From assembly GCA_947493695.1 (NCBI GenBank), contig CANLSF010000004.1, forward strand, positions 310,001 through 374,000: DNA of 64,000 nucleotides, read 5' to 3'. A program made the translations under genes and the position numbers. The stretch is from an uncultured Kiloniellaceae bacterium (GTDB taxonomy: Bacteria; Pseudomonadota; Alphaproteobacteria; Kiloniellales; Kiloniellaceae). Positions 1 through 64,000 of this stretch are shown here, one piece after another. Within the stretch, counting starts at the first letter, position 1. Every line of letters starts with the position of its first letter. The notes under the pieces were generated by a model. It was given only the letters and a program-made list of their open reading frames with translations, did no database searches and was not told the origin of the DNA.

Positions 1-189
1 CTCTGAAATCTCCCCTCGCCGACCTCAGAAGCCAGATGGCGCTGGATATGCTAAACAATTGTCAAAATTACCATTCGATTCGCGGATCGATCACACACTT
101 GATCGCGGAGTCGGTTGCCTGGGTCGCACGACGCCATGGTTGTAGGATTGCGCCTACTTTCGTGAGAAATCTATGTCTACACTATACGG

Positions 190-585
190 ATGGCCAGCTT
201 TACTGCTAACCTGCGAGTTCTTGTGACCGATCGAACTGAAATCGACATTCCTGCCATGACCAAGCGACTGCACGATCGCCGTGCTGAGCTTCAGGGGCTG
301 ACAGCCAGCAGTGAAGATCAGCGACGGCCCGTTGAACTCGACCAGACACGTGTTGGTCGCCTGTCACGCATGGATGCTCTGCAGGTTCAGGCCATGTCGA
401 TTGAAACAGAACGCCGCCGTTCCATTGAGCTGAACCGTATCGAAGCCGCCCTGGAGCGGATCGCCGTCGGCGACTATGGCTATTGCATGCTGTGCGGTGA
501 CGATATTGCGGTGAAGCGACTTGAGTTCGATCCTACCGCAACAACCTGCATCTCCTGTGCCCGCGAAACCGAGCAGAAGCATTAG
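190..585 (+). CDS. DksA/TraR-type C4 zinc finger protein
   Basis: Probable RNA-polymerase-binding or DNA-binding regulator of the DksA/TraR family, small class (131 aa from the first ATG). The C-terminal part (about residues 97-123) carries the four-cysteine zinc finger, CMLCGDDI followed 20 residues later by CISCA. Before it lies a charged helix pair with the VELDQTRVGRLSRMDALQ block usual in short alphaproteobacterial members. The aspartates at the coiled-coil tip typical of true DksA are not obvious, so it is not called dksA. The start is uncertain: neither the ATG at 190, a GTG at 223 nor an ATG at 256 has a good ribosome binding site, and similarity to short relatives begins near residue 18. 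It stands alone, convergent with the DUF3126 gene. Confidence 0.85.
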   Translation: MASFTANLRVLVTDRTEIDIPAMTKRLHDRRAELQGLTASSEDQRRPVELDQTRVGRLSRMDALQVQAMSIETERRRSIELNRIEAALERIAVGDYGYCMLCGDDIAVKRLEFDPTATTCISCARETEQKH

Positions 586-755
586 ACCGGATCGTGTAGG
601 TGGAGCAGTTTCATAAGCTCTGCAGACCGACTTTGCCGATTCTATCTGAACTTGATCTGCTCTCGTGTGCTGGCCTTATCAACAGCCAGCCTGCTTGCGA
701 TCGAAGCCGCCCCCTTAGAGTCGGGGGCGTATCGCGGAGTTCCAGGTGCGGGAGA

Positions 756-974
756 TCAGTTGGCTGGCGGCAGGTCAATATCGAGGATGGCCATATTGAA
801 GGCGTAAGATGTTTCGCCTTCGTCTTCATCTTTGTAAATCACACCGATGAATTCGCCGCCGATGCTGACCTCAATCGAATCACTTTTTCTTGTCTTCATG
901 TCCAAGGTGATCCGGTCAGTATTGAATTTTTCGCGCAGATAGCTCTGGATGCGCAGGATTTCTGATGTCTCCAC
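756..974 (-). CDS. DUF3126 family protein
   Basis: Small protein of 72 residues matching the DUF3126 family, which is largely confined to Alphaproteobacteria and has no established function. The family hallmarks are visible: an N-terminal IQSYLREKF helix, a DSIEVSIGGEFIGVIYKDEDEGE block, and the C-terminal SYAFNMAILDIDL segment. It is predicted soluble and cytoplasmic. It is a single gene, convergent with the zinc finger gene upstream on the plus strand. An overlapping plus-strand reading frame has no recognisable family and is taken as a shadow. Confidence 0.88.
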   Translation of the reverse strand: METSEILRIQSYLREKFNTDRITLDMKTRKSDSIEVSIGGEFIGVIYKDEDEGETSYAFNMAILDIDLPPAN

Positions 975-1326
975 GATGGACTCCGTTCACCTAGGTTTTC
1001 CGCGGTCCCCATCTGCCAGTCCCCGGGCGATGGGCTTAAGACACTGCGGATTGTTAATATATTGATCGTTTCAGCGGTATTTCAAACAGACGCAAGCCTG
1101 TTACCGACGAATTGACGCTCGTTCCGCTAAGGGTTAGCAGGCGGCGTCGGGGCACTGCAATGGTCAATTTTTGTCATTTATTCAGGTAGGTATACACTGT
1201 AGGAGTTTTTGAATTTTTGTAATAAATAAAAATTTATTCAAATTATTATCAAATTGTTTAAGTAAAAATACAGTAAATTTCCAATAATTTCTTGACTTAT
1301 TCGAGTACCAACAGTATATCAGTGTT
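975..1326. other. AT-rich intergenic stretch
   Basis: No gene is supported here. The first half is the upstream region of the DUF3126 gene. From about 1180 to 1326 the base composition becomes strongly AT-rich, with runs such as aataaataaaaatttatt, unlike the GC-rich surroundings, and ends in a promoter-like pair directly abutting the ORF at 1327. Confidence 0.6.
1292..1320 (+). promoter_or_regulatory. Sigma-70-like promoter, possibly leaderless transcript
   Basis: TTGACT (1292-1297), a 17-base spacer and TATATC (1315-1320) form a good -35/-10 pair. The expected transcription start is 6-7 bases after the -10, which falls on or next to the ATG at 1327, so the mRNA would have almost no leader. 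No ribosome binding site precedes that ATG, in agreement with leaderless initiation. Confidence 0.5.
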
Positions 1327-1545
1327 ATGATTATCCAAAGTTCCATAACGCCTGCAGCAGTGCGCGATGGCGATACTTCTGCGGCTCCATCCCTGGTCGC
1401 CAACCAGCCGAGGATATCTCAATCAACAGCGCCGGAAACGACGCGGCCTGTAGAGGCCAGCGATCGAGCGGAAATCGTCCGTAATGACGATTCTGCACCG
1501 AGCGAAGCGTCCGGCCGCGGCAGTTTGGTTGATGTTTCGGTCTAA
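1327..1545 (+). CDS. Small hypothetical protein
   Basis: A 72-residue ORF of unknown function. It is polar and rich in Ala, Ser, Pro, Thr and Arg, probably mostly disordered, and ends in RGSLVDVSV, a tail of a kind I associate with short uncharacterised alphaproteobacterial proteins. There is no signal peptide or membrane span. Support for being real is the strong promoter-like pair immediately upstream with its -10 only six bases from the ATG, and the abrupt change from AT-rich upstream DNA to coding-like composition. Against it: no ribosome binding site and no recognised domain. The opposite-strand ORF at 1182-1403 is rejected. Confidence 0.45.
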   Translation: MIIQSSITPAAVRDGDTSAAPSLVANQPRISQSTAPETTRPVEASDRAEIVRNDDSAPSEASGRGSLVDVSV

Positions 1546-1734
1546 GACGACCTAAGTACCGACTTCAACCTGCCAGTACGCAGCAACCCGGGTTCTAGCG
1601 TCAATGACCACCTCTTGTGGCCGTTGGCGTTAGCGCCTGTTCTGCGTTTCCTCCCTTGCTGGCAACTTTCGGAAACCTGACAGGCCGGGCGAAAAAGCAT
1701 TCACAAGCCTGATAGCGGGCAGTATTGATGTGCT

Positions 1735-2784
1735 ATGAGCAAAGAAAGCACAGAATCCCCTGCCCGGCTTGCTGTAGCCGGAGTCGGTTTGGTTGGCAAA
1801 CGCCACGTGGAAATCCTTGCCGCTGAAGGAACCCTTGTCGCGATTGCAGACCCCTCACCTGCTGCCACAGAAATTGCGCATCAACTGGGTGTCCCGGCTT
1901 ACCCGAACTTGACGGAACTTCTTGTCTCTGAGAGGCCAGACGGTGTGGTTGCTGCTACACCAAACCAGAGCCATGAGGCCGATGGTCTGGCATGCATCGA
2001 GGCAGGTGTCCCCGTCTTGATTGAAAAGCCGTTGGCAAGCGATATCCAAGGGGCGGAACGCCTCGTTGCCGCTTCGAATCAAACCGGGATTCCGCTGCTG
2101 GTCGGACATCATCGCCGTTACAATCCGCTGATAGCGAAGGCCAAGGACGAGATTGACTCCGGTCGTCTTGGAGACCTGGTCGCCGTCAATGCCCTATGCT
2201 GGTTGTATAAACCCGATAGTTATTTTGATGTTTCCTGGCGGCGTGAACCCGGCGCCGGACCCGTGTTTATCAATCTGATCCATGACGTGGAGCTGCTGTT
2301 GCACCTCTGCGGGAGTGTGGTCAGCATCCAGTCGGCGGAATCGAGTATCGTCCGCGGTAACAATGTTGAGGATACGGCGGTTGTTATCCTCCGCTTTGAA
2401 AACGGCGCTTTAGGGACGATCACAGTTTCGGACAGCGTGACTTCGCCCTGGAGCTGGGAACTGACTGCTGCCGAAAACCCCGCCTACCCGGCCACAGGTG
2501 CCTTTGCCTATATGATCGGCGGCACACGTGGTTCGCTTTCCATTCCCGACCTTGGCCTTTGGAGCAATAGCGGTGAATCCGGTTGGCATGAGCCGATTGA
2601 GCGTCGGACTTTGCGGACTGAAGCCGCGGATCCCCTGGTGCTGCAGCTTCGTCATTTCGCCGAAGTCTCGCAGGGAAAGGCGGTGCCTCACGTGACCGGC
2701 GCGGACGGCCTGAGAGCGTTGAAAGTAATTTCGGCGATCAAAGAGGCGGCCGCGAACGGCCAAGTTGTTGAGATAGAACCTTGA
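1735..2784 (+). CDS. Gfo/Idh/MocA family oxidoreductase
   Basis: NAD(P)-dependent dehydrogenase of the Gfo/Idh/MocA family (349 aa, normal length), acting on a sugar, inositol-like or related polyol substrate that cannot be named from sequence. The N-terminal Rossmann motif AVAGVGLVGKRHVEIL is at residues 13-28. The EKPLA signature, whose Lys is the usual catalytic residue, is near residue 98, and the C-terminal half contains the HDVELLLHLCG segment with the family's conserved His. It is a cytoplasmic enzyme. It ends one base before the oppositely oriented VOC gene, so the two are convergent and abutting. No sugar transporter or kinase lies beside it to hint at the substrate. Confidence 0.9.
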   Translation: MSKESTESPARLAVAGVGLVGKRHVEILAAEGTLVAIADPSPAATEIAHQLGVPAYPNLTELLVSERPDGVVAATPNQSHEADGLACIEAGVPVLIEKPLASDIQGAERLVAASNQTGIPLLVGHHRRYNPLIAKAKDEIDSGRLGDLVAVNALCWLYKPDSYFDVSWRREPGAGPVFINLIHDVELLLHLCGSVVSIQSAESSIVRGNNVEDTAVVILRFENGALGTITVSDSVTSPWSWELTAAENPAYPATGAFAYMIGGTRGSLSIPDLGLWSNSGESGWHEPIERRTLRTEAADPLVLQLRHFAEVSQGKAVPHVTGADGLRALKVISAIKEAAANGQVVEIEP

Positions 2785-3195
2785 TCAGCGGGGATCATAG
2801 GCGAACTCGACCCGAACACCGCCGGGATCTCGGATCATGGCATGGATCTTAGGGCCCGCGCCGGAAGGCTCAGGGGAAAACTCCACCGTAACGCCCGGCC
2901 AGACCGAAACGGCATCGAAGAGCGCGTTCAAAGCCGCTTCATCAGCCACTTTCAGCGCCAGATGGTGAAGGCCCACGTTTTTCTGGCGGTCGAAGGTCAC
3001 GCAGCTCTGTGGATCTTCAACCTGCCAGAGGGTCAGGACAGACGTACCATCTGAGACAAAGGCTGAGGGATACTCGGGCTTGCCACCAACCTTCTTCCAG
3101 CCCAGGCAGTTCACGAAGAAGCGCTCGGAGGCTTCGAGGTTCTGTACCGCAAGTCCGATATGATCGACGCCGAGCGTCAGAGGTGTATCCGGCAT
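2785..3195 (-). CDS. VOC family (glyoxalase-like) protein
   Basis: Vicinal oxygen chelate superfamily protein of 136 aa. The first beta-alpha-beta module carries GVDHIGLAVQNLEASERFF and the second carries GLHHLALKVADE and the closing RDPGGVRVEFAYDP, which provide the usual metal-binding His/Glu set. Whether it is a lyase, dioxygenase or isomerase cannot be told. The start is set at the ATG at 3195 because AGGAG lies 13 bases upstream; an earlier in-frame start would run into the preceding gene. It follows the MTA/SAH nucleosidase gene by 22 bases on the same strand, so the two are probably co-transcribed, but no functional link is established. Confidence 0.85.
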   Translation of the reverse strand: MPDTPLTLGVDHIGLAVQNLEASERFFVNCLGWKKVGGKPEYPSAFVSDGTSVLTLWQVEDPQSCVTFDRQKNVGLHHLALKVADEAALNALFDAVSVWPGVTVEFSPEPSGAGPKIHAMIRDPGGVRVEFAYDPR

Positions 3196-3217
3196 ACTCT
3201 CGTTGTCTCCTGGTGAG

Positions 3218-3991
3218 TTACAAAACACTTATGAGGCGTCGCAGCACGATCGCTGCGCCTGCGGCGGTTTCATGCAGGAACTTAATGAAGTCGATACCGC
3301 TCTCTTCTCCGGCCAGATCGCTGAGGGAGCGGACCACAAGCCAGTCGATGCCAAACCGCTCAGCGACCTGAGCGACCGCGGCGCCTTCCATCTCGACCGC
3401 CTGCCCGCCCAGTTCGTTGTGCAGGCGATTGCGGGTTGCCGTGCAGTTCACAAACTGATCGCCGGTCAGGATCGTGCCGAACTGGAGCTTTGGGGTGCGC
3501 GCCGCTCCTCCACCGGCCTCGGCAGATAGCGGCGGTAACTCAAAACCCTCCAGCGCCTGCTCGATCCTGGAGGCGAGGCCCTCGTTCAGGTGATATCCGA
3601 AGCGTTCACTGGGGGCAAAAATGGGAAGGTGGCCGGGATGATAACTCTCAGTGACTTCATTATTGATGATGCCGTAGTCATGTTGAATCAGATGTTTGCC
3701 CACGATCACATCGCCGACCCCCAATGCCGGATCCAAACCACCCGCGACGCCGGAGAACAACAAGCTGCCACATGCGAACTCCTGAGCCAGGATCGTCGCG
3801 ACCACGGCGGCATTGACCTTGCCCATACCGGCTTCAACCAGGATGCAGCGCTTGCCCTCAAGGATACCCTCCGCAAAATCGAAGCCGCCGGAACGAGTGG
3901 TTTTCTCCTGCTGAAACGCGCTTCCGAACTGGGCGATTTCGTCCGGAATGGCGCAGATGATACCGATAGCTGCGGACTGTTGTGCGGGCAC
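3218..3991 (-). CDS. mtnN: 5'-methylthioadenosine/S-adenosylhomocysteine nucleosidase
   Basis: Hydrolyses the glycosidic bond of methylthioadenosine and S-adenosylhomocysteine, releasing adenine, in methyl-cycle and polyamine salvage. The protein starts with the family sequence IGIICAIPDEIAQF, whose Glu is the usual acid residue. It continues with SGVAGGLDPALGVGDVIVG, the AVEMEGAAVAQVA ribose-binding block and VRSLSDLAG with the catalytic Asp. The GTG at 3991 is chosen because AAGGAG lies seven bases upstream; this gives 257 aa, slightly longer than E. coli Pfs. The enzyme is cytoplasmic. It is first in a two-gene run with the VOC protein and divergent from the MoxR gene, with a perfect palindrome in between. 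Confidence 0.87.
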   Translation of the reverse strand: MPAQQSAAIGIICAIPDEIAQFGSAFQQEKTTRSGGFDFAEGILEGKRCILVEAGMGKVNAAVVATILAQEFACGSLLFSGVAGGLDPALGVGDVIVGKHLIQHDYGIINNEVTESYHPGHLPIFAPSERFGYHLNEGLASRIEQALEGFELPPLSAEAGGGAARTPKLQFGTILTGDQFVNCTATRNRLHNELGGQAVEMEGAAVAQVAERFGIDWLVVRSLSDLAGEESGIDFIKFLHETAAGAAIVLRRLISVL

Positions 3992-4071
3992 GGCAGGCTC
4001 CTTAGATGATGCGGGCGATACTTCACCCTGACAGGGCCCCAAAGCTATAGGGTTTTTCGGCGCATCAGTTC

Positions 4072-4090
4072 AAGGCGTGATTCACGCCTT
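4072..4090. repeat. Perfect inverted repeat between divergent operons
   Basis: AAGGCGTGATTCACGCCTT is a perfect palindrome with 9-base arms around one central base. It lies between the divergently transcribed mtnN and moxR genes, about 80 bases from one start and 95 from the other, followed on the plus strand by TT. It could be a protein-binding operator serving both directions or a small hairpin; no long T-run follows, so it is a poor terminator. Confidence 0.55.
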
Positions 4091-4184
4091 TTACTCACGG
4101 CGATCAGACTTTAATCTGCGGCATGTTTGTGCGGTGCATCAAAAGTCTTGATGCCCGCGATTGTCGTTTCCAGGGAGAACAGGC

Positions 4185-5030
4185 GTGCAGTTTCAAGGCA
4201 CCGATGCGTATGTCGCGACTGAAGATCTGAAGATGGGCGTCAACGCGGCCATCACGCTAGAGCGGCCGTTGCTGGTCAAAGGTGAACCGGGGACGGGTAA
4301 GACCGTTTTGGCCGAGCAAATCGCCCAGTCTCTGGGCCGGAACCTGATCGAATGGAACGTCAAGTCCACAACAAAGGCGCAGCACGGCCTCTACGAGTAT
4401 GACGCGGTCGCCCGTCTGCGTGATGGTCAGCTCGGTGATGACCGGGTCAACGATATCGCCAACTACATTATCAGAGGAAAACTCTGGGAAGCTTTTGAAG
4501 CTGATGTAGCACCGGTGCTGCTGATCGACGAAATCGACAAGGCGGATATTGAATTTCCGAATGACCTGCTGCAGGAACTGGACCGTATGGAGTTCTACGT
4601 CCACGAGACGCAGCAACTTGTGAAAGCGCGCAACCGGCCAATTGTGCTGATTACCTCCAATAACGAAAAAGAGCTGCCGGACGCCTTTCTGCGCCGCTGC
4701 TTCTTTCACTACATCCGCTTTCCCGATCGCGAGACCATGGAGAAGATCGTCCAGGTCCATTATCCCGATGTAAAACAACAGCTTCTGCGCGATGCCTTGA
4801 CCGTTTTCTACGAGGTCCGGGATGTCACGGGACTGCGTAAAAAGCCCTCGACGTCGGAGCTTTTGGATTGGCTCAAGCTTCTCATGTCCGAGGATATGCC
4901 GGAGGATGTGCTGCGCTCGCATGACCGTTCGACAATAATTCCACCGCTCTACGGTGCGCTTTTGAAGTCGGAACAGGACGTTCACCTCTTCGAACGCCTT
5001 GCCTTCCTGAACCGTCGAGAGCGGACATAG
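4185..5030 (+). CDS. MoxR-family AAA+ ATPase
   Basis: AAA+ ATPase of the MoxR group, a chaperone-like family that usually acts with von Willebrand A (VWA) proteins to mature or insert cofactors into enzyme complexes. Walker A is GEPGTGKT (about residues 33-40), Walker B is VLLIDEIDKAD, sensor 1 is LITSNNEKELPDAF with the adjacent arginine pair LRRC, and the lid domain follows. The GTG at 4185 is chosen because AGGGAGAA lies seven bases upstream and because the sequence from there (QFQGTDAYVATEDL) is the normal family beginning, giving 281 aa. The VWA partner gene follows 30 bases downstream, the standard pairing. The client is unknown. Confidence 0.92.
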   Translation: MQFQGTDAYVATEDLKMGVNAAITLERPLLVKGEPGTGKTVLAEQIAQSLGRNLIEWNVKSTTKAQHGLYEYDAVARLRDGQLGDDRVNDIANYIIRGKLWEAFEADVAPVLLIDEIDKADIEFPNDLLQELDRMEFYVHETQQLVKARNRPIVLITSNNEKELPDAFLRRCFFHYIRFPDRETMEKIVQVHYPDVKQQLLRDALTVFYEVRDVTGLRKKPSTSELLDWLKLLMSEDMPEDVLRSHDRSTIIPPLYGALLKSEQDVHLFERLAFLNRRERT

Positions 5031-5060
5031 CGGGTTAAGTTTCACGAAGGCTGCGAAGCG

Positions 5061-6245
5061 ATGTTTCTGAAACTCTTCTTCGAACTACGGGATGCCGAGG
5101 TGCCGGTGACTCTGCGCGAGTACCTGGATCTCCTCAATGGCGTGGTATCCGGTGTCGCGGATTTCCGGGTGGACGACTTCTATTATCTCTCGCGGACCGT
5201 TTTGGTGAAGGACGAGCGGTATCTGGATCGCTTCGATCAGGTTTTTGGTCATGTCTTCAAGGGCCTGGAGAAGACTGAGGGCTCAGGGGATGAGGCGGAG
5301 ATACCCGAAGAGTGGCTACGCAAGCTGACGGAACTGAACCTCAGCGAAGAAGAGAAAGCCAAGATCAAGGCCATGGGCGGCTGGGATGCGCTTATGGAAA
5401 CCCTGAAGAAGCGCCTGGAAGAGCAGAAAGGCCGTCATCAGGGCGGTAGCAAATGGATTGGTACCGGTGGCACCTCCCCTTATGGCGCTTATGGCTATAA
5501 TCCGGAAGGCGTGCGCATCGGCCAGGACGGGAACCGGAACTTCAGTGCAGTAAAGGTCTGGGATAAACGCGAGTTCAAGGATCTGGATTCAAACATCGAA
5601 CTGGGTACTCGCAACATCAAGATGGCGCTGCGCCGCCTGCGCAGCTTCGCGCGCGAAGGAGCCGCCACCGAACTCGATATCGATGACACCATCTCCTCGA
5701 CGGCGCGCAATGGCGGTTGGCTTGATGTGAAACTGGTGCCCGAGCGGCATAACGCGGTCAAGCTGCTGCTGATGCTCGATGTCGGCGGCTCAATGGACCC
5801 GCACGTAAAGACCTGCGAGGAGCTCTTTTCGGCTGCGCGGAGTGAATTCAAGCACCTTGAGTACTACTACTTCCACAATTGCCCCTATGAGGCGCTGTGG
5901 CGTGAGAACCGCCGCCGTTGGAACGATACCACCGACACCTGGGAGGTTCTGCACACCTACCCTTCCGACTACAAACTGGTTTTCGTCGGCGACGCGTCCA
6001 TGAGTCCCTACGAGATCAGCTATCCTGGTGGCAGTGTCGAGCATATGAACAAGGAAGCCGGCGCGGTCTGGATTCAGCGCCTGCTTCAGGCATACCCTTC
6101 CGCGGTCTGGCTCAACCCCTCGAAGGAAGCCTATTGGGGCTATACCACCTCCATCGGCATTGTGCAGCAACTCATGGAAGGCCGCATGTTCCCCATGACC
6201 TTGGAGGGTCTTGACGCCGCTATGCGTGAGCTGACCAAAAAATAA
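5061..6245 (+). CDS. CoxE-like VWA domain protein
   Basis: VWA protein of the CoxE-like family (394 aa), partner of the preceding MoxR ATPase. The N-terminal region (FLKLFFELRDAEVPVTLREYLDLL) matches the helical CoxE domain. The middle is charged with a glycine-rich linker, and the C-terminal VWA domain starts near residue 230 with LLLMLDVGGSMDPHVK, the DxGxS form of the metal-adhesion site found in this family. No signal peptide is seen, so it is probably cytoplasmic. In carboxydotrophs CoxD and CoxE help assemble the CO dehydrogenase copper-molybdenum site; no molybdenum hydroxylase genes are in this window, so the client here is unknown. Confidence 0.9.
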   Translation: MFLKLFFELRDAEVPVTLREYLDLLNGVVSGVADFRVDDFYYLSRTVLVKDERYLDRFDQVFGHVFKGLEKTEGSGDEAEIPEEWLRKLTELNLSEEEKAKIKAMGGWDALMETLKKRLEEQKGRHQGGSKWIGTGGTSPYGAYGYNPEGVRIGQDGNRNFSAVKVWDKREFKDLDSNIELGTRNIKMALRRLRSFAREGAATELDIDDTISSTARNGGWLDVKLVPERHNAVKLLLMLDVGGSMDPHVKTCEELFSAARSEFKHLEYYYFHNCPYEALWRENRRRWNDTTDTWEVLHTYPSDYKLVFVGDASMSPYEISYPGGSVEHMNKEAGAVWIQRLLQAYPSAVWLNPSKEAYWGYTTSIGIVQQLMEGRMFPMTLEGLDAAMRELTKK

Positions 6246-6358
6246 GGCCGCGTTATATCTTTAAGTTTTAAATCAATAATTTAATCGCATTCGCGAAGAG
6301 GCATCGGAATCCAGGCCGCTGAGTGGAGCGATCTTCGGAATGGCGACGTGATGTTTTA

Positions 6359-6376
6359 TGACAGTGCTCGCTGTCA
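6359..6376. repeat. Inverted repeat TGACAG-N6-CTGTCA
   Basis: Two perfect six-base arms around a six-base spacer (tgctcg). The geometry suits a dimeric regulator. It lies about 270 bases before the YLDPG gene start and about 115 bases after the VWA gene stop, so its target is unclear. Confidence 0.35.
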
Positions 6377-6581
6377 CATTGGGTCTAAGGTGTTTCCCCA
6401 ACCGAAAAATCTGAATTTAAGCACCTCGCCGATACCGAAACACGACAGTCTTCGTCACTGACGCACAGAGTTAATGGCGCCCCTGTCTTGCAGGGCTGTG
6501 TCACGCGACAAGGAAATATTGCCATCTTTTGTTGCAATTTTGTTACAGCTTTAGGCTAGCTTTCAATCGCCAAACGTGCAT

Positions 6582-6607
6582 TTAATAAATCGTTAACAAA
6601 TTATTAA
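6582..6607. promoter_or_regulatory. Overlapping CtrA-type boxes
   Basis: Three TTAA blocks occur at 6582, 6593 and 6604, exactly 11 bases apart. The first two form TTAA-N7-TTAAC on the plus strand, the full CtrA consensus, and the last two form GTTAA-N7-TTAA, the same site read on the minus strand, so a central GTTAAC is shared. The cluster is 43-68 bases before the ATG at 6650, suitable for promoter control. CtrA is the alphaproteobacterial cell-cycle and motility regulator; its gene is not in this window. Confidence 0.6.
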
Positions 6608-6649
6608 TCTACCAAGATTTATCGAGGTAAAATCCGAGGAATTTCTCAT

Positions 6650-6886
6650 ATGAGTAAGTTAATTTCGGCGATTGCGTTGGCGACTCCAGTCATTTTGTTT
6701 TCGCAACCTTCTTACGCTTATCTGGATCCAGGTACCGGCGCATTTTTAATTCAAGCTCTACTTGGTGGCGTAGCTGGTGTGATGGTTGTCGGTCGTATTT
6801 ATTGGTCGAGGATTAAGGCATTCTTTCGGCGATCACCGGCTAAAACTCCCGAGACACTTGAGCCAAGTAGAATAGATGAAGTCTGA
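6650..6886 (+). CDS. Small YLDPG-type membrane protein
   Basis: A 78-residue protein of unknown function. Residues 1-23 form a signal peptide with a good cleavage site (PSYA before Y). The predicted mature protein starts YLDPGTGA, then has one Gly-rich membrane span (about 31-50) and a basic tail containing SRIKAFFRR, so it should be anchored with its N-terminus in the periplasm and its tail in the cytoplasm. GAGGA nine bases upstream supports the start. It overlaps the next gene by 11 bases and heads an operon with a methyltransferase and a sulfatase-like enzyme. A divergent relative with the same layout lies at 29288-29506 in a sulfotransferase operon. Confidence 0.82.
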   Translation: MSKLISAIALATPVILFSQPSYAYLDPGTGAFLIQALLGGVAGVMVVGRIYWSRIKAFFRRSPAKTPETLEPSRIDEV

Positions 6887-8267
6887 TCCTGGGTCGTTTC
6901 GGGATCCAAGCGGTCGGGTTTATAGCGATAATGGGCGTATATACCGAACGGTAAGTGCCGCTGCTGCGCAAGAATACAAGGCAGTGCGGGAAACAGGGCT
7001 GCTCGACGAGTTGACCGACGAAGGCTGGTTGGCGCGTACCGGGGAGGTCGATCCGGCGACAGTCGGCCTGGAGCCCGAGGCGGGCGGAATCGTCCTCGAG
7101 CATGAGCGGATCCCCTTTATTTCTTATTATTATGAGTGGTCGTTTTCGGCCCTTAAGGCTGCGGCACTGCTGCATCTGAAGATCCATCTGCGGGCATTGG
7201 CGAAAGGCGTCACCCTGAAGGACGCGACAGCTTACAATGTGCAGTTCCGGGGCGTGCAGCCGGTCTTTATCGATCTGCTGTCGTTTACGCCCTATGTCGA
7301 GGGCAGCATCTGGGAGGGGCACCGGCAGTTTTGCGAACAGTTCCTCAACCCCCTGCTCCTGCGCGCCCTTCTCGGGGTGCCGCATAATGCCTGGTGCCGA
7401 GGTTCCATGGAAGGCATCGACAGTGGCGAGCTAAGTCGTCTTTTGCCTTTACGCCGCAAGTTCAATCCGAAAGTCCTGATGCACGTCACCCTCCTTTCAC
7501 GGTTACAGGCCCTGGGCGCCGGTGATCGCGACGCGACGCTCGAGACCATGTCGATGCCCCCGTTGCTGCCACGCGACAAGTTTGTGCGCATGCTCGGAAA
7601 ACTTGAGACCTGGATTGAAGGTCTGCATCCCGCCGATACCGGGAAAACGGTCTGGGCCGACTATGAGACCGACAATATCTATGATTCTGAAGAGAACGCC
7701 GTTAAACACGACTTTATTGCCCGGACCGTCAAGGAGCATAAACCAGATGTGGTCTGGGACATTGGCTGCAACACGGGAGAGTTCAGCGAGACGGCGTTGA
7801 ATGCCGGGGCAGACTACGTTGTGGGGTTCGATTTCGACCAGAACGCCCTGGATTCCGCCTTCGCCAGAAGTACGGGTAAAGCGCTTGCCCTCCTGCCTTT
7901 GTATCTGGACGCAGTAAACCCCTCACCGAACCAGGGCTGGAACGAAGAGGAACGCAGCGGCTATCGTGGCCGGATCTGTGCCGATTGCGTGCTGGGTCTT
8001 GCGCTGATCCATCATCTGGCCATCGGTAAGAACATTCCCCTGAGATCGGTGGTGCACTGGCTGATGGATACGGCGCCGCTGGGTGTTGTCGAGTTCGTTC
8101 CTAAAAACGATTCCATGGTCAAACAGATGCTGGCCCTGCGGGAGGATATCTTTCCCGACTACACGGCAGAGAAGTTCGAAGGTTATCTCAAAGAACGTGG
8201 CGAAATTCTTGAAAAAAAGCAAACCTCGAAATCGGGGCGCTGTTTGTATCTCTACAAGCGCCAATGA
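6876..8267 (+). CDS. Bipartite NoeA-like SAM methyltransferase
   Basis: Protein of 463 aa with two parts. The C-terminal half is a class I SAM-dependent methyltransferase: motif I is DIGCNTGEFSETA at 295-307 and an acidic loop is VVGFDFDQNA. The overall type resembles proteins annotated as NoeA-related, after a rhizobial host-specificity gene. The N-terminal half has a segment D116-x4-N121 followed by F131-I132-D133, which looks like the catalytic loop and metal-binding Asp of aminoglycoside-kinase-like folds; this resemblance is my inference. There is no signal peptide, so it acts in the cytoplasm. It overlaps the genes before and after it (11 and 4 bases), indicating tight translational coupling. 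The substrate is probably an envelope glycan or lipid-linked precursor, unproven. Confidence 0.8.
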   Translation: MKSDPGSFRDPSGRVYSDNGRIYRTVSAAAAQEYKAVRETGLLDELTDEGWLARTGEVDPATVGLEPEAGGIVLEHERIPFISYYYEWSFSALKAAALLHLKIHLRALAKGVTLKDATAYNVQFRGVQPVFIDLLSFTPYVEGSIWEGHRQFCEQFLNPLLLRALLGVPHNAWCRGSMEGIDSGELSRLLPLRRKFNPKVLMHVTLLSRLQALGAGDRDATLETMSMPPLLPRDKFVRMLGKLETWIEGLHPADTGKTVWADYETDNIYDSEENAVKHDFIARTVKEHKPDVVWDIGCNTGEFSETALNAGADYVVGFDFDQNALDSAFARSTGKALALLPLYLDAVNPSPNQGWNEEERSGYRGRICADCVLGLALIHHLAIGKNIPLRSVVHWLMDTAPLGVVEFVPKNDSMVKQMLALREDIFPDYTAEKFEGYLKERGEILEKKQTSKSGRCLYLYKRQ

Positions 8268-9952
8268 CCACACAGGACGACAACATAACGCCTAATGCCA
8301 GACCCAGGCTGCGGGCCAATGGAATTCTGATCAGATTTGCCTGCGCTTTTCTGGCTCTTTTCGTGCCCTTTCTGAACTTTCTGATTTTCAACGATTACGT
8401 CGAAACCCGGTCTGAAATACTGCTCGTGGTTTCGGTGTTTTTTGCTGCGGCGCTTTTCGTGTCTCTGCTGTTCTTGTTTCAGAAAGTTTATCTTGAAGCC
8501 GTCCTCTACGGAGCAATCCTTGTTGTTTTCTGCGATTTCGCCTTCTCGGACCTGGTCAAGCAAGAGACTCTGCTCGCTTCCCTGGCTGTCCTGGGCGCGA
8601 TCTTCGTGGCCGCGGTTCTGATCAGGGTATTTCTCGCCAAGGCCTGCTGGCAGGCTTTGCTGGCCTTTCTGGTGGTCTTCCTGGTCACCGACATTCTGGC
8701 ACCGCAATCCGGAGGTGTTTCGTCGGCCGGGTCAGTCAATAAGAATGCTCTCGCCACTGCGGCGCAGCCGGGCTTACCACCGGTTATCCACATTGTTCTG
8801 GACGAACACATCGGATTGGATGGGTTTCCTGCGGATCAGCCTGGAAGTGCCGAAGCCCGATCCGAAATCATGGATTTCTATCAGCGTTGGGGTTTTCGGC
8901 TCTATTCCCGAGCCTTTAGCGAGGAGTTCTCGACATCCTATTCCCTGCAGAGCCTCTTTGCCGTTGAATCCCGGCGAGTTGTGCAGAAGGCACGTGGCGT
9001 AGCTTCAGCAGATACGAAAACGGAGGGCGCGGGTATCCTGCAGCCGTGGGAGGCCCGTGGCTACCGCTTCAAGGCGCGCGGAATCACCGATATCAATGTA
9101 TGCGACTACTTGCGGGTCGAAAATTTGGACTGCGGTAGCTATGACGCCTTATCCATCAGGATTTTGAAGAATCTCTCCTTCCCGATAACGCAAAAGGCAC
9201 TCCTGATCGTCGGGAACTATTTGAAACAAAGCACGCTTTACACGACCGTTTTAAACATCGAGGTTATTGCTTCGGACGCTGCAAAAGCTGTCGATATTGA
9301 CCTGCCGGTTTTTGAGGTCGAGGCCTATTCGCTCTCGACCTTCTCCAGCTATCAGTACATCGGCAATATGATTGATGATATTCCGGCAATATCAGACGGC
9401 GACTATCGCTTGTACCATCTGATAATTCCGCACTTTCCCTATGTGTTCGCGGAAAATTGCAGCGTTCGTGATGTCCGAACCTGGCAGAAAAACGACAACT
9501 TCAGGGTTGGTGATTTCAACACGACCGAGTCACGTGAGGAAAAATACGGGATGTATTTTCTTCAGACTCGTTGCCTTTATCGGAAGTTGGAAGTCTTCAT
9601 GCAGGCCTTACAGGCCGCTGGTCTGGATGAGCGTGCAATCCTGGTGTTTCATGGCGATCACGGGTCTCGTATCGCCATGCATTTACCGGCGAATGCGACG
9701 CGGGAGGAGATCACCCACAGCGACCTTGTCGATAACTACTCGACCCTCTTTGCGGTGCGGGCACCGGCGTTTGGCACAGGCGTCGATACCGCGCGGGTCT
9801 CGATGCAGGATTTATTCGCGTCCTTCGTGGCGAACGGCTTCAAAGACCTGCCGCCGTCCGAAGTACTCGAACGGCGGCCCATGGTGAACTTGCATGGCCA
9901 GCCGGAAGACCGCTGGATCGAAATGCCGGACTTCGGCAACGAGTGGCACTAA
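8264..9952 (+). CDS. Membrane-anchored sulfatase-superfamily enzyme
   Basis: Protein of 562 aa. About four to five membrane spans (residues 22-150) precede a periplasmic domain of the alkaline phosphatase/sulfatase fold. Visible are PPVIHIVLDEHIGLDGFP, the first metal-binding Asp region; FSEEFSTSYSLQSLF, where a Ser or Thr may be the nucleophile; and HGDHGSRIA, the second metal site. The combination of N-terminal spans and this fold is typical of phosphoglycerol and phosphoethanolamine transferases. There is no CxPxR motif of true sulfatases, so a phospho- or phosphoglycerol transferase is more likely than sulfate hydrolysis. It begins inside the stop of the methyltransferase gene (ATGA overlap) and ends the operon. 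Confidence 0.78.
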   Translation: MTTQDDNITPNARPRLRANGILIRFACAFLALFVPFLNFLIFNDYVETRSEILLVVSVFFAAALFVSLLFLFQKVYLEAVLYGAILVVFCDFAFSDLVKQETLLASLAVLGAIFVAAVLIRVFLAKACWQALLAFLVVFLVTDILAPQSGGVSSAGSVNKNALATAAQPGLPPVIHIVLDEHIGLDGFPADQPGSAEARSEIMDFYQRWGFRLYSRAFSEEFSTSYSLQSLFAVESRRVVQKARGVASADTKTEGAGILQPWEARGYRFKARGITDINVCDYLRVENLDCGSYDALSIRILKNLSFPITQKALLIVGNYLKQSTLYTTVLNIEVIASDAAKAVDIDLPVFEVEAYSLSTFSSYQYIGNMIDDIPAISDGDYRLYHLIIPHFPYVFAENCSVRDVRTWQKNDNFRVGDFNTTESREEKYGMYFLQTRCLYRKLEVFMQALQAAGLDERAILVFHGDHGSRIAMHLPANATREEITHSDLVDNYSTLFAVRAPAFGTGVDTARVSMQDLFASFVANGFKDLPPSEVLERRPMVNLHGQPEDRWIEMPDFGNEWH

Positions 9953-9963
9953 ATTGGAGCGTT

Positions 9964-10617
9964 TTAGATCCGCGAGCGCTTTTTCCGACTTAGACGGGCG
10001 GCAGAAAGTCCGATCAAACCCACACCGAACAAACTGAGTGTTGCGGGCTCAGGAACGGCGACCGGATCGCTATTGAGTGAGAAGAACAGGTTTAAGCTTG
10101 AGTTGCTGAAAGCGCCGGTGTTGTCATTCCGGGAAAGATTGGATCCGCCGTCATCACCAAGCCATCCCCATTCCGCAAAGTCTTGCGTAATATCCTTGAT
10201 CGACAGCCAGTAGCGGGTGTTTGCCTCAAGAAACAGGCCCGCACCCAGGTCCGCTTCGTAGTGAAAGACAAAACGAAAGTCGTCATCCTGCGTTAAGACC
10301 GGATCCAGAGTGATGTGGAACAGTGGCGTGGCGGCGGGCCGTGATCCACTATTCGCGTAGAAACCGATCTCAAAAGTAGTGCTGGGGGCGACCTTGCCCA
10401 TCCAGGTGACCGAGGTCACCGTTGAAGCCGCTGTTAGCGTGAAATCGTCAAAAGCGGTTCGATTCTTGGACAGAACATTAAAGCCGTCACTGCCGGTGGC
10501 CTTGGTGTTCTTGGTGCCAACCGGTCCCTGTTCGTAAATAACCGTCGCCGTGGCATTTGAGATGGTATAGGGCCCGATAAGCATCAGGCCGGCCAATAGG
10601 GTCAATAATATTTTCAT
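9964..10617 (-). CDS. PEP-CTERM sorting domain protein
   Basis: Secreted protein of 217 aa. An N-terminal signal peptide (1-24) is followed by a beta-rich body and a classic C-terminal PEP-CTERM tail: VPEPATLSLF, a hydrophobic span and the basic end RLSRKKRSR. In known systems exosortase recognises this tail and the protein is processed and exported, often alongside exopolysaccharide genes. No exosortase or EPS cluster is in this window. The body matches no enzyme family I can name. It is convergent with the sulfatase-like gene, whose stop is 12 bases away, and its upstream region carries 21-base-spaced direct repeats. Confidence 0.85.
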   Translation of the reverse strand: MKILLTLLAGLMLIGPYTISNATATVIYEQGPVGTKNTKATGSDGFNVLSKNRTAFDDFTLTAASTVTSVTWMGKVAPSTTFEIGFYANSGSRPAATPLFHITLDPVLTQDDDFRFVFHYEADLGAGLFLEANTRYWLSIKDITQDFAEWGWLGDDGGSNLSRNDNTGAFSNSSLNLFFSLNSDPVAVPEPATLSLFGVGLIGLSAARLSRKKRSRI

Positions 10618-11113
10618 TGCGCCGATTCCCCTGTAGTGGAGTGATTTATACGTCTGGCCGAAACTTCAGAACGACCGGGAATAGCCATAAATTCAGCTGG
10701 CGATGCAATGGAAGCGGAAAGAGAATCAATCGTTTGTCCATTTTGAAGACAATTTTGTCCAAAAAATAACAACACAACCTTGATGTGAATTTCTAAAGAC
10801 ACATGCGGATGGTTTTCGTCGTTTCAACAGCTTGGCAAACTTGCTTGAAATGCTGTGAGATAACTGCAAATGAAGGCGGGACTATGGAGTAACTCTTCGT
10901 CGCGGGGCCTGTCTTCGTGCGAGGTCGCTCACGGATCTGTCAATACACACCTGTAACTAGCAAGTCGACGTTCGGACATACTATGATATGTTGGATATGA
11001 ACAACCTGCAGCGGTAGCTATGCATTGACTGGCGGCGGAATTTCAGCTTCACCCTTCTATAGGGAATGAGCCGTCAAAATTGTAAAAGAGCCGGAATTAG
11101 AAGCTTTACTTGA
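10618..11113. other. Intergenic region between PEP-CTERM and 7TM-AraC genes
   Basis: 496 bases between two divergent genes with no supported ORF (a 62-codon minus-strand frame at 10614-10802 has no features of a gene). It contains the direct repeats at 10733-10761 and presumably promoters for both neighbours. Confidence 0.6.
10733..10761. promoter_or_regulatory. Direct repeats TTTGTCCA 21 bases apart
   Basis: TTTGTCCA occurs at 10733-10740 and again at 10754-10761. The 21-base spacing, two helical turns, is the arrangement commonly bound by AraC-family regulators. The repeats lie 116-144 bases upstream of the PEP-CTERM start, and the nearest gene on the other side encodes an AraC-type DNA-binding domain. 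Binding is inferred, not shown. Confidence 0.4.
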
Positions 11114-12913
11114 ATGTTTAGGTTAACGGCGTTGCTTGGAACGATTGCTTTACGATTGGGAATGGCGGGGAGAAGTGTCCTTGCGCTGATAGCGCTGTGC
11201 ATCCTGGCAGGGATTTCTGATGCACGAGCTGACGATAAAACCGGTCCCTGCGAGGTTTTCGATTCTGCACTGTCAGAGGCAACACAAGGACAGGACAGCC
11301 TTTCAAATTTGAATGAAGGGCGGCTCAAACCTCTATTCGCCGATTTCTTTCTCGATAAGTCCGGTCAACTCAGCCTGGATGAGATTGCTGAGCAGACATT
11401 CAACCCTGGTCACTGCCAGCGTGTTTTTGAAGCTCCAAAACCGCAAGAGGCGCTTTGGTTGCGGTTTTCGCTTTCCAACAAGCATGACACTGCAAAAACT
11501 TGGTTCGTAGCCTTCCTGGAGTTCATCTTCGACGAAGTCGCGCTGTTTGAAGAGAGCCAGCAAGGTCTCATTCCGAAAGCAATGAACGGTCGCGCGGTTC
11601 CCTTGCCGGAGCGGGCGGACACGGCGGTCAAGACGGGCTTTCCTTTGAGCATCGAAGCAGGCAGTCAGAAGGTTTTCTACCTGCAAATCACCGGTACATT
11701 TGCACCCAGACTGACACCCGTCTTAATGACACCCGAACTCTTCCGGGGCTGGTCAATCCTGACGCTGGTGATGACCGCAGTGTTCTTGGGATACGTCGGT
11801 GCGATAACTCTCTTTTGTGTGATTCTGTTTCGGCACGTCGAGGCGCGTTTCTACCAGTTTTATGCCCTCAACATGGCTTGCTTCTTCATATTTTCGTTTA
11901 TCTACGATGGCTGGCTCAGCAACTTTCTCGGTGTGACGTTACCGGTCACCACTATAATGCCCATCGCAGAGTTTACCGGAGGACTTGGAGTTCTCGCGAA
12001 TATTCAATATTGCAGAGTCCTGTTGAAGATAGACCGGGATCGACCGGGAGAATGGCGCCTCATCTGGGCCTTGTCGGCATTGACACTTATCACTACGGTT
12101 CTGTCCGTTATCGATCCATGGAATCTGTCGCTTCCCCTGCACCTCACATACTTTATCTGTCCTCTGGCATTGCTCACGGTCTCTCTGAAAAAAGCACGCG
12201 AAGGCATGCCTCAGGCCAAACCCGTCAGCGGTGCTCTGCTTTCCCTCACTCTCGGGCTGTTTGTCGCTGTCTACTTTTTTGCATTTCCCATTGAGATTTC
12301 CGAGGCTGCCTTCGCCCATGACCTTATCGTTTTGCGTCCACTGACCTGGGGGTATTACCTCGCCATCATGGGTGAGACGACCTTCATGATGATTGCCATT
12401 TCGACCATGGTGAAGGCGGCGCGGACGCAAGAGCAGATCGCAATTTCTGAGTTCGATGAGCTCAAGCGCGATGCCATCGCCGTTGAAGCAAAGCATCAGG
12501 AAATGCTGAAGGTCGCGAACGCGCAGATCGAAAAGCTAAAAGCCGGGATGATCGAGACGAGTGATCGGAAAACCGTGCCGTCTGCCGAGCAGCGAACGGT
12601 GGATCAGGCGACCGAGTGTATTCTTGACCATATATCAGAAGAAGGCTTTGGGGCGCGTGAGTTGGCAGATGCCCTCGGTATGAGCCTGAAGACGCTTGGC
12701 AGGCGTCTGAAACAAACCCACGGCATGACGACAGCGGTATTTGTGCGGTCTGTCCGTCTAAAGTTTGCCCGCGATCTTATTCTACTGCGCCAGCATCACA
12801 CGATTACAGAAATCGCATACGCCTCTGGTTTTTCCAGCGCTGGACATTTTGCCAAGATTTATCGCGAGGAATTTGGTGAGAGCCCAAGCGAGACCTTAAA
12901 ACTCGATCAGTGA
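11114..12913 (+). CDS. 7TM-DISM receptor fused to AraC-type DNA-binding domain
   Basis: Predicted membrane-bound transcription factor of 599 aa. Order of parts: signal peptide to about residue 39; periplasmic 7TMR-DISM extracellular domain (about 60-205, with ALWLRFSLSNKHD); seven membrane spans (about 208-432); a coiled coil (about 435-480); and an AraC helix-turn-helix pair (about 495-595) with LADALGMSLKTLGRRLKQ and ITEIAYASGFSSAGHFAKIYREEFGESP. The 7TM-DISM receptors usually feed histidine kinases or diguanylate cyclases, so direct coupling to DNA binding is unusual. Ligands of DISM domains are thought to be carbohydrates or similar. It is divergent from the PEP-CTERM gene, its likely target by position. 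Confidence 0.88.
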   Translation: MFRLTALLGTIALRLGMAGRSVLALIALCILAGISDARADDKTGPCEVFDSALSEATQGQDSLSNLNEGRLKPLFADFFLDKSGQLSLDEIAEQTFNPGHCQRVFEAPKPQEALWLRFSLSNKHDTAKTWFVAFLEFIFDEVALFEESQQGLIPKAMNGRAVPLPERADTAVKTGFPLSIEAGSQKVFYLQITGTFAPRLTPVLMTPELFRGWSILTLVMTAVFLGYVGAITLFCVILFRHVEARFYQFYALNMACFFIFSFIYDGWLSNFLGVTLPVTTIMPIAEFTGGLGVLANIQYCRVLLKIDRDRPGEWRLIWALSALTLITTVLSVIDPWNLSLPLHLTYFICPLALLTVSLKKAREGMPQAKPVSGALLSLTLGLFVAVYFFAFPIEISEAAFAHDLIVLRPLTWGYYLAIMGETTFMMIAISTMVKAARTQEQIAISEFDELKRDAIAVEAKHQEMLKVANAQIEKLKAGMIETSDRKTVPSAEQRTVDQATECILDHISEEGFGARELADALGMSLKTLGRRLKQTHGMTTAVFVRSVRLKFARDLILLRQHHTITEIAYASGFSSAGHFAKIYREEFGESPSETLKLDQ

Positions 12914-12960
12914 GAATTCTCGGCGATGAAGGTTGCTGACGTCTTGCCTCATGCAGAAGC

Positions 12961-13449
12961 TTAGGATGGATCTCTTTCAGGTTCCGTCAGGTCTATCGAC
13001 ATCAGGTGATACTTGTTCCGAGCGACAAATCGATGCCGTGCGTAAAATCTCTGTGCGCCGTGATTATCATTGTCGACCTCAAGATGAAGCGCCTTGATGC
13101 CTGTTGCCGAGAGTTGTGTGGAGAGTGAGTCGACAACGTGACCGCCGATACCCCTGCCCCGCGCCTCTTCTTTGAGAAAGAACTCATCCAGGAATGCATC
13201 GCGCCCCGCAAACTCGATTGAGTACCCGAAGCAAATGGCGATATAACCTACAAGCAAGTCTTCGCAGTAGATCAGCCAGATATCGCCAAGCGATTGATCT
13301 GCAAGCAGTTGTGATACGGCAAGACGCCTTTGTGCGTTCGGAATGTCGATCCGCTCAAAGGCATGATATGCCGCTACCAGCGCCGTGACATCTTCGATAT
13401 CTTCCGATCTGGCTCTTTCCAACCTGACTCTGGACTCCTCCTTTGACAC
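12961..13449 (-). CDS. GNAT family N-acetyltransferase
   Basis: Acetyl-CoA-dependent acetyltransferase of about 162 aa. The acetyl-CoA binding motif A is FLKEEARGRGIGGHVVDSL and motif B is LEVDNDNHGAQRFYARHRFV. The substrate is unknown. The GTG at 13449 is chosen because sequence upstream in the same frame lies inside the lipoprotein gene and is low-quality protein; a TTG at 13422, preceded by AGGAGG 14 bases away, is an alternative. It starts 13 bases after the stop of the preceding lipoprotein gene, so the two are likely co-transcribed. Confidence 0.82.
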   Translation of the reverse strand: MSKEESRVRLERARSEDIEDVTALVAAYHAFERIDIPNAQRRLAVSQLLADQSLGDIWLIYCEDLLVGYIAICFGYSIEFAGRDAFLDEFFLKEEARGRGIGGHVVDSLSTQLSATGIKALHLEVDNDNHGAQRFYARHRFVARNKYHLMSIDLTEPERDPS

Positions 13450-13462
13450 GTCGGGGCCCCCT

Positions 13463-14086
13463 TCAACCACAGCTGGCTTCCTGTTTAGCTTGCCTGATGA
13501 AGTCATCGAAACTGGTGACGCCGGGCGGGAGTTCCGGGTCGTGCTCAGGCCTTCGCGTTTTCTCGCTATTATACGCGGCAAGGCTTTGATCAAATGCGGT
13601 GCAGGCTTGGTGAGGCCGTTTTGACAGCGCATAATTGACGCCGATATTGAACTGCAGATGGCTAACCAGAGCGTAATCTTCCAGTTCCTGCTGAATGACC
13701 AGAGCCCGTTGGAAGTAGTCTGTGGACTTATCGGCGCGGTCAATATCCAGCTGGTTTTCCCCTACACCTGCCTCTGAAGATGCAAGGATCGCGTCTTCGC
13801 CGTGAAGCCTGATCAGAAACGCCATTTGCCGATAAGCGGCGGCAAGTCCCTTTTTATCGCCCTGCTCAGCAAAGATATCCGCCGCTTCACGCGTCACCTG
13901 GCGCGCACGGGCAATTCGTCCTGAATTCTCCAGTTGCGTTGCTTGTGCAAGCTTTTTGTCCGGATCCGAAGTCGCAACAACACCTGCGCCGGAGCAAGCG
14001 GACAGTAGCATCAGGAGTGCGGAAAAAAGAACGAGAATGCGTGCTTTGTCAGGGATGATGAAGGGCCAGCGAGGAATGTCGGACAT
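13463..14086 (-). CDS. TPR-like lipoprotein
   Basis: Predicted lipoprotein of 207 aa with signal sequence and lipobox LLSAC (Cys about residue 31). The mature part is helical with repeating pairs that resemble tetratricopeptide units (KLAQATQLENSGRIARARQV, GLAAAYRQMAFLIRLHG, DYFQRALVIQQELEDYALV, LQFNIGVNYALSKRPHQA). It is probably an envelope scaffold or partner-binding protein; no specific role is recognised. It is first in a likely two-gene unit with the GNAT gene. Confidence 0.75.
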   Translation of the reverse strand: MSDIPRWPFIIPDKARILVLFSALLMLLSACSGAGVVATSDPDKKLAQATQLENSGRIARARQVTREAADIFAEQGDKKGLAAAYRQMAFLIRLHGEDAILASSEAGVGENQLDIDRADKSTDYFQRALVIQQELEDYALVSHLQFNIGVNYALSKRPHQACTAFDQSLAAYNSEKTRRPEHDPELPPGVTSFDDFIRQAKQEASCG

Positions 14087-14187
14087 GCTGGGAGTATTCT
14101 CAATCCGTTGAGAAATTACAACCTAAAGGCTTGCCGTTTTACTTTTTTGGAACACTCGAGATTCTGAAGCTTATTCACTTCGTGAAG

Positions 14188-14610
14188 CTACAGCGCTACG
14201 CGCACTTCGCTGTGCAGAATCATGCTGATCAGCCGCAGCAGATAAGTGCGGCGATTGCCGTCCTCAAGCATATGAATGCCGATGTCCCCGTCTGCCTGCC
14301 ATGCAAGCTTTCCGCGCATGGTTCCGGCAGTGGGATGATCGATTGCAATGTCGCTGCCTTCCGGGAGCTCCTGGTCAAAGTTAAGCCGGAAACCACCTAA
14401 GGAAACGTCGACGAGCTTGACCTTTTCGAAATCGTCACAGCCGGGCACCTGCAGGGTGATGCTCGCCGGAGACTCTAGCATGAAACGTTGCCAGGAACGC
14501 CGATCGTCCTGTGTCGCGTCGTCTTGCAGGTCACCCGGGGCAACCTGTTGGTCCGATGCAGAATCCGTTTCGCCTGAATGCACATGGGTTACAGAGTTAA
14601 CCTGTGCCAT
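14188..14610 (-). CDS. PilZ domain protein
   Basis: Single-domain c-di-GMP receptor candidate of 140 aa. Both halves of the PilZ binding signature are present: RSWQR (the RxxxR motif) around residues 38-42 and DVSLGG (the D/NxSxxG motif) around residue 68. The N-terminal 35 residues are acidic and probably disordered. It is cytoplasmic. Such proteins transmit c-di-GMP levels to motility, adhesion or polysaccharide machinery. A perfect CtrA-type box lies 55-70 bases upstream of the start, so cell-cycle or motility-linked expression is likely. It is monocistronic by position. Confidence 0.88.
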   Translation of the reverse strand: MAQVNSVTHVHSGETDSASDQQVAPGDLQDDATQDDRRSWQRFMLESPASITLQVPGCDDFEKVKLVDVSLGGFRLNFDQELPEGSDIAIDHPTAGTMRGKLAWQADGDIGIHMLEDGNRRTYLLRLISMILHSEVRVAL

Positions 14611-14664
14611 GGATTTTCCCCCAGAAGCCTTAGAAAGGTCCAGGAAGACCTTGGCAGAATGTGG

Positions 14665-14680
14665 TTAATCAATAGTTAAC
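14665..14680 (-). promoter_or_regulatory. CtrA-type box upstream of PilZ gene
   Basis: TTAATCAATAGTTAAC is an exact match to TTAA-N7-TTAAC. It sits 55-70 bases upstream of the PilZ start codon, much like the position of the box cluster before the YLDPG operon. The orientation reads toward the plus strand, but CtrA sites work in either orientation. Confidence 0.6.
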
Positions 14681-14765
14681 AAGTCCAATTGCACGGTCAG
14701 GCCGCCACTCTGCAGCAGTCGTCGTATCAGGCGGAAATTCCGAAACTGCGTAGCCCCGGAACCGC

Positions 14766-14990
14766 CTATTTGTTCCGCTTCACGTCATCAAGCAGGAAAG
14801 CTAGAAATTCTCGGATAGACTTCAAACTGAGCTCAGCGCTTTTGAAGTGATTGTCGAGATTTGCAATTTCGCGCTCCTGCGCCGATTCCTCGCGCCGTTC
14901 CAATTCGGCCTTGAGCTCGCCCAGGGTCTCTTCCGTCTCGGCAATGAGGTTCGTGAGATCTTTTCTCGTCAGTATTTTCAGGTTGCTCAT
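14766..14990 (-). CDS. Small coiled-coil protein
   Basis: Hypothetical protein of 74 aa, almost wholly helical and highly charged (LIAETEETLGELKAELERRE), predicted to form a coiled coil, with no signal peptide. It starts 16 bases after the stop of the Na/Pi cotransporter gene on the same strand, so it is likely co-transcribed and could be a cytoplasmic accessory of the transporter. PhoU-like helical domains often accompany this transporter type, but the protein is too short to be called PhoU. Confidence 0.7.
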   Translation of the reverse strand: MSNLKILTRKDLTNLIAETEETLGELKAELERREESAQEREIANLDNHFKSAELSLKSIREFLAFLLDDVKRNK

Positions 14991-15006
14991 GGCTTCACAC
15001 CCACTC

Positions 15007-16170
15007 TCATATCAGCGACGTTATCGTGAGGCACAGACCCGGCGCGACGAAGAACACGCCGAGAATATACAAAAGTGCCACCATCTTGTTTTCTGCGGCG
15101 GTCGCCCCAAGCCATTCTGCGGACTTGACCGGCACAAAGCGCAGAAAGGGTATTCCATAGATGAAGAGCACCCCCAGCACATTGTACGTCAGGTGAATAA
15201 AGGCGATTTGCAGAGCCGCCTCCCCGTTTCCGGTTACAGCGGTCGCGGCCAACACGGCCGTTACACAGGTCCCGATGTTGGCACCCAGGGTAAAGGGATA
15301 AATCTGCTTCAATCCGAAGGCGCCGGAACCGGCCAGAGGAACCATGAGTGACGTCGTTGTTGAGGATGACTGGACCAAGACGGTCACCAGAGAGCCGGAA
15401 AAGATCCCCGAGAGCGGTCCACGACCGATGGCGGTATGCATGATCTCACGCGCTTTTCCGACCATCAGCTTCTTCAGCAGTTTACCCACCAATGTGATGG
15501 AAACGAAGATCAGAACTATACCGAGTGCGATCAGAAGAATGCCGCCGACCTGATCTCCCAAAGGCAGCAACGTCTCTTTCGCAGTGTTGACCACAGGTCC
15601 GGTTGCGGCTTTGACGAAATTGAGGCTTTTCATCGAAGCGGCTTCGCCACCGTAAAAGGGTGCGGAGAGAAAACTGCCGATCTTTTCGAGGAAGCCGAAG
15701 GCAATCTCGAGGGGCAGAAAAATCACCACGGAAAGCAGATTAAAGAAGTCGTGAACGGTTGCAGCCGAGAAAGCCCGCGCGAATTCTTTTTTCTCTCTGA
15801 CGTGGCCAAGAGAGACAATGGTGTTTGTGATCGATGTGCCGATGTTCGCGCCCATGATCATGGGAACTGCGACCGAAACCGGCAGTCCGCCGGCCACGAG
15901 GCCAACGATGATGGAGGTTACAGTGGAGGAGGATTGGATTAATGCGGTGGCAACGGTTCCCACGACCAGGCCCGCGAAGGGATTGCTGGCAAAGGCAAAA
16001 AGCTCTTTCGCATGATCCCCGGTCGCTGCCTTGAAGCCGCTACCGATCATACCGACGGCACAAATCAAGAGATAGACCAGTCCCGCAACGGCAAGCCATT
16101 GCAACCAGCTGCCCTTACCTTCGGCCGATTGAAGGATTTCCTCGTTTTGATAGTGATCTGTTTGGCTCAT
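15007..16170 (-). CDS. Na/Pi cotransporter family protein
   Basis: Sodium-dependent phosphate symporter or related exporter of the NptA/YjbB family (387 aa, inner membrane). The two inverted halves each carry the diagnostic QSSS motif: ALIQSSSTVTSIIVGLVAGG (about residues 78-97) and VLVQSSSTTTSLMVPLAGSG (about 264-283). Each is followed by a GANIGT loop. Eight to ten membrane spans are evident. There is no C-terminal PhoU-like domain, unlike the longer bacterial members. It is the first gene of a pair with a small coiled-coil protein. No Pho-box was recognised upstream. Confidence 0.88.
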   Translation of the reverse strand: MSQTDHYQNEEILQSAEGKGSWLQWLAVAGLVYLLICAVGMIGSGFKAATGDHAKELFAFASNPFAGLVVGTVATALIQSSSTVTSIIVGLVAGGLPVSVAVPMIMGANIGTSITNTIVSLGHVREKKEFARAFSAATVHDFFNLLSVVIFLPLEIAFGFLEKIGSFLSAPFYGGEAASMKSLNFVKAATGPVVNTAKETLLPLGDQVGGILLIALGIVLIFVSITLVGKLLKKLMVGKAREIMHTAIGRGPLSGIFSGSLVTVLVQSSSTTTSLMVPLAGSGAFGLKQIYPFTLGANIGTCVTAVLAATAVTGNGEAALQIAFIHLTYNVLGVLFIYGIPFLRFVPVKSAEWLGATAAENKMVALLYILGVFFVAPGLCLTITSLI

Positions 16171-16282
16171 CGCTCATCTCCCAAATGTCGGGAGATGGTA
16201 GGACTGCTACAAAACAGTATGATGACAAACAGGGGTCGCCTGGATGATTGTCACATTTATCACCCCGGATCTTCGCTCACCT

Positions 16283-16855
16283 TCAGCGCTGGACTTTCAG
16301 CAACAGAGTATCGAAGGTGGTTTGGCTACGTTCCAGGGCAAACGGCATGCCTTTGCCTGACAGGTTAAAACTGTCTTCCTGGCGAATTTCGATGATGGTT
16401 TCGGCGTAGTTGGAGAGAAGGTTGCAGCTCAACACCCCTTCGTCGCGACCTCTTGCGAAGCGGCGAACAGGGGCTTCGTGTATAAAGCAGATTTCATATT
16501 TTTCACGCCAGCGCCGCACAATCCATCGGCCCTTTACCAACTTGGGCCGTCCCGGCGCCCACAGGTAGGTCAAGCCGTTTGGATGCAGGTATTCTACCAG
16601 CGTTCCGGGCCCTCGGCTTTCGTTGCAAACGGGGTAGTAGTACTGGCCAACCTGATGGATGTTGCAGTCAGAATGCACATCGACAAAGGTCATGATTGTC
16701 TTCCCGGCCAGATGGGTTCGGGCTTCTTCCTGCGGCATCTCATAGATCTTGTATATCGGCGGACCGAAAGCTTCATTCTGGATGCTGCAGCCGCTTAGAA
16801 ATATGCCGGCGACAATAATCGCAAGAAGGTGTTTGAGCATGTTACGGGCTTTCAC
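16283..16855 (-). CDS. Hypothetical lipoprotein
   Basis: Protein of 190 aa with signal peptide and lipobox FLSGC (Cys about residue 23), so probably outer- or inner-membrane lipoprotein. The mature part contains four further cysteines that could form disulfides, and an aromatic segment GQYYYPVCNE and LTYLWAPGRPKLVKGRW. No family is recognised. The start may be GTG at 16855 or ATG at 16840. It follows the DUF1499 gene by 33 bases on the same strand. Confidence 0.7.
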   Translation of the reverse strand: MKARNMLKHLLAIIVAGIFLSGCSIQNEAFGPPIYKIYEMPQEEARTHLAGKTIMTFVDVHSDCNIHQVGQYYYPVCNESRGPGTLVEYLHPNGLTYLWAPGRPKLVKGRWIVRRWREKYEICFIHEAPVRRFARGRDEGVLSCNLLSNYAETIIEIRQEDSFNLSGKGMPFALERSQTTFDTLLLKVQR

Positions 16856-16888
16856 TTGTCTTGATGCCGCGTGAGGCGTGGTGCTTCA

Positions 16889-17458
16889 CTATTTTTGCAG
16901 GGCTACGGTCTCTTCAATACGTTCGATCCAGGCCGCAATTCGGTTCTGGTTCACACCAAAGTCCTCAAGGCCATACACGGCGCGACTGTAGATTGCAAAA
17001 CTGGACCTATCATTGCCAAGATCTATGATCCGTATTGTAACAAGGTCCGGGAATTTCAGGTGCTTAGAGGTGGCGATGTAATCCCATTGCAGATCGGTCT
17101 CAGCGACGGTTGCGGCGCTTTCACTCGGCCGCTCGCGTTTGTCACGGCGCAGGCCTTCTGTTTTTTCGACGATCTGGCGCAGAATTTTCGCCAACTGGTC
17201 CGCGGGAATCTCATACTGCGGACTCTCCCGGTCAAAAGGCCGCTTTTTGCATACGCCGATCGGACAGAGAAGAAAGCTGTTAGGAGTCTGGCGCGGCTCA
17301 AGTGCAGCGAAATCTATGCGGTCTAAAGGTGGGGCTCCGAAAAGGACAGCCCAGGTGTTTTCCCGACCGATAATGGCCATGACGATTGCCAAGGCCAGAA
17401 TGGAGGCCACAAAAATACCAAGCAGCCACTTGAGGCCGGTAACGAGTAAATTGATCAT
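16889..17458 (-). CDS. DUF1499-like membrane-anchored protein
   Basis: Protein of 189 aa with one N-terminal membrane span (about 7-29) and a periplasmic domain resembling DUF1499: a PNSFLLCP segment near residue 59 and the closing SRAVYGLEDFGVNQNRIAAWI block. The family function is unknown. It is first in a probable two-gene unit with the downstream lipoprotein. Confidence 0.7.
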   Translation of the reverse strand: MINLLVTGLKWLLGIFVASILALAIVMAIIGRENTWAVLFGAPPLDRIDFAALEPRQTPNSFLLCPIGVCKKRPFDRESPQYEIPADQLAKILRQIVEKTEGLRRDKRERPSESAATVAETDLQWDYIATSKHLKFPDLVTIRIIDLGNDRSSFAIYSRAVYGLEDFGVNQNRIAAWIERIEETVALQK

Positions 17459-17916
17459 CTGTCCTGGTTCGCCGTCGGATCCGGTATCTGGTCTGCACTC
17501 TATTGCATGCCGTTTCTTCGAGGGGTTACAGCAGGCTCGTGGCGCTTGTGCAAGTCAGAAGCCACACTCCTTGAAGGGTTACTTAACCGTGACAAAGCAG
17601 AAAGTCGCTTAACTATCTGATTTTAAAACAGTTGAATGGACCTGGATAAGAATATTTTGTTCGCCTACAAATTATGGTTAAGAAGCTATGAGAACGAAAA
17701 TCAGGACTTAAGGATGTGTAAGCTTGAAGATGCTTCAATCAAAAGTACATGCCTACCGGCGAAATGCGTTAAAAGGGATTCTGAAGCTTTCTGCCGAGGC
17801 ACTGGGCTGTCGAAGCAGGTTGAATGCGGTTCAGCATGGTTGTAATCGGGGTCATGGTCGAGTCAGTGCCTTGATGCAAATCGTATGAACAAGATAGTGA
17901 GCAAGTCAGGTCGTCA
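17459..17916. other. Intergenic region
   Basis: 458 bases between divergent genes. A 69-codon plus-strand frame at 17636-17845 has no ribosome binding site, odd composition and no recognisable features, so it is not called. Several TTAA words occur near 17578-17630 but not at the CtrA spacing. Nothing else is seen. Confidence 0.5.
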
Positions 17917-18684
17917 ATGAGCAATCAACAACCAAATCCTCCTCATGATCACGAGCCGCCCCGGCGCGGCTTGTCCGGCTTCATGATCGTTGTCCTGCTT
18001 TTGCTTTGTGGCGCTATCGGCCTCTATTTCCTTGTTCAGAGTTTTCCAAGCGCTTTGACAGGCCGTGATGACCAGATATCACTGGTTTATCTGATCGCAC
18101 TTGGTCTGGTGCTCGTGATCTCGACGCTCGGCGTACGGCGCCTGGGCAAATCCGACATTGCCAGGTACCTGCGCTACGGCTTGCTTTGGGGCGTTATTTT
18201 TGTCCTCTTGGCCGGCGGCTACAGTTATCGCACGGAGATGCGCTCATTCGGTAACCGGATTATGGGAGGGCTCATCCCCGGTTACGGCGGCGAAACCGGC
18301 CTCAACGAGTTCACTTACAGCCGGGCGGAAGATGGTCATTTTTACATTGATGCTGAATCCAGCGGCGTTCCCATCCGTTTCCTTGTGGATAGCGGCGCGT
18401 CGCTCATTGTGCTCAGCCCCGGTGATGCTGAAAGACTTGGATTTGACCTCACGCGGGTCGAGTTCGACCAGACCTTCGAAACCGCAAACGGAATCGTCAG
18501 GGGCGCAAGCACCCGGCTGAGCGAACTCTGGGTTGGTGACCGCAGGCTGCGAAACCTGAGCGTATCGATCAATGAAGCCCCGATGTCCAATTCTTTGCTG
18601 GGCATTGCATTTCTGCGGCAGCTTGAGAGTTATGAGGTCCGCGGAGACCACCTTATTCTGCGTTGGAGGACGGACGGAGGCTGA
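17917..18684 (+). CDS. Retropepsin-like aspartic protease, TIGR02281 type
   Basis: Membrane-anchored clan AA aspartic protease of 255 aa. Three N-terminal spans (about 20-40, 50-70, 85-103) precede a single periplasmic retropepsin-like domain (about 135-250). The active-site motif IRFLVDSGASLIVLS has DSG in place of DTG, as in many members of this bacterial family. The second signature NSLLGIAFLRQLESYEV is also present. Natural substrates of the family are poorly known. It is a single gene, convergent with the phosphodiesterase gene. Confidence 0.87.
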   Translation: MSNQQPNPPHDHEPPRRGLSGFMIVVLLLLCGAIGLYFLVQSFPSALTGRDDQISLVYLIALGLVLVISTLGVRRLGKSDIARYLRYGLLWGVIFVLLAGGYSYRTEMRSFGNRIMGGLIPGYGGETGLNEFTYSRAEDGHFYIDAESSGVPIRFLVDSGASLIVLSPGDAERLGFDLTRVEFDQTFETANGIVRGASTRLSELWVGDRRLRNLSVSINEAPMSNSLLGIAFLRQLESYEVRGDHLILRWRTDGG

Positions 18685-18724
18685 CAGCTGAGCTGCAGCT
18701 AGCAATCCGTAAACAGGACGCTCC

Positions 18725-19540
18725 TTATCCTTGCTCGTGACCTACAAAAGGATAAGGACCTTCAAAAAGCCCCACCGGGATGCTGTGAGAGACAAAGCCA
18801 TCACGCCATTCGTGCAGCATGAAACCGCCCGGTTCCATGGTCAGGCTGTTTTCAGCGTCAGGCGTCTGATTGAGCGTGACGGCGTGAGACGTTCCGGGGG
18901 CGATCTGGCACATCACACCGCCGAGCATGGCCGCTACACTGCGATGCAGATGACCGCAGATCACCCTGACCTCCCCTGCGTGTGCGTTTAGAATCTCCTT
19001 TAAAGGCGCGTTCTCGCGCAAATTCTGACGATCCATAGGAGCCACACCGGCCTTTACCGGTGGATGGTGGAAAGCCACCAGGGCTGGTTTCGCGCCGAGC
19101 TCAGAGAGTGAAGTCTTGAGGAAATCGAGCGTTTCCTCACTGAGATGACCGTATGGATGTCCCGTGACCTGACTGTCGAGTGCGATCAAGCTAAAATCCT
19201 CGAACGCGCTGACCCAGTTCACCGGGCCGCTCCGTGGGATCCAACCGCAATCGGGAAGGCATCTGCGCAGATTATCGGCGTTGTCATGGTTTCCTGGGAC
19301 CACCCGGTAGGGGATTTCCAGCCCGGACATGATTTTCAGGAAATGCCGATACTCATCTTCACCGCCCGCGTCCGTCAGATCCCCGGTGACAATCGCCATA
19401 TCCACGGGACCGATCCTAGGGAGCATACGGTTGATGGTCTCGATCGTAGCGCTCAAGGCCGCCGCAGTGTCGACTTTGCCATAGGCGAGTGCGCCTTCAG
19501 GGATGATGTGTGTATCGGTGAACTGGATGATTTTGGTCAT
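18725..19540 (-). CDS. CpdA-like metallophosphodiesterase
   Basis: Calcineurin-like phosphoesterase of the cAMP phosphodiesterase/Icc group (271 aa, cytoplasmic). All metal-site motifs are present in order: FTDTHI (DxH), TGDLTDAG, PGNHDN, AFHHPP and GHLHR. It is the last gene of a six-gene unit with an ABC importer, starting inside the stop of the ATPase gene (ATGA overlap). That coupling suggests it hydrolyses a phosphodiester brought in by the transporter, for example a glycerophosphodiester, rather than serving cAMP signalling. This is inference from context only. Confidence 0.85.
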   Translation of the reverse strand: MTKIIQFTDTHIIPEGALAYGKVDTAAALSATIETINRMLPRIGPVDMAIVTGDLTDAGGEDEYRHFLKIMSGLEIPYRVVPGNHDNADNLRRCLPDCGWIPRSGPVNWVSAFEDFSLIALDSQVTGHPYGHLSEETLDFLKTSLSELGAKPALVAFHHPPVKAGVAPMDRQNLRENAPLKEILNAHAGEVRVICGHLHRSVAAMLGGVMCQIAPGTSHAVTLNQTPDAENSLTMEPGGFMLHEWRDGFVSHSIPVGLFEGPYPFVGHEQG

Positions 19541-20571
19541 AGGTAGGTTTTGTCTTCCGCTAGTAACATCAATGCCTCTGGGGCAATACGCAGTTTGACC
19601 TCATCGCCGTGCCTTGGCGCGCTCAAGCCGGAATGGAGTGAATACAGAGTTGAATCGGTCACACCGCTCAGGCCGACGCGATAGTGAGTTCCGAGAAAGG
19701 TGACACTTTCGACTTTACCGATGAGCGGGCCGTCCTCTGCGATGCACACATCCTCTGCACGCACGTAGACGCCGCGACCGCCAGCGTCATCAGGCAGGGA
19801 GAGTTCGCCACCCGTCAGACGGAGCGTATTTCCCTGAACGACCTTGCCCAGGCACATCGCATTCCCGACAAAAGCCGCCACGAATGGCGAACCCGCGTTG
19901 CGATAAAGGTCTTCAGGACTTCCGATTTGCTCGATCCTGCCCTCCGACATCACCGCGACACGGTCTGCAATCGCCATGGCCTCGTTCTGGTCATGGGTGA
20001 CGAATATCGCGGTGATACCCAACCTGCGGAGAAGATCGGAGAGTTCGTCGCGCAGGCTGTCACGCAGCGCCGCGTCCAGTGCGGACAAGGGTTCATCCAG
20101 CAGGAGAAGTCGCGGCCGGGGCGCGAAGGCCCGGGCCAGGGCCACCCGCTGTCGCTGGCCGCCGGATAAGGCGGTTATGGCCCGATTGGCAAGTGGGTTC
20201 AGACGGCAGAGCGTTAAGACTTCCTCCACTCTCTGCTCTATTTCTGCTCTGGGCCTTTTTTGCATTTTCAGGCCATAAGCGATGTTGGTGCTGACCGACA
20301 TATTGGGAAAGAGCGCATAGGACTGAAACACCATGCCGACCTTGCGCTTTTCGACCGGCAGCTGCGTGACGTTATCCTTATCGAACCAGACCTCCGTACC
20401 GTCGTCCGGTGTCTCGAGACCTGCGATAATCCGCAACAGGGTTGTTTTGCCGCAGCCGGATGGTCCCAAGAGGGAAACAATCTCGCCGGTTTCAATCTCG
20501 ATATTGCTGGGCAGCAGCGCTCTTGTGCCATCCGGATAGGTTTTTGACGCATTCTTCAGACTTAGGGTCAT
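19537..20571 (-). CDS. ABC transporter ATP-binding protein
   Basis: Importer ATPase of the Fe3+/spermidine/phosphonate-type group (344 aa). Walker A is GPSGCGKTT, Q-loop is MVFQSYALFPNMSV, ABC signature is LSGGQRQRVALARA, Walker B is LLLLDEPLSALD, and the H-loop is FVTHDQNEA. A C-terminal TOBE-like domain (about 270-340) follows. The ATG at 20571 is chosen because it overlaps the permease stop as ATGA; the longer frame has no ribosome binding site. It is the fifth gene of the LacI-SBP-permease-permease-ATPase-phosphodiesterase unit. Confidence 0.9.
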   Translation of the reverse strand: MTLSLKNASKTYPDGTRALLPSNIEIETGEIVSLLGPSGCGKTTLLRIIAGLETPDDGTEVWFDKDNVTQLPVEKRKVGMVFQSYALFPNMSVSTNIAYGLKMQKRPRAEIEQRVEEVLTLCRLNPLANRAITALSGGQRQRVALARAFAPRPRLLLLDEPLSALDAALRDSLRDELSDLLRRLGITAIFVTHDQNEAMAIADRVAVMSEGRIEQIGSPEDLYRNAGSPFVAAFVGNAMCLGKVVQGNTLRLTGGELSLPDDAGGRGVYVRAEDVCIAEDGPLIGKVESVTFLGTHYRVGLSGVTDSTLYSLHSGLSAPRHGDEVKLRIAPEALMLLAEDKTYL

Positions 20572-21359
20572 GCCGAGATCCTCTGCGCACGATTGGACGC
20601 CCACTGCATTGCCGTCAGAAGCGGTACAATCATGATGAAGAAAATGAGTGTGTAGGCCGATGCAATTTCCAGGCGCATCGAGGCATAACTGTCTGCCAGG
20701 CCGACCGGTAGTGTTTTCAGATAAGGCGTGTGAAGCATCCAGGTGAGGTTGAATTCACCTATGGAGAGCGTCACAACCGTCAAAGCGCCCGCCAGAATAC
20801 CCGGCATGGCATTGGGGACGACAATATCGCAAAACCGCCGAAAAGGCCCTGCACCCAGGGTGGCGGCCCCCTCTTCCAGGCTTTTGAGGTCGATCGCCGC
20901 GAGCACAGCAAGCACCGAACGCACCATGAAGGGCAGCGTATAGAGAACATGCCCCACGAGGATAAAGCTCCAGGAGGTACGAAAGCCCTGCAGGGTGCCG
21001 TAAAGCTGTAACAGGGCAAGTGCGATGGCGAGACCGGGAACAGCAAGCGGCAGAGAGATGAATTCTTCCAGAATTCGAGAGATCCAGCCCGGGTTCTTCG
21101 CTAGGGCGTAAGCCGCCGGAACACCAATGATGGCTGTGCAGATCAGGCAGGCGAGCGCCAGCCAGATCGACAGAAAGATGCTGTCCGCATAGAGCTCCCA
21201 GACTTTCCAGAGCCACTTAAGGGTGAGACCCGAGGACATGCCCCTGAAATAATTGACGGTCAGGCCTGCCAGGACAGACTGAATGGCCGGCACGAGCAGA
21301 AACGCGCAGGCCAGAAGGGTGACGGCGAGCTGAAGAAGCTTGGTTATGGGAAGCCGCAT
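20568..21359 (-). CDS. ABC transporter permease
   Basis: Inner-membrane permease of 263 aa with six predicted spans. The ATPase-coupling EAA loop is EEGAATLGAGPFRRFCDIVV (about residues 163-182). It belongs to the same class as the second permease gene upstream, and the two should form a heterodimer. It lies five bases after that gene and overlaps the ATPase gene. Confidence 0.88.
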   Translation of the reverse strand: MRLPITKLLQLAVTLLACAFLLVPAIQSVLAGLTVNYFRGMSSGLTLKWLWKVWELYADSIFLSIWLALACLICTAIIGVPAAYALAKNPGWISRILEEFISLPLAVPGLAIALALLQLYGTLQGFRTSWSFILVGHVLYTLPFMVRSVLAVLAAIDLKSLEEGAATLGAGPFRRFCDIVVPNAMPGILAGALTVVTLSIGEFNLTWMLHTPYLKTLPVGLADSYASMRLEIASAYTLIFFIMIVPLLTAMQWASNRAQRISA

Positions 21360-21364
21360 AATGT

Positions 21365-22213
21365 TTAGCCTCCCGCCGCGACAGTGGTGCCAGAGAGGCT
21401 GCGCGCGATCAATAGAAGCGCCCAGGTTACAAGCCCCAGGACAATGGAGAGTGCAGACGCCATGGCGATGTTGGCCGAGAGTGTGAACTCGGTGTAGATG
21501 ACCATCGGCAGTACATCGATATTTGTCGCGAGGGTGAAGGCCGTACCGAAGGCACCCATAGCAGTGGCAAAGGCAATGGCGCCCGCCGCGACCAGTGATG
21601 GCGCCAGCCCGGGCAGAATGACGTCACGAATTACCGACCAGGGGCTTGCGCCTAAAGATCGCGCCGCCTCTTCCAGTTCACGATCGAGCTTCTCGGTGGC
21701 GGCCATAACCGTCAAGAGCACACGTGGGATGGAAAAGTAGAGGTACCCGAGGAAGAGACCAAAGGTCGAGTAGGCAAAGACCACGTGACCCGGAGTCAAC
21801 TGGTTGACCAGGCCCTGGCGCCCGCCCAGGAGAATAATCAGGAAACCAATGACCACACCTGGAAATGCCAGCGGCAGGGTCAGGATCGATAGAAGCACCC
21901 CGCGCCCGGTAAAGCGATTGCGTGCCAGAAAGAGACCGGCAGTGGTTGATATCATGAGGGCGGCGGCCGTGACGGCGAGAGATACCAAAACCGTCTGTAT
22001 CAAGGCGCTGAGGTAACGGGGTTTCTGGATAATTTCCAGATAGATGGCCCAGCCGGACTCGCCCTCTACAGATGCCAGAAACAGACGCATCAGCGGCAGC
22101 GCCAGAAACACCAGCGAAAAGATCAGCAGTGGCAAGAGGCAGATGAGTAGGAAATTTCGATTTATCATGTCTGAAAAAGACGGGAGGAGCGGAAGTGTCC
22201 ACCCCTCCTGCAT
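21365..22213 (-). CDS. ABC transporter permease
   Basis: Inner-membrane permease of 282 aa with six predicted spans. The EAA loop is EEAARSLGASPWSVIRDVIL. The start is GTG at 22216 or ATG at 22213, preceded by AGAGAGAAG just after the stop of the binding-protein gene; a later ATG at 22168 would suit the first span but lacks a ribosome binding site. It partners the permease encoded directly downstream. Confidence 0.88.
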   Translation of the reverse strand: MQEGWTLPLLPSFSDMINRNFLLICLLPLLIFSLVFLALPLMRLFLASVEGESGWAIYLEIIQKPRYLSALIQTVLVSLAVTAAALMISTTAGLFLARNRFTGRGVLLSILTLPLAFPGVVIGFLIILLGGRQGLVNQLTPGHVVFAYSTFGLFLGYLYFSIPRVLLTVMAATEKLDRELEEAARSLGASPWSVIRDVILPGLAPSLVAAGAIAFATAMGAFGTAFTLATNIDVLPMVIYTEFTLSANIAMASALSIVLGLVTWALLLIARSLSGTTVAAGG

Positions 22214-22222
22214 CACTTCTCT

Positions 22223-23239
22223 CTATTTGACTTCCGAGAGGTAACGCTCGCCAAAACCGGCTTGCGCTTTTTCCATTGCTGCGTAGTCGACAGCTGCCGC
22301 GCGGGCGTAGTCGCTGGCGGGCAGGAACTTGGCGGCAACCTCAGCCGGTAACTCTACCGGGCGGGAGGGCTGAAGGTAGGCATTGGCCCAGATCGCCTGT
22401 CCTGCATCGGACAGAATGAAGTCGAGGACGCGTTTACCCAAATCAGGGTGCGGACCATTCTTTACCAGGCTCATGACATAAGGAACGCGGACAGAGCCTT
22501 CGCACGGCAGCACGAACTCGAAATTGCCGTCTTCTTCATACTTCCCGCGATAGGCATTGAAGTCGTAATCGAACAGGATCGGAATCTCACCGGAAACCAC
22601 ACGTGCGTATGAGGTCTGCTTTGGCACGATGGGATCGTTTTTGGCCAGATCTTTGAAGTAGGTGATCGCAGGATCGAAATTGTTCAGATCACCGCCAAAG
22701 GCCATGTTGGCGGCCACAGCGCCGGCATAGCCGACAAACGCGGATGAAGGATCGAGGTAACCCACCATTCCGCGATATTCGGGCTTTTTCAGATCGGCAA
22801 AACACTGTGGCACGGCGGCACCGCCCAGAGCGTCAACGTTCACGAAGAAACCCAATGTTCCGTAGTGAATGGCGAACCATTTGCCCTCAGGGTCTTTCAG
22901 TCCGTCGGGGATATCGTCAAAACCCGCAGGCTTGTATGGCTCGACAACACCCTCATTGCCAGCCTTGATGCCGGTTGTGACACCATAGTAGGCGACGTCG
23001 GCCACAGGACTTTTCCTCTCGGCCAGAAGCTGACTGAGGGTCTGTCCGGAATTCTTGTTGTCATGGGGCATCTGGACATCGATGTTTTTATCGATTGCTT
23101 CCAGCATTGACGCCCAATCCGCCCATTGCGGCGGGCAATTGTAACAAACCGCGTCGGCGGCGTTTGCAGGCGTGGTTACAAGGGCTGCAGGCGCAGCCAG
23201 AGCGGTTGCCAAGATAACGGCAGGTAGAATATGTTTCAC
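22223..23239 (-). CDS. ABC transporter periplasmic substrate-binding protein
   Basis: Extracellular binding protein of the Fe3+/phosphonate-like class 1 group (about 338 aa). It is exported: a signal peptide ends at PANA before the mature start. Two cysteines occur early in the mature part (AVCYNCPPQW). The tyrosine pair typical of ferric-binding proteins is not apparent, so iron is not supported as the ligand. GTG at 23239 is chosen because AAAGGA lies eight bases upstream and the signal peptide begins there; it is only four bases after the LacI stop. The associated phosphodiesterase hints at an organophosphate ligand, unproven. Confidence 0.85.
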   Translation of the reverse strand: MKHILPAVILATALAAPAALVTTPANAADAVCYNCPPQWADWASMLEAIDKNIDVQMPHDNKNSGQTLSQLLAERKSPVADVAYYGVTTGIKAGNEGVVEPYKPAGFDDIPDGLKDPEGKWFAIHYGTLGFFVNVDALGGAAVPQCFADLKKPEYRGMVGYLDPSSAFVGYAGAVAANMAFGGDLNNFDPAITYFKDLAKNDPIVPKQTSYARVVSGEIPILFDYDFNAYRGKYEEDGNFEFVLPCEGSVRVPYVMSLVKNGPHPDLGKRVLDFILSDAGQAIWANAYLQPSRPVELPAEVAAKFLPASDYARAAAVDYAAMEKAQAGFGERYLSEVK

Positions 23240-23243
23240 AAGG

Positions 23244-24344
23244 TCAATCCTTTGTCTTGTCATCACGTGATTTGCTGAGAGTTGGCGAAGACGACGGAGA
23301 GGCGGGCACCTTTCCGTCGTCGTTTTTTTCCGCCTTTTGAGGGGCAGCCAGGCTGCCGCCCTTACGGAAATTGAATGAGAGATTCTGATCCTGCGGATCC
23401 GGTGGTGGATTATCGCTCAGAGCAGCAAGAACCGTTTCAGCCGCGCCGCGGCCCATAAGTTTCGGTCTGGTTACAATCGTTGCCAGGCTTGGCTCTGTCA
23501 TGACGCCGATTTCCAAACCGTCAAACCCGACGATAGAGAGATCATCCGGCACTTTGCGTTCGAGTTGACGGGCGGCGCGGATCGCCGCAAGCGCGAGAAA
23601 ATCGTTCGACGCAAATATGGCGCTGAGTTTCGAATTTTCGGACAACATATCTGCGAGAAGCATGGAGAGGTTTTCTCCGTCCTCATCGATCTCGAGCAGA
23701 ACCGGAGGCGCCATGCCGAAATCGCGGCATCCGCTGACGAAGCCTTCGAAGCGTTGCCTCGAACGATCCGAACTGCCGAACCTCAAGGCCAGAAATCCGG
23801 TGCTCTTATGCCCGTAGGCAGCAAATTCCTGAGCAACCGAACGGGCGGCGCTGAAGTTATCGACGAAACAGGCTGCCAGATCTTTGGTGGGTTGATTGAA
23901 CATGAGACAGCAGGGAATGCCGCGCTGACCGACAATACGCAGACCCTCGCTGTCGCTTGAATCGCAGACCGTAAGAGCCAACCCATCGACCTTCTTGGCC
24001 AGAAGTGTTCTGATGGCTGCAGTTTCACTGTCGGGATTGTAGTTGGAACATGTCAGCAGCAACTGATAACCGGCCTTTTGGAGCCTGTCCTGCAGTCCCT
24101 GCACGGCATCCGCAAACACCGGATTTGCAAGCGACGGCACCACGCAGCCAATAGTGCGCGTTGTGCTGCTCTGAAGCGCACGACCAATATCGCTGAACTC
24201 GAACCCAAGCTCTCTCGCGGCATCCCAAACCCGTTGACGTGCTGCAGGACTGGTTGAACCACTGTCGTTCAGCACACGGCTGACCGTTGCGACGCCGCAA
24301 TTCGCGCGAAGAGCAACATCCTTTATGGTAATGGTCCGACTCAC
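23244..24344 (-). CDS. LacI-family transcriptional regulator
   Basis: Repressor of 366 aa. The N-terminal helix-turn-helix (ITIKDVALRANCGVATVSRV) is at residues 4-23, followed by the hinge (VWDAARELGFEFSDIGRAL) and a periplasmic-binding-like sensor domain (IGCVVPSLANPVFADAVQGL onward). The C-terminal 30 residues are a charged, low-complexity tail. GTG at 24344 is the start: AGAGG lies upstream and the DNA-binding domain begins there; the longer open frame upstream is non-coding. A perfect palindromic operator TGGAAACGTTTCCA lies 14 bases before the start codon, so the gene and the whole transporter unit are probably autoregulated. Confidence 0.9.
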   Translation of the reverse strand: MSRTITIKDVALRANCGVATVSRVLNDSGSTSPAARQRVWDAARELGFEFSDIGRALQSSTTRTIGCVVPSLANPVFADAVQGLQDRLQKAGYQLLLTCSNYNPDSETAAIRTLLAKKVDGLALTVCDSSDSEGLRIVGQRGIPCCLMFNQPTKDLAACFVDNFSAARSVAQEFAAYGHKSTGFLALRFGSSDRSRQRFEGFVSGCRDFGMAPPVLLEIDEDGENLSMLLADMLSENSKLSAIFASNDFLALAAIRAARQLERKVPDDLSIVGFDGLEIGVMTEPSLATIVTRPKLMGRGAAETVLAALSDNPPPDPQDQNLSFNFRKGGSLAAPQKAEKNDDGKVPASPSSSPTLSKSRDDKTKD

Positions 24345-24357
24345 CAAAAAACCTCTT

Positions 24358-24371
24358 TGGAAACGTTTCCA
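24358..24371 (-). promoter_or_regulatory. LacI-family operator
   Basis: TGGAAACGTTTCCA is a perfect 14-base palindrome with the central CG typical of LacI/GalR-family operators. It is placed between the promoter region and the start codon of the LacI gene that heads the ABC operon, a position that fits repression. Confidence 0.75.
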
Positions 24372-24508
24372 TAGACACAATAGCCTAGTTTGATGAAGCT
24401 TTGAAGACAGCTTCGCCAAAATGTCCGATTTCGTGTTTTTTAAAAACTGCGCCACCTTCGGCAAAGCCGGACTATACTGCTGGCAACAAAAAGAGGTGGG
24501 AGGACGCG

Positions 24509-24808
24509 ATGTGTCACATATTTGCCGGGCAGGATCCCGAGAGTTACGCCTGTCAGACCCGTTCAATGCGGTTGAACGGCCAAAGTACAAGTATTCGACT
24601 TGAGGAGACTTTCTGGACGCTTTTGGAAGAAATCGCCGCGTCCCAGGACATGACCGTGCCCAAGTTTGTTTCCACGCTGCATGATGAAGTTCTGGAGATT
24701 CACGGCGAAGTCAGGAACTTCACGTCCCTGCTCCGCTGTGCCTGTACGGTTTACCTCGACAAGGTAAAGGCCGAAGCGGCCGGCAATGTGGACAGCGCAG
24801 CGGCGTAG
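24509..24808 (+). CDS. Ribbon-helix-helix domain protein
   Basis: Protein of 99 aa of the RHH_4 family common in Alphaproteobacteria. It begins MCHIFAGQDPESY, as many relatives do, then RSMRLNGQSTSIRLEETFW (the beta strand and first helix) and LLEEIAASQDMTVPKFVSTL (second helix). It is probably a DNA-binding or toxin-antitoxin-like regulator; partner unknown. The ATG at 24509 is chosen because GGGAGG lies upstream. It is divergent from the LacI gene. Confidence 0.87.
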   Translation: MCHIFAGQDPESYACQTRSMRLNGQSTSIRLEETFWTLLEEIAASQDMTVPKFVSTLHDEVLEIHGEVRNFTSLLRCACTVYLDKVKAEAAGNVDSAAA

Positions 24809-24976
24809 TATCCCGATAACACCCGAGAGCGTTCCTGGCCGGTTAGACTTCCTGTAACGAAGCGGCGCGGATCTTGTCGGCGGTCCTGATCCACTTAAGT
24901 CTGAAGTGGTACGACCCTGTTTTTTGCGCGCCCAAACGCCACCACGCTGTGTGCGGGCGAGACAGGGAAGCGCAAG

Positions 24977-25372
24977 ATGGCTAAAGCAATTCATTCGATG
25001 ATCCGTGTTCTCGACGAGGCACGCTCAGTCGACTTCTATCAGCGGGCCTTTGGCCTGAGTGTTGCCGATCGATACGATTTCGACGGCTTTACGCTCGTAT
25101 ACCTGCGCAATGACGATGCAGATTTCGAGCTGGAACTGACCATAAACAAAAGCCAGACCGAAGCTTACGAGCACGGCGACGGCTACGGCCATATCGCCTT
25201 CGCGGTTGAAGACCTCGACGCAGAGCATAAGCGTTTCGAGGCATCCGGCCTGGCGCCAAAAGACATCGTCGCGTTCGAACGGGATGGCGCTCTGATGGCG
25301 AAGTTCTTCTTCGTACAAGACCCGGACGGTTACAAAATCGAGGTCCTGCAGCAGCATGGCCGCTACCGGTAA
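24977..25372 (+). CDS. Lactoylglutathione lyase-like VOC protein
   Basis: Glyoxalase I-type protein of 131 aa, cytoplasmic. The two modules carry HSMIRVLDEARSVDFYQRAF and GYGHIAFAVEDLDAEHKRFE, and the closing VQDPDGYKIEVLQ supplies the last metal-binding Glu. In glyoxalase I this fold isomerises the methylglyoxal-glutathione hemithioacetal. Single-residue differences prevent a firm gloA call. AGGGAAG lies upstream of the ATG. Confidence 0.82.
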   Translation: MAKAIHSMIRVLDEARSVDFYQRAFGLSVADRYDFDGFTLVYLRNDDADFELELTINKSQTEAYEHGDGYGHIAFAVEDLDAEHKRFEASGLAPKDIVAFERDGALMAKFFFVQDPDGYKIEVLQQHGRYR

Positions 25373-25466
25373 CGGGTCCAAGTTCCCTGATACAGGCCAA
25401 TTCTCAGAGCCTGCAAAACAACAAAAAATCTAAAAAAACACCGCTATTTCCTTGGGAGGAAAAACA

Positions 25467-26015
25467 ATGAAAACAATCGACAAGAGGCCAAAATTATCAC
25501 GCCGCGGGTTTCTCGCGGCGTCCAGTGGTGCCGCCGTGGGGGTGGCGCTGGTGACCTCTGCTGGCGTGGTCTCCTCGCCTAGCGGCGCCTGGGCAATGGA
25601 GGTCACGGCGCTGAAGCCGGAAACCATGGCAACCCTGATCCAGTTTGCACGCGATATCTATCCTCACGATCAGATCGCCGATCGGCATTACGCCAAGGCG
25701 GTCAAAGGTCATGACGAACAAGCCGCGAAGGACGCTAAACACAAACAGATCATTGAAGAAGGCATTGCAAACCTCGACCGCTTAGCCGTGGAAGCGGGCT
25801 CGCCGAACGGTTACAGCGACATGGGTTGGGAAGCCGATCGTACTGCCATCCTGAATCAAATCTCATCTTCCAACTTCTTCCAGACGATCCGGGGGAACCT
25901 GGTGGTCAGTCTCTATAACCAAAAGGAGATCTGGCCTCTGTTCGGGTTCGAAGGCGCGTCCGCTGACAAGGGCGGATACATCACGCGCGGTTTCGACGAT
26001 ATCGACTGGGTTTAA
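25467..26015 (+). CDS. Tat-exported small subunit of a GMC dehydrogenase
   Basis: Protein of 182 aa resembling the small subunit of membrane gluconate/fructose/sorbitol-type dehydrogenases. The twin-arginine signal SRRGFLAASSG is near residues 12-22 and is followed by a hydrophobic stretch and an AWA cleavage site. It has no cofactor of its own; in known systems it carries the large FAD subunit through the Tat pathway and stabilises it. The ATG at 25467 has GGGAGGA upstream. The large subunit gene follows after 36 bases. The usual cytochrome c subunit gene is missing downstream. Confidence 0.85.
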   Translation: MKTIDKRPKLSRRGFLAASSGAAVGVALVTSAGVVSSPSGAWAMEVTALKPETMATLIQFARDIYPHDQIADRHYAKAVKGHDEQAAKDAKHKQIIEEGIANLDRLAVEAGSPNGYSDMGWEADRTAILNQISSSNFFQTIRGNLVVSLYNQKEIWPLFGFEGASADKGGYITRGFDDIDWV

Positions 26016-26051
26016 GGCGCAGCGCGCCAATACGGAGGTGGAAGAAAAACG

Positions 26052-27623
26052 ATGACTGCGCCATACGAATTAAATGATGATTCTGTTGTTGTGGTAATAG
26101 GATCCGGTGCCGGCGGCGGCACACTTGGCAATGAACTGGCCCAAAAGGGCATCGATGTGGTCGTGCTGGAAGCCGGTGGACGGCACGAATACGACGAATT
26201 CACGAATGACGAATGGGCAAGTTTCGGCCAGTTGGCCTGGCTGGATAACCGGACCACCTCTGGCTCCTGGCTTGTCGCGCGGGATTTTCCGAACCTGCCG
26301 GCCTGGATCGTGAAGGCTGTGGGCGGTTCGACTACGCACTGGGCGGGCGCATCGCTGCGCTTCCAGGAGCATGAGTTCAAGGTCCGTACGACCTATGGCG
26401 AGATTGCCGGCGCCAACCTGTTGGACTGGCCGATTACCCTGAAGGAAATGGAGCCTTATTACGATAAGGCCGAAAACAAGATGGGCGTGACCCGGACCAA
26501 CGGGATTCCGGGCCTGCCGGGCAACAACAACTTCAAGGTCATGAAGGCAGGCGCTGATAAGCTGGGATATAAGGAATGCCATACCGGTCGTATGGCCATT
26601 AATTCTCAGGACCGGGATGGCCGGAACCATTGCCAGCAATCCGGTTTCTGTTTCCAGGGCTGTAAGTTCGGGGCGAAGTGGTCGACGCTTTACACCGAGA
26701 TTCCCAATGGCGAGGCCACCGGTAAGCTCGAGGTCCGCGCAAAGGCGCACGTGCTCCAGATTGAGCATGATGACAGCGGCAAAGTCACTGCTGTGGTCTA
26801 TGCCGATGCCGACGGTAATCAGCAGCGTCAGAAAGCCAGAGCGGTTTGCGTTGCCGGCAACTCCATTGAGAGCCCGCGTCTGCTTCTGAACTCCGCTTCG
26901 TCGAAATACCCGGATGGCCTGGCCAACTCCTCCGGCCAGGTCGGCAAGAACTACATGCGACACATGACCGGTTCGGTGTACGCGGTCTTTGACCGGCCCG
27001 TAAACATGTACCGTGGAACCACAATGGCCGGGATCATCCAGGACGAATCCCGCTTCGATCCCTCGCGGGGATTTGCCGGTGGCTATGAAATGGAAACCCT
27101 GTCGCTCGGCCTACCCTTCATGGCGGCGTTTTTACAGCCGGGGGCCTGGGGGCGTTCCTTTACCTCAGCGCTCGACGCCTACGATCATATGGCCGGGATG
27201 TGGATCGTTGGTGAAGATATGCCGCAGGAAAGCAATGCTATCACCCTGCACGGTGAATCGAAGGATCAGTATGGCTTGCCGGTACCGAACGTGCATTTCG
27301 ACGATCACCCGAACGATGTCGCCATGCGGAATCATGCCTACACGCAGGGGGCCGCGGTTTATGATGCGGTGGGTGCCACGCGGACCTTCCCGACACCACC
27401 CTACCCTTCGACCCATAACCTCGGTACGAACAGGATGAGTGCGAAGGCTTCTGACGGTGTCGTGAATGCTCACGGACAAACCCATGACATCAAGAACCTC
27501 TTTATATCGGATGGCAGTCAGTTCACGACCGGCGCCGCGGAGAATCCAACCCTGACGATCGTGGCACTCGCGATCCGTCAGGCGGACTTCATCGCCGCGC
27601 AGATGGCAAAAGGAGAGCTCTGA
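26052..27623 (+). CDS. GMC-type FAD oxidoreductase, large subunit
   Basis: FAD-dependent dehydrogenase of 523 aa. The FAD-binding motif VVVIGSGAGGGTLGNELA (about 13-30) is near the N-terminus, and the C-terminal catalytic part has THNLGTNRM and FISDGSQFTTGAAENPTLTI, the region with the active-site His and Asn. A four-Cys segment (CQQSGFCFQGC) is present, as in some gluconate-dehydrogenase-like enzymes. It likely oxidises a sugar or polyol in the periplasm after piggy-back export with the Tat-signal subunit encoded just upstream. The GGAGGTGG ribosome binding site is strong. A terminator follows at 27721, so the operon has two genes only. Confidence 0.88.
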   Translation: MTAPYELNDDSVVVVIGSGAGGGTLGNELAQKGIDVVVLEAGGRHEYDEFTNDEWASFGQLAWLDNRTTSGSWLVARDFPNLPAWIVKAVGGSTTHWAGASLRFQEHEFKVRTTYGEIAGANLLDWPITLKEMEPYYDKAENKMGVTRTNGIPGLPGNNNFKVMKAGADKLGYKECHTGRMAINSQDRDGRNHCQQSGFCFQGCKFGAKWSTLYTEIPNGEATGKLEVRAKAHVLQIEHDDSGKVTAVVYADADGNQQRQKARAVCVAGNSIESPRLLLNSASSKYPDGLANSSGQVGKNYMRHMTGSVYAVFDRPVNMYRGTTMAGIIQDESRFDPSRGFAGGYEMETLSLGLPFMAAFLQPGAWGRSFTSALDAYDHMAGMWIVGEDMPQESNAITLHGESKDQYGLPVPNVHFDDHPNDVAMRNHAYTQGAAVYDAVGATRTFPTPPYPSTHNLGTNRMSAKASDGVVNAHGQTHDIKNLFISDGSQFTTGAAENPTLTIVALAIRQADFIAAQMAKGEL

Positions 27624-27986
27624 CATCCTTGCGAACAGGCGAGTGCCTGAGTTCAGGCGTCCAGGAGTGAAATTGGCTGCTTGAGCTTTTTCCTGGCAAA
27701 ATGAAAGTGATCGTGTTCTGGGCCGGTTCTCTTTTGAGAGCCGGCCTTTTTTCTTTCCCGATCACTCGGCATGCGCCCGTGAGAGCGAGTGATTACGCTT
27801 TTGCGAAACTCAAACTCTCTGTTGCGCAAGCATCTCTGACACAAATCGGTCACGAGAATTGGCTATATCTTTGTTGAAAATTGCCCCGGTTGTCATCATC
27901 ATCGGAAACGCTTTCGGCTATGGGGATTTGGTTGATTTAAGCAATTTAAACATCGGCGCACGTAGACTCCTTTATGGAATTTAGTA
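27624..27986. other. Intergenic region
   Basis: 363 bases holding the terminator of the GMC operon (27721-27752) and the upstream region of the arylsulfotransferase gene. Two TTAA words at 27937 and 27946 are five bases apart, not the CtrA spacing. No ORF is supported. Confidence 0.55.
27721..27752 (+). terminator. Rho-independent terminator of the GMC operon
   Basis: An 11-bp stem GGCCGGTTCTC / GAGAGCCGGCC (one G-T wobble) with a TTTT loop is followed by six T. It lies about 100 bases after the dehydrogenase stop codon. Confidence 0.85.
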
Positions 27987-29300
27987 ATGAACTTCGTTCA
28001 GCGCGCCGGTATTTTTTATTTATTTGCAGTTCTGTTTGTCGGTTGGGGCGTTGCTATCGGAAAGTACCAGTTCTTTCCTTACGCCGTACTTAAAGACGTT
28101 CAGGATTTTGTCGTTGGCGACCCAACCGAAGACACAGATGTATTTAGCAAGCTCAGAAACGATTTCGATATCGCACCAGAGCGTCAGCTGCATAGAGTCG
28201 TGCCTTCGCCGGGGCGTAACTTCGTTGAATTGCCAATCGAAGGACTGCGGGAGCGACGCGACCTGCCCCGCCTGTTTCTCAAGGAGGGTCAGGCACCCGG
28301 CTATCGCGTAATCTTCGGAGCGTTTGATTTTGAAGAGCACTTCTGGGGCGCGATCCTTCTTGATAACAGGGGTGAGATTGTTCACCGCTGGCATTTGACC
28401 ACCGAGGATCAGCCCTTCAACGAGACCGACGATATCCTCAAGAACCTCTACGGCGTGTCGATCCTGCCTGATGCCTCGATCATCTTCACCATGCAGGAAA
28501 AGAGCGGCGGTATCGTCAAGGTCGATGCCTGCAGCCAGCCTGTCTGGACGCTTGAGGGGAAATATCACCATACGATTTCCCTGACCGATGAGAATTCCTT
28601 CTGGACCTTCGGCGGCAAACAGAAAGATTTCGATCACCTTTTGCACCATGTCGACGTCGACAGCGGGAAAATCCTCAAGACCATCGACATGCAGGAAGTA
28701 CGGCTTAAAAACGCCGATACACATATCTTTGACCTGCAGGTGGAGAATGGTGTGGCCGACGCCGTTCATGGGAACGACATCGAAGCCCTTACCGCTGAGA
28801 GAGCCGCCGCCTTCCCGGGATTCGAGAAAGGCGATCTGCTGATTTCTTTCCGGACCACCAATCTGGTTTTCGTTCTGGATCCCGAGAGTTTGAAGATCAA
28901 GTGGTGGCGGGTCGGTCCCTGGGATCGCCAGCACGACCCGGACTGGAATGCGGACGGTACGTTCTCGGTGTTCAGCAACAATGAACGCGGCGTCGGGAAA
29001 CACTCCAATATCATTGTCATTGACCCGAAGACCTTTGCTTTTCGCACTTTACTCGACGGCGAAAAGTACGATTTCCGCTCCACTTTCAACGGCATGCATC
29101 AGATCACGGATCACGGATCGCTGCTGATAAGCAGTGGCCTCCAGGGTCGTATGTTTGAAGTGGACCAGCACGGTGAAGTCATCTTCGACTTCATCAACAG
29201 CTACTCCTGGGAACATGACCGGGCTTTACGCGTTTCCGAAGCCCGCTATCTCGAGAGTAACTTTTTCAGCTTTGAAGGATTTCCATCATGCGAAAACTGA
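27987..29300 (+). CDS. Arylsulfotransferase family protein (ASST-like)
   Basis: Protein of 437 aa with one N-terminal membrane anchor (about 8-25) and a beta-propeller body matching the arylsulfotransferase family, which in known members moves sulfate between phenols in the periplasm without PAPS. Typical features are the repeated GEIVHRW-type strand, NLYGVSILPDASIIFTM, HHTISLTDENSFW and GMHQITDHGSLLISS, with conserved His residues in the propeller. It heads a four-gene unit: its stop is overlapped by the next gene start. Neighbours include a PAPS-type sulfotransferase, so sulfate transfer to envelope material is a reasonable reading. The acceptor is unknown. Confidence 0.82.
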   Translation: MNFVQRAGIFYLFAVLFVGWGVAIGKYQFFPYAVLKDVQDFVVGDPTEDTDVFSKLRNDFDIAPERQLHRVVPSPGRNFVELPIEGLRERRDLPRLFLKEGQAPGYRVIFGAFDFEEHFWGAILLDNRGEIVHRWHLTTEDQPFNETDDILKNLYGVSILPDASIIFTMQEKSGGIVKVDACSQPVWTLEGKYHHTISLTDENSFWTFGGKQKDFDHLLHHVDVDSGKILKTIDMQEVRLKNADTHIFDLQVENGVADAVHGNDIEALTAERAAAFPGFEKGDLLISFRTTNLVFVLDPESLKIKWWRVGPWDRQHDPDWNADGTFSVFSNNERGVGKHSNIIVIDPKTFAFRTLLDGEKYDFRSTFNGMHQITDHGSLLISSGLQGRMFEVDQHGEVIFDFINSYSWEHDRALRVSEARYLESNFFSFEGFPSCEN

Positions 29301-29506
29301 TTGCCTTTCTGATTGGCGGCCTTGTAATGACGGCCGCAGGAGCCGCGCAGGCATATGTTGGCCCCGGTCTTGGCCTCGGCGCGCTGGGTGCTATTCTCGG
29401 AGTTGTTCTCTCGGTGGTTCTGGCGCTCTTTGCCATCTTCTGGTACCCGCTGAAGCGTATGTTCAAGAAGAAAGCACCGCCCCGTAAGGCTGAGAAGGAA
29501 GCGTGA
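29288..29506 (+). CDS. Small membrane protein, YxxPG type
   Basis: A 72-residue protein. It has a signal peptide (1-22, AAQA cleavage) and a predicted mature N-terminus YVGPGLGLG, then one Gly/Val-rich membrane span (about 30-52) and a strongly basic tail (LKRMFKKKAPPRK). The layout is the same as in the protein at 6650-6886: mature start Tyr-x-x-Pro-Gly-x-Gly, single span, W near the membrane exit and a basic tail. It overlaps the arylsulfotransferase gene by 13 bases and the next gene by 4. Function unknown. Confidence 0.8.
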   Translation: MRKLIAFLIGGLVMTAAGAAQAYVGPGLGLGALGAILGVVLSVVLALFAIFWYPLKRMFKKKAPPRKAEKEA

Positions 29507-29880
29507 ACTACTTTCTCGTTAGTCTTGCCAGCTTTATTGCGGTTGAGCTTTTTGTCCGCTTGCCGGTGATTGATCAGGTTCATCAGCTCTTCGGGACCAC
29601 GCATAAAGCGGGACACATCATAACTGCGCGTGCTGTCTCCGATCATTGGAAAGAGCGTGTGATGCTGCGCTACGCGCGGGAGATTATGCTCAGCAGTGTA
29701 AAGCTCGTGATATTCATGACGGGCGTGCTGTGCCTTGCTGTTCTGCCTGCATTTCTGGTGAGAGAGCTTGTCGATCCGGGTCTTTCGATCGAGGCCCTTT
29801 TCTCCAGCTGGACGGCAGTCGGAGTCTCCCTCGTCGCTGCGACAGCCTATTATGTGCTGAGAGCGCGCTTTGCCCGATAG
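29503..29880 (+). CDS. Hypothetical inner-membrane protein
   Basis: Protein of 125 aa with three likely membrane spans (about 3-20, 66-87, 97-118) and a polar cytoplasmic or periplasmic segment between the first two (TTHKAGHIITARAVSDHWKER). No family is recognised. It starts with GTG overlapping the stop of the small YxxPG gene and overlaps the sulfotransferase gene start by 11 bases, so it is part of the same operon and perhaps of one membrane complex. Confidence 0.72.
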   Translation: MNYFLVSLASFIAVELFVRLPVIDQVHQLFGTTHKAGHIITARAVSDHWKERVMLRYAREIMLSSVKLVIFMTGVLCLAVLPAFLVRELVDPGLSIEALFSSWTAVGVSLVAATAYYVLRARFAR

Positions 29881-30928
29881 CGACTATGGAACCACGTCGA
29901 AGCTGTTGCATCGGCTGGCCCTGGCAACGCCGTTCGTAGCGCAGGCCTCCCATGACCTGGAGAGCATGCTCAACAGGCAGAGCAGCGGCGCGCGGAATGG
30001 GCGACATGTGTTCGTTGCCGGGCTGGCACGAGCCGGAACCACGGTTCTGATGCGCAGTCTCTATCGGTCAGGAGAGTTCCGCTCCCTCACCTACCGTGAC
30101 ATGCCCTTTGTTCTGATGCCCAAGACCTGGTCGGGCATATCTTCGCTTTTTCGACGACACAAAGCAGAGGAAGAGCGCGCGCACGGCGATCGGGTAATGG
30201 TGAATTTCGACAGCCCGGAGGCTTTCGAAGAGGTGTTCTGGCGAAGTTTTTGCGGTGACGAATATATTTATGACACTGCATTGAAACCTCACCACCCGGG
30301 CGAAGAGACGATTGAGCAGTTCCAGCGTTTCGTCGGTAATGTCTTAACATCAAACGAGAGTGACGGTCGGGAGCGTTATCTTTCCAAGAACAACAATAAC
30401 CTCTTGCGCCTTCCCGCCATTGCCGAGGCCTTTCCGAAGGCTGTGATCTTTATCCCCTTTCGTGAACCGTTTCAGCACGCATTTTCGCTGAAGAAACAGC
30501 ACGAGCTTTTCCTTTCGACTCATGCGCAGGACCATTTTTCACTTGATTACATGAATTGGCTCGGCCATCACGAATTCGGCGGCAACCATCGGCCTTTCCG
30601 TTTCGGTGAGAGCGGTCTGACGCTTGAGGATTACAGACCGGATAGCCTTGAATACTGGCTCTGTTGCTGGGCGGATAGCTATGCCTATGTGCTCAACCAC
30701 CTGCCGGCTGCCGCGCGCCTCATTTCCTATGAAGACCTTTGCGGAACGACCAATCGAGAGCGGTCGCGTCTGCGCGAACATGCGGGTCTGGCCCTGGAAG
30801 GAGACGCAAACCTGTTCCAGTTCGCTAAGGCAAAATCCCATGCGACACCGGAAGTGAATCTCATAGTCAAAACGCGGGTTTGCGAGATCTATTCAGCCCT
30901 TCAAAACGCCCGTCCATCGGCTGGTTGA
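29870..30928 (+). CDS. PAPS-type sulfotransferase
   Basis: Sulfotransferase of 352 aa, cytoplasmic. The 5'-phosphosulfate-binding loop is VAGLARAGTTVLMRSL (about residues 48-63), and the 3'-phosphate-binding strand and helix is VIFIPFREPFQHAFSL (about 183-198). The family moves sulfate from PAPS to carbohydrate, lipid or peptide hydroxyls. The TTG start at 29870 lies within the end of the previous gene. It closes the arylsulfotransferase operon, so two unrelated sulfate-transfer chemistries, one cytoplasmic and one periplasmic, are encoded together with two small membrane proteins. The acceptor is unknown. Confidence 0.82.
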   Translation: MPDSDYGTTSKLLHRLALATPFVAQASHDLESMLNRQSSGARNGRHVFVAGLARAGTTVLMRSLYRSGEFRSLTYRDMPFVLMPKTWSGISSLFRRHKAEEERAHGDRVMVNFDSPEAFEEVFWRSFCGDEYIYDTALKPHHPGEETIEQFQRFVGNVLTSNESDGRERYLSKNNNNLLRLPAIAEAFPKAVIFIPFREPFQHAFSLKKQHELFLSTHAQDHFSLDYMNWLGHHEFGGNHRPFRFGESGLTLEDYRPDSLEYWLCCWADSYAYVLNHLPAAARLISYEDLCGTTNRERSRLREHAGLALEGDANLFQFAKAKSHATPEVNLIVKTRVCEIYSALQNARPSAG

Positions 30929-31048
30929 GTTTAGGAGCTATCAGGGGATTTGCTCCGTCTCCGATCATGAAGAAACATTAAGAATAGTTCATGATGGCGA
31001 AAGCTTCGTGACAATGGCTTTTTGTTAGCCTCCAGATACAGTAGGCAA

Positions 31049-31660
31049 ATGACAGAGAGCAGTTTTATGAGAGAGTTTAAGGCCTGGCGCCTCGCCGCCG
31101 CATTGAGCGTCGTGACACTTGTGGGTGATGTGTCGGCTGCGGATTTTGAGCACGACGACGCCCTGGCGCTGATCGAACTGATCGATACCCTGAACCAGGA
31201 AGCGCTGAGCTTGCCTCAGGCAATCGAGGTCGCGTTGAAAGAGCAACCCGGTCTGGTGCAGGAGGCGCGGGTGGAATGGAATGATGAACGCATCCATTTC
31301 GAAATTGAAATCACCAGCGGTCGCGATGTCTACCAACTCGAAATCGATCCGACCGAAAGCAAGGTGCGCGATCAGGGGCTGAACCTGGGCGAGACGGTTG
31401 TAAACCATATGGCGTCCAGCGGCGATTTCATATTTGGCGGCAATAGTTTATCGGCGGAACGGCAAGACGAAATTACGGCGATGCTGAAGGCTGGATTGGC
31501 TCAAATTGAAGGTAAGCCGATTGCCCTCTCGCTTGAAGAAGAGCGCGGCAGAATTTTCTACGAAGTCCAAACGCTAGACAAAGGGCGTCTCTCGACGGCT
31601 GTCATCAGTGGTCAGACCGGTAAAATCATTTTTTACCGGCACTATTCGAATGACGGCTAG
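31049..31660 (+). CDS. PepSY-domain periplasmic protein
   Basis: Exported protein of about 203 aa. A signal peptide is present, cleaved near GDVSAA. Two PepSY-like units follow: one with SLPQAIEVALKEQPG and VYQLEIDPTESKV, and one with GKPIALSLEEERGRIFYEVQ and AVISGQTGKIIF. PepSY proteins often sit beside two-component genes and may inhibit proteases or bind peptides or metals. It overlaps or abuts the response-regulator gene. The start could be ATG at 31049 or 31067. Confidence 0.78.
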   Translation: MTESSFMREFKAWRLAAALSVVTLVGDVSAADFEHDDALALIELIDTLNQEALSLPQAIEVALKEQPGLVQEARVEWNDERIHFEIEITSGRDVYQLEIDPTESKVRDQGLNLGETVVNHMASSGDFIFGGNSLSAERQDEITAMLKAGLAQIEGKPIALSLEEERGRIFYEVQTLDKGRLSTAVISGQTGKIIFYRHYSNDG

Positions 31661-31721
31661 CGCGCAAAAGACTCCTGAAGATGCAGTCGTCGTTTCCCAG
31701 CAGGCCGGAATAGTTACCCCT

Positions 31722-32396
31722 ATGCGCGTTTTAGTGATCGAAGATGACCGGCAGGTCGCGGACTTTGTGGTTAAAGGACTGAAGGAAAACGGTTTTGCGG
31801 TCGATGCTGCCTATGATGGACGGGATGGCCTCTTTATGGCTGCCAGCGAACCCTATGATGTCATCGTGCTGGATCGCATGCTGCCCCAAGTCGATGGTCT
31901 GAGTTTGCTTAAAACCCTGCGCGCAGCCGATGTCGAGGTCCCGGTCCTCATTCTGAGCGCTATGGGCGAAGTCAACGACCGGGTCGAGGGGCTGCGGGCA
32001 GGCGGTGACGACTACATGTCCAAACCCTTCTCGATTACGGAACTTGTGACCCGGGTTCAGGTTCTGCTCAAGCGGCAGGTGAGCCATGGAAGCGAGACAC
32101 TGCTTCAGGTCGGCAGCCTTTCGGTTGACCTTCTGACCCGAAGAGCCAGCCGGCAGGGCAAGAACATCGACTTGAAGCCCAGGGAGTTTCAGTTGCTGGA
32201 ATTCCTGATGCGGCATGCCGGCCAGATCGTGACCCGCACTATGATACTCGAGCATGTCTGGGACTATAATTTCGATCCGCAAACCAATGTCATAGACGTT
32301 CACATCAGCCGCCTGCGCAATAAAATCGACAAGGGCTTCTCGTCGAGCCTGTTACAGACCGTACGGGGAGCGGGCTATTCAATTCGGGAAAACTAA
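31722..32396 (+). CDS. OmpR-family response regulator
   Basis: Two-component response regulator of 224 aa. The receiver domain starts MRVLVIEDDRQVADFVV, has the phospho-acceptor Asp in DVIVLDRMLPQVDG and the conserved Lys in DYMSKPFSITELV. The C-terminal winged helix has DLKPREFQLLEFLMRHAGQIVTR and TNVIDVHISRLRNKID. An upstream ATG at 31650 would add 24 residues and overlap the PepSY gene; the later ATG fits the family length. The partner kinase gene overlaps its end. Confidence 0.9.
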   Translation: MRVLVIEDDRQVADFVVKGLKENGFAVDAAYDGRDGLFMAASEPYDVIVLDRMLPQVDGLSLLKTLRAADVEVPVLILSAMGEVNDRVEGLRAGGDDYMSKPFSITELVTRVQVLLKRQVSHGSETLLQVGSLSVDLLTRRASRQGKNIDLKPREFQLLEFLMRHAGQIVTRTMILEHVWDYNFDPQTNVIDVHISRLRNKIDKGFSSSLLQTVRGAGYSIREN

Positions 32397-33747
32397 GGGA
32401 GCTTTCAAGCGCTCCATTGCCTTCAGGTACACCGCCAGCTTTGCCGGCCTTTTTGCGATTCTGTCGGTGCTTTTCGCCGGCACGGTCTTCTGGTTGTCTC
32501 AGTCTTTCCTCAGACAACAGATCGACAGCACGGTCGAAGCGGACGCGAACGGTCTGATCGAGACCTATGAAAGCGGTGGTCTGGAGCTCCTGACCGAATT
32601 GCTGAAAACCCGTTTGAAGCGGCTTACGAAGGACGACGTGGTCTATCTGCTGACGGATCGCGAGTTCCGGCCGGTGATGGGGAACATTGCCGAATGGCCC
32701 AAGGCCTTGCCCCGTGAGGAAGAATGGGCGGAGCTGGACCGCGGTCCCCGCTATCCCGATGACACTGACTTGCGGATCCTTCACCGGGTTCTGCCTGATG
32801 GGCATCACCTTCTGGTCGGCCGCGATACTTCTCAGGCAGAAGAGCTCGAAGACCGCACGATCATCACCCTTTTTATTGTGCTTTTACTAACCCTGACGAC
32901 AGGAGGCGTGGCGGGGTTGTTTCTGCACTTCAAGCTGCGCAGCCGGCTTCGCTTGATCGCGGAAACCTGCGGAGAAATCGCCGAAGGAAATCTTGCGCAC
33001 CGAATCCCGATAGAGGCCGTGCGGGACGAGCTCGATGCTATGTCACTCACACTGAACATGACCCTGGACCGGGTCGAGCAGCTTATGCAGGGGATCCGAC
33101 AGGTGTCGAATGGGGTCGCGCATGATCTGAAGACCCCTCTCACGCGTTTGCGCGGTCAATTGGAAATGCTGGCGTTAGTCGAAGAGGATGAGCAAAAGCG
33201 CGAGAAAATGGGGTTCGCACTGGCGGAAGTCGACCGTTTGCTCTCGACATTCAGTGCCCTGCTCAGGATTTCGCGTGTGGAATCCGGTGACAGCCTGAGC
33301 GAGTTCGTCTCAATCGACCTGAGTGCCCTGCTTCATGATGCCGTCGAATTTTACGAACCCATCGCAGAGGAACGGGGACAAGAACTTCTTCTGCAGAGCG
33401 AGAGCGAGATTCTGCTGAGCGGTGATCGGGACCTATTGTTCCAATCGATGGCGAATCTTATAGACAATGCCATCAAGTATGGCGACGGGCGTACGGAGAT
33501 CAGTCTGCATCGTGTGCAGGATGACGCCTGGGCCGAAATTATTGTTTCAGACCAGGGTGAAGGGATCCCGGAACCTGATCTGGATCAGGTCTTTGAGCGC
33601 TTTTACCGCGTCGAGCGCAGTCGTACCCGTCCAGGGAACGGCCTGGGCCTTTCCCTGGTCGCGGCCAGCGTGAAGCTGCACAAGGGGACGATTACGCTCA
33701 AGAACGACAATGGGCTTACTGTGAGCATCCTGCTCCCCCTCACCTAG
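32377..33747 (+). CDS. Sensor histidine kinase
   Basis: Membrane sensor kinase paired with the response regulator. Order: first membrane span, periplasmic sensor of about 130 residues, second span (IITLFIVLLLTLTTGGVAGLF), HAMP, HisKA with VAHDLKTPLTRL, and HATPase with NLIDNAIKYG and GLGLSLV. The first ordinary start codon in frame is GTG at 32467, but it cuts the first span in half. The frame is open back to a TAG at 32293 with no ATG, GTG or TTG; the coding-like part (KRSIAFRYTASFAGLFAIL) argues for an ATT start at 32377 (GGGGAG six bases upstream) or 32416. The start given is therefore provisional. Confidence 0.85.
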   Translation: MQFGKTKGAFKRSIAFRYTASFAGLFAILSVLFAGTVFWLSQSFLRQQIDSTVEADANGLIETYESGGLELLTELLKTRLKRLTKDDVVYLLTDREFRPVMGNIAEWPKALPREEEWAELDRGPRYPDDTDLRILHRVLPDGHHLLVGRDTSQAEELEDRTIITLFIVLLLTLTTGGVAGLFLHFKLRSRLRLIAETCGEIAEGNLAHRIPIEAVRDELDAMSLTLNMTLDRVEQLMQGIRQVSNGVAHDLKTPLTRLRGQLEMLALVEEDEQKREKMGFALAEVDRLLSTFSALLRISRVESGDSLSEFVSIDLSALLHDAVEFYEPIAEERGQELLLQSESEILLSGDRDLLFQSMANLIDNAIKYGDGRTEISLHRVQDDAWAEIIVSDQGEGIPEPDLDQVFERFYRVERSRTRPGNGLGLSLVAASVKLHKGTITLKNDNGLTVSILLPLT

Positions 33748-34047
33748 GTGCCTTTTCTCCCTCGTTCCTATGCCAGACAGCTTCTTTTCCTGTTGTTCCC
33801 TAATCGCGCCCGGCATGACGGGTCTTGCATGAACGAAACTTAATTTTCGGTTCACCGCGGTGAGACGCTCTCCCGCCTAGTCTCCTTTCAGCAAGTTTTT
33901 TGCGTGACCGCAAATAACACCCTGCGTTTCTTGCGCGCCCGAGCGAGCTCCTCATCGCTCCTCCTCATGGACGCTGTGAAGATCTTCTTTTCGAGCATTT
34001 CAGCGCAATACCGCGGGGCATTCATAATCTGGATAGGGATTTCCAAG

Positions 34048-34608
34048 ATGCTGAGCGAGTTGAATCACAAGCTTTTCCTTTTCTTCAATGCAGACGGCTC
34101 CTCGTCTGACGGGCTGATTTTATCAGCGCAGATCATGTCTGAAGCGCCCCAGTTTATCCTGGCGATTATGCTGCTTTGCTTCTGGCTCTACGACCCGAAG
34201 GCCGGTTGGCCTGTGGCCGTGAAGGTCGCCGCCACAATGAGTCTGGCCCTGATTTTCAGTAAAGTCATCGGCATGGTTTACCCGGTCGAGCGGCCCTTCG
34301 TTATCGGCCTGGGTACACAATGGCTGCATCACAGTCCTGACCCCTCGTTTCCGAGTGATCACGCAACCCTGCTTTTTGCCATCGCCTGCTCCTGCTTGGG
34401 GCGTCCAGGCTGGCCTGTCGTCGGTTGGACGGCGCTTGTTCTTGGGATAGTGAACGGCTGGGCGCGTATTGTCGTCGGCCTGCACTTCCCGCTGGATATC
34501 CTTGGGGCACTTGTTGTCGGTCTCGTCAGTGCCGTGATCGTCCGAAAGGCTCTGGACGCCATTTCCTTACGCAATGACCGCTTTTTACAGCGGAACTCCC
34601 AAGTTTAA
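34048..34608 (+). CDS. PAP2-family phosphatase (undecaprenyl-diphosphatase-like)
   Basis: Membrane phosphatase of 186 aa with about five spans. Its three PAP2 motifs are KVIGMVYPVERPF, PSFPSDHATLLF and GWARIVVGLHFPLDILG. The type resembles BcrC/YbjG enzymes that recycle undecaprenyl diphosphate in cell-wall synthesis and can give bacitracin resistance. The ATG at 34048 has AGGGA nine bases upstream; earlier in-frame starts precede a non-homologous stretch. It follows the two-component genes and may be part of their regulon. Confidence 0.85.
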   Translation: MLSELNHKLFLFFNADGSSSDGLILSAQIMSEAPQFILAIMLLCFWLYDPKAGWPVAVKVAATMSLALIFSKVIGMVYPVERPFVIGLGTQWLHHSPDPSFPSDHATLLFAIACSCLGRPGWPVVGWTALVLGIVNGWARIVVGLHFPLDILGALVVGLVSAVIVRKALDAISLRNDRFLQRNSQV

Positions 34609-34632
34609 CGCGAGAAAGGTTCAAGCAAAGTC

Positions 34633-35187
34633 ATGAGACTCTGTGACAGATTTAACGAGGGTGAAATGAAGGAAAGCCTCGAGAAAACCTGGACGATGAT
34701 GCTCCTTCTATACTGCAGTCTTACAGCACTCGTCGTCGCAATCCTTGCCATACGATTTCTTGCTGAAATACTGAGTGAAAATGAGATATCGCTCCATCTT
34801 ACCGGTCTTCACTGGGGCGCGTGTCTCTCTATTGTCGCTGTGATCGCCTTGCGCATGGCGTGGAGCCCTGAAACCGGCGCGCCCTGCCCTTCGGGCTCCA
34901 TAATGCCCTGGCGGTTCTGGGCGCCCCGGGTCGCAGAGTTTGCTCTCTTCTCAAGCGCAATTCTATTACCGGTATCGGGCGCTTCAATCACTCTATGGGA
35001 CGGTCAGGATATCAATTACTTGGGACATGTGCTGATTGCGGCAGGCCCCAAAAACACTGAATTGCGCAATCTATGCCTTGTCCTTCACGAAATTTCGGCT
35101 GTTATTCTGGTGCTATCGCTTGCAGGGCGCATAACCCTCGCCCTGACTTTCGCCGATCAGAAGCATATCTGGCGACGGCCTGGGTAG
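34633..35187 (+). CDS. Cytochrome b561-like membrane protein
   Basis: Protein of 184 aa with four predicted spans and His residues in the places expected for b-type haem ligation (LHLTGLHWGACL, GHVLIAAG, LVLHEISAVIL). It resembles bacterial cytochrome b561 (YceJ type), which passes electrons from quinol or to a periplasmic partner. Another ATG at 34666 is possible, preceded by GAGGGTGAA. It is 24 bases after the PAP2 gene, possibly co-transcribed. Confidence 0.75.
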   Translation: MRLCDRFNEGEMKESLEKTWTMMLLLYCSLTALVVAILAIRFLAEILSENEISLHLTGLHWGACLSIVAVIALRMAWSPETGAPCPSGSIMPWRFWAPRVAEFALFSSAILLPVSGASITLWDGQDINYLGHVLIAAGPKNTELRNLCLVLHEISAVILVLSLAGRITLALTFADQKHIWRRPG

Positions 35188-35728
35188 GAGGCGAAGTCGG
35201 TTGCCGAGAATTAGAGACGGCCCTTGGTCAGGTCCCTCAACAGGAATGGACCATCGTTCCCAAAGGCCCCAAAGCTGTCGTACAGCCAAGAGGCTTTGGC
35301 AGGCTTGCTTCAACAAACTTCGAGGTATGGGAAAAATGGTGAGCCCGACAGGATTCGAACCTGTGACCCGCTGATTAAAAGTCAGCTGCTCTACCAACTG
35401 AGCTACGGGCCCACACTGCTCAACGAGCGTGAGCGGGCGCACCATAGGGCCGAGATGGGATTCGGTCAACCATGAGAAACAAGGATTTTCATTGAGATCA
35501 AAGATTTTTCAGTCGTGACCCCAGAACCGCCCGCAAAGGCGCAGATAACCTGGGAAAATTCAGCAATAACCGCGGAGCATGCTGGCACGCTTGCTCCGTT
35601 TTGCCCCACCTGGGCACCGGACAGCGTAATTTAAGCGGTGAAATGGTGAAATTCGCCATCCGCAGGCACATCCGATTCGATGACGAACCTGATTTTAGCT
35701 ACCGGTAAGAACGTGCAGAAAAGCGATG
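35188..35728. other. Region around tRNA-Lys
   Basis: 541 bases in which only the tRNA-Lys gene (35337-35412) is supported. A short inverted repeat GCCAA/TTGGC occurs near 35285-35300. No integrase or attachment-site duplication was seen at the tRNA. Nothing else is called. Confidence 0.55.
35337..35412 (-). tRNA. tRNA-Lys (UUU anticodon)
   Basis: Read on the minus strand, the 76-base gene starts GGGCCCGTAGCTCAG and has the anticodon stem-loop CTGACTTTTAATCAG with anticodon TTT. Its T arm is GGTTCGAATCC, and the acceptor strand CGGGCTC with discriminator A and an encoded CCA closes it. All seven acceptor pairs form (one G-T). Confidence 0.96.
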
Positions 35729-36241
35729 TTACGACATAGGGTTATGGTCGAAACGCTCTCTCAGGCGGGCCGCAGTCAAGGGGCTGACGAAGGTCGAAAT
35801 ATCACCGCCCAGCTTGCCGATCTCCTTGACGAAGCGCGACGAGATGAATTGCTGACTCTCGGAAGCCATGAGGAACGCAGTTTCAATTTCCTTGTCCAAA
35901 CGCGTATTCATGGCGGCCATCTGGAACTCATACTCGAAGTCGGAGACGGCACGCAGGCCACGGATAATGACTGCAGCCTCAGTTTCCCGGGCGAAATGAA
36001 CCAGAAGATTGTCAAAGGCTTTGACTTCGATATCCAGTCCCTGGCGCTTGAGATCGACGATATCGTCGAGCACCATCTCAACCCGCTCATCGGTTGAGAA
36101 CATCGGTCCTTTTCCGGCATTGCGGGCGACGGCGACAATCAGTTTGTCGACCAGCTTCGCACCCCGTGTGATGATATCCAGATGACCGTTTGTAATCGGG
36201 TCAAAAGTCCCTGGATATAGTCCAATCCGCTTCCCGCTCAT
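35729..36241 (-). CDS. coaD: Pantetheine-phosphate adenylyltransferase
   Basis: Fourth enzyme of coenzyme A synthesis: adds AMP from ATP to 4'-phosphopantetheine. The protein (170 aa) has the nucleotidyltransferase motif GTFDPITNGHLDII at residues 11-24, IIRGLRAVSDFEYEFQMA near the middle and the closing ISSRFVKEIGKLGGD motif. It is cytoplasmic. It is downstream of gyrA on the same strand with 206 bases between, as in many Alphaproteobacteria. Confidence 0.95.
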   Translation of the reverse strand: MSGKRIGLYPGTFDPITNGHLDIITRGAKLVDKLIVAVARNAGKGPMFSTDERVEMVLDDIVDLKRQGLDIEVKAFDNLLVHFARETEAAVIIRGLRAVSDFEYEFQMAAMNTRLDKEIETAFLMASESQQFISSRFVKEIGKLGGDISTFVSPLTAARLRERFDHNPMS

Positions 36242-36358
36242 GCCGCTCCACCCATCGAATCAGAACTCACAGTGTAAGTATTCTCAGCTTCAAAATGCAG
36301 TTCACTGAGTCCGACAGGCAAAAGGCAAAACCGCCGCTAGCCGGAACACCAAACGAAC

Positions 36359-36403
36359 CGCACGAACCCGTCGGTAGCTTCACCGCGAATTCGTGCGTTT
36401 TTT
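36359..36403 (+). terminator. Terminator-like hairpin, plus strand
   Basis: Arms CGCACGAA (36359-36366) and TTCGTGCG (36390-36397) pair perfectly and are followed by TTTTTT. As drawn it terminates plus-strand transcripts, yet the flanking genes coaD and gyrA are both on the minus strand. On the minus strand the same hairpin lacks a U-run. It may stop antisense transcription into gyrA or end an unrecognised plus-strand RNA. Confidence 0.5.
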
Positions 36404-36447
36404 AATCCGTCGTCCAGGTGGCTTCCCTTGTGCGGTCAGCCTGTGCC

Positions 36448-39312
36448 TTACAGATCGGATCCGTCAGTGGGATCATCTTCGACTTGCCCATCGGGATCAA
36501 TGGAATCCTCGGATGTCGCGGCTGCCTCGCCCGACACTGCGGTTTCGCCGGACTCAGCGAGGCCTTCACTACCTTCCGTCTCAAGAGCTTCATCATCCTC
36601 ATCGGCACCGGTGCCGTCGTCGGACAGCCGGGTCACGGAAACCACTTTCTCGTCATCGGCGACATCAAGCACTTTAACGCCGCGAGTTGAACGGCCTGCG
36701 ATGCGAATGCCGTCCACAGGGCAGCGGATTAGCTTACCGCCGTCCGTGACCATGACGAGCTGATCTTCCGCCTCGACCGGGAAGACTGCCGCGACCGAAG
36801 TGGATTTACCACCCGAACGGGTCAGATCGAGGTTGGCGATGCCCTGCCCGCCCCGTTTGGTGATCCGGTATTCATAGGCTGAGGAGCGCTTGCCGACACC
36901 ATCTTCAGCGATTGAGAGGATGAAGTCTTCAGATTCCGCCATCTCGGCAATCCGTTCCGGCGAGAGGCTGGTTTCGGGAGCTTCGAGCTCCTCCCCGTTC
37001 CCACCGTTCTCTGCTCGACGTTGCGCTGAGGCGTAGCGCAAATAGCTGTCGCGCTCTTCTGTAGAGAACTCGGTATGACGGAGGATCGACATTGAAATAA
37101 TCGAATCGCCTTTCGCAAGCTGAATGCCGCGGACACCAACCGAAGTACGCCCGGCAAAGACCCGCACGTCACCGACCGGGAAGCGGATGCACTTTCCGCG
37201 CGAAGTGGCGAGGAGTACGTGGTCGCTCTCGATACAGGTTTGAACATTGACCAGACGTGCGCCTTCTTCCTCAAAACGCATGGCAATTTTACCATTCGAC
37301 ATCACACGGGTGAAGTCGGAGAGCTTGTTCCGCCGGACACCACCGGTTGAAGTGGAGAACATGGCATACATATCGCCCCAGGCCGCCTCATCTTCGGGCA
37401 AAGGCATCATGGTGGTAATGGTCTCGCCTTCCTGCAACGGCAGCAAATTGATCAGGGCCTTGCCGCGCGACGTCGGTGAGCCGAACGGCAAGCGGTAGAC
37501 TTTCATCTTGTAGACCATGCCGCGCGAGGAGAAGAACAGCACCGGTGTATGTGTGTTGCACACGAAGACCTGACTGACGAAATCCTCGTCACGCGTCGCC
37601 ATGCCGGCACGGCCTTTACCGCCACGGCGCTGTGCCCGATAGGTATTGAGCGGAACGCGCTTGATATAGCCGCCATGACTGACGGTGACGACCATGTCCT
37701 CACGCTGGATCAGGTCCTCGTCGTCATGATCGAATCCGCCTTCGGCAATCAGGGTCCGGCGCGGTGTCGCGAAACGCTCGCGCATATCGCGCAATTCTTC
37801 ACGCATGATATCGAGCAGACGCTCCCGAGATTCCAGGATCTCAAGGAAGTTTTTGATTTCGGCTGCGATCTCGCCCAGTTCACCGGCGATTTTCTCGCGT
37901 TCCAGACCGGTCAGGCGCTGCAGGCGCAGTTCCAGGATGGCGCGGGCCTGGATTTCCGACAGTCGGTAGGTTCCGGCGTCAGAAACCATGCGGCCGGGCT
38001 CGTCGATCAGTTTGATCAGCGGCTCTACATCCGATGCCGGCCACTCGCGGGCCATCAGCTGTTCACGGGCTACAACCGGGTCGGGCGCCGCGCGGATCAG
38101 CTTGATGATTTCATCGATGTTCGCAACCGCGATCGCCAAACCTGCCAAAACGTGGGCTCTGTCGCGGGCCTTGCCGAGCTCATAGATGGTGCGCCGGGTA
38201 ATGACTTCTTCCCGGAATTCGACAAAGGCGACAATAATCGACTTGAGATCCAACAGTTCCGGCCGACCGCCGTTGAGTGCCAGCATATTGGCGCCAAACG
38301 AAGTTTGCAGTGAGCTGTGGCGATAGAGCTGATTGAGGACGACCTCAGCCTCGAAATCGCGTTTGATCTCGATGACAACTCGGACGCCATGACGATCGCT
38401 CTCGTCACGCAGATCGGCAATGCCTTCCACGACCTTATCGCGCACCAGTTCGGCAATCCGCTCCAGCATACGGGACTTGTTGACCTGGTAAGGCACCTCG
38501 GAAACGATGATGGCCTGTCGGTCCTTCCGGATTTCCTCGATCTCGGTCGCCGCGCGCATGGGGATCGATCCGCGTCCCGTATGATAGGCGTCGCGGATAC
38601 CCTTGCGGCCCAGAATAATACCGCCGGTCGGGAAATCGGGGCCAGGCACGATCTCGATCAACTGATCAATCGAGATTTCCGGGTCGTCCACGTACGCCAA
38701 TGCAGCATCGACAACCTCCCCCATATTATGAGGAGGAATATTGGTGGCCATACCCACTGCAATACCGCTGGCGCCGTTCACCAGCAGGTTGGGATAACGG
38801 GCAGGAAGAACCGAGGGTTCGCGGGTTGTTTCGTCGTAGTTGTCCTGGAAATCAACCGTATCGCGGTCGATATCCTCCAACAGTGCTTCACTCGCGACAC
38901 GCATCAGGCGCGCTTCTGTGTAACGCATAGCAGCCGCGGGATCGCCGTCCATGGAACCGAAGTTCCCTTGACCGTCGATCAGCATCAGACGCATGGAGAA
39001 GTCCTGCGCCATGCGCACCATCGCATCATAGATCGCGGAGTCACCGTGAGGGTGATACTGACCCATGACGTCACCAACGACGCGGGCGGACTTACGGTAG
39101 GTTCGGTTCCAGTCGTAGCCCGCCTCTTTCATGGCATAAAGGATGCGCCGATGGACGGGTTTCAAACCATCGCGCACATCTGGAAGCGCACGAGAGACAA
39201 TGACGCTCATCGCATAAGCGATATACGACTGTTTCATCTCTTCTTCGATGGTAATCGGAGTGATGTCGAAGCCGGAAGGAGGGCCTGGAGGCGGCGTTGT
39301 ACTGGAACTCAA
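36448..39312 (-). CDS. gyrA: DNA gyrase subunit A
   Basis: Breakage-reunion subunit of DNA gyrase (954 aa, longer than the E. coli protein). The N-terminal block [19 protein letters not shown] contains the quinolone-determining region with the wild-type Ser and Asp. The catalytic Tyr is in [10 protein letters not shown]. The GyrA box [10 protein letters not shown], essential for DNA wrapping, is near residue 570, followed by the six-bladed beta-pinwheel. The C-terminal 50 residues are very acidic. The start is unambiguous. It is followed by coaD and preceded by a long intergenic region. Confidence 0.97.
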
Positions 39313-39841
39313 AAAACTGTCCTGTCGAACTGCTGAGAAAGGTATTTCGTGAGGCTGGCGCTAGAAATTCCGAGTCGTTGGAGACCTCGCGTCAGCGAGG
39401 ACAATATGTAGCAAAATTCCCGGGGCCAAACAACAAATTGCAGTGTTCTGAACGAACAGGGAAGCACAGGCTAACAATCTGATATTAAAGCAAAAAAAAT
39501 TACTGTAGAAGAAGTTGCCGCGTAAATGCCCATAGGTGGGTCCTGTTAAGCGGTTTTTGATTGGTTTTTTTATCTCCCCGAGGTCTTGAGCAGACCTTTA
39601 CCGCCATGATTTTTCTAGATCAAACGGCAGAATGAATTCTACACTCAATGCGGGAAGATGGAAATCGCGGGCGATGGAGTAGAAAAAACGCTCTGGATGA
39701 TGAGAAACAAATTTTCCGGATACTTATCTCATTGTTATTAAAGCAACTTTACCTAGGTTTAATAAATTAATCTTAAAAGTTCTTAAACGCCTCTTCCTTT
39801 ATGCTTCTACTTGAAAAAATGCTCAAACCATAGAAAAGCCA
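39313..39841. other. Long AT-rich intergenic region
   Basis: 529 bases between divergent gyrA and the periplasmic binding-protein gene. It becomes AT-rich from about 39480 onward. A direct repeat CTTAAA-N4-CTTAAA occurs near 39772-39787. No ORF or known RNA is recognised. Confidence 0.55.
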
Positions 39842-41020
39842 ATGCTCAAAACTTCACTTTCTTTTTTGTTTGCTGTGGCGGCGTTTTGCATAACCCCGAG
39901 TACAGCTCATTCAAGCGAAGCCGTCATCGTCGGCTTGGACGCGGACATGTCGTCGGGCTCGGCGTTGTCAGGCGAGGCAATTCGGCGTGGCGCGGAAATC
40001 GCAATTGACGAGGTCAATGCGCGCGGTGGCGTTTTGGGCCGCCCACTCGAACTTAAAGTTCTGGACCACCGGGGAAACCCCGCGCGCGGTAAGGACAACA
40101 TCGAGGAACTGGGGGCTATGGAGGATGTGGTTGCGGTTCTCGGTGGAATCCATACACCGGTTGCCTTGGCGGAACTGGATCTGATTCACAGCAATGAGCT
40201 TATTTACTTGAGCGCCTGGGCGGCTGGCACACCGGTCGTCGAGAACGGGCGTGATCCTAACTACGTGTTCAGGGTTTCGGTTCGTGACCAGTATGCGGGA
40301 GAATTCCTTCTGACTGCCGCTGTTGAGCGGGGGCACAATGCCCCCTGCCTCCTGTTGGAAGAGACCGGTTGGGGCCGTTCCAGCGAGAGAGCCTTCAAAG
40401 CCGCTGCAGAAAAGCTTTCAAAGTCTATCGTCGATGTTCAGTGGTTCAACTGGGGCGTTAAAGACCTCCGTGAGCACCTTCATCTGTTTCACGAACGCGG
40501 ATGCGATGTGGTGATGTTGGTCGCCAATCCGCGTGAAGGCGCAGTGATGGTTCGATCAATGCTATCGCTGGATAAGGCAGAGCGCCTGCCAATCGTGTCG
40601 CACTGGGGCATTACCGGTGGAGATTTCAGCGAAGATGTCGGCCAGGATTTTTCTGAAATCGATCTACTGTTTCTGCAGACCTATTCCTTTATCAAGCCTG
40701 TATTTCCCGAGCGTGCGGCTCAGGTCATTGAGACCTACCTCTCGCGCTATGATGATGTCGCGAGCGTGGAGGAGATCCCGTCACCGGTAGGAACCGCTCA
40801 CGCCTACGATCTGATTCATCTTCTCGCCCTGGCAATTGAAAAAGCCGGGACATTCGACCGGGTAGCGGTTCGCGCAGCTCTTGAAGAGCTACCTGCTTAC
40901 AATGGCCTGATCCGGGACTATGCACCTGCATTTACCCCTAAAAGGCACGACGCGCTCGACGCTGGTGACTTCTCTCTCGCGCGCTTCTCTTCAAATGGTG
41001 CGATTGTTCCAGTCGAGTAA
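39842..41020 (+). CDS. Periplasmic amino-acid-type substrate-binding protein
   Basis: Type I periplasmic binding protein of the Leu/Ile/Val or urea/amide class (392 aa). A signal peptide ends at about THSS; the body begins VIVGLDADMSSGSALSGEAI and has AIDEVNARGGVLGRPLEL and AVLGGIHTPVALAELDL. No permease or ATPase genes are nearby. Instead a hybrid histidine kinase gene starts 26 bases downstream, so this protein probably presents a ligand to the kinase's periplasmic domain rather than feeding a transporter. Confidence 0.87.
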   Translation: MLKTSLSFLFAVAAFCITPSTAHSSEAVIVGLDADMSSGSALSGEAIRRGAEIAIDEVNARGGVLGRPLELKVLDHRGNPARGKDNIEELGAMEDVVAVLGGIHTPVALAELDLIHSNELIYLSAWAAGTPVVENGRDPNYVFRVSVRDQYAGEFLLTAAVERGHNAPCLLLEETGWGRSSERAFKAAAEKLSKSIVDVQWFNWGVKDLREHLHLFHERGCDVVMLVANPREGAVMVRSMLSLDKAERLPIVSHWGITGGDFSEDVGQDFSEIDLLFLQTYSFIKPVFPERAAQVIETYLSRYDDVASVEEIPSPVGTAHAYDLIHLLALAIEKAGTFDRVAVRAALEELPAYNGLIRDYAPAFTPKRHDALDAGDFSLARFSSNGAIVPVE

Positions 41021-41046
41021 ATAGATAGAGTTAAGGTTTTCCCGGC

Positions 41047-44000
41047 ATGGCTGGAAAGAGACCATCCCAAGGCGTCCTGAGTTACATAGCCCTGCGCGTT
41101 ATGTTGCCAATGATGGCGCTGTTGGCGATTGCCGCCACGATTACCATTCGTGAGATCGATGATACCAATGCCACCCACGTTGAGGAACAGTTGGCGATTC
41201 AATCTCTGAATACTTCGGAGATTCTTTCTCTCAGACTCGAAAATCTCATTGATGCCGTCAGCGCCCTTGCCGCCAATGATGTAATTACAAACGGCCTGAT
41301 CGACGAAACCAACAGGCATACCTACCTTCCGTCGTTTTTCGCCTCTTTGCGCCTGCCCGGCAGCCAGAAGAACAACATCGTCCTGGCGGACTACAAAGGT
41401 CGCCCGATTGCTTCGACTGATGGGAAAGTCAACTTTCAGGATAGCGACTGGGTCGACACGGTGATGTCAGGTGAGGCGTTCCTGGAAATAAGTCCGACCG
41501 AGCTGATCGTTGCCGTGCCTGTCGCCAACAACGGCATGCCGGAGGGGATGCTGGTCACTCTGTACTCCGCCGAGGGTGTAATCGAAACACTCGACTTTCC
41601 GTCTCTGTCCCGCCTGAGCGCTATTGTTGATACTGCGACAGGTGAGATCATTTACTCGACGACCGAGACATTCGGCAAACAGGGTGAACAGGACCCCGGC
41701 CCGAATCTTGAGGGCTGGGTCCAAAGCCGTAGTTTTGTGAACAGTCACGGTCAATCCGGAACTTTTGACAATAATCTGATTGTCGTAACAGGTGAACTGA
41801 CGCAGGAGGCCTATGCTGTTTCAAACAGAATCGACATGGTCGTGTTGCTCTCGTTCACTACGGCTGCCATCGCACTTCTGATTGCAACGGCCGTCGTGAC
41901 ATCTCTGGTCCGCCGGCCTTTGGTCGGCCTGATCAAGACCGTCAAGAGCATCAGTTCCGGCGCCTCCCTGAATGAACGCGCACGTGAGCAAGGCGTGAAA
42001 GAGTTTCGCCAGTTAAGTAATGCCTTTAACGGGATGCTTGAGCGCATAACGGAAACGACCGCCTCGAAGGAACAGGCTGAGCAGGCGAACAAGGCAAAGT
42101 CCGAATTCCTCGCCACCATGAGTCACGAAATCCGGACACCGATGAACGGCGTCATCGGAATGACCGGCTTACTGCTCGAAACCGAGTTGGAGCAGGAACA
42201 GCGTAAGTATGCGGAGACTATCCGCGAGTCCGGCGAAGCTCTGTTGGCTATCATTGACGATATTCTCGACTTTTCGAAACTTGAGGCCGGGAAAGTCGAA
42301 TTGGAACTGGTCGATTTCGCGCCGATCGCCGTCGTCGAAACAGTGACCGACCTGGTTGCTCAACGCGCCATTGCGAACGGAAACGAGATCCAGTCCTACA
42401 TCGACCCGGCGGTGCCAACCGGGGTGCGCGCCGATACGGCGCGGCTGCGTCAGATTCTGCTGAACCTCGCCGGCAATGCCACCAAGTTCACCAAGGGTGG
42501 ATCGATTTCTGTCTCTTGCGCTCTGGACGAGACATCCAGTTCCGAGCAGACCGTACTCAGGTTTTCCGTCAAGGATACCGGTATTGGTATCTCGAAAGAG
42601 GCTCAATCAAAACTCTTTCAGAAGTTCACTCAGGCGGATGCATCCACAACCCGGCGCTTTGGTGGCACCGGCCTGGGGCTGGCGATTTGTCAGCAGCTCG
42701 TGCAGTTAATGGGTGGTACGATTGGTATTGAGAGCGAACCAGGCGAAGGCAGTACTTTTAGTTTTACCATGCCCGTATCGCCTGCCGAAGGTGAGCTTGA
42801 AACGCATATCCCCGCCTCGCCCAAAGAAACCCTGCAAGGCAAAAAAGCCCTGATCGTCGATGATTCCGAGATGAATGTCCTGATCATGGAAAAACAGTTG
42901 CAGTCATGGGGGATGGTCACTGTTTCAACGTTGACCCCCACTAATGCCATTGCTCTTTTGCAGGAAGAGATGGACAAAGGGACACCTGTCGAAATCGCAT
43001 TCCTCGATTACATGATGCCCGATATCGATGGCGAAGACCTGATCAAGATGGTCAGGGATGTCCCGGCTTTCAAAGATCTCAAGGTTGTTCTCGCAACTTC
43101 AGGCATGGCCAGCCGACCGTTAACGGAATTGCAGGAATTGGGTTTTGACACGCGTCTTGTCAAACCGATCAGACAGTCCGATCTCTTCGACTCGATCAGC
43201 ACGCTCCTTCTCAATGAACAGGCTCCAAGCCGGGATTTGGCGAAGCCGAAAACGGCGGCACTAAGCAATTCAGTGTCCGGCCGGGTCCTGGTAGCGGAGG
43301 ACAACAAGGTCAATCAGATCGTCGCCGTCAAACTGCTCGAGTCCATGGGCCACACTACAGCGGTTGCTGAAAACGGGCTTGAGGCCGTGGAGGCTGTTCA
43401 GAAAGAGGCTTACGACCTCATTTTGATGGACATGCAGATGCCGGAAATGGATGGGCTTCAGGCGACCCGAGCCATCAGAGCTCTGGATGGCGAGGTTTCT
43501 CGTATCCCCATCGTGGCGCTCACCGCGAATGCCATTCAAGGAGACCAGGAACGTTGTATCGACTCGGGAATGAACGATTACATCAGTAAGCCGGTCGAAA
43601 AACAGGCACTGTTTGATGTTCTCGAGAAGTATCTTGTGTCGGATAACGACGGCGCAAGCGATGGAGATATGACCAAGGATGCAGAGGTCGCAGCGATTGA
43701 TGACGCAGCGGCCCAAAAGGATGCTTTCGTAAATTTCGAACGTCTTCTCGAGCTCTCCGACGAAATCGGTAACGAAGCCCTTGAGCTTATTGTCTCATCC
43801 TTCATCGATGACAGTCTTGTCCTGTTGGGAGAAGTCCAGGCACTTGCCGAGAACTCAGACGTCGACGGATTGAAAAAGAAGCTTCATAGCCTGGAAGGAA
43901 GCTCGGCCAATGTCGGTTTGGTAGTTTTAACGGAGCTTTGTCATGAGGCGACGGAAACACTTCAGACCGCACCCACGACACTTGAAGGAACGGCGCTCGA

Positions 44001-44079
44001 GCGCATGAAGGATGTTCATGACAAGTCCTGCAATGAAATCAGGGCCTGGATGAGCGACGCGAAGCGAGAGTCTGCCTAG
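41047..44079 (+). CDS. Hybrid histidine kinase with two receivers and Hpt domain
   Basis: Multi-domain sensor of 1010 aa. Order: membrane span (about 18-36), periplasmic sensor (37-258), second span (261-285), HAMP, HisKA with [19 protein letters not shown], HATPase with [10 protein letters not shown] and [12 protein letters not shown]. Then follow a first receiver ([23 protein letters not shown]), a second receiver ([25 protein letters not shown]) and a C-terminal Hpt domain with [12 protein letters not shown]. This is a complete phosphorelay in one chain; the output regulator is not encoded next to it. It is co-transcribed with the preceding binding protein. Confidence 0.9.
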
Positions 44080-44540
44080 GCTGCATCTTCTGATAAAGCG
44101 ACCATATCGATGTGTTGAATTCCACCATCGTCGTAAGGTTCGCCCGGGACTGTGGTGAATCCGATTGAGTGGTAGAAGGCTTCCTGATCGACCTGTGCGG
44201 ACAGCTTTATCGGGGTGGCACTGTAAAGCCTGCGCGATTCGGTAAGAGCAGCTTCCATCATAACGCGCCCTAGTCCCTGCCCTCTTACACTCTTACGTAA
44301 CACCACCCGCGAGATCGCGGCGGTCGCGTTTCCACTGTGCTCGGGGCCGAGAAGACGAAGGTAGCCAACGAGACGGTCGTCGTGGAGAAGCAGAAGATGC
44401 CGCGCAAGCCTATCCAGGCCGTCGATATCCGAAAACAGCGACTGCTGTTCCACCACAAACACCTCGCTGCGCAGCTGCAGCAGGTCGTATAGGCGGTCAC
44501 GATCGAGGTCCTCGAAGTCGGCCCAGATAAGGCTTTGCAC
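44076..44540 (-). CDS. ElaA-like GNAT acetyltransferase
   Basis: Acetyltransferase of about 154 aa matching the ElaA group: [27 protein letters not shown] near the N-terminus and the acetyl-CoA loop [20 protein letters not shown]. The closing [16 protein letters not shown]-type segment (here [19 protein letters not shown]) is also typical. Substrate unknown. GTG at 44540 is preferred with AGGA upstream over a TTG at 44549. It overlaps the end of the hybrid kinase gene by four bases on the opposite strand and follows ssb by 33 bases. Confidence 0.85.
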
Positions 44541-44573
44541 GGATAACAATCCTGTCGGTAAGGACTTAGGTTT

Positions 44574-45134
44574 TTAGAATGGGATCTCATCATCGAGATC
44601 GCCGCCTGAGGGGCCGGAGCCACCACCGCCGGAGCCACCACCGCCGAAGCCGCCGCCACCCTGGCCACCGCCTCCGCCTTGACCGCCACTGCCCTGAGAG
44701 CCGCCGCTGCTGAAGCCACCACCATAGTTGCCGCCGCCCTGGCCGCCACCGTAGTCACCGCCAGCGCCTTGGCCACCTTCACTGCGGCCGTCGAGCATTG
44801 TCAGTTCACCGCGATAGCGTTGCAGGACTACTTCGGTGCTGTACTTTTCAACACCCTGCTGATCAGTCCATTTGCGCGTCTGAAGGGCGCCTTCAATATA
44901 GATTTTGGAACCCTTGCGCAGGAATTTCTCGACAACATCGACGAGTCGGTCGTTAAAAATCACGACCCGGTGCCATTCCGTCCGCTCACGGCGTTCGCCT
45001 GAATTGCGATCACGCCAGGTCTCGGACGTGGCGACCGAGAGGTTGGCGATTTTGGTGCCGTCTTGCGTGCTGCGAATCTCCGGATCGCGTCCGAGATTAC
45101 CAACGAGAATGACTTTATTTACGCTTCCGGCCAT
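44574..45134 (-). CDS. ssb: Single-stranded DNA-binding protein
   Basis: Protein of 186 aa. The OB fold covers residues 1-112 (NKVILVGNLGRDPEIR, TEWHRVVIFNDRLVDVVEKF, LQTRKWTDQQG), followed by a long Gly-rich linker and the acidic tip DLDDEIPF that binds partner proteins. It coats single-stranded DNA in replication, repair and recombination. It is divergent from uvrA with 235 bases between, a common alphaproteobacterial arrangement. Confidence 0.96.
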   Translation of the reverse strand: MAGSVNKVILVGNLGRDPEIRSTQDGTKIANLSVATSETWRDRNSGERRERTEWHRVVIFNDRLVDVVEKFLRKGSKIYIEGALQTRKWTDQQGVEKYSTEVVLQRYRGELTMLDGRSEGGQGAGGDYGGGQGGGNYGGGFSSGGSQGSGGQGGGGGQGGGGFGGGGSGGGGSGPSGGDLDDEIPF

Positions 45135-45369
45135 GCCGTTCTTCCCTGTATCTTCATAAACTCAATGTGCAGACTCGACTGTCGCCGAGACTCCTGGCGA
45201 CTTTAACGATAAGGTTCGCCCACTGCACCGGTTTTGTTACGTCAAAATTTTGCTTTCCGAGACTAACAAATTCGTTGCCGCTTCACCATATTCATGTTTT
45301 GTTCCCCTTCATATCGGTTGGGATCAGACCAACTGTTATGCGTTCTATTGAGGCCGATTGAAAAAAGTC

Positions 45370-48240
45370 ATGACCAGACAGTCCGACCCCGTCATCTCGG
45401 TGCGCGGTGCGCGCGAACATAACCTGAAGAACGTCAGCATCGACCTGCCGCGCGATCAGTTGGTGGTCATCACAGGCTTGAGCGGATCCGGTAAATCCTC
45501 GCTCGCCTTCGATACCATCTACGCCGAAGGGCAACGCCGCTACGTCGAGTCGCTGTCGGCTTATGCGCGTCAGTTTCTCGAGATGATGCAAAAGCCGGAT
45601 GTGGATTCGATTGACGGTCTCTCACCCGCCATTTCGATTGAACAGAAGACCACGTCAAAGAACCCGCGCTCGACCGTCGGAACCGTCACCGAGATTTACG
45701 ACTATCTGCGTCTGCTTTTTGCACGGGTCGGCATCCCCTACTCACCGGCTACGGGTCTGCCGATTGAAAGCCAGACGATCAGTCAGATGGTCGACCGGGT
45801 CATGGAGATGCCCGAGGGCAGCCGTCTTTACCTGCTGGCGCCCATTGTGCGCGGTCGCAAGGGCGAATACCGCAAGGAATTGGCGGAGCTTCAGAAACGC
45901 GGCTTTCAGCGGGTCAAGATCGATGGAGAACTTCATGAGATCGCCGAAGCCCCTGCCCTGAATAAGAAACTCAAGCACGACATCGAAGTGGTGGTCGACC
46001 GTCTTGTGGTGCGCGCGGACATCGAATCACGCCTGGCTGACAGCTTCGAGACCGCGCTGGAGCTGGCGGACGGCATCGCCTACACCGAGAACGCGGATGG
46101 CGGCGAGCGGACGGTCTTTTCGGCCCGCTTCGCCTGCCCGGTTTCTGGTTTCACCATCGACGAGATCGAGCCCCGCCTCTTTTCCTTTAACAATCCCTTC
46201 GGCGCCTGTTCCGCCTGTGATGGTCTGGGCATCGAAATGTTCTTCGACCCGGAGCTCAGCGTGCCGGACCAAGGTAAAACGCTGGCTGAGGGTGCTGTTG
46301 CCCCTTGGTCATCCACAACGGCTCAGTATTACAAACAAACCCTTGATTCGATTGCACGTCACTACGGCGTTTCAGCGCGTGTGCCCTGGCGGGAGCTGCC
46401 GGAAAAGGTGCGCAACACCATCCTGAACGGGTCCGGTAGAGAGCCGATCACCATGCGCTATGACGATGGTTTACGGACTTACGAAACCTCCAAACCTTTC
46501 GAGGGTGTTTTGCCGAATATGGCCCGCCGCTGGCGGGAAACCGACAGCGACTGGGTGCGCGAGGAGCTGTCGAAGTATCAGGCCACCCAACCCTGCGATG
46601 CCTGCAACGGTCACCGGCTGAAGCCGGAGACGCTGGCGGTCAAGATCGCTGGACTGCATATTGGCGAAGCCTCGCAATTTGGTGTTGCCGAGGCCGCAGA
46701 GTGGTTCGATAGCCTGCACGAGAAGCTGACACCCAAGCAGCAGGAGATTGCCGGGCGTATTCTGAAGGAAATCAACGAACGTCTGCGCTTCCTGGTCGAT
46801 GTTGGCCTGGAATATCTGACTCTCAGTCGGGGTTCCGCGACGCTTTCAGGCGGTGAAAGTCAGCGAATCCGGCTGGCATCCCAGATCGGATCGGGTCTGA
46901 CTGGTGTTCTCTATGTACTGGACGAGCCTTCTATTGGACTGCATCAGCGCGATAACGCGCGCCTGCTTGAAACTCTCAAACGTCTCCGGGATTTGGGTAA
47001 CACCGTCATCGTGGTCGAGCATGACGAAGATGCCATCCGTACTGCTGACTATCTGGTCGACATGGGGCCGAAGGCTGGAACCCATGGCGGCGAAGTGGTC
47101 GCGAAAGGACTTCCGGAAGAAGTGATGGCGGTAAAAGGCAGTCTCACAGCAGACTATCTGACCGGTCGGCGCATGATCGACATACCGGAAACACGGCGCA
47201 AAGGGCGCAAAAAGCAGGTTTTGAGCGTCAAATCGGCCAGTGCGAATAACCTTCAGGACGTTAGTATCAGTATCCCTCTGGGAACCTTCTCCTGTGTCAC
47301 GGGTGTTTCCGGCAGCGGTAAATCGACCCTGATTATTGAGACTCTCTTCAAAGCGGTCGCCCGGCGCCTGCACAACACCAAGGATACGCCTTCCAAGCAT
47401 GAAGCCATCGAAGGCCTGCAGTTCCTGGACAAGGTGATCGATATCGACCAATCCCCGATTGGCCGGACGCCCCGCTCTAACCCCGCCACCTACACCGGCT
47501 GTTTCACCCCGATCCGCGAATGGTTCTCGGGTCTGCCCGAGGCCAATGCGCGTGGTTACAAACCGGGGCGCTTTTCGTTCAACGTCAAGGGCGGACGCTG
47601 CGAGGCCTGTCAGGGCGACGGCATGATCAAGATCGAGATGCATTTCCTGCCGGATGTCTATGTGCAGTGCGATGTCTGCAAGGGGAAGCGGTACAACCGT
47701 GAGACCCTGGAGATCGTCTTTAAGGGCAAGAGCATCTCGGATGTTCTGGATATGACCGTTGATGAAGGCGTTGAGTTCTTCAAGGCGGTCCCGGCGATTC
47801 GCAACAAGCTTGAGACACTGGCACGGGTCGGACTTGGCTACATTCATGTCGGTCAGGCGGCAACCACTCTGTCAGGCGGCGAGGCACAGCGGGTCAAACT
47901 GGCAAAGGAACTTTCCCGCAAGGCGACAGGCCGCACGCTCTATATTCTGGACGAGCCGACAACGGGCCTGCATTTCGAGGATGTCCGGAAACTTCTCGAA
48001 GTCCTCCAGGCGCTGGTCGATCAGGGCAATACGGTTCTGGTGATCGAACACAATCTCGAAGTCATCAAGGTGGCAGACTGGATTGTCGATCTGGGTCCTG
48101 AAGGCGGCGACAAGGGCGGCCGGATCGTCGCAAGCGGGACTCCGGAGGAGGTGGCAGAGGTCGCTGAGAGCTTCACCGGCCAGTATCTCGCCCCATACCT
48201 GAATGGCAATGCGGCTGAAGACCGGCAAAAAAGCGCATGA
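45370..48240 (+). CDS. uvrA: UvrABC system protein A
   Basis: Damage-sensing ATPase of nucleotide excision repair (956 aa). First ABC half: Walker [13 protein letters not shown], signature [14 protein letters not shown]. Second half: Walker [11 protein letters not shown], signature [16 protein letters not shown]. Zinc modules are [12 protein letters not shown] and [13 protein letters not shown] with [13 protein letters not shown] at 45370 is preferred over TTG at 45358. A search of the ssb-uvrA interval for the alphaproteobacterial LexA box (GTTC-N7-GTTC) found no perfect copy. Its stop overlaps the start of a GNAT gene. Confidence 0.97.
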
Positions 48241-48740
48241 GTGTGGGAGAGTTCTCTTTCCGTCTCGCGGGTCCTGGCGACTCGGACACAGTCGCCGAGC
48301 TCTTTTATCTCTGTGATCTTCACTATTGGGGCGAGCGAGCCCCTCCGGCGGAGGCGATGCGGGAGCACGTGCGCAACCGTGTCATGGTGGAAGCAGCAAC
48401 GACTGAGATCCTCTTGATCGAGCAAGAGGGAAAGGCACTCGGCTTCGCGAGTTTTAGCGTGCTCTATCCGGCGCCTGATCTCGGGGGCGCTCTCTATCTC
48501 AAGGATCTCTTCACCCGCAGTGAGACGCGAGGCCGGGGCGCAGGCGAAGCCGTGATGCGCGCGTTGGCTGGAATCGCAGTCGAGCGCGGATGCTGCCGCT
48601 TTGACTGGACGGCTGAAGACCATAATCCACGGGCCATGGCATTTTACGATAATCTGGGCGCTCAGCGGATCACAGAGAAGGTCTACTATCGCTTCGATGG
48701 AGACCGCCTTAAGGAATTTGCCAGCAAATCGGACAGGTGA
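48237..48740 (+). CDS. GNAT family N-acetyltransferase
   Basis: Acetyltransferase of 167 aa. The acetyl-CoA-binding segment is [20 protein letters not shown] and the following part is [18 protein letters not shown]. It starts within the uvrA stop (ATGA overlap), so it is translationally coupled to uvrA. The substrate and any link to repair are unknown. Confidence 0.85.
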
Positions 48741-48936
48741 TTCGGACCTCTCTATTCGCTGTTCCCAGTCAATTCACAAGGTACGCAGCGTCCCGATGGA
48801 GCCTCAGCAAGCCCGAAAGATAGCTAAAACGGGCTTTCAGAGGCGAAGCGACTTAAAATTCTAGATTGAACTTGATCTGCTGCTAAGCTCGCGAGTGCGC
48901 TTGAGACGTTTCAAGTCGACGAAAGGGGATGTTTGA

Positions 48937-49929
48937 ATGCGGCGGTCGTTACTTTTTCTGGTTTTCAGTTGTTTGGCATTAAGCGCCTGCGTACAGACAC
49001 CGCAGCTGATTACCAAGCAACGGGATCCTGGAACCGGGCCATTCCTGATCGGGACGGGAACCGGGGCTGGGCTATACCATTTCCTGGGTCAGGAAATCTG
49101 TCGGAACTACGCGCTGGACTATGCCGTAGACTCTTCGTCGTGCGATACGCTGGTTCAAAGAAAAAGCGAAAGCAAACTCAGGCTGCTCCAGAGCCAGATA
49201 CTGGATCTGGCGATTGTCGACTCCGCCTGGGTGCGTTCCGCCGCCAATGGGATTGGCCCCTTCACCAATACAGGCCCGATGAACGACTTACGTGGCGTAA
49301 TGTCCTTTTATGCCCAGCCCTTGACCGTCGTTGTCAAACGCAACTCCGATATTACTGAATTTGATCAACTCACAAACGCTCGCCTGATCTCCACGACGAA
49401 CAGTTATAACGATGCGACGTTCAGCCTTTTGCGCAATATGAAAGGATGGACAGACGCAAGTTTTCTGTCGCTCGAAAAGGTTAAATCCCTCCGCACGGCT
49501 CTGGACGCCTTCTGCGAGGGGGAAGCGGACGCAATGGTGGCAACCAGCGCCCATCCGAGTGGATTTGTTCAGCAAGCGACAGCCGAGTGTGGTGGCAGGC
49601 TTCTGCCAATTGAAGACCCCAGGATTGCCGATGAGATTGCGGATAACCCAGCCTTAGCGCTCGCATCAATTCCGCCAAAGATGTATGTCGGCCAGTCCGG
49701 TAGAATCCCGACTTTCGGCCATCGCACCCTTCTCGTTGCACGCAGCGATACGCCGGACGCGGTTGTCGAGGCGGTTGTTAATGCTGTTTTAGATAACCTC
49801 AGCACCATCAAAAAACGCCATCCTGCGTTTGTGGAATTAAATCCCCGAGAGATGGTTTCCGCAGGATTACCGGTTGCCTTGCATCCGGCGGCAGAGGCGA
49901 TTTATCGGCGGGAAGGCATCTTGCGCTAA
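48937..49929 (+). CDS. TAXI-family solute-binding lipoprotein
   Basis: Protein of 330 aa with a lipobox LALSAC (Cys about residue 18) and the fold of TRAP-associated extracytoplasmic immunogenic (TAXI) binding proteins: FLIGTGTGAGLYHFLGQEIC near the start, LLQSQILDLAIVDSAW, and GEADAMVATSAHP. TAXI proteins normally serve TRAP permeases (DctQM type); none is encoded nearby, and lipidation is unusual. It may be a ligand-binding partner of another system. Confidence 0.82.
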   Translation: MRRSLLFLVFSCLALSACVQTPQLITKQRDPGTGPFLIGTGTGAGLYHFLGQEICRNYALDYAVDSSSCDTLVQRKSESKLRLLQSQILDLAIVDSAWVRSAANGIGPFTNTGPMNDLRGVMSFYAQPLTVVVKRNSDITEFDQLTNARLISTTNSYNDATFSLLRNMKGWTDASFLSLEKVKSLRTALDAFCEGEADAMVATSAHPSGFVQQATAECGGRLLPIEDPRIADEIADNPALALASIPPKMYVGQSGRIPTFGHRTLLVARSDTPDAVVEAVVNAVLDNLSTIKKRHPAFVELNPREMVSAGLPVALHPAAEAIYRREGILR

Positions 49930-50034
49930 GGCGTTTTGCCGCAAAGTTGATTCAAGAAAACGCAACAACCTAAAAAGCCCGAAAGAGCGCTTTGAAGACT
50001 GTCCGTCGACCTTTTCTTGGAGTATCTTCCGGCC

Positions 50035-51408
50035 ATGACAACTCAAGATATCAAGCCCGTCCACGTCGTGGGCGGAGGCATGGCCGGCAGCGAAGCTGCC
50101 TGGCAGATTGCCGAGGCAGGCGTCCCCGTCGTTCTGCATGAAATGCGTCCGGTGCGTAAAACCGATGCCCATTCGACCGAAGGTCTGGCGGAATTGGTTT
50201 GCTCCAACTCCTTCCGCTCCGACGATGCCATGAACAATGCCGTCGGATTGCTCCATGAGGAAATGCGCCGCCTGGGTTCGATTATCATGTCCGCCGGTGA
50301 TGCGCACAAGCTGCCTGCCGGCGGTGCGTTGGCCGTGGACCGGGACGCTTTCTCTCAGGAAGTCACTCAACGCCTTGAGGCTCACCCGCTGGTCGACATC
50401 CAGCGGGAAGAGGTCGGCGGTGTGCCGCCCGAGGACTGGGATTCGGTCATCCTGGCGACAGGGCCCCTCACCTCACCGGATCTGGCCGAAGCCATCGGCA
50501 GTCTGACAGGCGAGGATTATCTGGCTTTTTTCGATGCGATTGCGCCGATTATCTACAAGGAATCGATCGACTTCGATAAGGCCTGGTTCCAATCCCGCTA
50601 TGATAAGGTCGGGCCTGAAGGCGACGGCGCTGACTACATCAACTGCGCGCTGACCAAGGAAGGTTATGACAGCTTTATCAATGACCTGATTGAAGGCGAG
50701 AAGACCGATTTCAAGGAATGGGAGTCCTCGACTCCCTATTTCGAAGGCTGTCTTCCGATTGAGGTCATGGCGGAACGCGGTCCCGAAACGCTGCGCTTCG
50801 GTCCTATGAAGCCGGTCGGGCTTCAGGATCCACGCAGCGACGCCAGACCCCATGCCGTAGTACAGCTTCGTCAGGACAACGCCCTCGGTACGCTCTACAA
50901 TATCGTCGGCTTCCAGACCAAACTGAAATACGCCGAACAGGTCAGGGTTTTCCGGTCCATTCCGGGGCTCGAGAATGCGGAGTTCGCCCGGCTTGGTGGT
51001 TTGCACCGTAATACTTTCATCAACTCACCACGTTTGCTGGATGCCAGCATGCGCCTGAAACCGACGCCGCGTATTCGTTTCGCCGGTCAGATCACTGGGG
51101 TCGAGGGATATGTGGAAAGTGCGGCAACGGGTCTGCTCTCCGGACGCTTTGCGGCTGCCGAACGGCTTGGCCGCGAGGTGCTTCCGCCGCCGCCTACCAC
51201 GGCACATGGCGCCCTCCTCTCCCACATCACAGGCGGTGCGGATGCCAAGACCTTCCAGCCTATGAACGTCAACTTTGGCCTCTTTCCGCCTTTGGAAAAG
51301 ATCGAAGGCAAGAAGATCAAAAAGAAGGAGCGCAAACCGGCCATGGCCCAACGCGCCCTTGATGACCTGGCGCAATGGAGTGGTAGCGGGAGCGCAGAAG
51401 CAGCTTGA
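50035..51408 (+). CDS. trmFO: Folate-dependent tRNA (m5U54) methyltransferase
   Basis: FAD- and folate-dependent enzyme that methylates U54 in the T loop of tRNA (457 aa, normal length). The FAD motif [16 protein letters not shown] is at the N-terminus, followed by [20 protein letters not shown] and [10 protein letters not shown]. Further signatures are [25 protein letters not shown] and [20 protein letters not shown] at 50035 is chosen over the TTG at 50017, which forms part of the ribosome binding site region (TTGGAGT). A terminator follows. Confidence 0.95.
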
Positions 51409-51714
51409 ATCTGTTGTGCTGGAGAAGATGAGTCCGGCAGTCATTGCAAACTTGCATCAAAAACATGCGCCTTCTCGGCTTCTCGCTGCGCGGCTTTAGC
51501 TGTACTCAATGTCACACGAGTGCACTCTAAATTCTATTTAGAGCAGATTTCATCCCTAGCACTCGGAGGCGGGCGGTCGTCGGGCGGCGTTTAAACCGCC
51601 CGCCTTTTCTTGTTTCGGAACAATACACGCGCTGTACATCGCCTCGATACTGCGATTTCAGGCAGATCAAATTTCGGTAAATCTCAGGACGTCGCTGACT
51701 TGCGTTCAGACGAT
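51409..51714. other. Intergenic region with terminator
   Basis: 306 bases between convergent trmFO and the NDUFAF6-like gene. It holds the GC-rich terminator at 51568-51608. No ORF is supported. Confidence 0.55.
51568..51608 (+). terminator. Terminator after trmFO
   Basis: Arms GGCGGGCGG (51568-51576) and CCGCCCGCC (51596-51604) pair perfectly over nine bases; an alternative inner hairpin GGGCGG/CCGCCC (51582-51601) also forms. Four T follow. Confidence 0.7.
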
Positions 51715-52560
51715 CTAATAGCGTCCCAGCAGGTAGGCGATAAAAAGTTTGAATGCCAGGCCGTGATTAGGGCCTTGAGCTCTGGGAGCAAGGGGATCCC
51801 ACCCCGCAGCAGCAAGGTTATTAAGGTATTGCCGTGCGATAACGGCAGGTAAAACCGCAGCTACCGTTGAGCGCTCGAACCGCTGCCTGTGCGCTCGCGC
51901 TTCTTTCAGATGTTTTTCCGCACGCTTTGCAACTTCCTCAGTGACTTTCACCAAAGCGTCGCTGCGCCGCAGTTCAAAGAGATCTCCCTGTTCCAGCCCA
52001 TGCTTATCAGCCAGATCCGTGGGGAGGAAAGACCGCTTGCGCGCGGCATGAAAAGGTACGGCTCGCAAGAGTCCGATCATGGCCCAAGCCGAACCGACAT
52101 GATCGGCAGATTGAAGCGCAACCTCTTCTTGCGAACCAAGAATCATTGCTGCCAAACGTGAGAGTGCCGCGGAAGTGTTCGCCGCGTAGGCTTCAAACGC
52201 CTCGAGATCGCAGGGCGGTTCATCTTCGAGGTCCAGTTCACGACCGTTGATGATCTTATCGAAGAGAACTCTGGGGAGGTCGTATTGCGTCACCGCAACA
52301 GCCAGGGGTTCGACAACGGCATGTTTGCGTGGTTTGCCGTCATAAATCCCGTCGAGGGCTTCGCGCCACCACTGCAGTCTGATCCGCCCGAGCATCGCTT
52401 CGCTCACGACTTCGGCGGTTTTGGCGATTTCCAGGTTGAAGGCGTAGAGCGCGAAAAGGGCTTCGCGGTGTGCGGTAGGTGCGAAGAGACAGGTTAGAAA
52501 GCGGTCATGGTCATGCGTGCGGACCTCTTGCCCGCAGTAGGAAAGTTGCGTCGCCGTCAT
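51715..52560 (-). CDS. NDUFAF6-like phytoene/squalene synthase family protein
   Basis: Protein of 281 aa with the trans-isoprenyl-diphosphate synthase fold but without the Asp-rich catalytic motifs: the first region reads AFNLEIAKTAEVVSEAMLGRIRLQWWREAL and the second HVGSAWAMIGLLRAVPFHAARKR, both matching mitochondrial NDUFAF6, a complex I assembly factor. A role in NADH dehydrogenase assembly rather than carotenoid or hopanoid synthesis is therefore likely. It is soluble and probably membrane-associated. A Mth938/NDUFAF3-like gene lies 2 kb downstream, separated by two unrelated genes. Confidence 0.85.
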   Translation of the reverse strand: MTATQLSYCGQEVRTHDHDRFLTCLFAPTAHREALFALYAFNLEIAKTAEVVSEAMLGRIRLQWWREALDGIYDGKPRKHAVVEPLAVAVTQYDLPRVLFDKIINGRELDLEDEPPCDLEAFEAYAANTSAALSRLAAMILGSQEEVALQSADHVGSAWAMIGLLRAVPFHAARKRSFLPTDLADKHGLEQGDLFELRRSDALVKVTEEVAKRAEKHLKEARAHRQRFERSTVAAVLPAVIARQYLNNLAAAGWDPLAPRAQGPNHGLAFKLFIAYLLGRY

Positions 52561-52667
52561 AACTTGTTCCGGGCGTCTGAATACATCGGGCGACTATAGG
52601 CAAAGCAGCCCGGCACGCAACGGCTCAACCTCATAGCCGCAAGTTTTAGAATTATTACCATTAACAA

Positions 52668-52695
52668 TTGACGCCTACGGCGTGAGCGCTATCTT
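52668..52695 (+). promoter_or_regulatory. Putative sodB promoter
   Basis: TTGACG (52668-52673), a 16-base spacer and TATCTT (52690-52695) form a plausible sigma-70 pair, 80 bases upstream of the sodB start codon. Confidence 0.4.
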
Positions 52696-52775
52696 CCTAA
52701 CAAGTTTTCCAAACGATAGACGAGTGGGTCTATCATCAGCAAACCAGCAACGACCAGATACAGGAGTGCACAAGC

Positions 52776-53375
52776 ATGGCTTTCGAGCTTCCTCCCCTTC
52801 CCTATGCCGACACCGCTTTGGAGCCGCATTACTCAGCCAATGCTTTCAGCTTCCATCATGCCAAACATCACAACGCCTATGTGGTCAATCTGAACAATTT
52901 GATTGCGGATTCGGACCTGGCGGGCAAGTCGCTGGAAGAGATCATCATGGCGTCGGCCAAGGATGACAGCAAAGCGGGCATCTTTAACAATTCCGCCCAG
53001 GTCTGGAATCACACCTTCTTCTGGAACTCCATGTCACCAAACGGCGGCGGACGCCCAAGTGGTGCACTCGCAGCCAAAATCGACGAAGACTTCGGAAGCT
53101 TCGACGCTTTTGCTGAAAAGTTCAAAGCTTCGGCAGTGGGACGTTTCGGCAGTGGCTGGACCTTCCTGGTGCTTGACGGTGGCAAGCTGACGATCGTCAA
53201 CACCCTGAACGCCGGTACGCCGATGACTGATGGCCAAACTGCACTGCTGACAATCGACGTGTGGGAGCATGCCTACTATCTCGATTTCCAGAACCGCCGT
53301 CCGGACTATGTCCAGACCTTCCTGGACAAACTGGCAAATTGGGATTTCGCGTCAGCTAATTTCGATGCGGCCTAA
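52776..53375 (+). CDS. sodB: Superoxide dismutase [Fe]
   Basis: Iron superoxide dismutase of 199 aa, cytoplasmic, converting superoxide to peroxide and oxygen. The metal ligands are visible: His in SFHHAKHHNAYV, His in QVWNHTFFWNSM, Asp and His in DVWEHAYYLDFQN. The residue pattern around NHTFFW and the Gln at the beginning of that helix favour the Fe type over Mn. AGGAG precedes the start. It has its own promoter-like sequence and a strong terminator, so it is monocistronic. Confidence 0.95.
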   Translation: MAFELPPLPYADTALEPHYSANAFSFHHAKHHNAYVVNLNNLIADSDLAGKSLEEIIMASAKDDSKAGIFNNSAQVWNHTFFWNSMSPNGGGRPSGALAAKIDEDFGSFDAFAEKFKASAVGRFGSGWTFLVLDGGKLTIVNTLNAGTPMTDGQTALLTIDVWEHAYYLDFQNRRPDYVQTFLDKLANWDFASANFDAA

Positions 53376-53454
53376 AACCTGCGACTACTGGCCGAGGCCG
53401 ACTCGGATTTTCCTTGAGACGGATTGAAAACGACTTGGTCAGATGATTGAAATC

Positions 53455-53480
53455 AAGGGGGGCTTAGGCCCCCTTTTTTT
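53455..53480 (+). terminator. Terminator after sodB
   Basis: Stem AAGGGGG / CCCCCTT with a seven-base loop, followed by a run of T that ends at 53480; 80 bases after the sodB stop codon. Confidence 0.85.
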
Positions 53481-53629
53481 GTCTTGAGCTTTGAAACGAC
53501 TGTATCTTTTTTCCGCACGAACGTCTGGAAACACTGGACCTCTGCGCGGATAGATCGTACAGGTGCTAATTATATGTCTTTATTGAGCAATCGGCGGCCT
53601 AACACTGACAGAAACATGAGGACGTCCCC

Positions 53630-54139
53630 GTGAGACTTTTCAGAACGATATTTTTCGGCGTTTCCATGCTTGCGCTCGCAGGCTGTGCAACCGAACAAGC
53701 TGCTACAAACGAGGTTATTGAAGATCAACTCAGCGGACCGGAGTTCCGGACCGTGGAAACCGACCAAGGTGTGGTCGTGATGCTCGTCAATCCGCTCCTG
53801 TTTGAGTTCGACAGTGACGAATTGACCGAAGAGTCGCGTAGCCCAATTGCATATATCGCACGGGTGCTCAACACCCCCGGCGTGATCTCGCGTCAGGTAC
53901 ACGTCAACGGTTACTCGGACAGCGTCGGTAGCGAAGAATACAATCTGAAGCTCTCTGAGCGCCGGGCGGAAGCCGTCGCCAAAGAACTGGTCTACAATCA
54001 GGTCGCGGCGGAACGTGTGCTCTTCAAAAGTTTCGGAGAAGCCAACCCGATCGCGCCGAACGTCGCGGATGATGGTACCGATAACCCTGAAGGCCGCACA
54101 CTCAATCGGCGTGTCGAGATCGTTATCCTAAACCCCTGA
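53630..54139 (+). CDS. OmpA-family lipoprotein
   Basis: Outer-membrane-type lipoprotein of 169 aa. The signal peptide ends at lipobox LAGC (Cys about 19). The OmpA C-terminal peptidoglycan-binding domain covers about 60-168, with LFEFDSDELTEESRS, VNGYSDSVGSEEYNLKLSERRA and the closing GRTLNRRVEIVI. It probably anchors the outer membrane to the peptidoglycan. The GTG start has GAGGA upstream. It is Pal-like, but no tol genes are nearby, so it is not called pal. Confidence 0.88.
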   Translation: MRLFRTIFFGVSMLALAGCATEQAATNEVIEDQLSGPEFRTVETDQGVVVMLVNPLLFEFDSDELTEESRSPIAYIARVLNTPGVISRQVHVNGYSDSVGSEEYNLKLSERRAEAVAKELVYNQVAAERVLFKSFGEANPIAPNVADDGTDNPEGRTLNRRVEIVILNP

Positions 54140-54430
54140 TGCGTCGTAACTCTGCGCTCTGAGGTACTATTCATCGACCCAGCAACGGAGGCACTGCCGA
54201 GCAGTGATACATTGCTGCTGACCTCTTGGCGGCGTTTGCGATCCGAACCTCAGGTTTCGTTTCTGCGCGATAGTCCTTCGACTTCGGCAGGATCGCCAGA
54301 ACCTCCTCGCAAGGGCGCGTCGGGGCGAGCGAATGAGCAGGCGCTTAGTAGATCCTGTTGAGATGGAATCGTCTTCGGCGATTTATCTTTCTGGGAAATC
54401 CGCCTTGCCTATCTAATCCAGTTGTGCGGA

Positions 54431-54805
54431 CTACTCTATCGCAATTAAGGCTGCAGCAACGGCCCGACCTTCAGCCAGGAGAACGTTGTATGACCGGCTG
54501 GCGGCGCCGGTATCCATAGGCTCAATCGAAACGCCCTTTGCCCGTAACGCCTTTCGAAGCTCGGCCGGCACCATGAGCATGCGTGGTCCGCAGCCGATGA
54601 GCAGGACGTCGATGTTCCCGGCTTCGGCCACCGGTAAAAGCGACTCATAGCTCAAGCTGTCAAAGTCGCTCACCGGCCAGGGTTCACTCCTCTCGGGAAA
54701 GACCAGAACTGAACCCTGAAACTGCTGACCACTGACCTTAAACTGCCAGTCGCCATAACTCTCAACCACTTGCCGGTCTTTGGGCACTGCAAAGGAGATT
54801 TCCAC
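54431..54805 (-). CDS. Mth938-like (NDUFAF3-type) protein
   Basis: Protein of 124 aa of the Mth938/DUF498 family, the bacterial relatives of the mitochondrial complex I assembly factor NDUFAF3. Visible features are the GSVLVFP and WPVSDFDSLSYESL segments, VLLIGCGPRMLMVPAELRKAL, and the closing EGRAVAAALIAIE. It is 46 bases downstream of secF on the same strand, the gene order reported for this family in Alphaproteobacteria. It is presumably involved in assembly or membrane insertion of NADH dehydrogenase. Confidence 0.87.
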   Translation of the reverse strand: MEISFAVPKDRQVVESYGDWQFKVSGQQFQGSVLVFPERSEPWPVSDFDSLSYESLLPVAEAGNIDVLLIGCGPRMLMVPAELRKALRAKGVSIEPMDTGAASRSYNVLLAEGRAVAAALIAIE

Positions 54806-54851
54806 AGCTCCCTCCTGATCAATCGGCGTTGTGCCGCCTGTTCAAGGCTTC

Positions 54852-55796
54852 TTATGAGGCCGCGGGTGCCGCTTCCTTGTCCTCTGCCTTATCGTTGGTC
54901 ACGCCTGCGCGGACGTTCATGTAAGAGAGGATCGGCACAGCTAGAGCAACCGAGGAATAGGTTCCGATAACAACACCCCAGATCAGACCGAGGCTGAAGC
55001 CGCGAATGACCTCGCCACCGAAGATGAAGAGCGAGAAAAGAGCCAGGAGTGTGGTTACAGAAGTCAAAACCGTCCGCGAGAGCGTTCGGTTGATCGACAT
55101 ATCCAGCACCTCGACCACAGGAAGCTTCTTGTACTTCCTCAGTTCGTCACGCACGCGATCGAAGATCACCACGGTGTCGTTGATGGAATAGCCTGCAATC
55201 GTCAGCACCGCTGCCAGTGTCGAGAGATTAAACTCAACCTGCGTCAGCGAGAAGAAGCCGATGGTCGCGATGACGTCATGGATCAGCGCCGTCAGGGCTG
55301 CCGCGGAAAAATGCCACTCAAATCGGAACCAGATATAGAGGCCGATCGCCGCCATGGCGAGCACGGTTGCCAGCATTCCGGCTCGTTTCAGCTCTCCGCC
55401 AACTTTTGGTCCGACAAATTCAGTCCGGCGGTACTCTTCCACCTTATCGTTCAGCGCCTCTTTCACCACCTTGATGGCGGCTTCCTGCGCTGCTTCATCA
55501 CCATCCTGTCGTTGGATATTGATCAGAACGTCAGTTGGAGTGCCGAATTCCTGCAGCGTCACCTCGCCGACGTCCAGGTCTGAGAGACGACCGCGCAATT
55601 CACCAATGTCGGCCGGTCCATTGGTCCGAACCTCAAGCAGAATACCGCCCCGGAAATCGACACCGAAATTCAGGCCAAGCGTCGCGAAAGAGACGAGCGA
55701 TCCCAGCATCAAGAAAGCAGAAAACGCCAGAAACAGCTTCCGTTTGGACAGAAACTTCAGGTTTGGCGCAACGGGAAAAGCTTTGATAAGTGCCAT
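54852..55796 (-). CDS. secF: Protein translocase subunit SecF
   Basis: Inner-membrane subunit of SecDF, which uses the proton gradient to help pull proteins across the membrane. Six spans; the family sequences FGVDFRGGILLEV and TIAGYSINDTVVIFDRVRDELR are present. The ATG at 55796 is chosen because AGGAGG lies upstream; this gives 314 aa. It starts 10 bases after secD. Confidence 0.95.
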   Translation of the reverse strand: MALIKAFPVAPNLKFLSKRKLFLAFSAFLMLGSLVSFATLGLNFGVDFRGGILLEVRTNGPADIGELRGRLSDLDVGEVTLQEFGTPTDVLINIQRQDGDEAAQEAAIKVVKEALNDKVEEYRRTEFVGPKVGGELKRAGMLATVLAMAAIGLYIWFRFEWHFSAAALTALIHDVIATIGFFSLTQVEFNLSTLAAVLTIAGYSINDTVVIFDRVRDELRKYKKLPVVEVLDMSINRTLSRTVLTSVTTLLALFSLFIFGGEVIRGFSLGLIWGVVIGTYSSVALAVPILSYMNVRAGVTNDKAEDKEAAPAAS

Positions 55797-55806
55797 GATA
55801 CGCCTC

Positions 55807-57381
55807 CTATATGCCGAGCGCTTGCGGCTTGCGGCGGCGCAGCCAGGTAACAATGAGTAATCGTGTGAGCATGATCGCCGTGAACATCGAGGTTACGAGA
55901 CCGATTGCCAGAGTAACGGCGAAGCCCTTGACCGGACCTGATCCGAATTGCATCAGAATAACGGCTGCAATCAGCGTGGTCAGGTTTGAGTCGATAATTG
56001 TGGTCAGAGCCCGACGGTAACCGGCGTCAATTGCCGAGATGGGACTGCGTCCATTCCCGACCTCTTCACGAATCCGCTCGAAGATCAGGACGTTCGCATC
56101 AACCGCCATACCGATGGTTAGCACGATTCCTGCAATGCCCGGCAGCGTGAGTGTTGCACCAAGAACAGACAGGGCCGCCAGCATCAGGACCAGATTCATG
56201 ATCAAGGCGACATTGGCCATTAATCCGAACAAGCCGTAAATAATCGCCATAAAGATGATGACAAGCACGAGGCCCAGGATACTTGCGAATTCACCGGCAA
56301 GGATCTGATCGGCGCCAAGTCCCGGCCCCACGGTGCGTTCTTCCAGAAACTTAAGCGAAGCGGGCAACGCGCCAGCGCGCAGCAAAAGGGCCAGTTCCTG
56401 TGTCTGCTCGATTGTGAAGCTGCCCGAGATGATACCCCGGCCGTCCAGAATTGGTGATTGGATCACCGGTGCAGAGACAACTTTATCATCCAGCACAATA
56501 GCAAAGGGACGTCCCACGTTGTTCTGCGTGGCGGACCCGAAGCGCTGTGCACCAACGGAATCAAACGCAAAACTGACCACAGGTTGACCGTCCTGGAAGG
56601 TCGCCTGAGCATCAGTGAGGTTTTCACCGCCAACAATGATGCGCTTCTTAATCACATAACGCCGTGTTCCACCGGAAACCTCCGACTCGGCGGCTTCGAG
56701 GAATTCCGATCCCGGGGGGGCAACGGCTGCGACGGGATTCGCATTCTCATCAACGAAACGGAAACTCAATTTCGCTGTCTTTAGAAGCCGCTCTTTGATC
56801 TCTTCGGTATTCTGGACGCCGGGTAACTGAATAAGGACCCGGTCATCGCCCTGCCGCTGCAGCGAGATTTCGAGCGTTCCGGTCGGATCGATACGACGAC
56901 CAATAACTTCAATGGTTTGTTCGATCGTTCGTGCGCGCCGTTCTTCTTTCACAAGATCCGAATCCGTAACGCGAAAGGCGCCGTCGCTCTGGGTAACCAG
57001 GGCCTCGGGCATGATACGGCGCAGAACTTCCCGGGTGCGCGTGATGTTTTCGTCGCTTGGCTCCACCAGTGTGAAGACAACGAATTCGCCGGCGACACCA
57101 AGCTCCCGATACCCGATCGCAGGTCGAGATCTTCTGAGTTCGGAGCGGATTGAATCAACCCGGTTATCACGCTGTTCCGCGAACACCGATTCAATGTCGA
57201 CCTCGACCAGCAGATATGATCCGCCCTGGAGGTCCAGACCGAGGTTTACCTGATCCTTTGGAACCCAGGAGGGAATTTCATCCAGACTCTCGGGATCGAA
57301 GAGGTTCGGAGATGCGAAGAAAATACCGCCGATCAGCACCAAGAGGGTGAGGATGACCTGCCAGCGAGGAATGTGAACCAT
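55807..57381 (-). CDS. secD: Protein translocase subunit SecD
   Basis: Large subunit of SecDF (524 aa): N-terminal span, periplasmic domain with VNLGLDLQGGSYLLVEVD and VLIQLPGVQNTEEIKERL, and five C-terminal spans with GIAGIVLTIGMAVDANVLIFERIREE. It works with SecF and YajC at the SecYEG channel. It lies between yajC and secF on one transcript. Confidence 0.96.
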   Translation of the reverse strand: MVHIPRWQVILTLLVLIGGIFFASPNLFDPESLDEIPSWVPKDQVNLGLDLQGGSYLLVEVDIESVFAEQRDNRVDSIRSELRRSRPAIGYRELGVAGEFVVFTLVEPSDENITRTREVLRRIMPEALVTQSDGAFRVTDSDLVKEERRARTIEQTIEVIGRRIDPTGTLEISLQRQGDDRVLIQLPGVQNTEEIKERLLKTAKLSFRFVDENANPVAAVAPPGSEFLEAAESEVSGGTRRYVIKKRIIVGGENLTDAQATFQDGQPVVSFAFDSVGAQRFGSATQNNVGRPFAIVLDDKVVSAPVIQSPILDGRGIISGSFTIEQTQELALLLRAGALPASLKFLEERTVGPGLGADQILAGEFASILGLVLVIIFMAIIYGLFGLMANVALIMNLVLMLAALSVLGATLTLPGIAGIVLTIGMAVDANVLIFERIREEVGNGRSPISAIDAGYRRALTTIIDSNLTTLIAAVILMQFGSGPVKGFAVTLAIGLVTSMFTAIMLTRLLIVTWLRRRKPQALGI

Positions 57382-57407
57382 TGCGCGGAGAACCCGAAGT
57401 TGTTTTT

Positions 57408-57824
57408 TTAGCTTTTGGAGTCGGCCGAGTCGCTGTCATTGGCAGCTTCGGTTTCTTTGTTCTTGGAGCCTTTTTTGCCGTTTTTGGCTTTATTGGCTGC
57501 GGACTGGTCCGATACGGGCTCGGTCTTGGAGCGCACATCCTGGATCATCGAACGGATGATACGAACCTTAACTTCCGGCGCGACCGTGACCTCAACCTCG
57601 CCTTCGTCGATGACTTTCGACACGGTTCCGATCAAACCACCGCTGGTAATGACCCGGTCACCGCGGCGTAGTGCCTCGATCATCGCCTTGTGTTGTTTGA
57701 CTTTTTTCTGCTGAGGTCGAATCAGAAGAAAGTAAAAAACCACAAAAATCAGAACCAGCGGCAAAATGTTGGTCAACATCGAGGCCCCGCCTGCGGCCTG
57801 TGCAAAAACCGGCTCTATAAACAT
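57408..57824 (-). CDS. yajC: Preprotein translocase subunit YajC
   Basis: Small SecDF-associated membrane protein of 138 aa: one N-terminal span (about 19-38, ILPLVLIFVVFYFLLIRPQQ), then a soluble part with GDRVITSGGLIGTVSKV, and a C-terminal low-complexity charged tail longer than in E. coli. The ATG at 57824 has AGGGGAG upstream. It heads the yajC-secD-secF-Mth938 unit. Confidence 0.93.
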   Translation of the reverse strand: MFIEPVFAQAAGGASMLTNILPLVLIFVVFYFLLIRPQQKKVKQHKAMIEALRRGDRVITSGGLIGTVSKVIDEGEVEVTVAPEVKVRIIRSMIQDVRSKTEPVSDQSAANKAKNGKKGSKNKETEAANDSDSADSKS

Positions 57825-58164
57825 AAAGTAAACTCCCCTACTCGTCGGCTCCGAATCCGAAGCCGCCACTCTCTCGTTTCAACCCGTAGTCAGAGGTGCC
57901 GATAGGGCCCAACCCCTGAAAAATAGCAGCCGGACTATAGCCGTACCTTGACGAATTGCAACGTCCGTCAAAGCCTGGGCCTGGTTGCCCGCTCTGCTTC
58001 GTATCAATTGACCTTATCGACACCCGTGGATAGGGTCGCAAACGGTCAGGATCCTGCGTTCTTACACAAGAGATACAGTCCTGTTCCCGTGCTATCGGGC
58101 CGGTGGTTTTCACCAGCCTCTGCGCCGGGGCTCTTCCCATATTGGCTTTTTTTACGGCATTACC
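57825..58164. other. Intergenic region between divergent yajC and DUF815 genes
   Basis: 340 bases with the promoter-like sequence of the yajC unit and a six-base inverted repeat TTGACG/CGTCAA (57948-57971). The long minus-strand frame running across this region is a shadow of the DUF815 gene. No RNA gene is recognised. Confidence 0.5.
57934..57961 (-). promoter_or_regulatory. Putative promoter of the yajC-secD-secF unit
   Basis: Read on the minus strand: TTGCAA (57961-57956), a 16-base spacer and TATAGT (57939-57934). The leader to the yajC start codon would be about 100 bases. Confidence 0.4.
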
Positions 58165-59052
58165 ATGAGCGAAAGCAAAATCGACGACCTGATCCCCCTC
58201 CTCACACGTGTTGCAACGGCCCTTGAGCGCCTTGCCCCACCAGAACCGCAGTCGGATTCCTTTGCTGATGCGGATGCATTTGTCTGGCATGCCGAACATG
58301 ACAGTCTGGAGGCCGTCAAGAAGGTCAGCAGAGTGGAATTCGAGCTGCTGCAGGGGATTGACCGTCAAAGCGATATCCTGCTCGACAACACACGCCGATT
58401 TGCCCAGGGCTTCCCGGCCAACAATGCGCTGCTCTGGGGAGCACGCGGCATGGGCAAGAGCTCTCTGGTGAAGGCAGTTCACGCCACGGTAAACCGGGAA
58501 ATCGCCGAGAGCTCCGCTAACTCTGCGTCCTCCCTGGCCCTGGTGGAGATCCACCGGGAAGACATCCCTTCCCTGCCCCGGCTTTTACAGCGCCTGCGAT
58601 CCTCAGAACGTCCCTGTGTCCTCTTTTGTGACGATCTGAGCTTCGATGGGGACGATTCGACCTACAAGTCGCTGAAAGGCGTGCTGGAAGGCGGTATTGA
58701 GGGCCGTCCGGAGAATGTCATTTTCTATGCGACGTCGAACCGCCGCCACCTTATGGCCCGGGATATGATCGAAAATGAGCGATCGACCGCGATCCATACT
58801 TCCGAGGCGGTCGAGGAAAAGGTCAGTCTCTCCGATCGCTTCGGCCTCTGGCTCGGGTTCCATAACTGCGATCAGGACACCTATTTCGCGATGATCGAAG
58901 GCTACGCCGCACGACATGGACTCGACGTCCCCGTCGAACAGCTTAGGGCCGAATCAAAGGAATGGTCGATCACCCGAGGCAGCCGCTCAGGCCGCGTCGC
59001 CTGGCAATACATCCAGGATCTCGCCGGCCGCCTTGGTAAGCGTCTGGATTAA
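58165..59052 (+). CDS. DUF815 family AAA+ ATPase
   Basis: Cytoplasmic P-loop ATPase of 295 aa. Walker A is LLWGARGMGKSSLVKA (about residues 88-103), Walker B is CVLFCDDLSFDGDD, and the Arg-finger region is FYATSNRRHLMARDM. The last part (SLSDRFGLWLGFHNCDQDTY) is the DUF815 signature. The function of the family is not established. It is single, convergent with the LysM/M23 gene, with a four-base overlap of the two stops. Confidence 0.9.
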   Translation: MSESKIDDLIPLLTRVATALERLAPPEPQSDSFADADAFVWHAEHDSLEAVKKVSRVEFELLQGIDRQSDILLDNTRRFAQGFPANNALLWGARGMGKSSLVKAVHATVNREIAESSANSASSLALVEIHREDIPSLPRLLQRLRSSERPCVLFCDDLSFDGDDSTYKSLKGVLEGGIEGRPENVIFYATSNRRHLMARDMIENERSTAIHTSEAVEEKVSLSDRFGLWLGFHNCDQDTYFAMIEGYAARHGLDVPVEQLRAESKEWSITRGSRSGRVAWQYIQDLAGRLGKRLD

Positions 59053-60416
59053 TTTGGGACCTGCGCCTGCTGCGGTCCCAGGAGTTTTCGTGGGTCGACC
59101 GCACGGGTGCCCTGACGGATCTCGAAATGCAGCTGTGGTTTCGAAACATTGCCCGTCCGACCGACCTTTGCGACCGCCTGCCCCCGCTTGACCGTATCGC
59201 CCCGGCGCACGAGAACATCGCTCAAATGCGCGTAAGCTGTCACCCAGCCGTCGGCGTGCCGGATCAGCAGCAAACGGCCAAAACCGCGCAATTCGTTACC
59301 TGAATAGGCGACTACACCGTTTTCAGCGGCCCGCACGGTGGTTCCGGCCGCAGCCTCGATGTTGATGCCGTCATTATGCACGCCGCTTCCCTTGCTGCCG
59401 TAAGAGGACAGGATCTTACCTGAAAGTGGCCAACGGAATTTGCTGCTGGAGCGTGGAGGCGGCTTCGGTACGCCCGCAGCCGGTCGTCTGGAAGGTTTCG
59501 GCGGTTGAACCCGCGCCGTCTGCGTCTGCGCTTTCGGTGCTGCGGGAGGCGCCTGCGGTGTGGTCTTAGGCGTACTTACGGCTGTCGTCCCGGTCGGCCT
59601 GGGTTTAGCAGCTGGTACAGGCACTGGACTTGACCCACTGGGAGCTTGCGTCACCTGTGTTTGCGGGGTTGCTGGTGCGGTGGGACTGGGCGGCGTAACC
59701 CTCGGTGTAGCTGCAGCAAAGGCATTCACGGCGCCCGGCAGGTCCAACACCTGCCCCACCGATATAGTGAATGGCGGCTGGATCTTGTTCAGCTGCACCA
59801 GGCTGTGGATATCGATCCGGTAGCGCCGGGAAATGGCGTAGACCGTCTCGCCACGGGTCACGATATGACGTGAGGGCTTTGGCAGGATAAGACGTTGCCC
59901 CGGCGCCAACTTGTAGGGCGGCCCAAGTCGATTGACCTCCAACAGCGTCCGAATCGGGATGTTGTGTTTGCGGGCGATTGAAAAGACGTTTTCGCCCGGT
60001 TGGACGATGTAAGATCCGGCATTTCCGGGAGGTGCCTGGGGGTTTGCTACCTGTTGTGCCGGCACAAGCTGTCTCGAGGCAGCCTGTTGGGCAGGAGCAG
60101 GTCTGGGAATCGGAACCGTATTTGTCTGCGCTTGGGCTGTCGACGGGCGCGGATTTCGACGCGGCAACGGTAGAGCCGCAGTCGCGACGGTTTTTTGCGG
60201 TGCAATGTAAGGTTTTGGCGGTGCGGGCGCCGGTTGCCGAACCAGGAAATCCGTTGGCACAGGTGGTTTGCGCTTTGGAATGGGGGCTGGCTCAGGAGGG
60301 GTTGGAAGCTGCGAGACGGGCGTACCGCTTACGCAGGCGGACAGAGACACCACAGCCAGAAAGGCCACAGTCGCACCCGCCCAGCGGCGGGTCTTAACCC
60401 ACTGCAGCTCTATCAT
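59049..60416 (-). CDS. NlpD-like LysM/M23 lipoprotein
   Basis: Envelope protein of 455 aa with lipobox LSAC (Cys about 28). Two LysM domains (about 133-176 with YIVQPGENVFSIARKH and 186-229 with HIVTRGETVYAISRRY) bind peptidoglycan. A long Pro/Thr/Ala linker leads to a LytM/M23 domain (about 335-450). The metal site is degenerate: VHNDGINIEA has Asn where the second ligand Asp is expected, as in NlpD/EnvC-type activators. It is thus more likely an activator of cell-separation amidases than a hydrolase. It overlaps pcm by four bases. Confidence 0.88.
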   Translation of the reverse strand: MIELQWVKTRRWAGATVAFLAVVSLSACVSGTPVSQLPTPPEPAPIPKRKPPVPTDFLVRQPAPAPPKPYIAPQKTVATAALPLPRRNPRPSTAQAQTNTVPIPRPAPAQQAASRQLVPAQQVANPQAPPGNAGSYIVQPGENVFSIARKHNIPIRTLLEVNRLGPPYKLAPGQRLILPKPSRHIVTRGETVYAISRRYRIDIHSLVQLNKIQPPFTISVGQVLDLPGAVNAFAAATPRVTPPSPTAPATPQTQVTQAPSGSSPVPVPAAKPRPTGTTAVSTPKTTPQAPPAAPKAQTQTARVQPPKPSRRPAAGVPKPPPRSSSKFRWPLSGKILSSYGSKGSGVHNDGINIEAAAGTTVRAAENGVVAYSGNELRGFGRLLLIRHADGWVTAYAHLSDVLVRRGDTVKRGQAVAKVGRTGNVSKPQLHFEIRQGTRAVDPRKLLGPQQAQVPN

Positions 60417-61090
60417 GTTCCGGACTGGGCGGCCTTTTGCGGTTCCGCAGCCGCTTCCGGTAATTGGCCTTCGATCAGCGGGACGAATTTAACATCTCCC
60501 AGGCTTTCTTCGAACACGCCGTCTTCTGTTCGTTGTAACCGTACCAATTCCTGCGTTCGGCTGGAACGGGAGATCGGCAGTATCAACAATCCGTTCATGG
60601 CCAACTGATCGACCAAATCCCCAGGAATGGAATCAGCGGCGGCCGTGACAATGATTCGCTCAAAGGGCGCCTGTGCCGGCCAGCCGCGCGAACCATCTCC
60701 GATATGTGTGGTGATATTGTGCAGTCGCAAGGCTGAAAACCGACTCTCGGCATCGCGCATCAGTTCCTTGTAGCGTTCGATTGTGTAAAGCCGTCGGCAG
60801 AGGCGGGACAGAATGGCCGCCTGATAGCCTGAACCTGTCCCGATCTCCAGAACCTTCATCCGCCGGGTTACCTGCAGAGATTGGGTCATCAAGGCCACGA
60901 CCTGCGGCTGACTGAGTGTCTGACCATTTCCGATCGGCAAGGTGCGGTTGTCGTAGGACTGATGCTGAAACGGCGGTGGTACAAAGTCTTCACGCGGAAT
61001 CCGCTCGATTGCGGATAGAACATTGGTGTCCGCAATGCCTCCTCGGCGCAATTCCATAATCAAACGGATTTTGCGGGCGGCTATGGTCAC
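60413..61090 (-). CDS. pcm: Protein-L-isoaspartate O-methyltransferase
   Basis: Repairs damaged proteins by methylating isoaspartyl residues with SAM (225 aa). SAM motif I is VLEIGTGSGYQAAIL, preceded by the family signature YDNRTLPIGNGQTLSQPQVVALM, and followed by NITTHIGDGSRGWPAQAPFERIIVTAA. Cytoplasmic. It overlaps surE upstream and the NlpD-like gene downstream, the gene order usual in proteobacteria. Confidence 0.95.
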   Translation of the reverse strand: MTIAARKIRLIMELRRGGIADTNVLSAIERIPREDFVPPPFQHQSYDNRTLPIGNGQTLSQPQVVALMTQSLQVTRRMKVLEIGTGSGYQAAILSRLCRRLYTIERYKELMRDAESRFSALRLHNITTHIGDGSRGWPAQAPFERIIVTAAADSIPGDLVDQLAMNGLLILPISRSSRTQELVRLQRTEDGVFEESLGDVKFVPLIEGQLPEAAAEPQKAAQSGT

Positions 61091-61869
61091 GCAAAGAGGT
61101 CCGACAGAGGTTGCATGCTCTTCTCATGGGTGAGGTCGAGGTGCAGAGGTGTGATGGAAATGGCCCCTTCCTCAATTGCCGTTAAATCGGCGTTCTCTCC
61201 TGAGCTGGAATGACTGAGAAACTGCCCAACCCACACGTACGGACGGCCGCTCGGGTCAACGCCGTCGACCAGATCCGTACCCAGATCCCGGCGTCCCTGA
61301 CGGCAAACCCGGATTCCTTTGACCTCATCCGGTGCCACGGTCGGAAAGTTCACATTGATCAGAAGTTCCGGTGTCCAGGTCATGGATGCAAGCCGACGGA
61401 CAATATTGGCGCCATAGCGCTCGGGCACATCCCAGGAAATCCGCTCGTCCTTAGTGCGAACCTGACTGAAAGCGACAGCGCGGGTCCCGAGCAAAGCGGC
61501 TTCCATGGCTGCGGCTACGGTCCCGGAATAGGTCACGTCCTCGCCGAGATTGCCGCCGTGATTGATCCCTGAAAGCACTAGATCGGCTGGACGGTCGCCC
61601 ATCAGCTTTTTCATGGCGACCAAAACGCAGTCGGTCGGTGTCCCATCGATGGAATAGCGCTTATCGCCCAGTTTACGGCTTCTGAGAGGCCGCCGCAGGG
61701 TCAGGGAATGACTGGTTGCCGACTGTTCGCTCTCAGGAGCCGCTACCCAGACATCGTCAGAGAGTTCGCGTGCGATACTCTCCAACGCTGCCAGACCGGG
61801 TGCGTGAATGCCGTCATCATTAGTGACCAGTATCCGGGCTCCGGCGAGTTCTAGGCTACCATTAGTCAT
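61087..61869 (-). CDS. surE: 5'/3'-nucleotidase SurE
   Basis: Stationary-phase survival nucleotidase acting on nucleoside monophosphates (260 aa). The metal-binding motif [14 protein letters not shown] is near the N-terminus, with [22 protein letters not shown] in the middle. ATG at 61869 overlaps the serS stop and begins just before the family sequence; the longer frame lies inside serS. Confidence 0.95.
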
Positions 61870-63139
61870 TCGCGCTGATGACCTCCAAACCGCCAAGATA
61901 GGGACGCAGGGCTTCCGGAATGGCGATTGATCCGTCCGCCTGCTGGTAGTTCTCGACGACTGCGATCAGGCAACGGCCAACCGCGACACCGGATCCGTTC
62001 AGGGTATGTACAAAGGACGTGCCCTTTTCCCCCGCTGTTTTGAAGCGAGCTTTCATCCGCCGCGCCTGGAATTCCCCGCAGGTCGAGCAGCTCGAAATTT
62101 CCCGGTAAGCTTTCTGGCCGGGCAACCAGACTTCGATATCGTGGGTGCGCTGTGCGCCAAACCCGGTGTCACCGCTAGCCAGAACCATCACGCGATAAGA
62201 CAGGCCAAGCCGTTTCAGCACTTCTTCCGCGCAACCGGTCATGCGCTCCAGTTCAGCGTCTGATTCATCCGGATGGACGATCGACACCAGTTCGGTCTTT
62301 TCAAACTGATGCTGGCGCAGCATCCCGCGGGTATCCTTGCCAGCCGAACCAGCTTCCGAGCGAAAACAAGGCGTTAATGCCGTTACCCGGATCGGAAGTT
62401 CCGCCGCATCGAGAATGGAATCCGCAACCATATTGGTCAGCGGCACCTCAGCGGTGGGGATCAGCCAAAGCCCATCTTCTGTCCGGAAGGAGTCTTCACC
62501 GAACTTTGGCAACTGCCCGGTTCCGTAAAGCACCTGATCGCGCACCAGCAAGGGAGGAATGACTTCGGTGTAACCGTGCTCGCGGGTATGCAGATCCATC
62601 ATGAACTGCCCGAGCGCCCGGTGCAGACGCGCAATACCGCTGCGCATCACGACAAAGCGCGCGCCCGAGAGCTTGGCGGCAGCCTCAAAATCCATGAAAC
62701 CCAGAGCTTCACCGATTTCGAAGTGCTGCTTTGGCTCAAAGTCGAAATTACGCAACTCACCAACAGTGCGCAGGCATACATTGTCTGACTCGTCGGCGCC
62801 ATCGGGAATATCGGACCGCAACAGGTTCGGGAGACCGGAGAGAATGCCTTCAAGCTGCTCTCCAGTCGTCTTTTCGGCTTCTTCAAGGGTGGTCATGCGG
62901 GACTTGATATCCGCTACCTCTGCGATCAGAGCGTCGGCGGACTCGCCATTCTTTTTCGCCATTCCGATGGACTTGGACGCTTCATTCCGCCGGGTTTGCA
63001 GTTCCTGCAATTGCGTCTGCGTTTCGCGACGGGTGACATCCATCTCTATGATGCTTTTCGCCATCGGAGCGATGCCCCGTCTGGCCATACCGGCATCAAA
63101 AGTCTCCGGATTCTCGCGGATCCATCTCAGGTCGAACAT
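61862..63139 (-). CDS. serS: Serine--tRNA ligase
   Basis: Class II synthetase charging tRNA-Ser (425 aa). An N-terminal antiparallel coiled coil (about 30-100) grips the long variable arm. Catalytic motif 2 is [18 protein letters not shown] followed by HQFEKTELV, and motif 3 is [18 protein letters not shown]. It heads the serS-surE-pcm-nlpD-like run and follows tatC by 145 bases. Confidence 0.97.
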
Positions 63140-63284
63140 TGGCTCTCTGATCGTTAGTTAAGGGTTATAAACCATACCGATACCTGACTTATACGGCCTA
63201 GGAGGACTCGCGTCCATGGCCTTGCAGCAGGTTTGCCGAGGCATCTTGAAAGGGAGATTCCAATCGCTGTGCGGGAGGCTTTTC

Positions 63285-64000
63285 TTAAGCCGTCCCGGAC
63301 CCGTCGCTATCTTCGGAGGCTTCGTCCGCAGCGCGTTTTTTCTCGACCATGCGGGCCAGCAGAATGGAAAGCTCGTAAAGCAGGATAATCGGAATTGCCA
63401 GAAGCAGCTGGCTGATCGGATCCGGCGGCGTGAAAATGGCAGCAACGATGAATACACCGACAATGGCGTATTTACGTTTCGCGGCCATGCCTGCCGAGGT
63501 GGCGATGCCGACCCGTGCCATGAGGGTCATCAAAACCGGGAGCTCGAAGCAGATACCAAACGCGAAAATGAGCTTCATAATCAGGGAAAGATACTGATCG
63601 ACCTTGGTTTCCAGCTCAATCGCGAGCGTGCCGCTGGTTCCTGTCTTCTCGAAGGAGATAAAGAACTCAGAGGCAACCGGGAAAATAACGTAATAAACCA
63701 GCGATCCGCCAATGAAGAAAAGGATCGGAGTGGCAATCAGAAATGGCGCTATTGCGGTCTTTTCGTTTTCATACAGACCTGGCGCAATAAACATCCAGAT
63801 CTGGATCAGAAAGACGGGTACGCAAAGAAAAGCTCCAGCAAAGAAAGCGACCTTCACATAGGTAAAGAACACCTCAGTCAGGTCCGTGAAGATCAGCCGT
63901 CTGACCTGTCCGGAGTTCTCATGGGCCTTGAGAACGTCCGCAAGCGGTTGCGTCAGAAACTCAAAAATACCCTCTGCAAAGGCAAAGCAGAGCAAAAACG
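63285..64000 (-). CDS. tatC: Sec-independent protein translocase TatC (start cut by window)
   Basis: Core membrane subunit of the twin-arginine translocase; recognises Tat signal peptides such as the one on the small GMC subunit in this window. The visible part covers 238 residues with about five of six spans, including FTDLTEVFFTYVKVAFFAG, VYYVIFPVASEFF and FTPPDPISQLLLAIPIILLYELS, plus an acidic tail. The first span and start codon lie beyond the window end, since the frame is open to base 64000. Confidence 0.95.
   Translation of the reverse strand, partial: FLLCFAFAEGIFEFLTQPLADVLKAHENSGQVRRLIFTDLTEVFFTYVKVAFFAGAFLCVPVFLIQIWMFIAPGLYENEKTAIAPFLIATPILFFIGGSLVYYVIFPVASEFFISFEKTGTSGTLAIELETKVDQYLSLIMKLIFAFGICFELPVLMTLMARVGIATSAGMAAKRKYAIVGVFIVAAIFTPPDPISQLLLAIPIILLYELSILLARMVEKKRAADEASEDSDGSGTA

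Follow-up and report, generated by a model that had tools for sequence, protein, structure and literature searches.

Our best reading of the genes A, B, C and D (probability about 0.6) is that they form an operon for an envelope machine, which moves sulfate from the cytoplasm to the periplasm in two chemical steps. This reading is based on the linkage of the genes, their co-occurrence, fusions of C with D, the conserved active sites and the predicted fold of A.

Organization and conservation of the four genes

The genes lie on the forward strand at 27987–30928 of the window, i.e. the whole 64,000-nucleotide stretch of DNA that was analysed. An earlier note on this DNA had described them as an overlapping set, and we confirmed that all four reading frames are real. 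Gene A (27987–29300) encodes a 437-residue membrane-anchored protein resembling arylsulfate sulfotransferases (ASSTs), with an N-terminal helix at residues 3–27 and a β-propeller after it; gene B (29288–29506) encodes a 72-residue YVGPG (YxGPG) protein; gene C (29503–29880) a 125-residue three-span membrane protein; and gene D (29870–30928), which starts with TTG, a 352-residue PAPS-type sulfotransferase (Sulfotransfer_3). Adjacent genes overlap by 13 (A/B), 4 (B/C) and 11 (C/D) bases. A terminator-like hairpin with 12 pairs and a T run is found on the same strand between the upstream gene and A (27720–27747; local folding energy −24.3 kcal/mol), and such sites are not commoner across the whole region (5) than in shuffled sequences (4.5). 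The literature searches that we made did not find a paper on this four-gene set.

A–B–C–D is a conserved set, shared by distantly related proteobacteria. A profile of D found matches in 14 of 385 genomes of the class and 18 of 398 genomes of the phylum, 28 distinct genomes, and gene maps around D were drawn using HMMs on stop-to-stop frames. The pairing of a PAPS-dependent with a PAPS-independent sulfotransferase, to which the earlier note had pointed, recurs in the survey, with A adjoining D in 22 of the 28 genomes. B is clearly near D in 24 and more weakly in two others, and C or its long form C′ is near D in 25 (22 by HMM and three by eye). As the rows of the D profile came from D genes adjoining A, nine of the 28 genomes having supplied them, the survey leans towards A-linked loci; without those nine, A adjoins D in 13 of 19 genomes. 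Among the 14 new phylum genomes it does so in 11. A search of the family added 11 further D loci, all with the four genes: two from the same genus (one a profile row) and nine from a second genus (none profile rows), the latter with A beside D in 9/9. A scan of genome contigs yielded three named loci. Denitrobaculum tricleocarpae R148, a carrier of the set, has an A with 82% identity to the one studied here.

Of the 14 class genomes that carry D, 13 also have A, against 29 of all 385 class genomes (hypergeometric 1.7e-15), and when the nine profile genomes are omitted, 4 of 5 have it against 20 of 376 (2.9e-5); these genomes are not independent, the 14 class genomes falling in 12 families. The A and D distances correlate with r = 0.91 over 23 pairs, which, with no control gene, shows joint inheritance only. 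The full gene set is also found in many families and in a genome of 1.2 Mb (G262). As for exceptions, A was not detected anywhere in four of the 28 genomes (G154, G464, G534 and G796), two of which have an AlkP-superfamily enzyme near D instead; A is present away from D in G257 and G288; and the A that adjoins D in G313 lacks R289. In 16 of the 29 class genomes with A there is no D, suggesting that A-like enzymes can work alone.

Two sulfotransferases with conserved active sites

By its sequence, A is a member of the ASST family, scoring above the curated Pfam cut-offs for PF14269 (E = 6e-31, 108.3 bits; cut-off 27) and PF05935 (E = 1.5e-5, 24.7 bits; cut-off 24.2). ASSTs use aryl sulfates, not PAPS, as the sulfate donor. 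Alignments place the active-site set of A, by motif, at H194/H195, H261-x-N263, S287-x-R289 and Q-H316-D, and by order and spacing His252, His356, Asn358, Arg374 and His436 of the E. coli enzyme (EcASST) correspond to H195 (or H194), H261, N263, R289 and H316. The last of these is tentatively equated with His436, from a match of residues 313–380 of the A profile to 434–512 of 3elq. All five residues are present in 31 of 34 full-length rows; L060 and L040 carry A only partly and were excluded, and L058, where position 261 is Arg in one alignment and His in another, was scored as an exception.

A is predicted to have the β-propeller fold of the EcASST/Cpz4 type. An AlphaFold2 model of moderate quality (pLDDT 79, pTM 0.77) was used for Foldseek, and the top matches were Cpz4 (9kf4/9kf6), followed by EcASST (3ett/3ets/3elq). 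These proteins take all of ranks 1–9 at a probability of 1.00 and a TM of 0.52–0.55 by query length (0.55 for Cpz4), and numerous other propellers also match the model, with 758 PDB chains at E ≤ 0.001. The profile search likewise gives Cpz4 as the nearest solved structure; a search of the PDB with the single sequence of A gave no match at E ≤ 1.

D scores above the cut-off for PF13469 (Sulfotransfer_3; E = 9e-13, 49.4 bits; cut-off 27), and sequence assigns it to the PAPS-dependent sulfotransferase family with its PAPS loops intact. The 5′-PSB loop GLARAGTT (R54, G56 and T58), K173, and R198 and S206 of the 3′-PB are kept in 32/32 rows. Absence of catalytic residues from either enzyme, which the earlier note had named as fatal to its proposal, was looked for by alignment, and A and D both keep them. 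The genome encodes an APS kinase domain (E = 1.4e-70), and PAPS should therefore be available in the cell. Residues Y75, H105, E117 and E121 of D were considered as a lead on pairing with A and set aside. Non-conservative replacements are confined to L064 and L094, two loci that lack A; an Asp replaces E117 in L063, whose A lacks R289, and in L097, where A is present; and L061, L065, L092 and L099 keep all four residues with no adjacent A. Given these exceptions, the pattern lends at most weak support.

The membrane protein C and the small protein B

The predicted topology of C is N-out, with a long cytoplasmic loop that carries an SDHWKE motif, a short outer loop, and a cytoplasmic C-terminus running into D. 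It is the positive-inside loops that place the C-terminus of C, and hence D, in the cytoplasm. In two lineages (L046 and L040), C and D are a single reading frame. Pfam searches gave no model above its cut-off for C or for B, and a search with the single sequence of C recovered just 6 of 58 relatives. The helix order had raised the idea of an Oxa1-like insertase, which we rejected: the model of C′ from L049 (pLDDT 92.6) has no supporting fold match to EMC3, TMCO1 or YidC, its best PDB match having an E of 0.39.

B begins with a signal-peptide-like segment ending in AQA, followed by a Tyr at the expected mature N-terminus (AxA cleavage, judged by eye), and has one membrane helix and a basic tail, WYPLKRMFKKK. 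Ala followed by Tyr is found in 29/29 of the homologues listed and in the B of 9/9 further loci. The description of the locus as the second of its YxxPG kind stands, as the B profile has two matches in the whole genome at E ≤ 0.01, both inside the window and both rows of the profile. The other is a related part outside this operon, a gene for a 78-residue YLDPG protein on the forward strand (6650–6886), and it shares the Ala-Tyr pair. Downstream of it are a gene with methyltransferase matches below cut-off only and one for a membrane protein, whose match to sulfatases likewise falls short of the cut-off. An anti-phage system was considered and rejected, PADLOC giving no convincing match (best E 0.011, for B).

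A probable sulfate relay and its alternatives

In the reading that we prefer, C would tether D to the inner face of the membrane, and D would take sulfate from PAPS supplied by the cell's APS kinase and load it onto a membrane-associated carrier, which would display the resulting ester on the outer side. There A, a membrane-tethered enzyme whose propeller would face the periplasm, would accept the sulfate on an active-site histidine (His316 by motif) and pass it to an envelope acceptor, with B as a probable tiny accessory to the periplasmic step. The relay proposed in the earlier note gains from the conserved pairing and residues, the predicted location of D in the cytoplasm and of A in the periplasm, and the precedent of Cpz4; the topology, the direction and the hand-over, with the product of D as the donor for A, are parts that we infer.

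The sulfation of caprazamycin belongs to a Streptomyces antibiotic pathway with a triketide pyrone, a polyketide, as the carrier. The chemistry of passing sulfate from a PAPS enzyme to an ASST is not without precedent, since in caprazamycin biosynthesis the PAPS-dependent Cpz8 first charges a phenolic carrier and the PAPS-independent ASST Cpz4 acts next (PMC4257720). A relay of the caprazamycin type calls for a PAPS enzyme and an ASST encoded together, as they are here; unlike in that pathway, A has an N-terminal membrane helix, and B and C are frequent partners. A polyketide carrier was rejected as the general solution, as a type III PKS (PF02797) is present in only 7 of the 28 D genomes. This genome has one, ~59 kb from the operon, so for this genome alone such a carrier may apply. 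For the periplasmic ASST of E. coli CFT073, DsbL/DsbI are reported as the operon partners (PMC13426309). A is in the same fold family with equal active-site residues by motif, whereas its neighbours are B, C and D.

That A and D add sulfate at separate sites of one envelope product and are linked on that account, with no hand-over and with another donor for A, we consider unlikely. Linkage and co-occurrence would suit any joint pathway, and the 16 A-bearing class genomes without D make another donor possible; on the other side, ASSTs draw on aryl sulfates instead of PAPS. The donor of Cpz4 itself comes from a PAPS enzyme (PMC4257720), and the clustered flanks of D do not share biosynthetic genes from which a joint product could be read. 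In the clustering over 31 D loci, no family among the 14 largest clusters listed reached more than six lineages; nor do these non-conserved flanks offer a carrier, a point against the relay.

TPST1 and TPST2 are Golgi enzymes and the best solved matches of the D profile (E = 1e-9), in three collinear local stretches. Because D thus matches protein-tyrosine sulfotransferases best, and the invariant Tyr of B directly follows the expected signal-peptidase site, B itself can be proposed as the sulfate carrier. D would sulfate this Tyr in pre-B at the inner face, C would hold or insert the protein, signal peptidase would expose an N-terminal sulfotyrosine, and A would use it as an aryl-sulfate donor. 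We think this distinctly unlikely; if true, a genetically encoded phenol would stand in for the small-molecule carrier. The same matches, and the Ala-Tyr of every B listed, would suit D as a tyrosylprotein-type sulfotransferase whose sulfated B is the end product, a regulatory or structural sulfopeptide of the cell surface on which A edits or exchanges sulfate. RaxST of Xanthomonas offers a parallel, as it is reported to sulfate the tyrosine of a peptide precursor before export, RaxX being secreted with a double-glycine leader (PMC6637879). In both systems a PAPS sulfotransferase is encoded close to a small exported peptide in which one Tyr is central, but B resembles a membrane protein and its signal appears to be of the Sec type, its sulfation is hypothetical, and the passages on RaxX–RaxST name no ASST, which is part of the set here. 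Few structures of Sulfotransfer_3 relatives seem available, so TPST may win by default, and the YLDPG protein has the same Ala-Tyr, yet by eye there is no sulfotransferase among the genes translated beside it; we rate a sulfopeptide end product as very improbable.

Least probable of all is scavenging, with A using environmental phenol sulfates and D as a linked detoxifying enzyme: a similar role has been suggested for EcASST with urine metabolites (PMC13426309), but the C–D fusions, the specific D subfamily, and the full set in many families and in the 1.2-Mb genome would be left unexplained.

If the relay from D to A is true, a dedicated PAPS enzyme travelling with a membrane-anchored ASST would give such ASSTs an internal sulfate supply, and the job of the set would be envelope sulfation without PAPS outside the cytoplasm. 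The four genes make a cassette usable for experiments in bacteria that are cultured and non-pathogenic. Near D in four loci outside the class (L092, L093, L094 and L098), genes resembling asparagine synthase, carbamoyltransferase and radical-SAM enzymes were seen by eye, a hint from sequence that these may be surface-polysaccharide regions.

The four-gene set and its genome

The earlier note described a second YxxPG locus with an overlapping four-gene set, and both points hold. Four + strand genes lie at 27987-30928, with overlaps of 13, 4 and 11 bases at A/B, B/C and C/D, respectively: the membrane-anchored ASST-family protein A (437 aa), the small YVGPG protein B (72 aa), the three-span membrane protein C (125 aa) and the PAPS-type sulfotransferase D (352 aa, Sulfotransfer_3). 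The two B-profile matches of the genome are both inside the window. A terminator-like hairpin of 12 pairs is present upstream of A. The host genome (6.46 Mb, 20 contigs) has one PF14269 match, one D and an APS kinase, and A is 82% identical in its nearest named relatives, an uncultured Kiloniellaceae MAG and Denitrobaculum tricleocarpae R148. Directly upstream of the operon (25452-27623) stand genes that resemble, by eye, a twin-arginine-type small subunit and a GMC oxidoreductase, as they do at a locus of the same genus (L042).

Active sites and folds of A and D

Alignment of seventeen A homologues showed that H194, H195, H261, N263, R289, Q315, H316 and D317 are invariant or near-invariant, and H195, H261, N263, R289 and H316 are all retained in 31 of the 34 full-length A rows of a larger alignment. 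For E. coli ASST, PMC13426309 gives an active site of His252, His356, Asn358, Arg374 and Thr501, with His436 sulfated. The AlphaFold2 model of A (pLDDT 79, pTM 0.77) consists of an N-terminal helix and a propeller; using Foldseek, we found that the caprazamycin ASST Cpz4 is the top match (9kf4, E 1.7e-14; 9kf6), followed by E. coli ASST, and the A profile searched against solved structures again placed 9kf4/9kf6 first (E 1.6e-15). Among the exceptions is the ASST homologue L055 (in G095, 9849-11153), where S, R, T, P and Y replace the five active-site residues and B, C and D were not found alongside; it is likely a dead or repurposed propeller.

In D, residues R54, G56, T58, R103, D107, S115, K173, N175, R198, S206 and H233 are identical in 32/32 rows. 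The best solved structures for the D profile are the protein-tyrosine sulfotransferases TPST1/TPST2 (E 1.1e-9), with 2zq5 next, and the profile match aligns K173 opposite the catalytic lysine of TPST NKDPF.

Association of D with A

A D profile of 11 sequences detected D in 14 of 385 genomes of a class sample (E <= 1e-10) and 18 of 398 of a phylum sample (E <= 1e-20); four were common to both, leaving 28 different genomes, and the surroundings of all 28 were inspected. A adjoins D in 22 and occurs somewhere in the genome in 24. The arrangement varies: a DUF3137 gene separates A from B (G108), A lies behind D rather than in front (G465), or A adjoins D without C and with only a weak, divergent B (G313). 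In G257, B, the long form of C (C') and D stand together in that order and A lies at another place in the genome; in G288, B and D stand together and two A lie at other places. A search of the genomes found no A anywhere in G154, where D accompanies a three-span protein; G464, where C-D reaches the contig end; G534; or G796. In G796 (L099, 9491-12469), a PF01663 phosphodiesterase-type enzyme (E 1e-31) lies between B and C' and D is divergent; this AlkP-superfamily enzyme possibly substitutes for the ASST in A's place. In G534 (L094, 6594-10060), a D altered at Y75, H105 and E117 is near a small YIDPN protein and a PF00884 sulfatase (E 7e-48) that is anchored in the membrane.

Nine of the 28 genomes are D-profile rows (G000, G003, G032, G241, G260, G262, G273, G377 and G379), found through A except for the window's own; once they are excluded, A adjoins D in 13/19. 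Within the family, 12 of 23 genomes have D (own genus 4/4, second genus 8/8, remainder 0/11), and all four genes occur at 11/11 family loci outside the 28, namely G001 (itself a profile row), G002 and nine of the second genus, whose middle gene is the long C' at seven loci and the short C at two. The ascertainment of the D survey weakens one number, and loci outside the profile (11/14 phylum-sample genomes new to the survey, in which A adjoins D, and 9/9) carry the same conclusion.

The A profile matches 29/385 class genomes (E <= 1e-5), including 13 of the 14 with D (hypergeometric 1.7e-15); these 14 represent 12 families. With the nine profile genomes excluded, A is present in 4/5 D genomes vs 20/376 overall (2.9e-5). 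Since sixteen class genomes have A without D, A-like enzymes also work on their own. Across 23 adjacent pairs, compared without a control gene, the pairwise distances for A correlate with those for D at 0.91 (0/2000 permutations), indicating joint inheritance. Three sets (L093 in G500, L106 in G014 and L109 in G004) have two A genes with active-site motifs intact in both; do these serve different acceptors? In the Lysobacterales MAG locus L040 (JAOZKI010000043.1), a tRNA-adenosine-deaminase-like gene sits, by eye, between A and B.

Features of B and C

In 29/29 B proteins, of which two are weak and lie on the opposite strand, Tyr comes after Ala immediately behind the hydrophobic signal. The same holds for B of the window itself and for 9/9 B of the second genus, and a pattern allowing any residue at the Tyr position returned only Tyr in the fetched loci. 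One helix and then a basic tail follow the Tyr. YxxPG proteins may be neighbours of periplasmic enzymes for ester transfer whose folds are unrelated. By the positive-inside rule, the N-terminus of C lies outside; its first loop is rich in K/R, its second is poor in K/R, and its tail is basic. A single reading frame spans C and D in L046 and in L040. In C', the outer loop contains an additional beta domain. The C' model, built for L049, is of good quality (pLDDT 92.6) and had no match in the PDB (best E 0.39).

A putative sulfate relay

Linkage, co-inheritance, catalytic residues and a predicted fold are shown for the set. A cytoplasm-to-outside sulfate relay is its simplest account, with a probability of roughly 0.6, because the cell makes PAPS internally, an aryl sulfate is what ASSTs require, and a membrane protein, fused to one of its partners A and D in two lineages, travels along. 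D would load sulfate onto a membrane carrier at the inside, and A would unload it at the outside via a sulfohistidine; the membrane sides, the direction and the hand-over we infer.

A common metabolite or a protein of the set itself is the probable carrier, since flanking genes are not conserved across D loci and the full set occurs within a 1.2-Mb genome (G262). The tyrosine of B is the sole invariant exposed phenol that the set supplies and is for that reason a candidate, albeit an improbable one. A type III polyketide was rejected as the general carrier, with a synthase in only 7/28 D genomes; that of the host lies ~59 kb from the operon.

The same two-enzyme chemistry is already known from caprazamycin, where, according to PMC4257720, Cpz4 is an ASST accepting sulfate from phenol sulfate, a donor made by the PAPS-dependent Cpz8. 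The literature searched yielded no example of this chemistry in a widespread envelope cassette of four genes that includes B and C. The relay gives a concrete, testable candidate answer to the question of how envelope ASSTs are supplied with sulfate.

The first YxxPG locus

At the first YxxPG locus of the window (6650-9952), SYA is followed by a YLDPG protein of 78 aa. The locus also encodes a protein of 463 aa that matches methyltransferases weakly, and a membrane protein of 562 aa whose sulfatase match is weak and below cut-off (E 0.0073).
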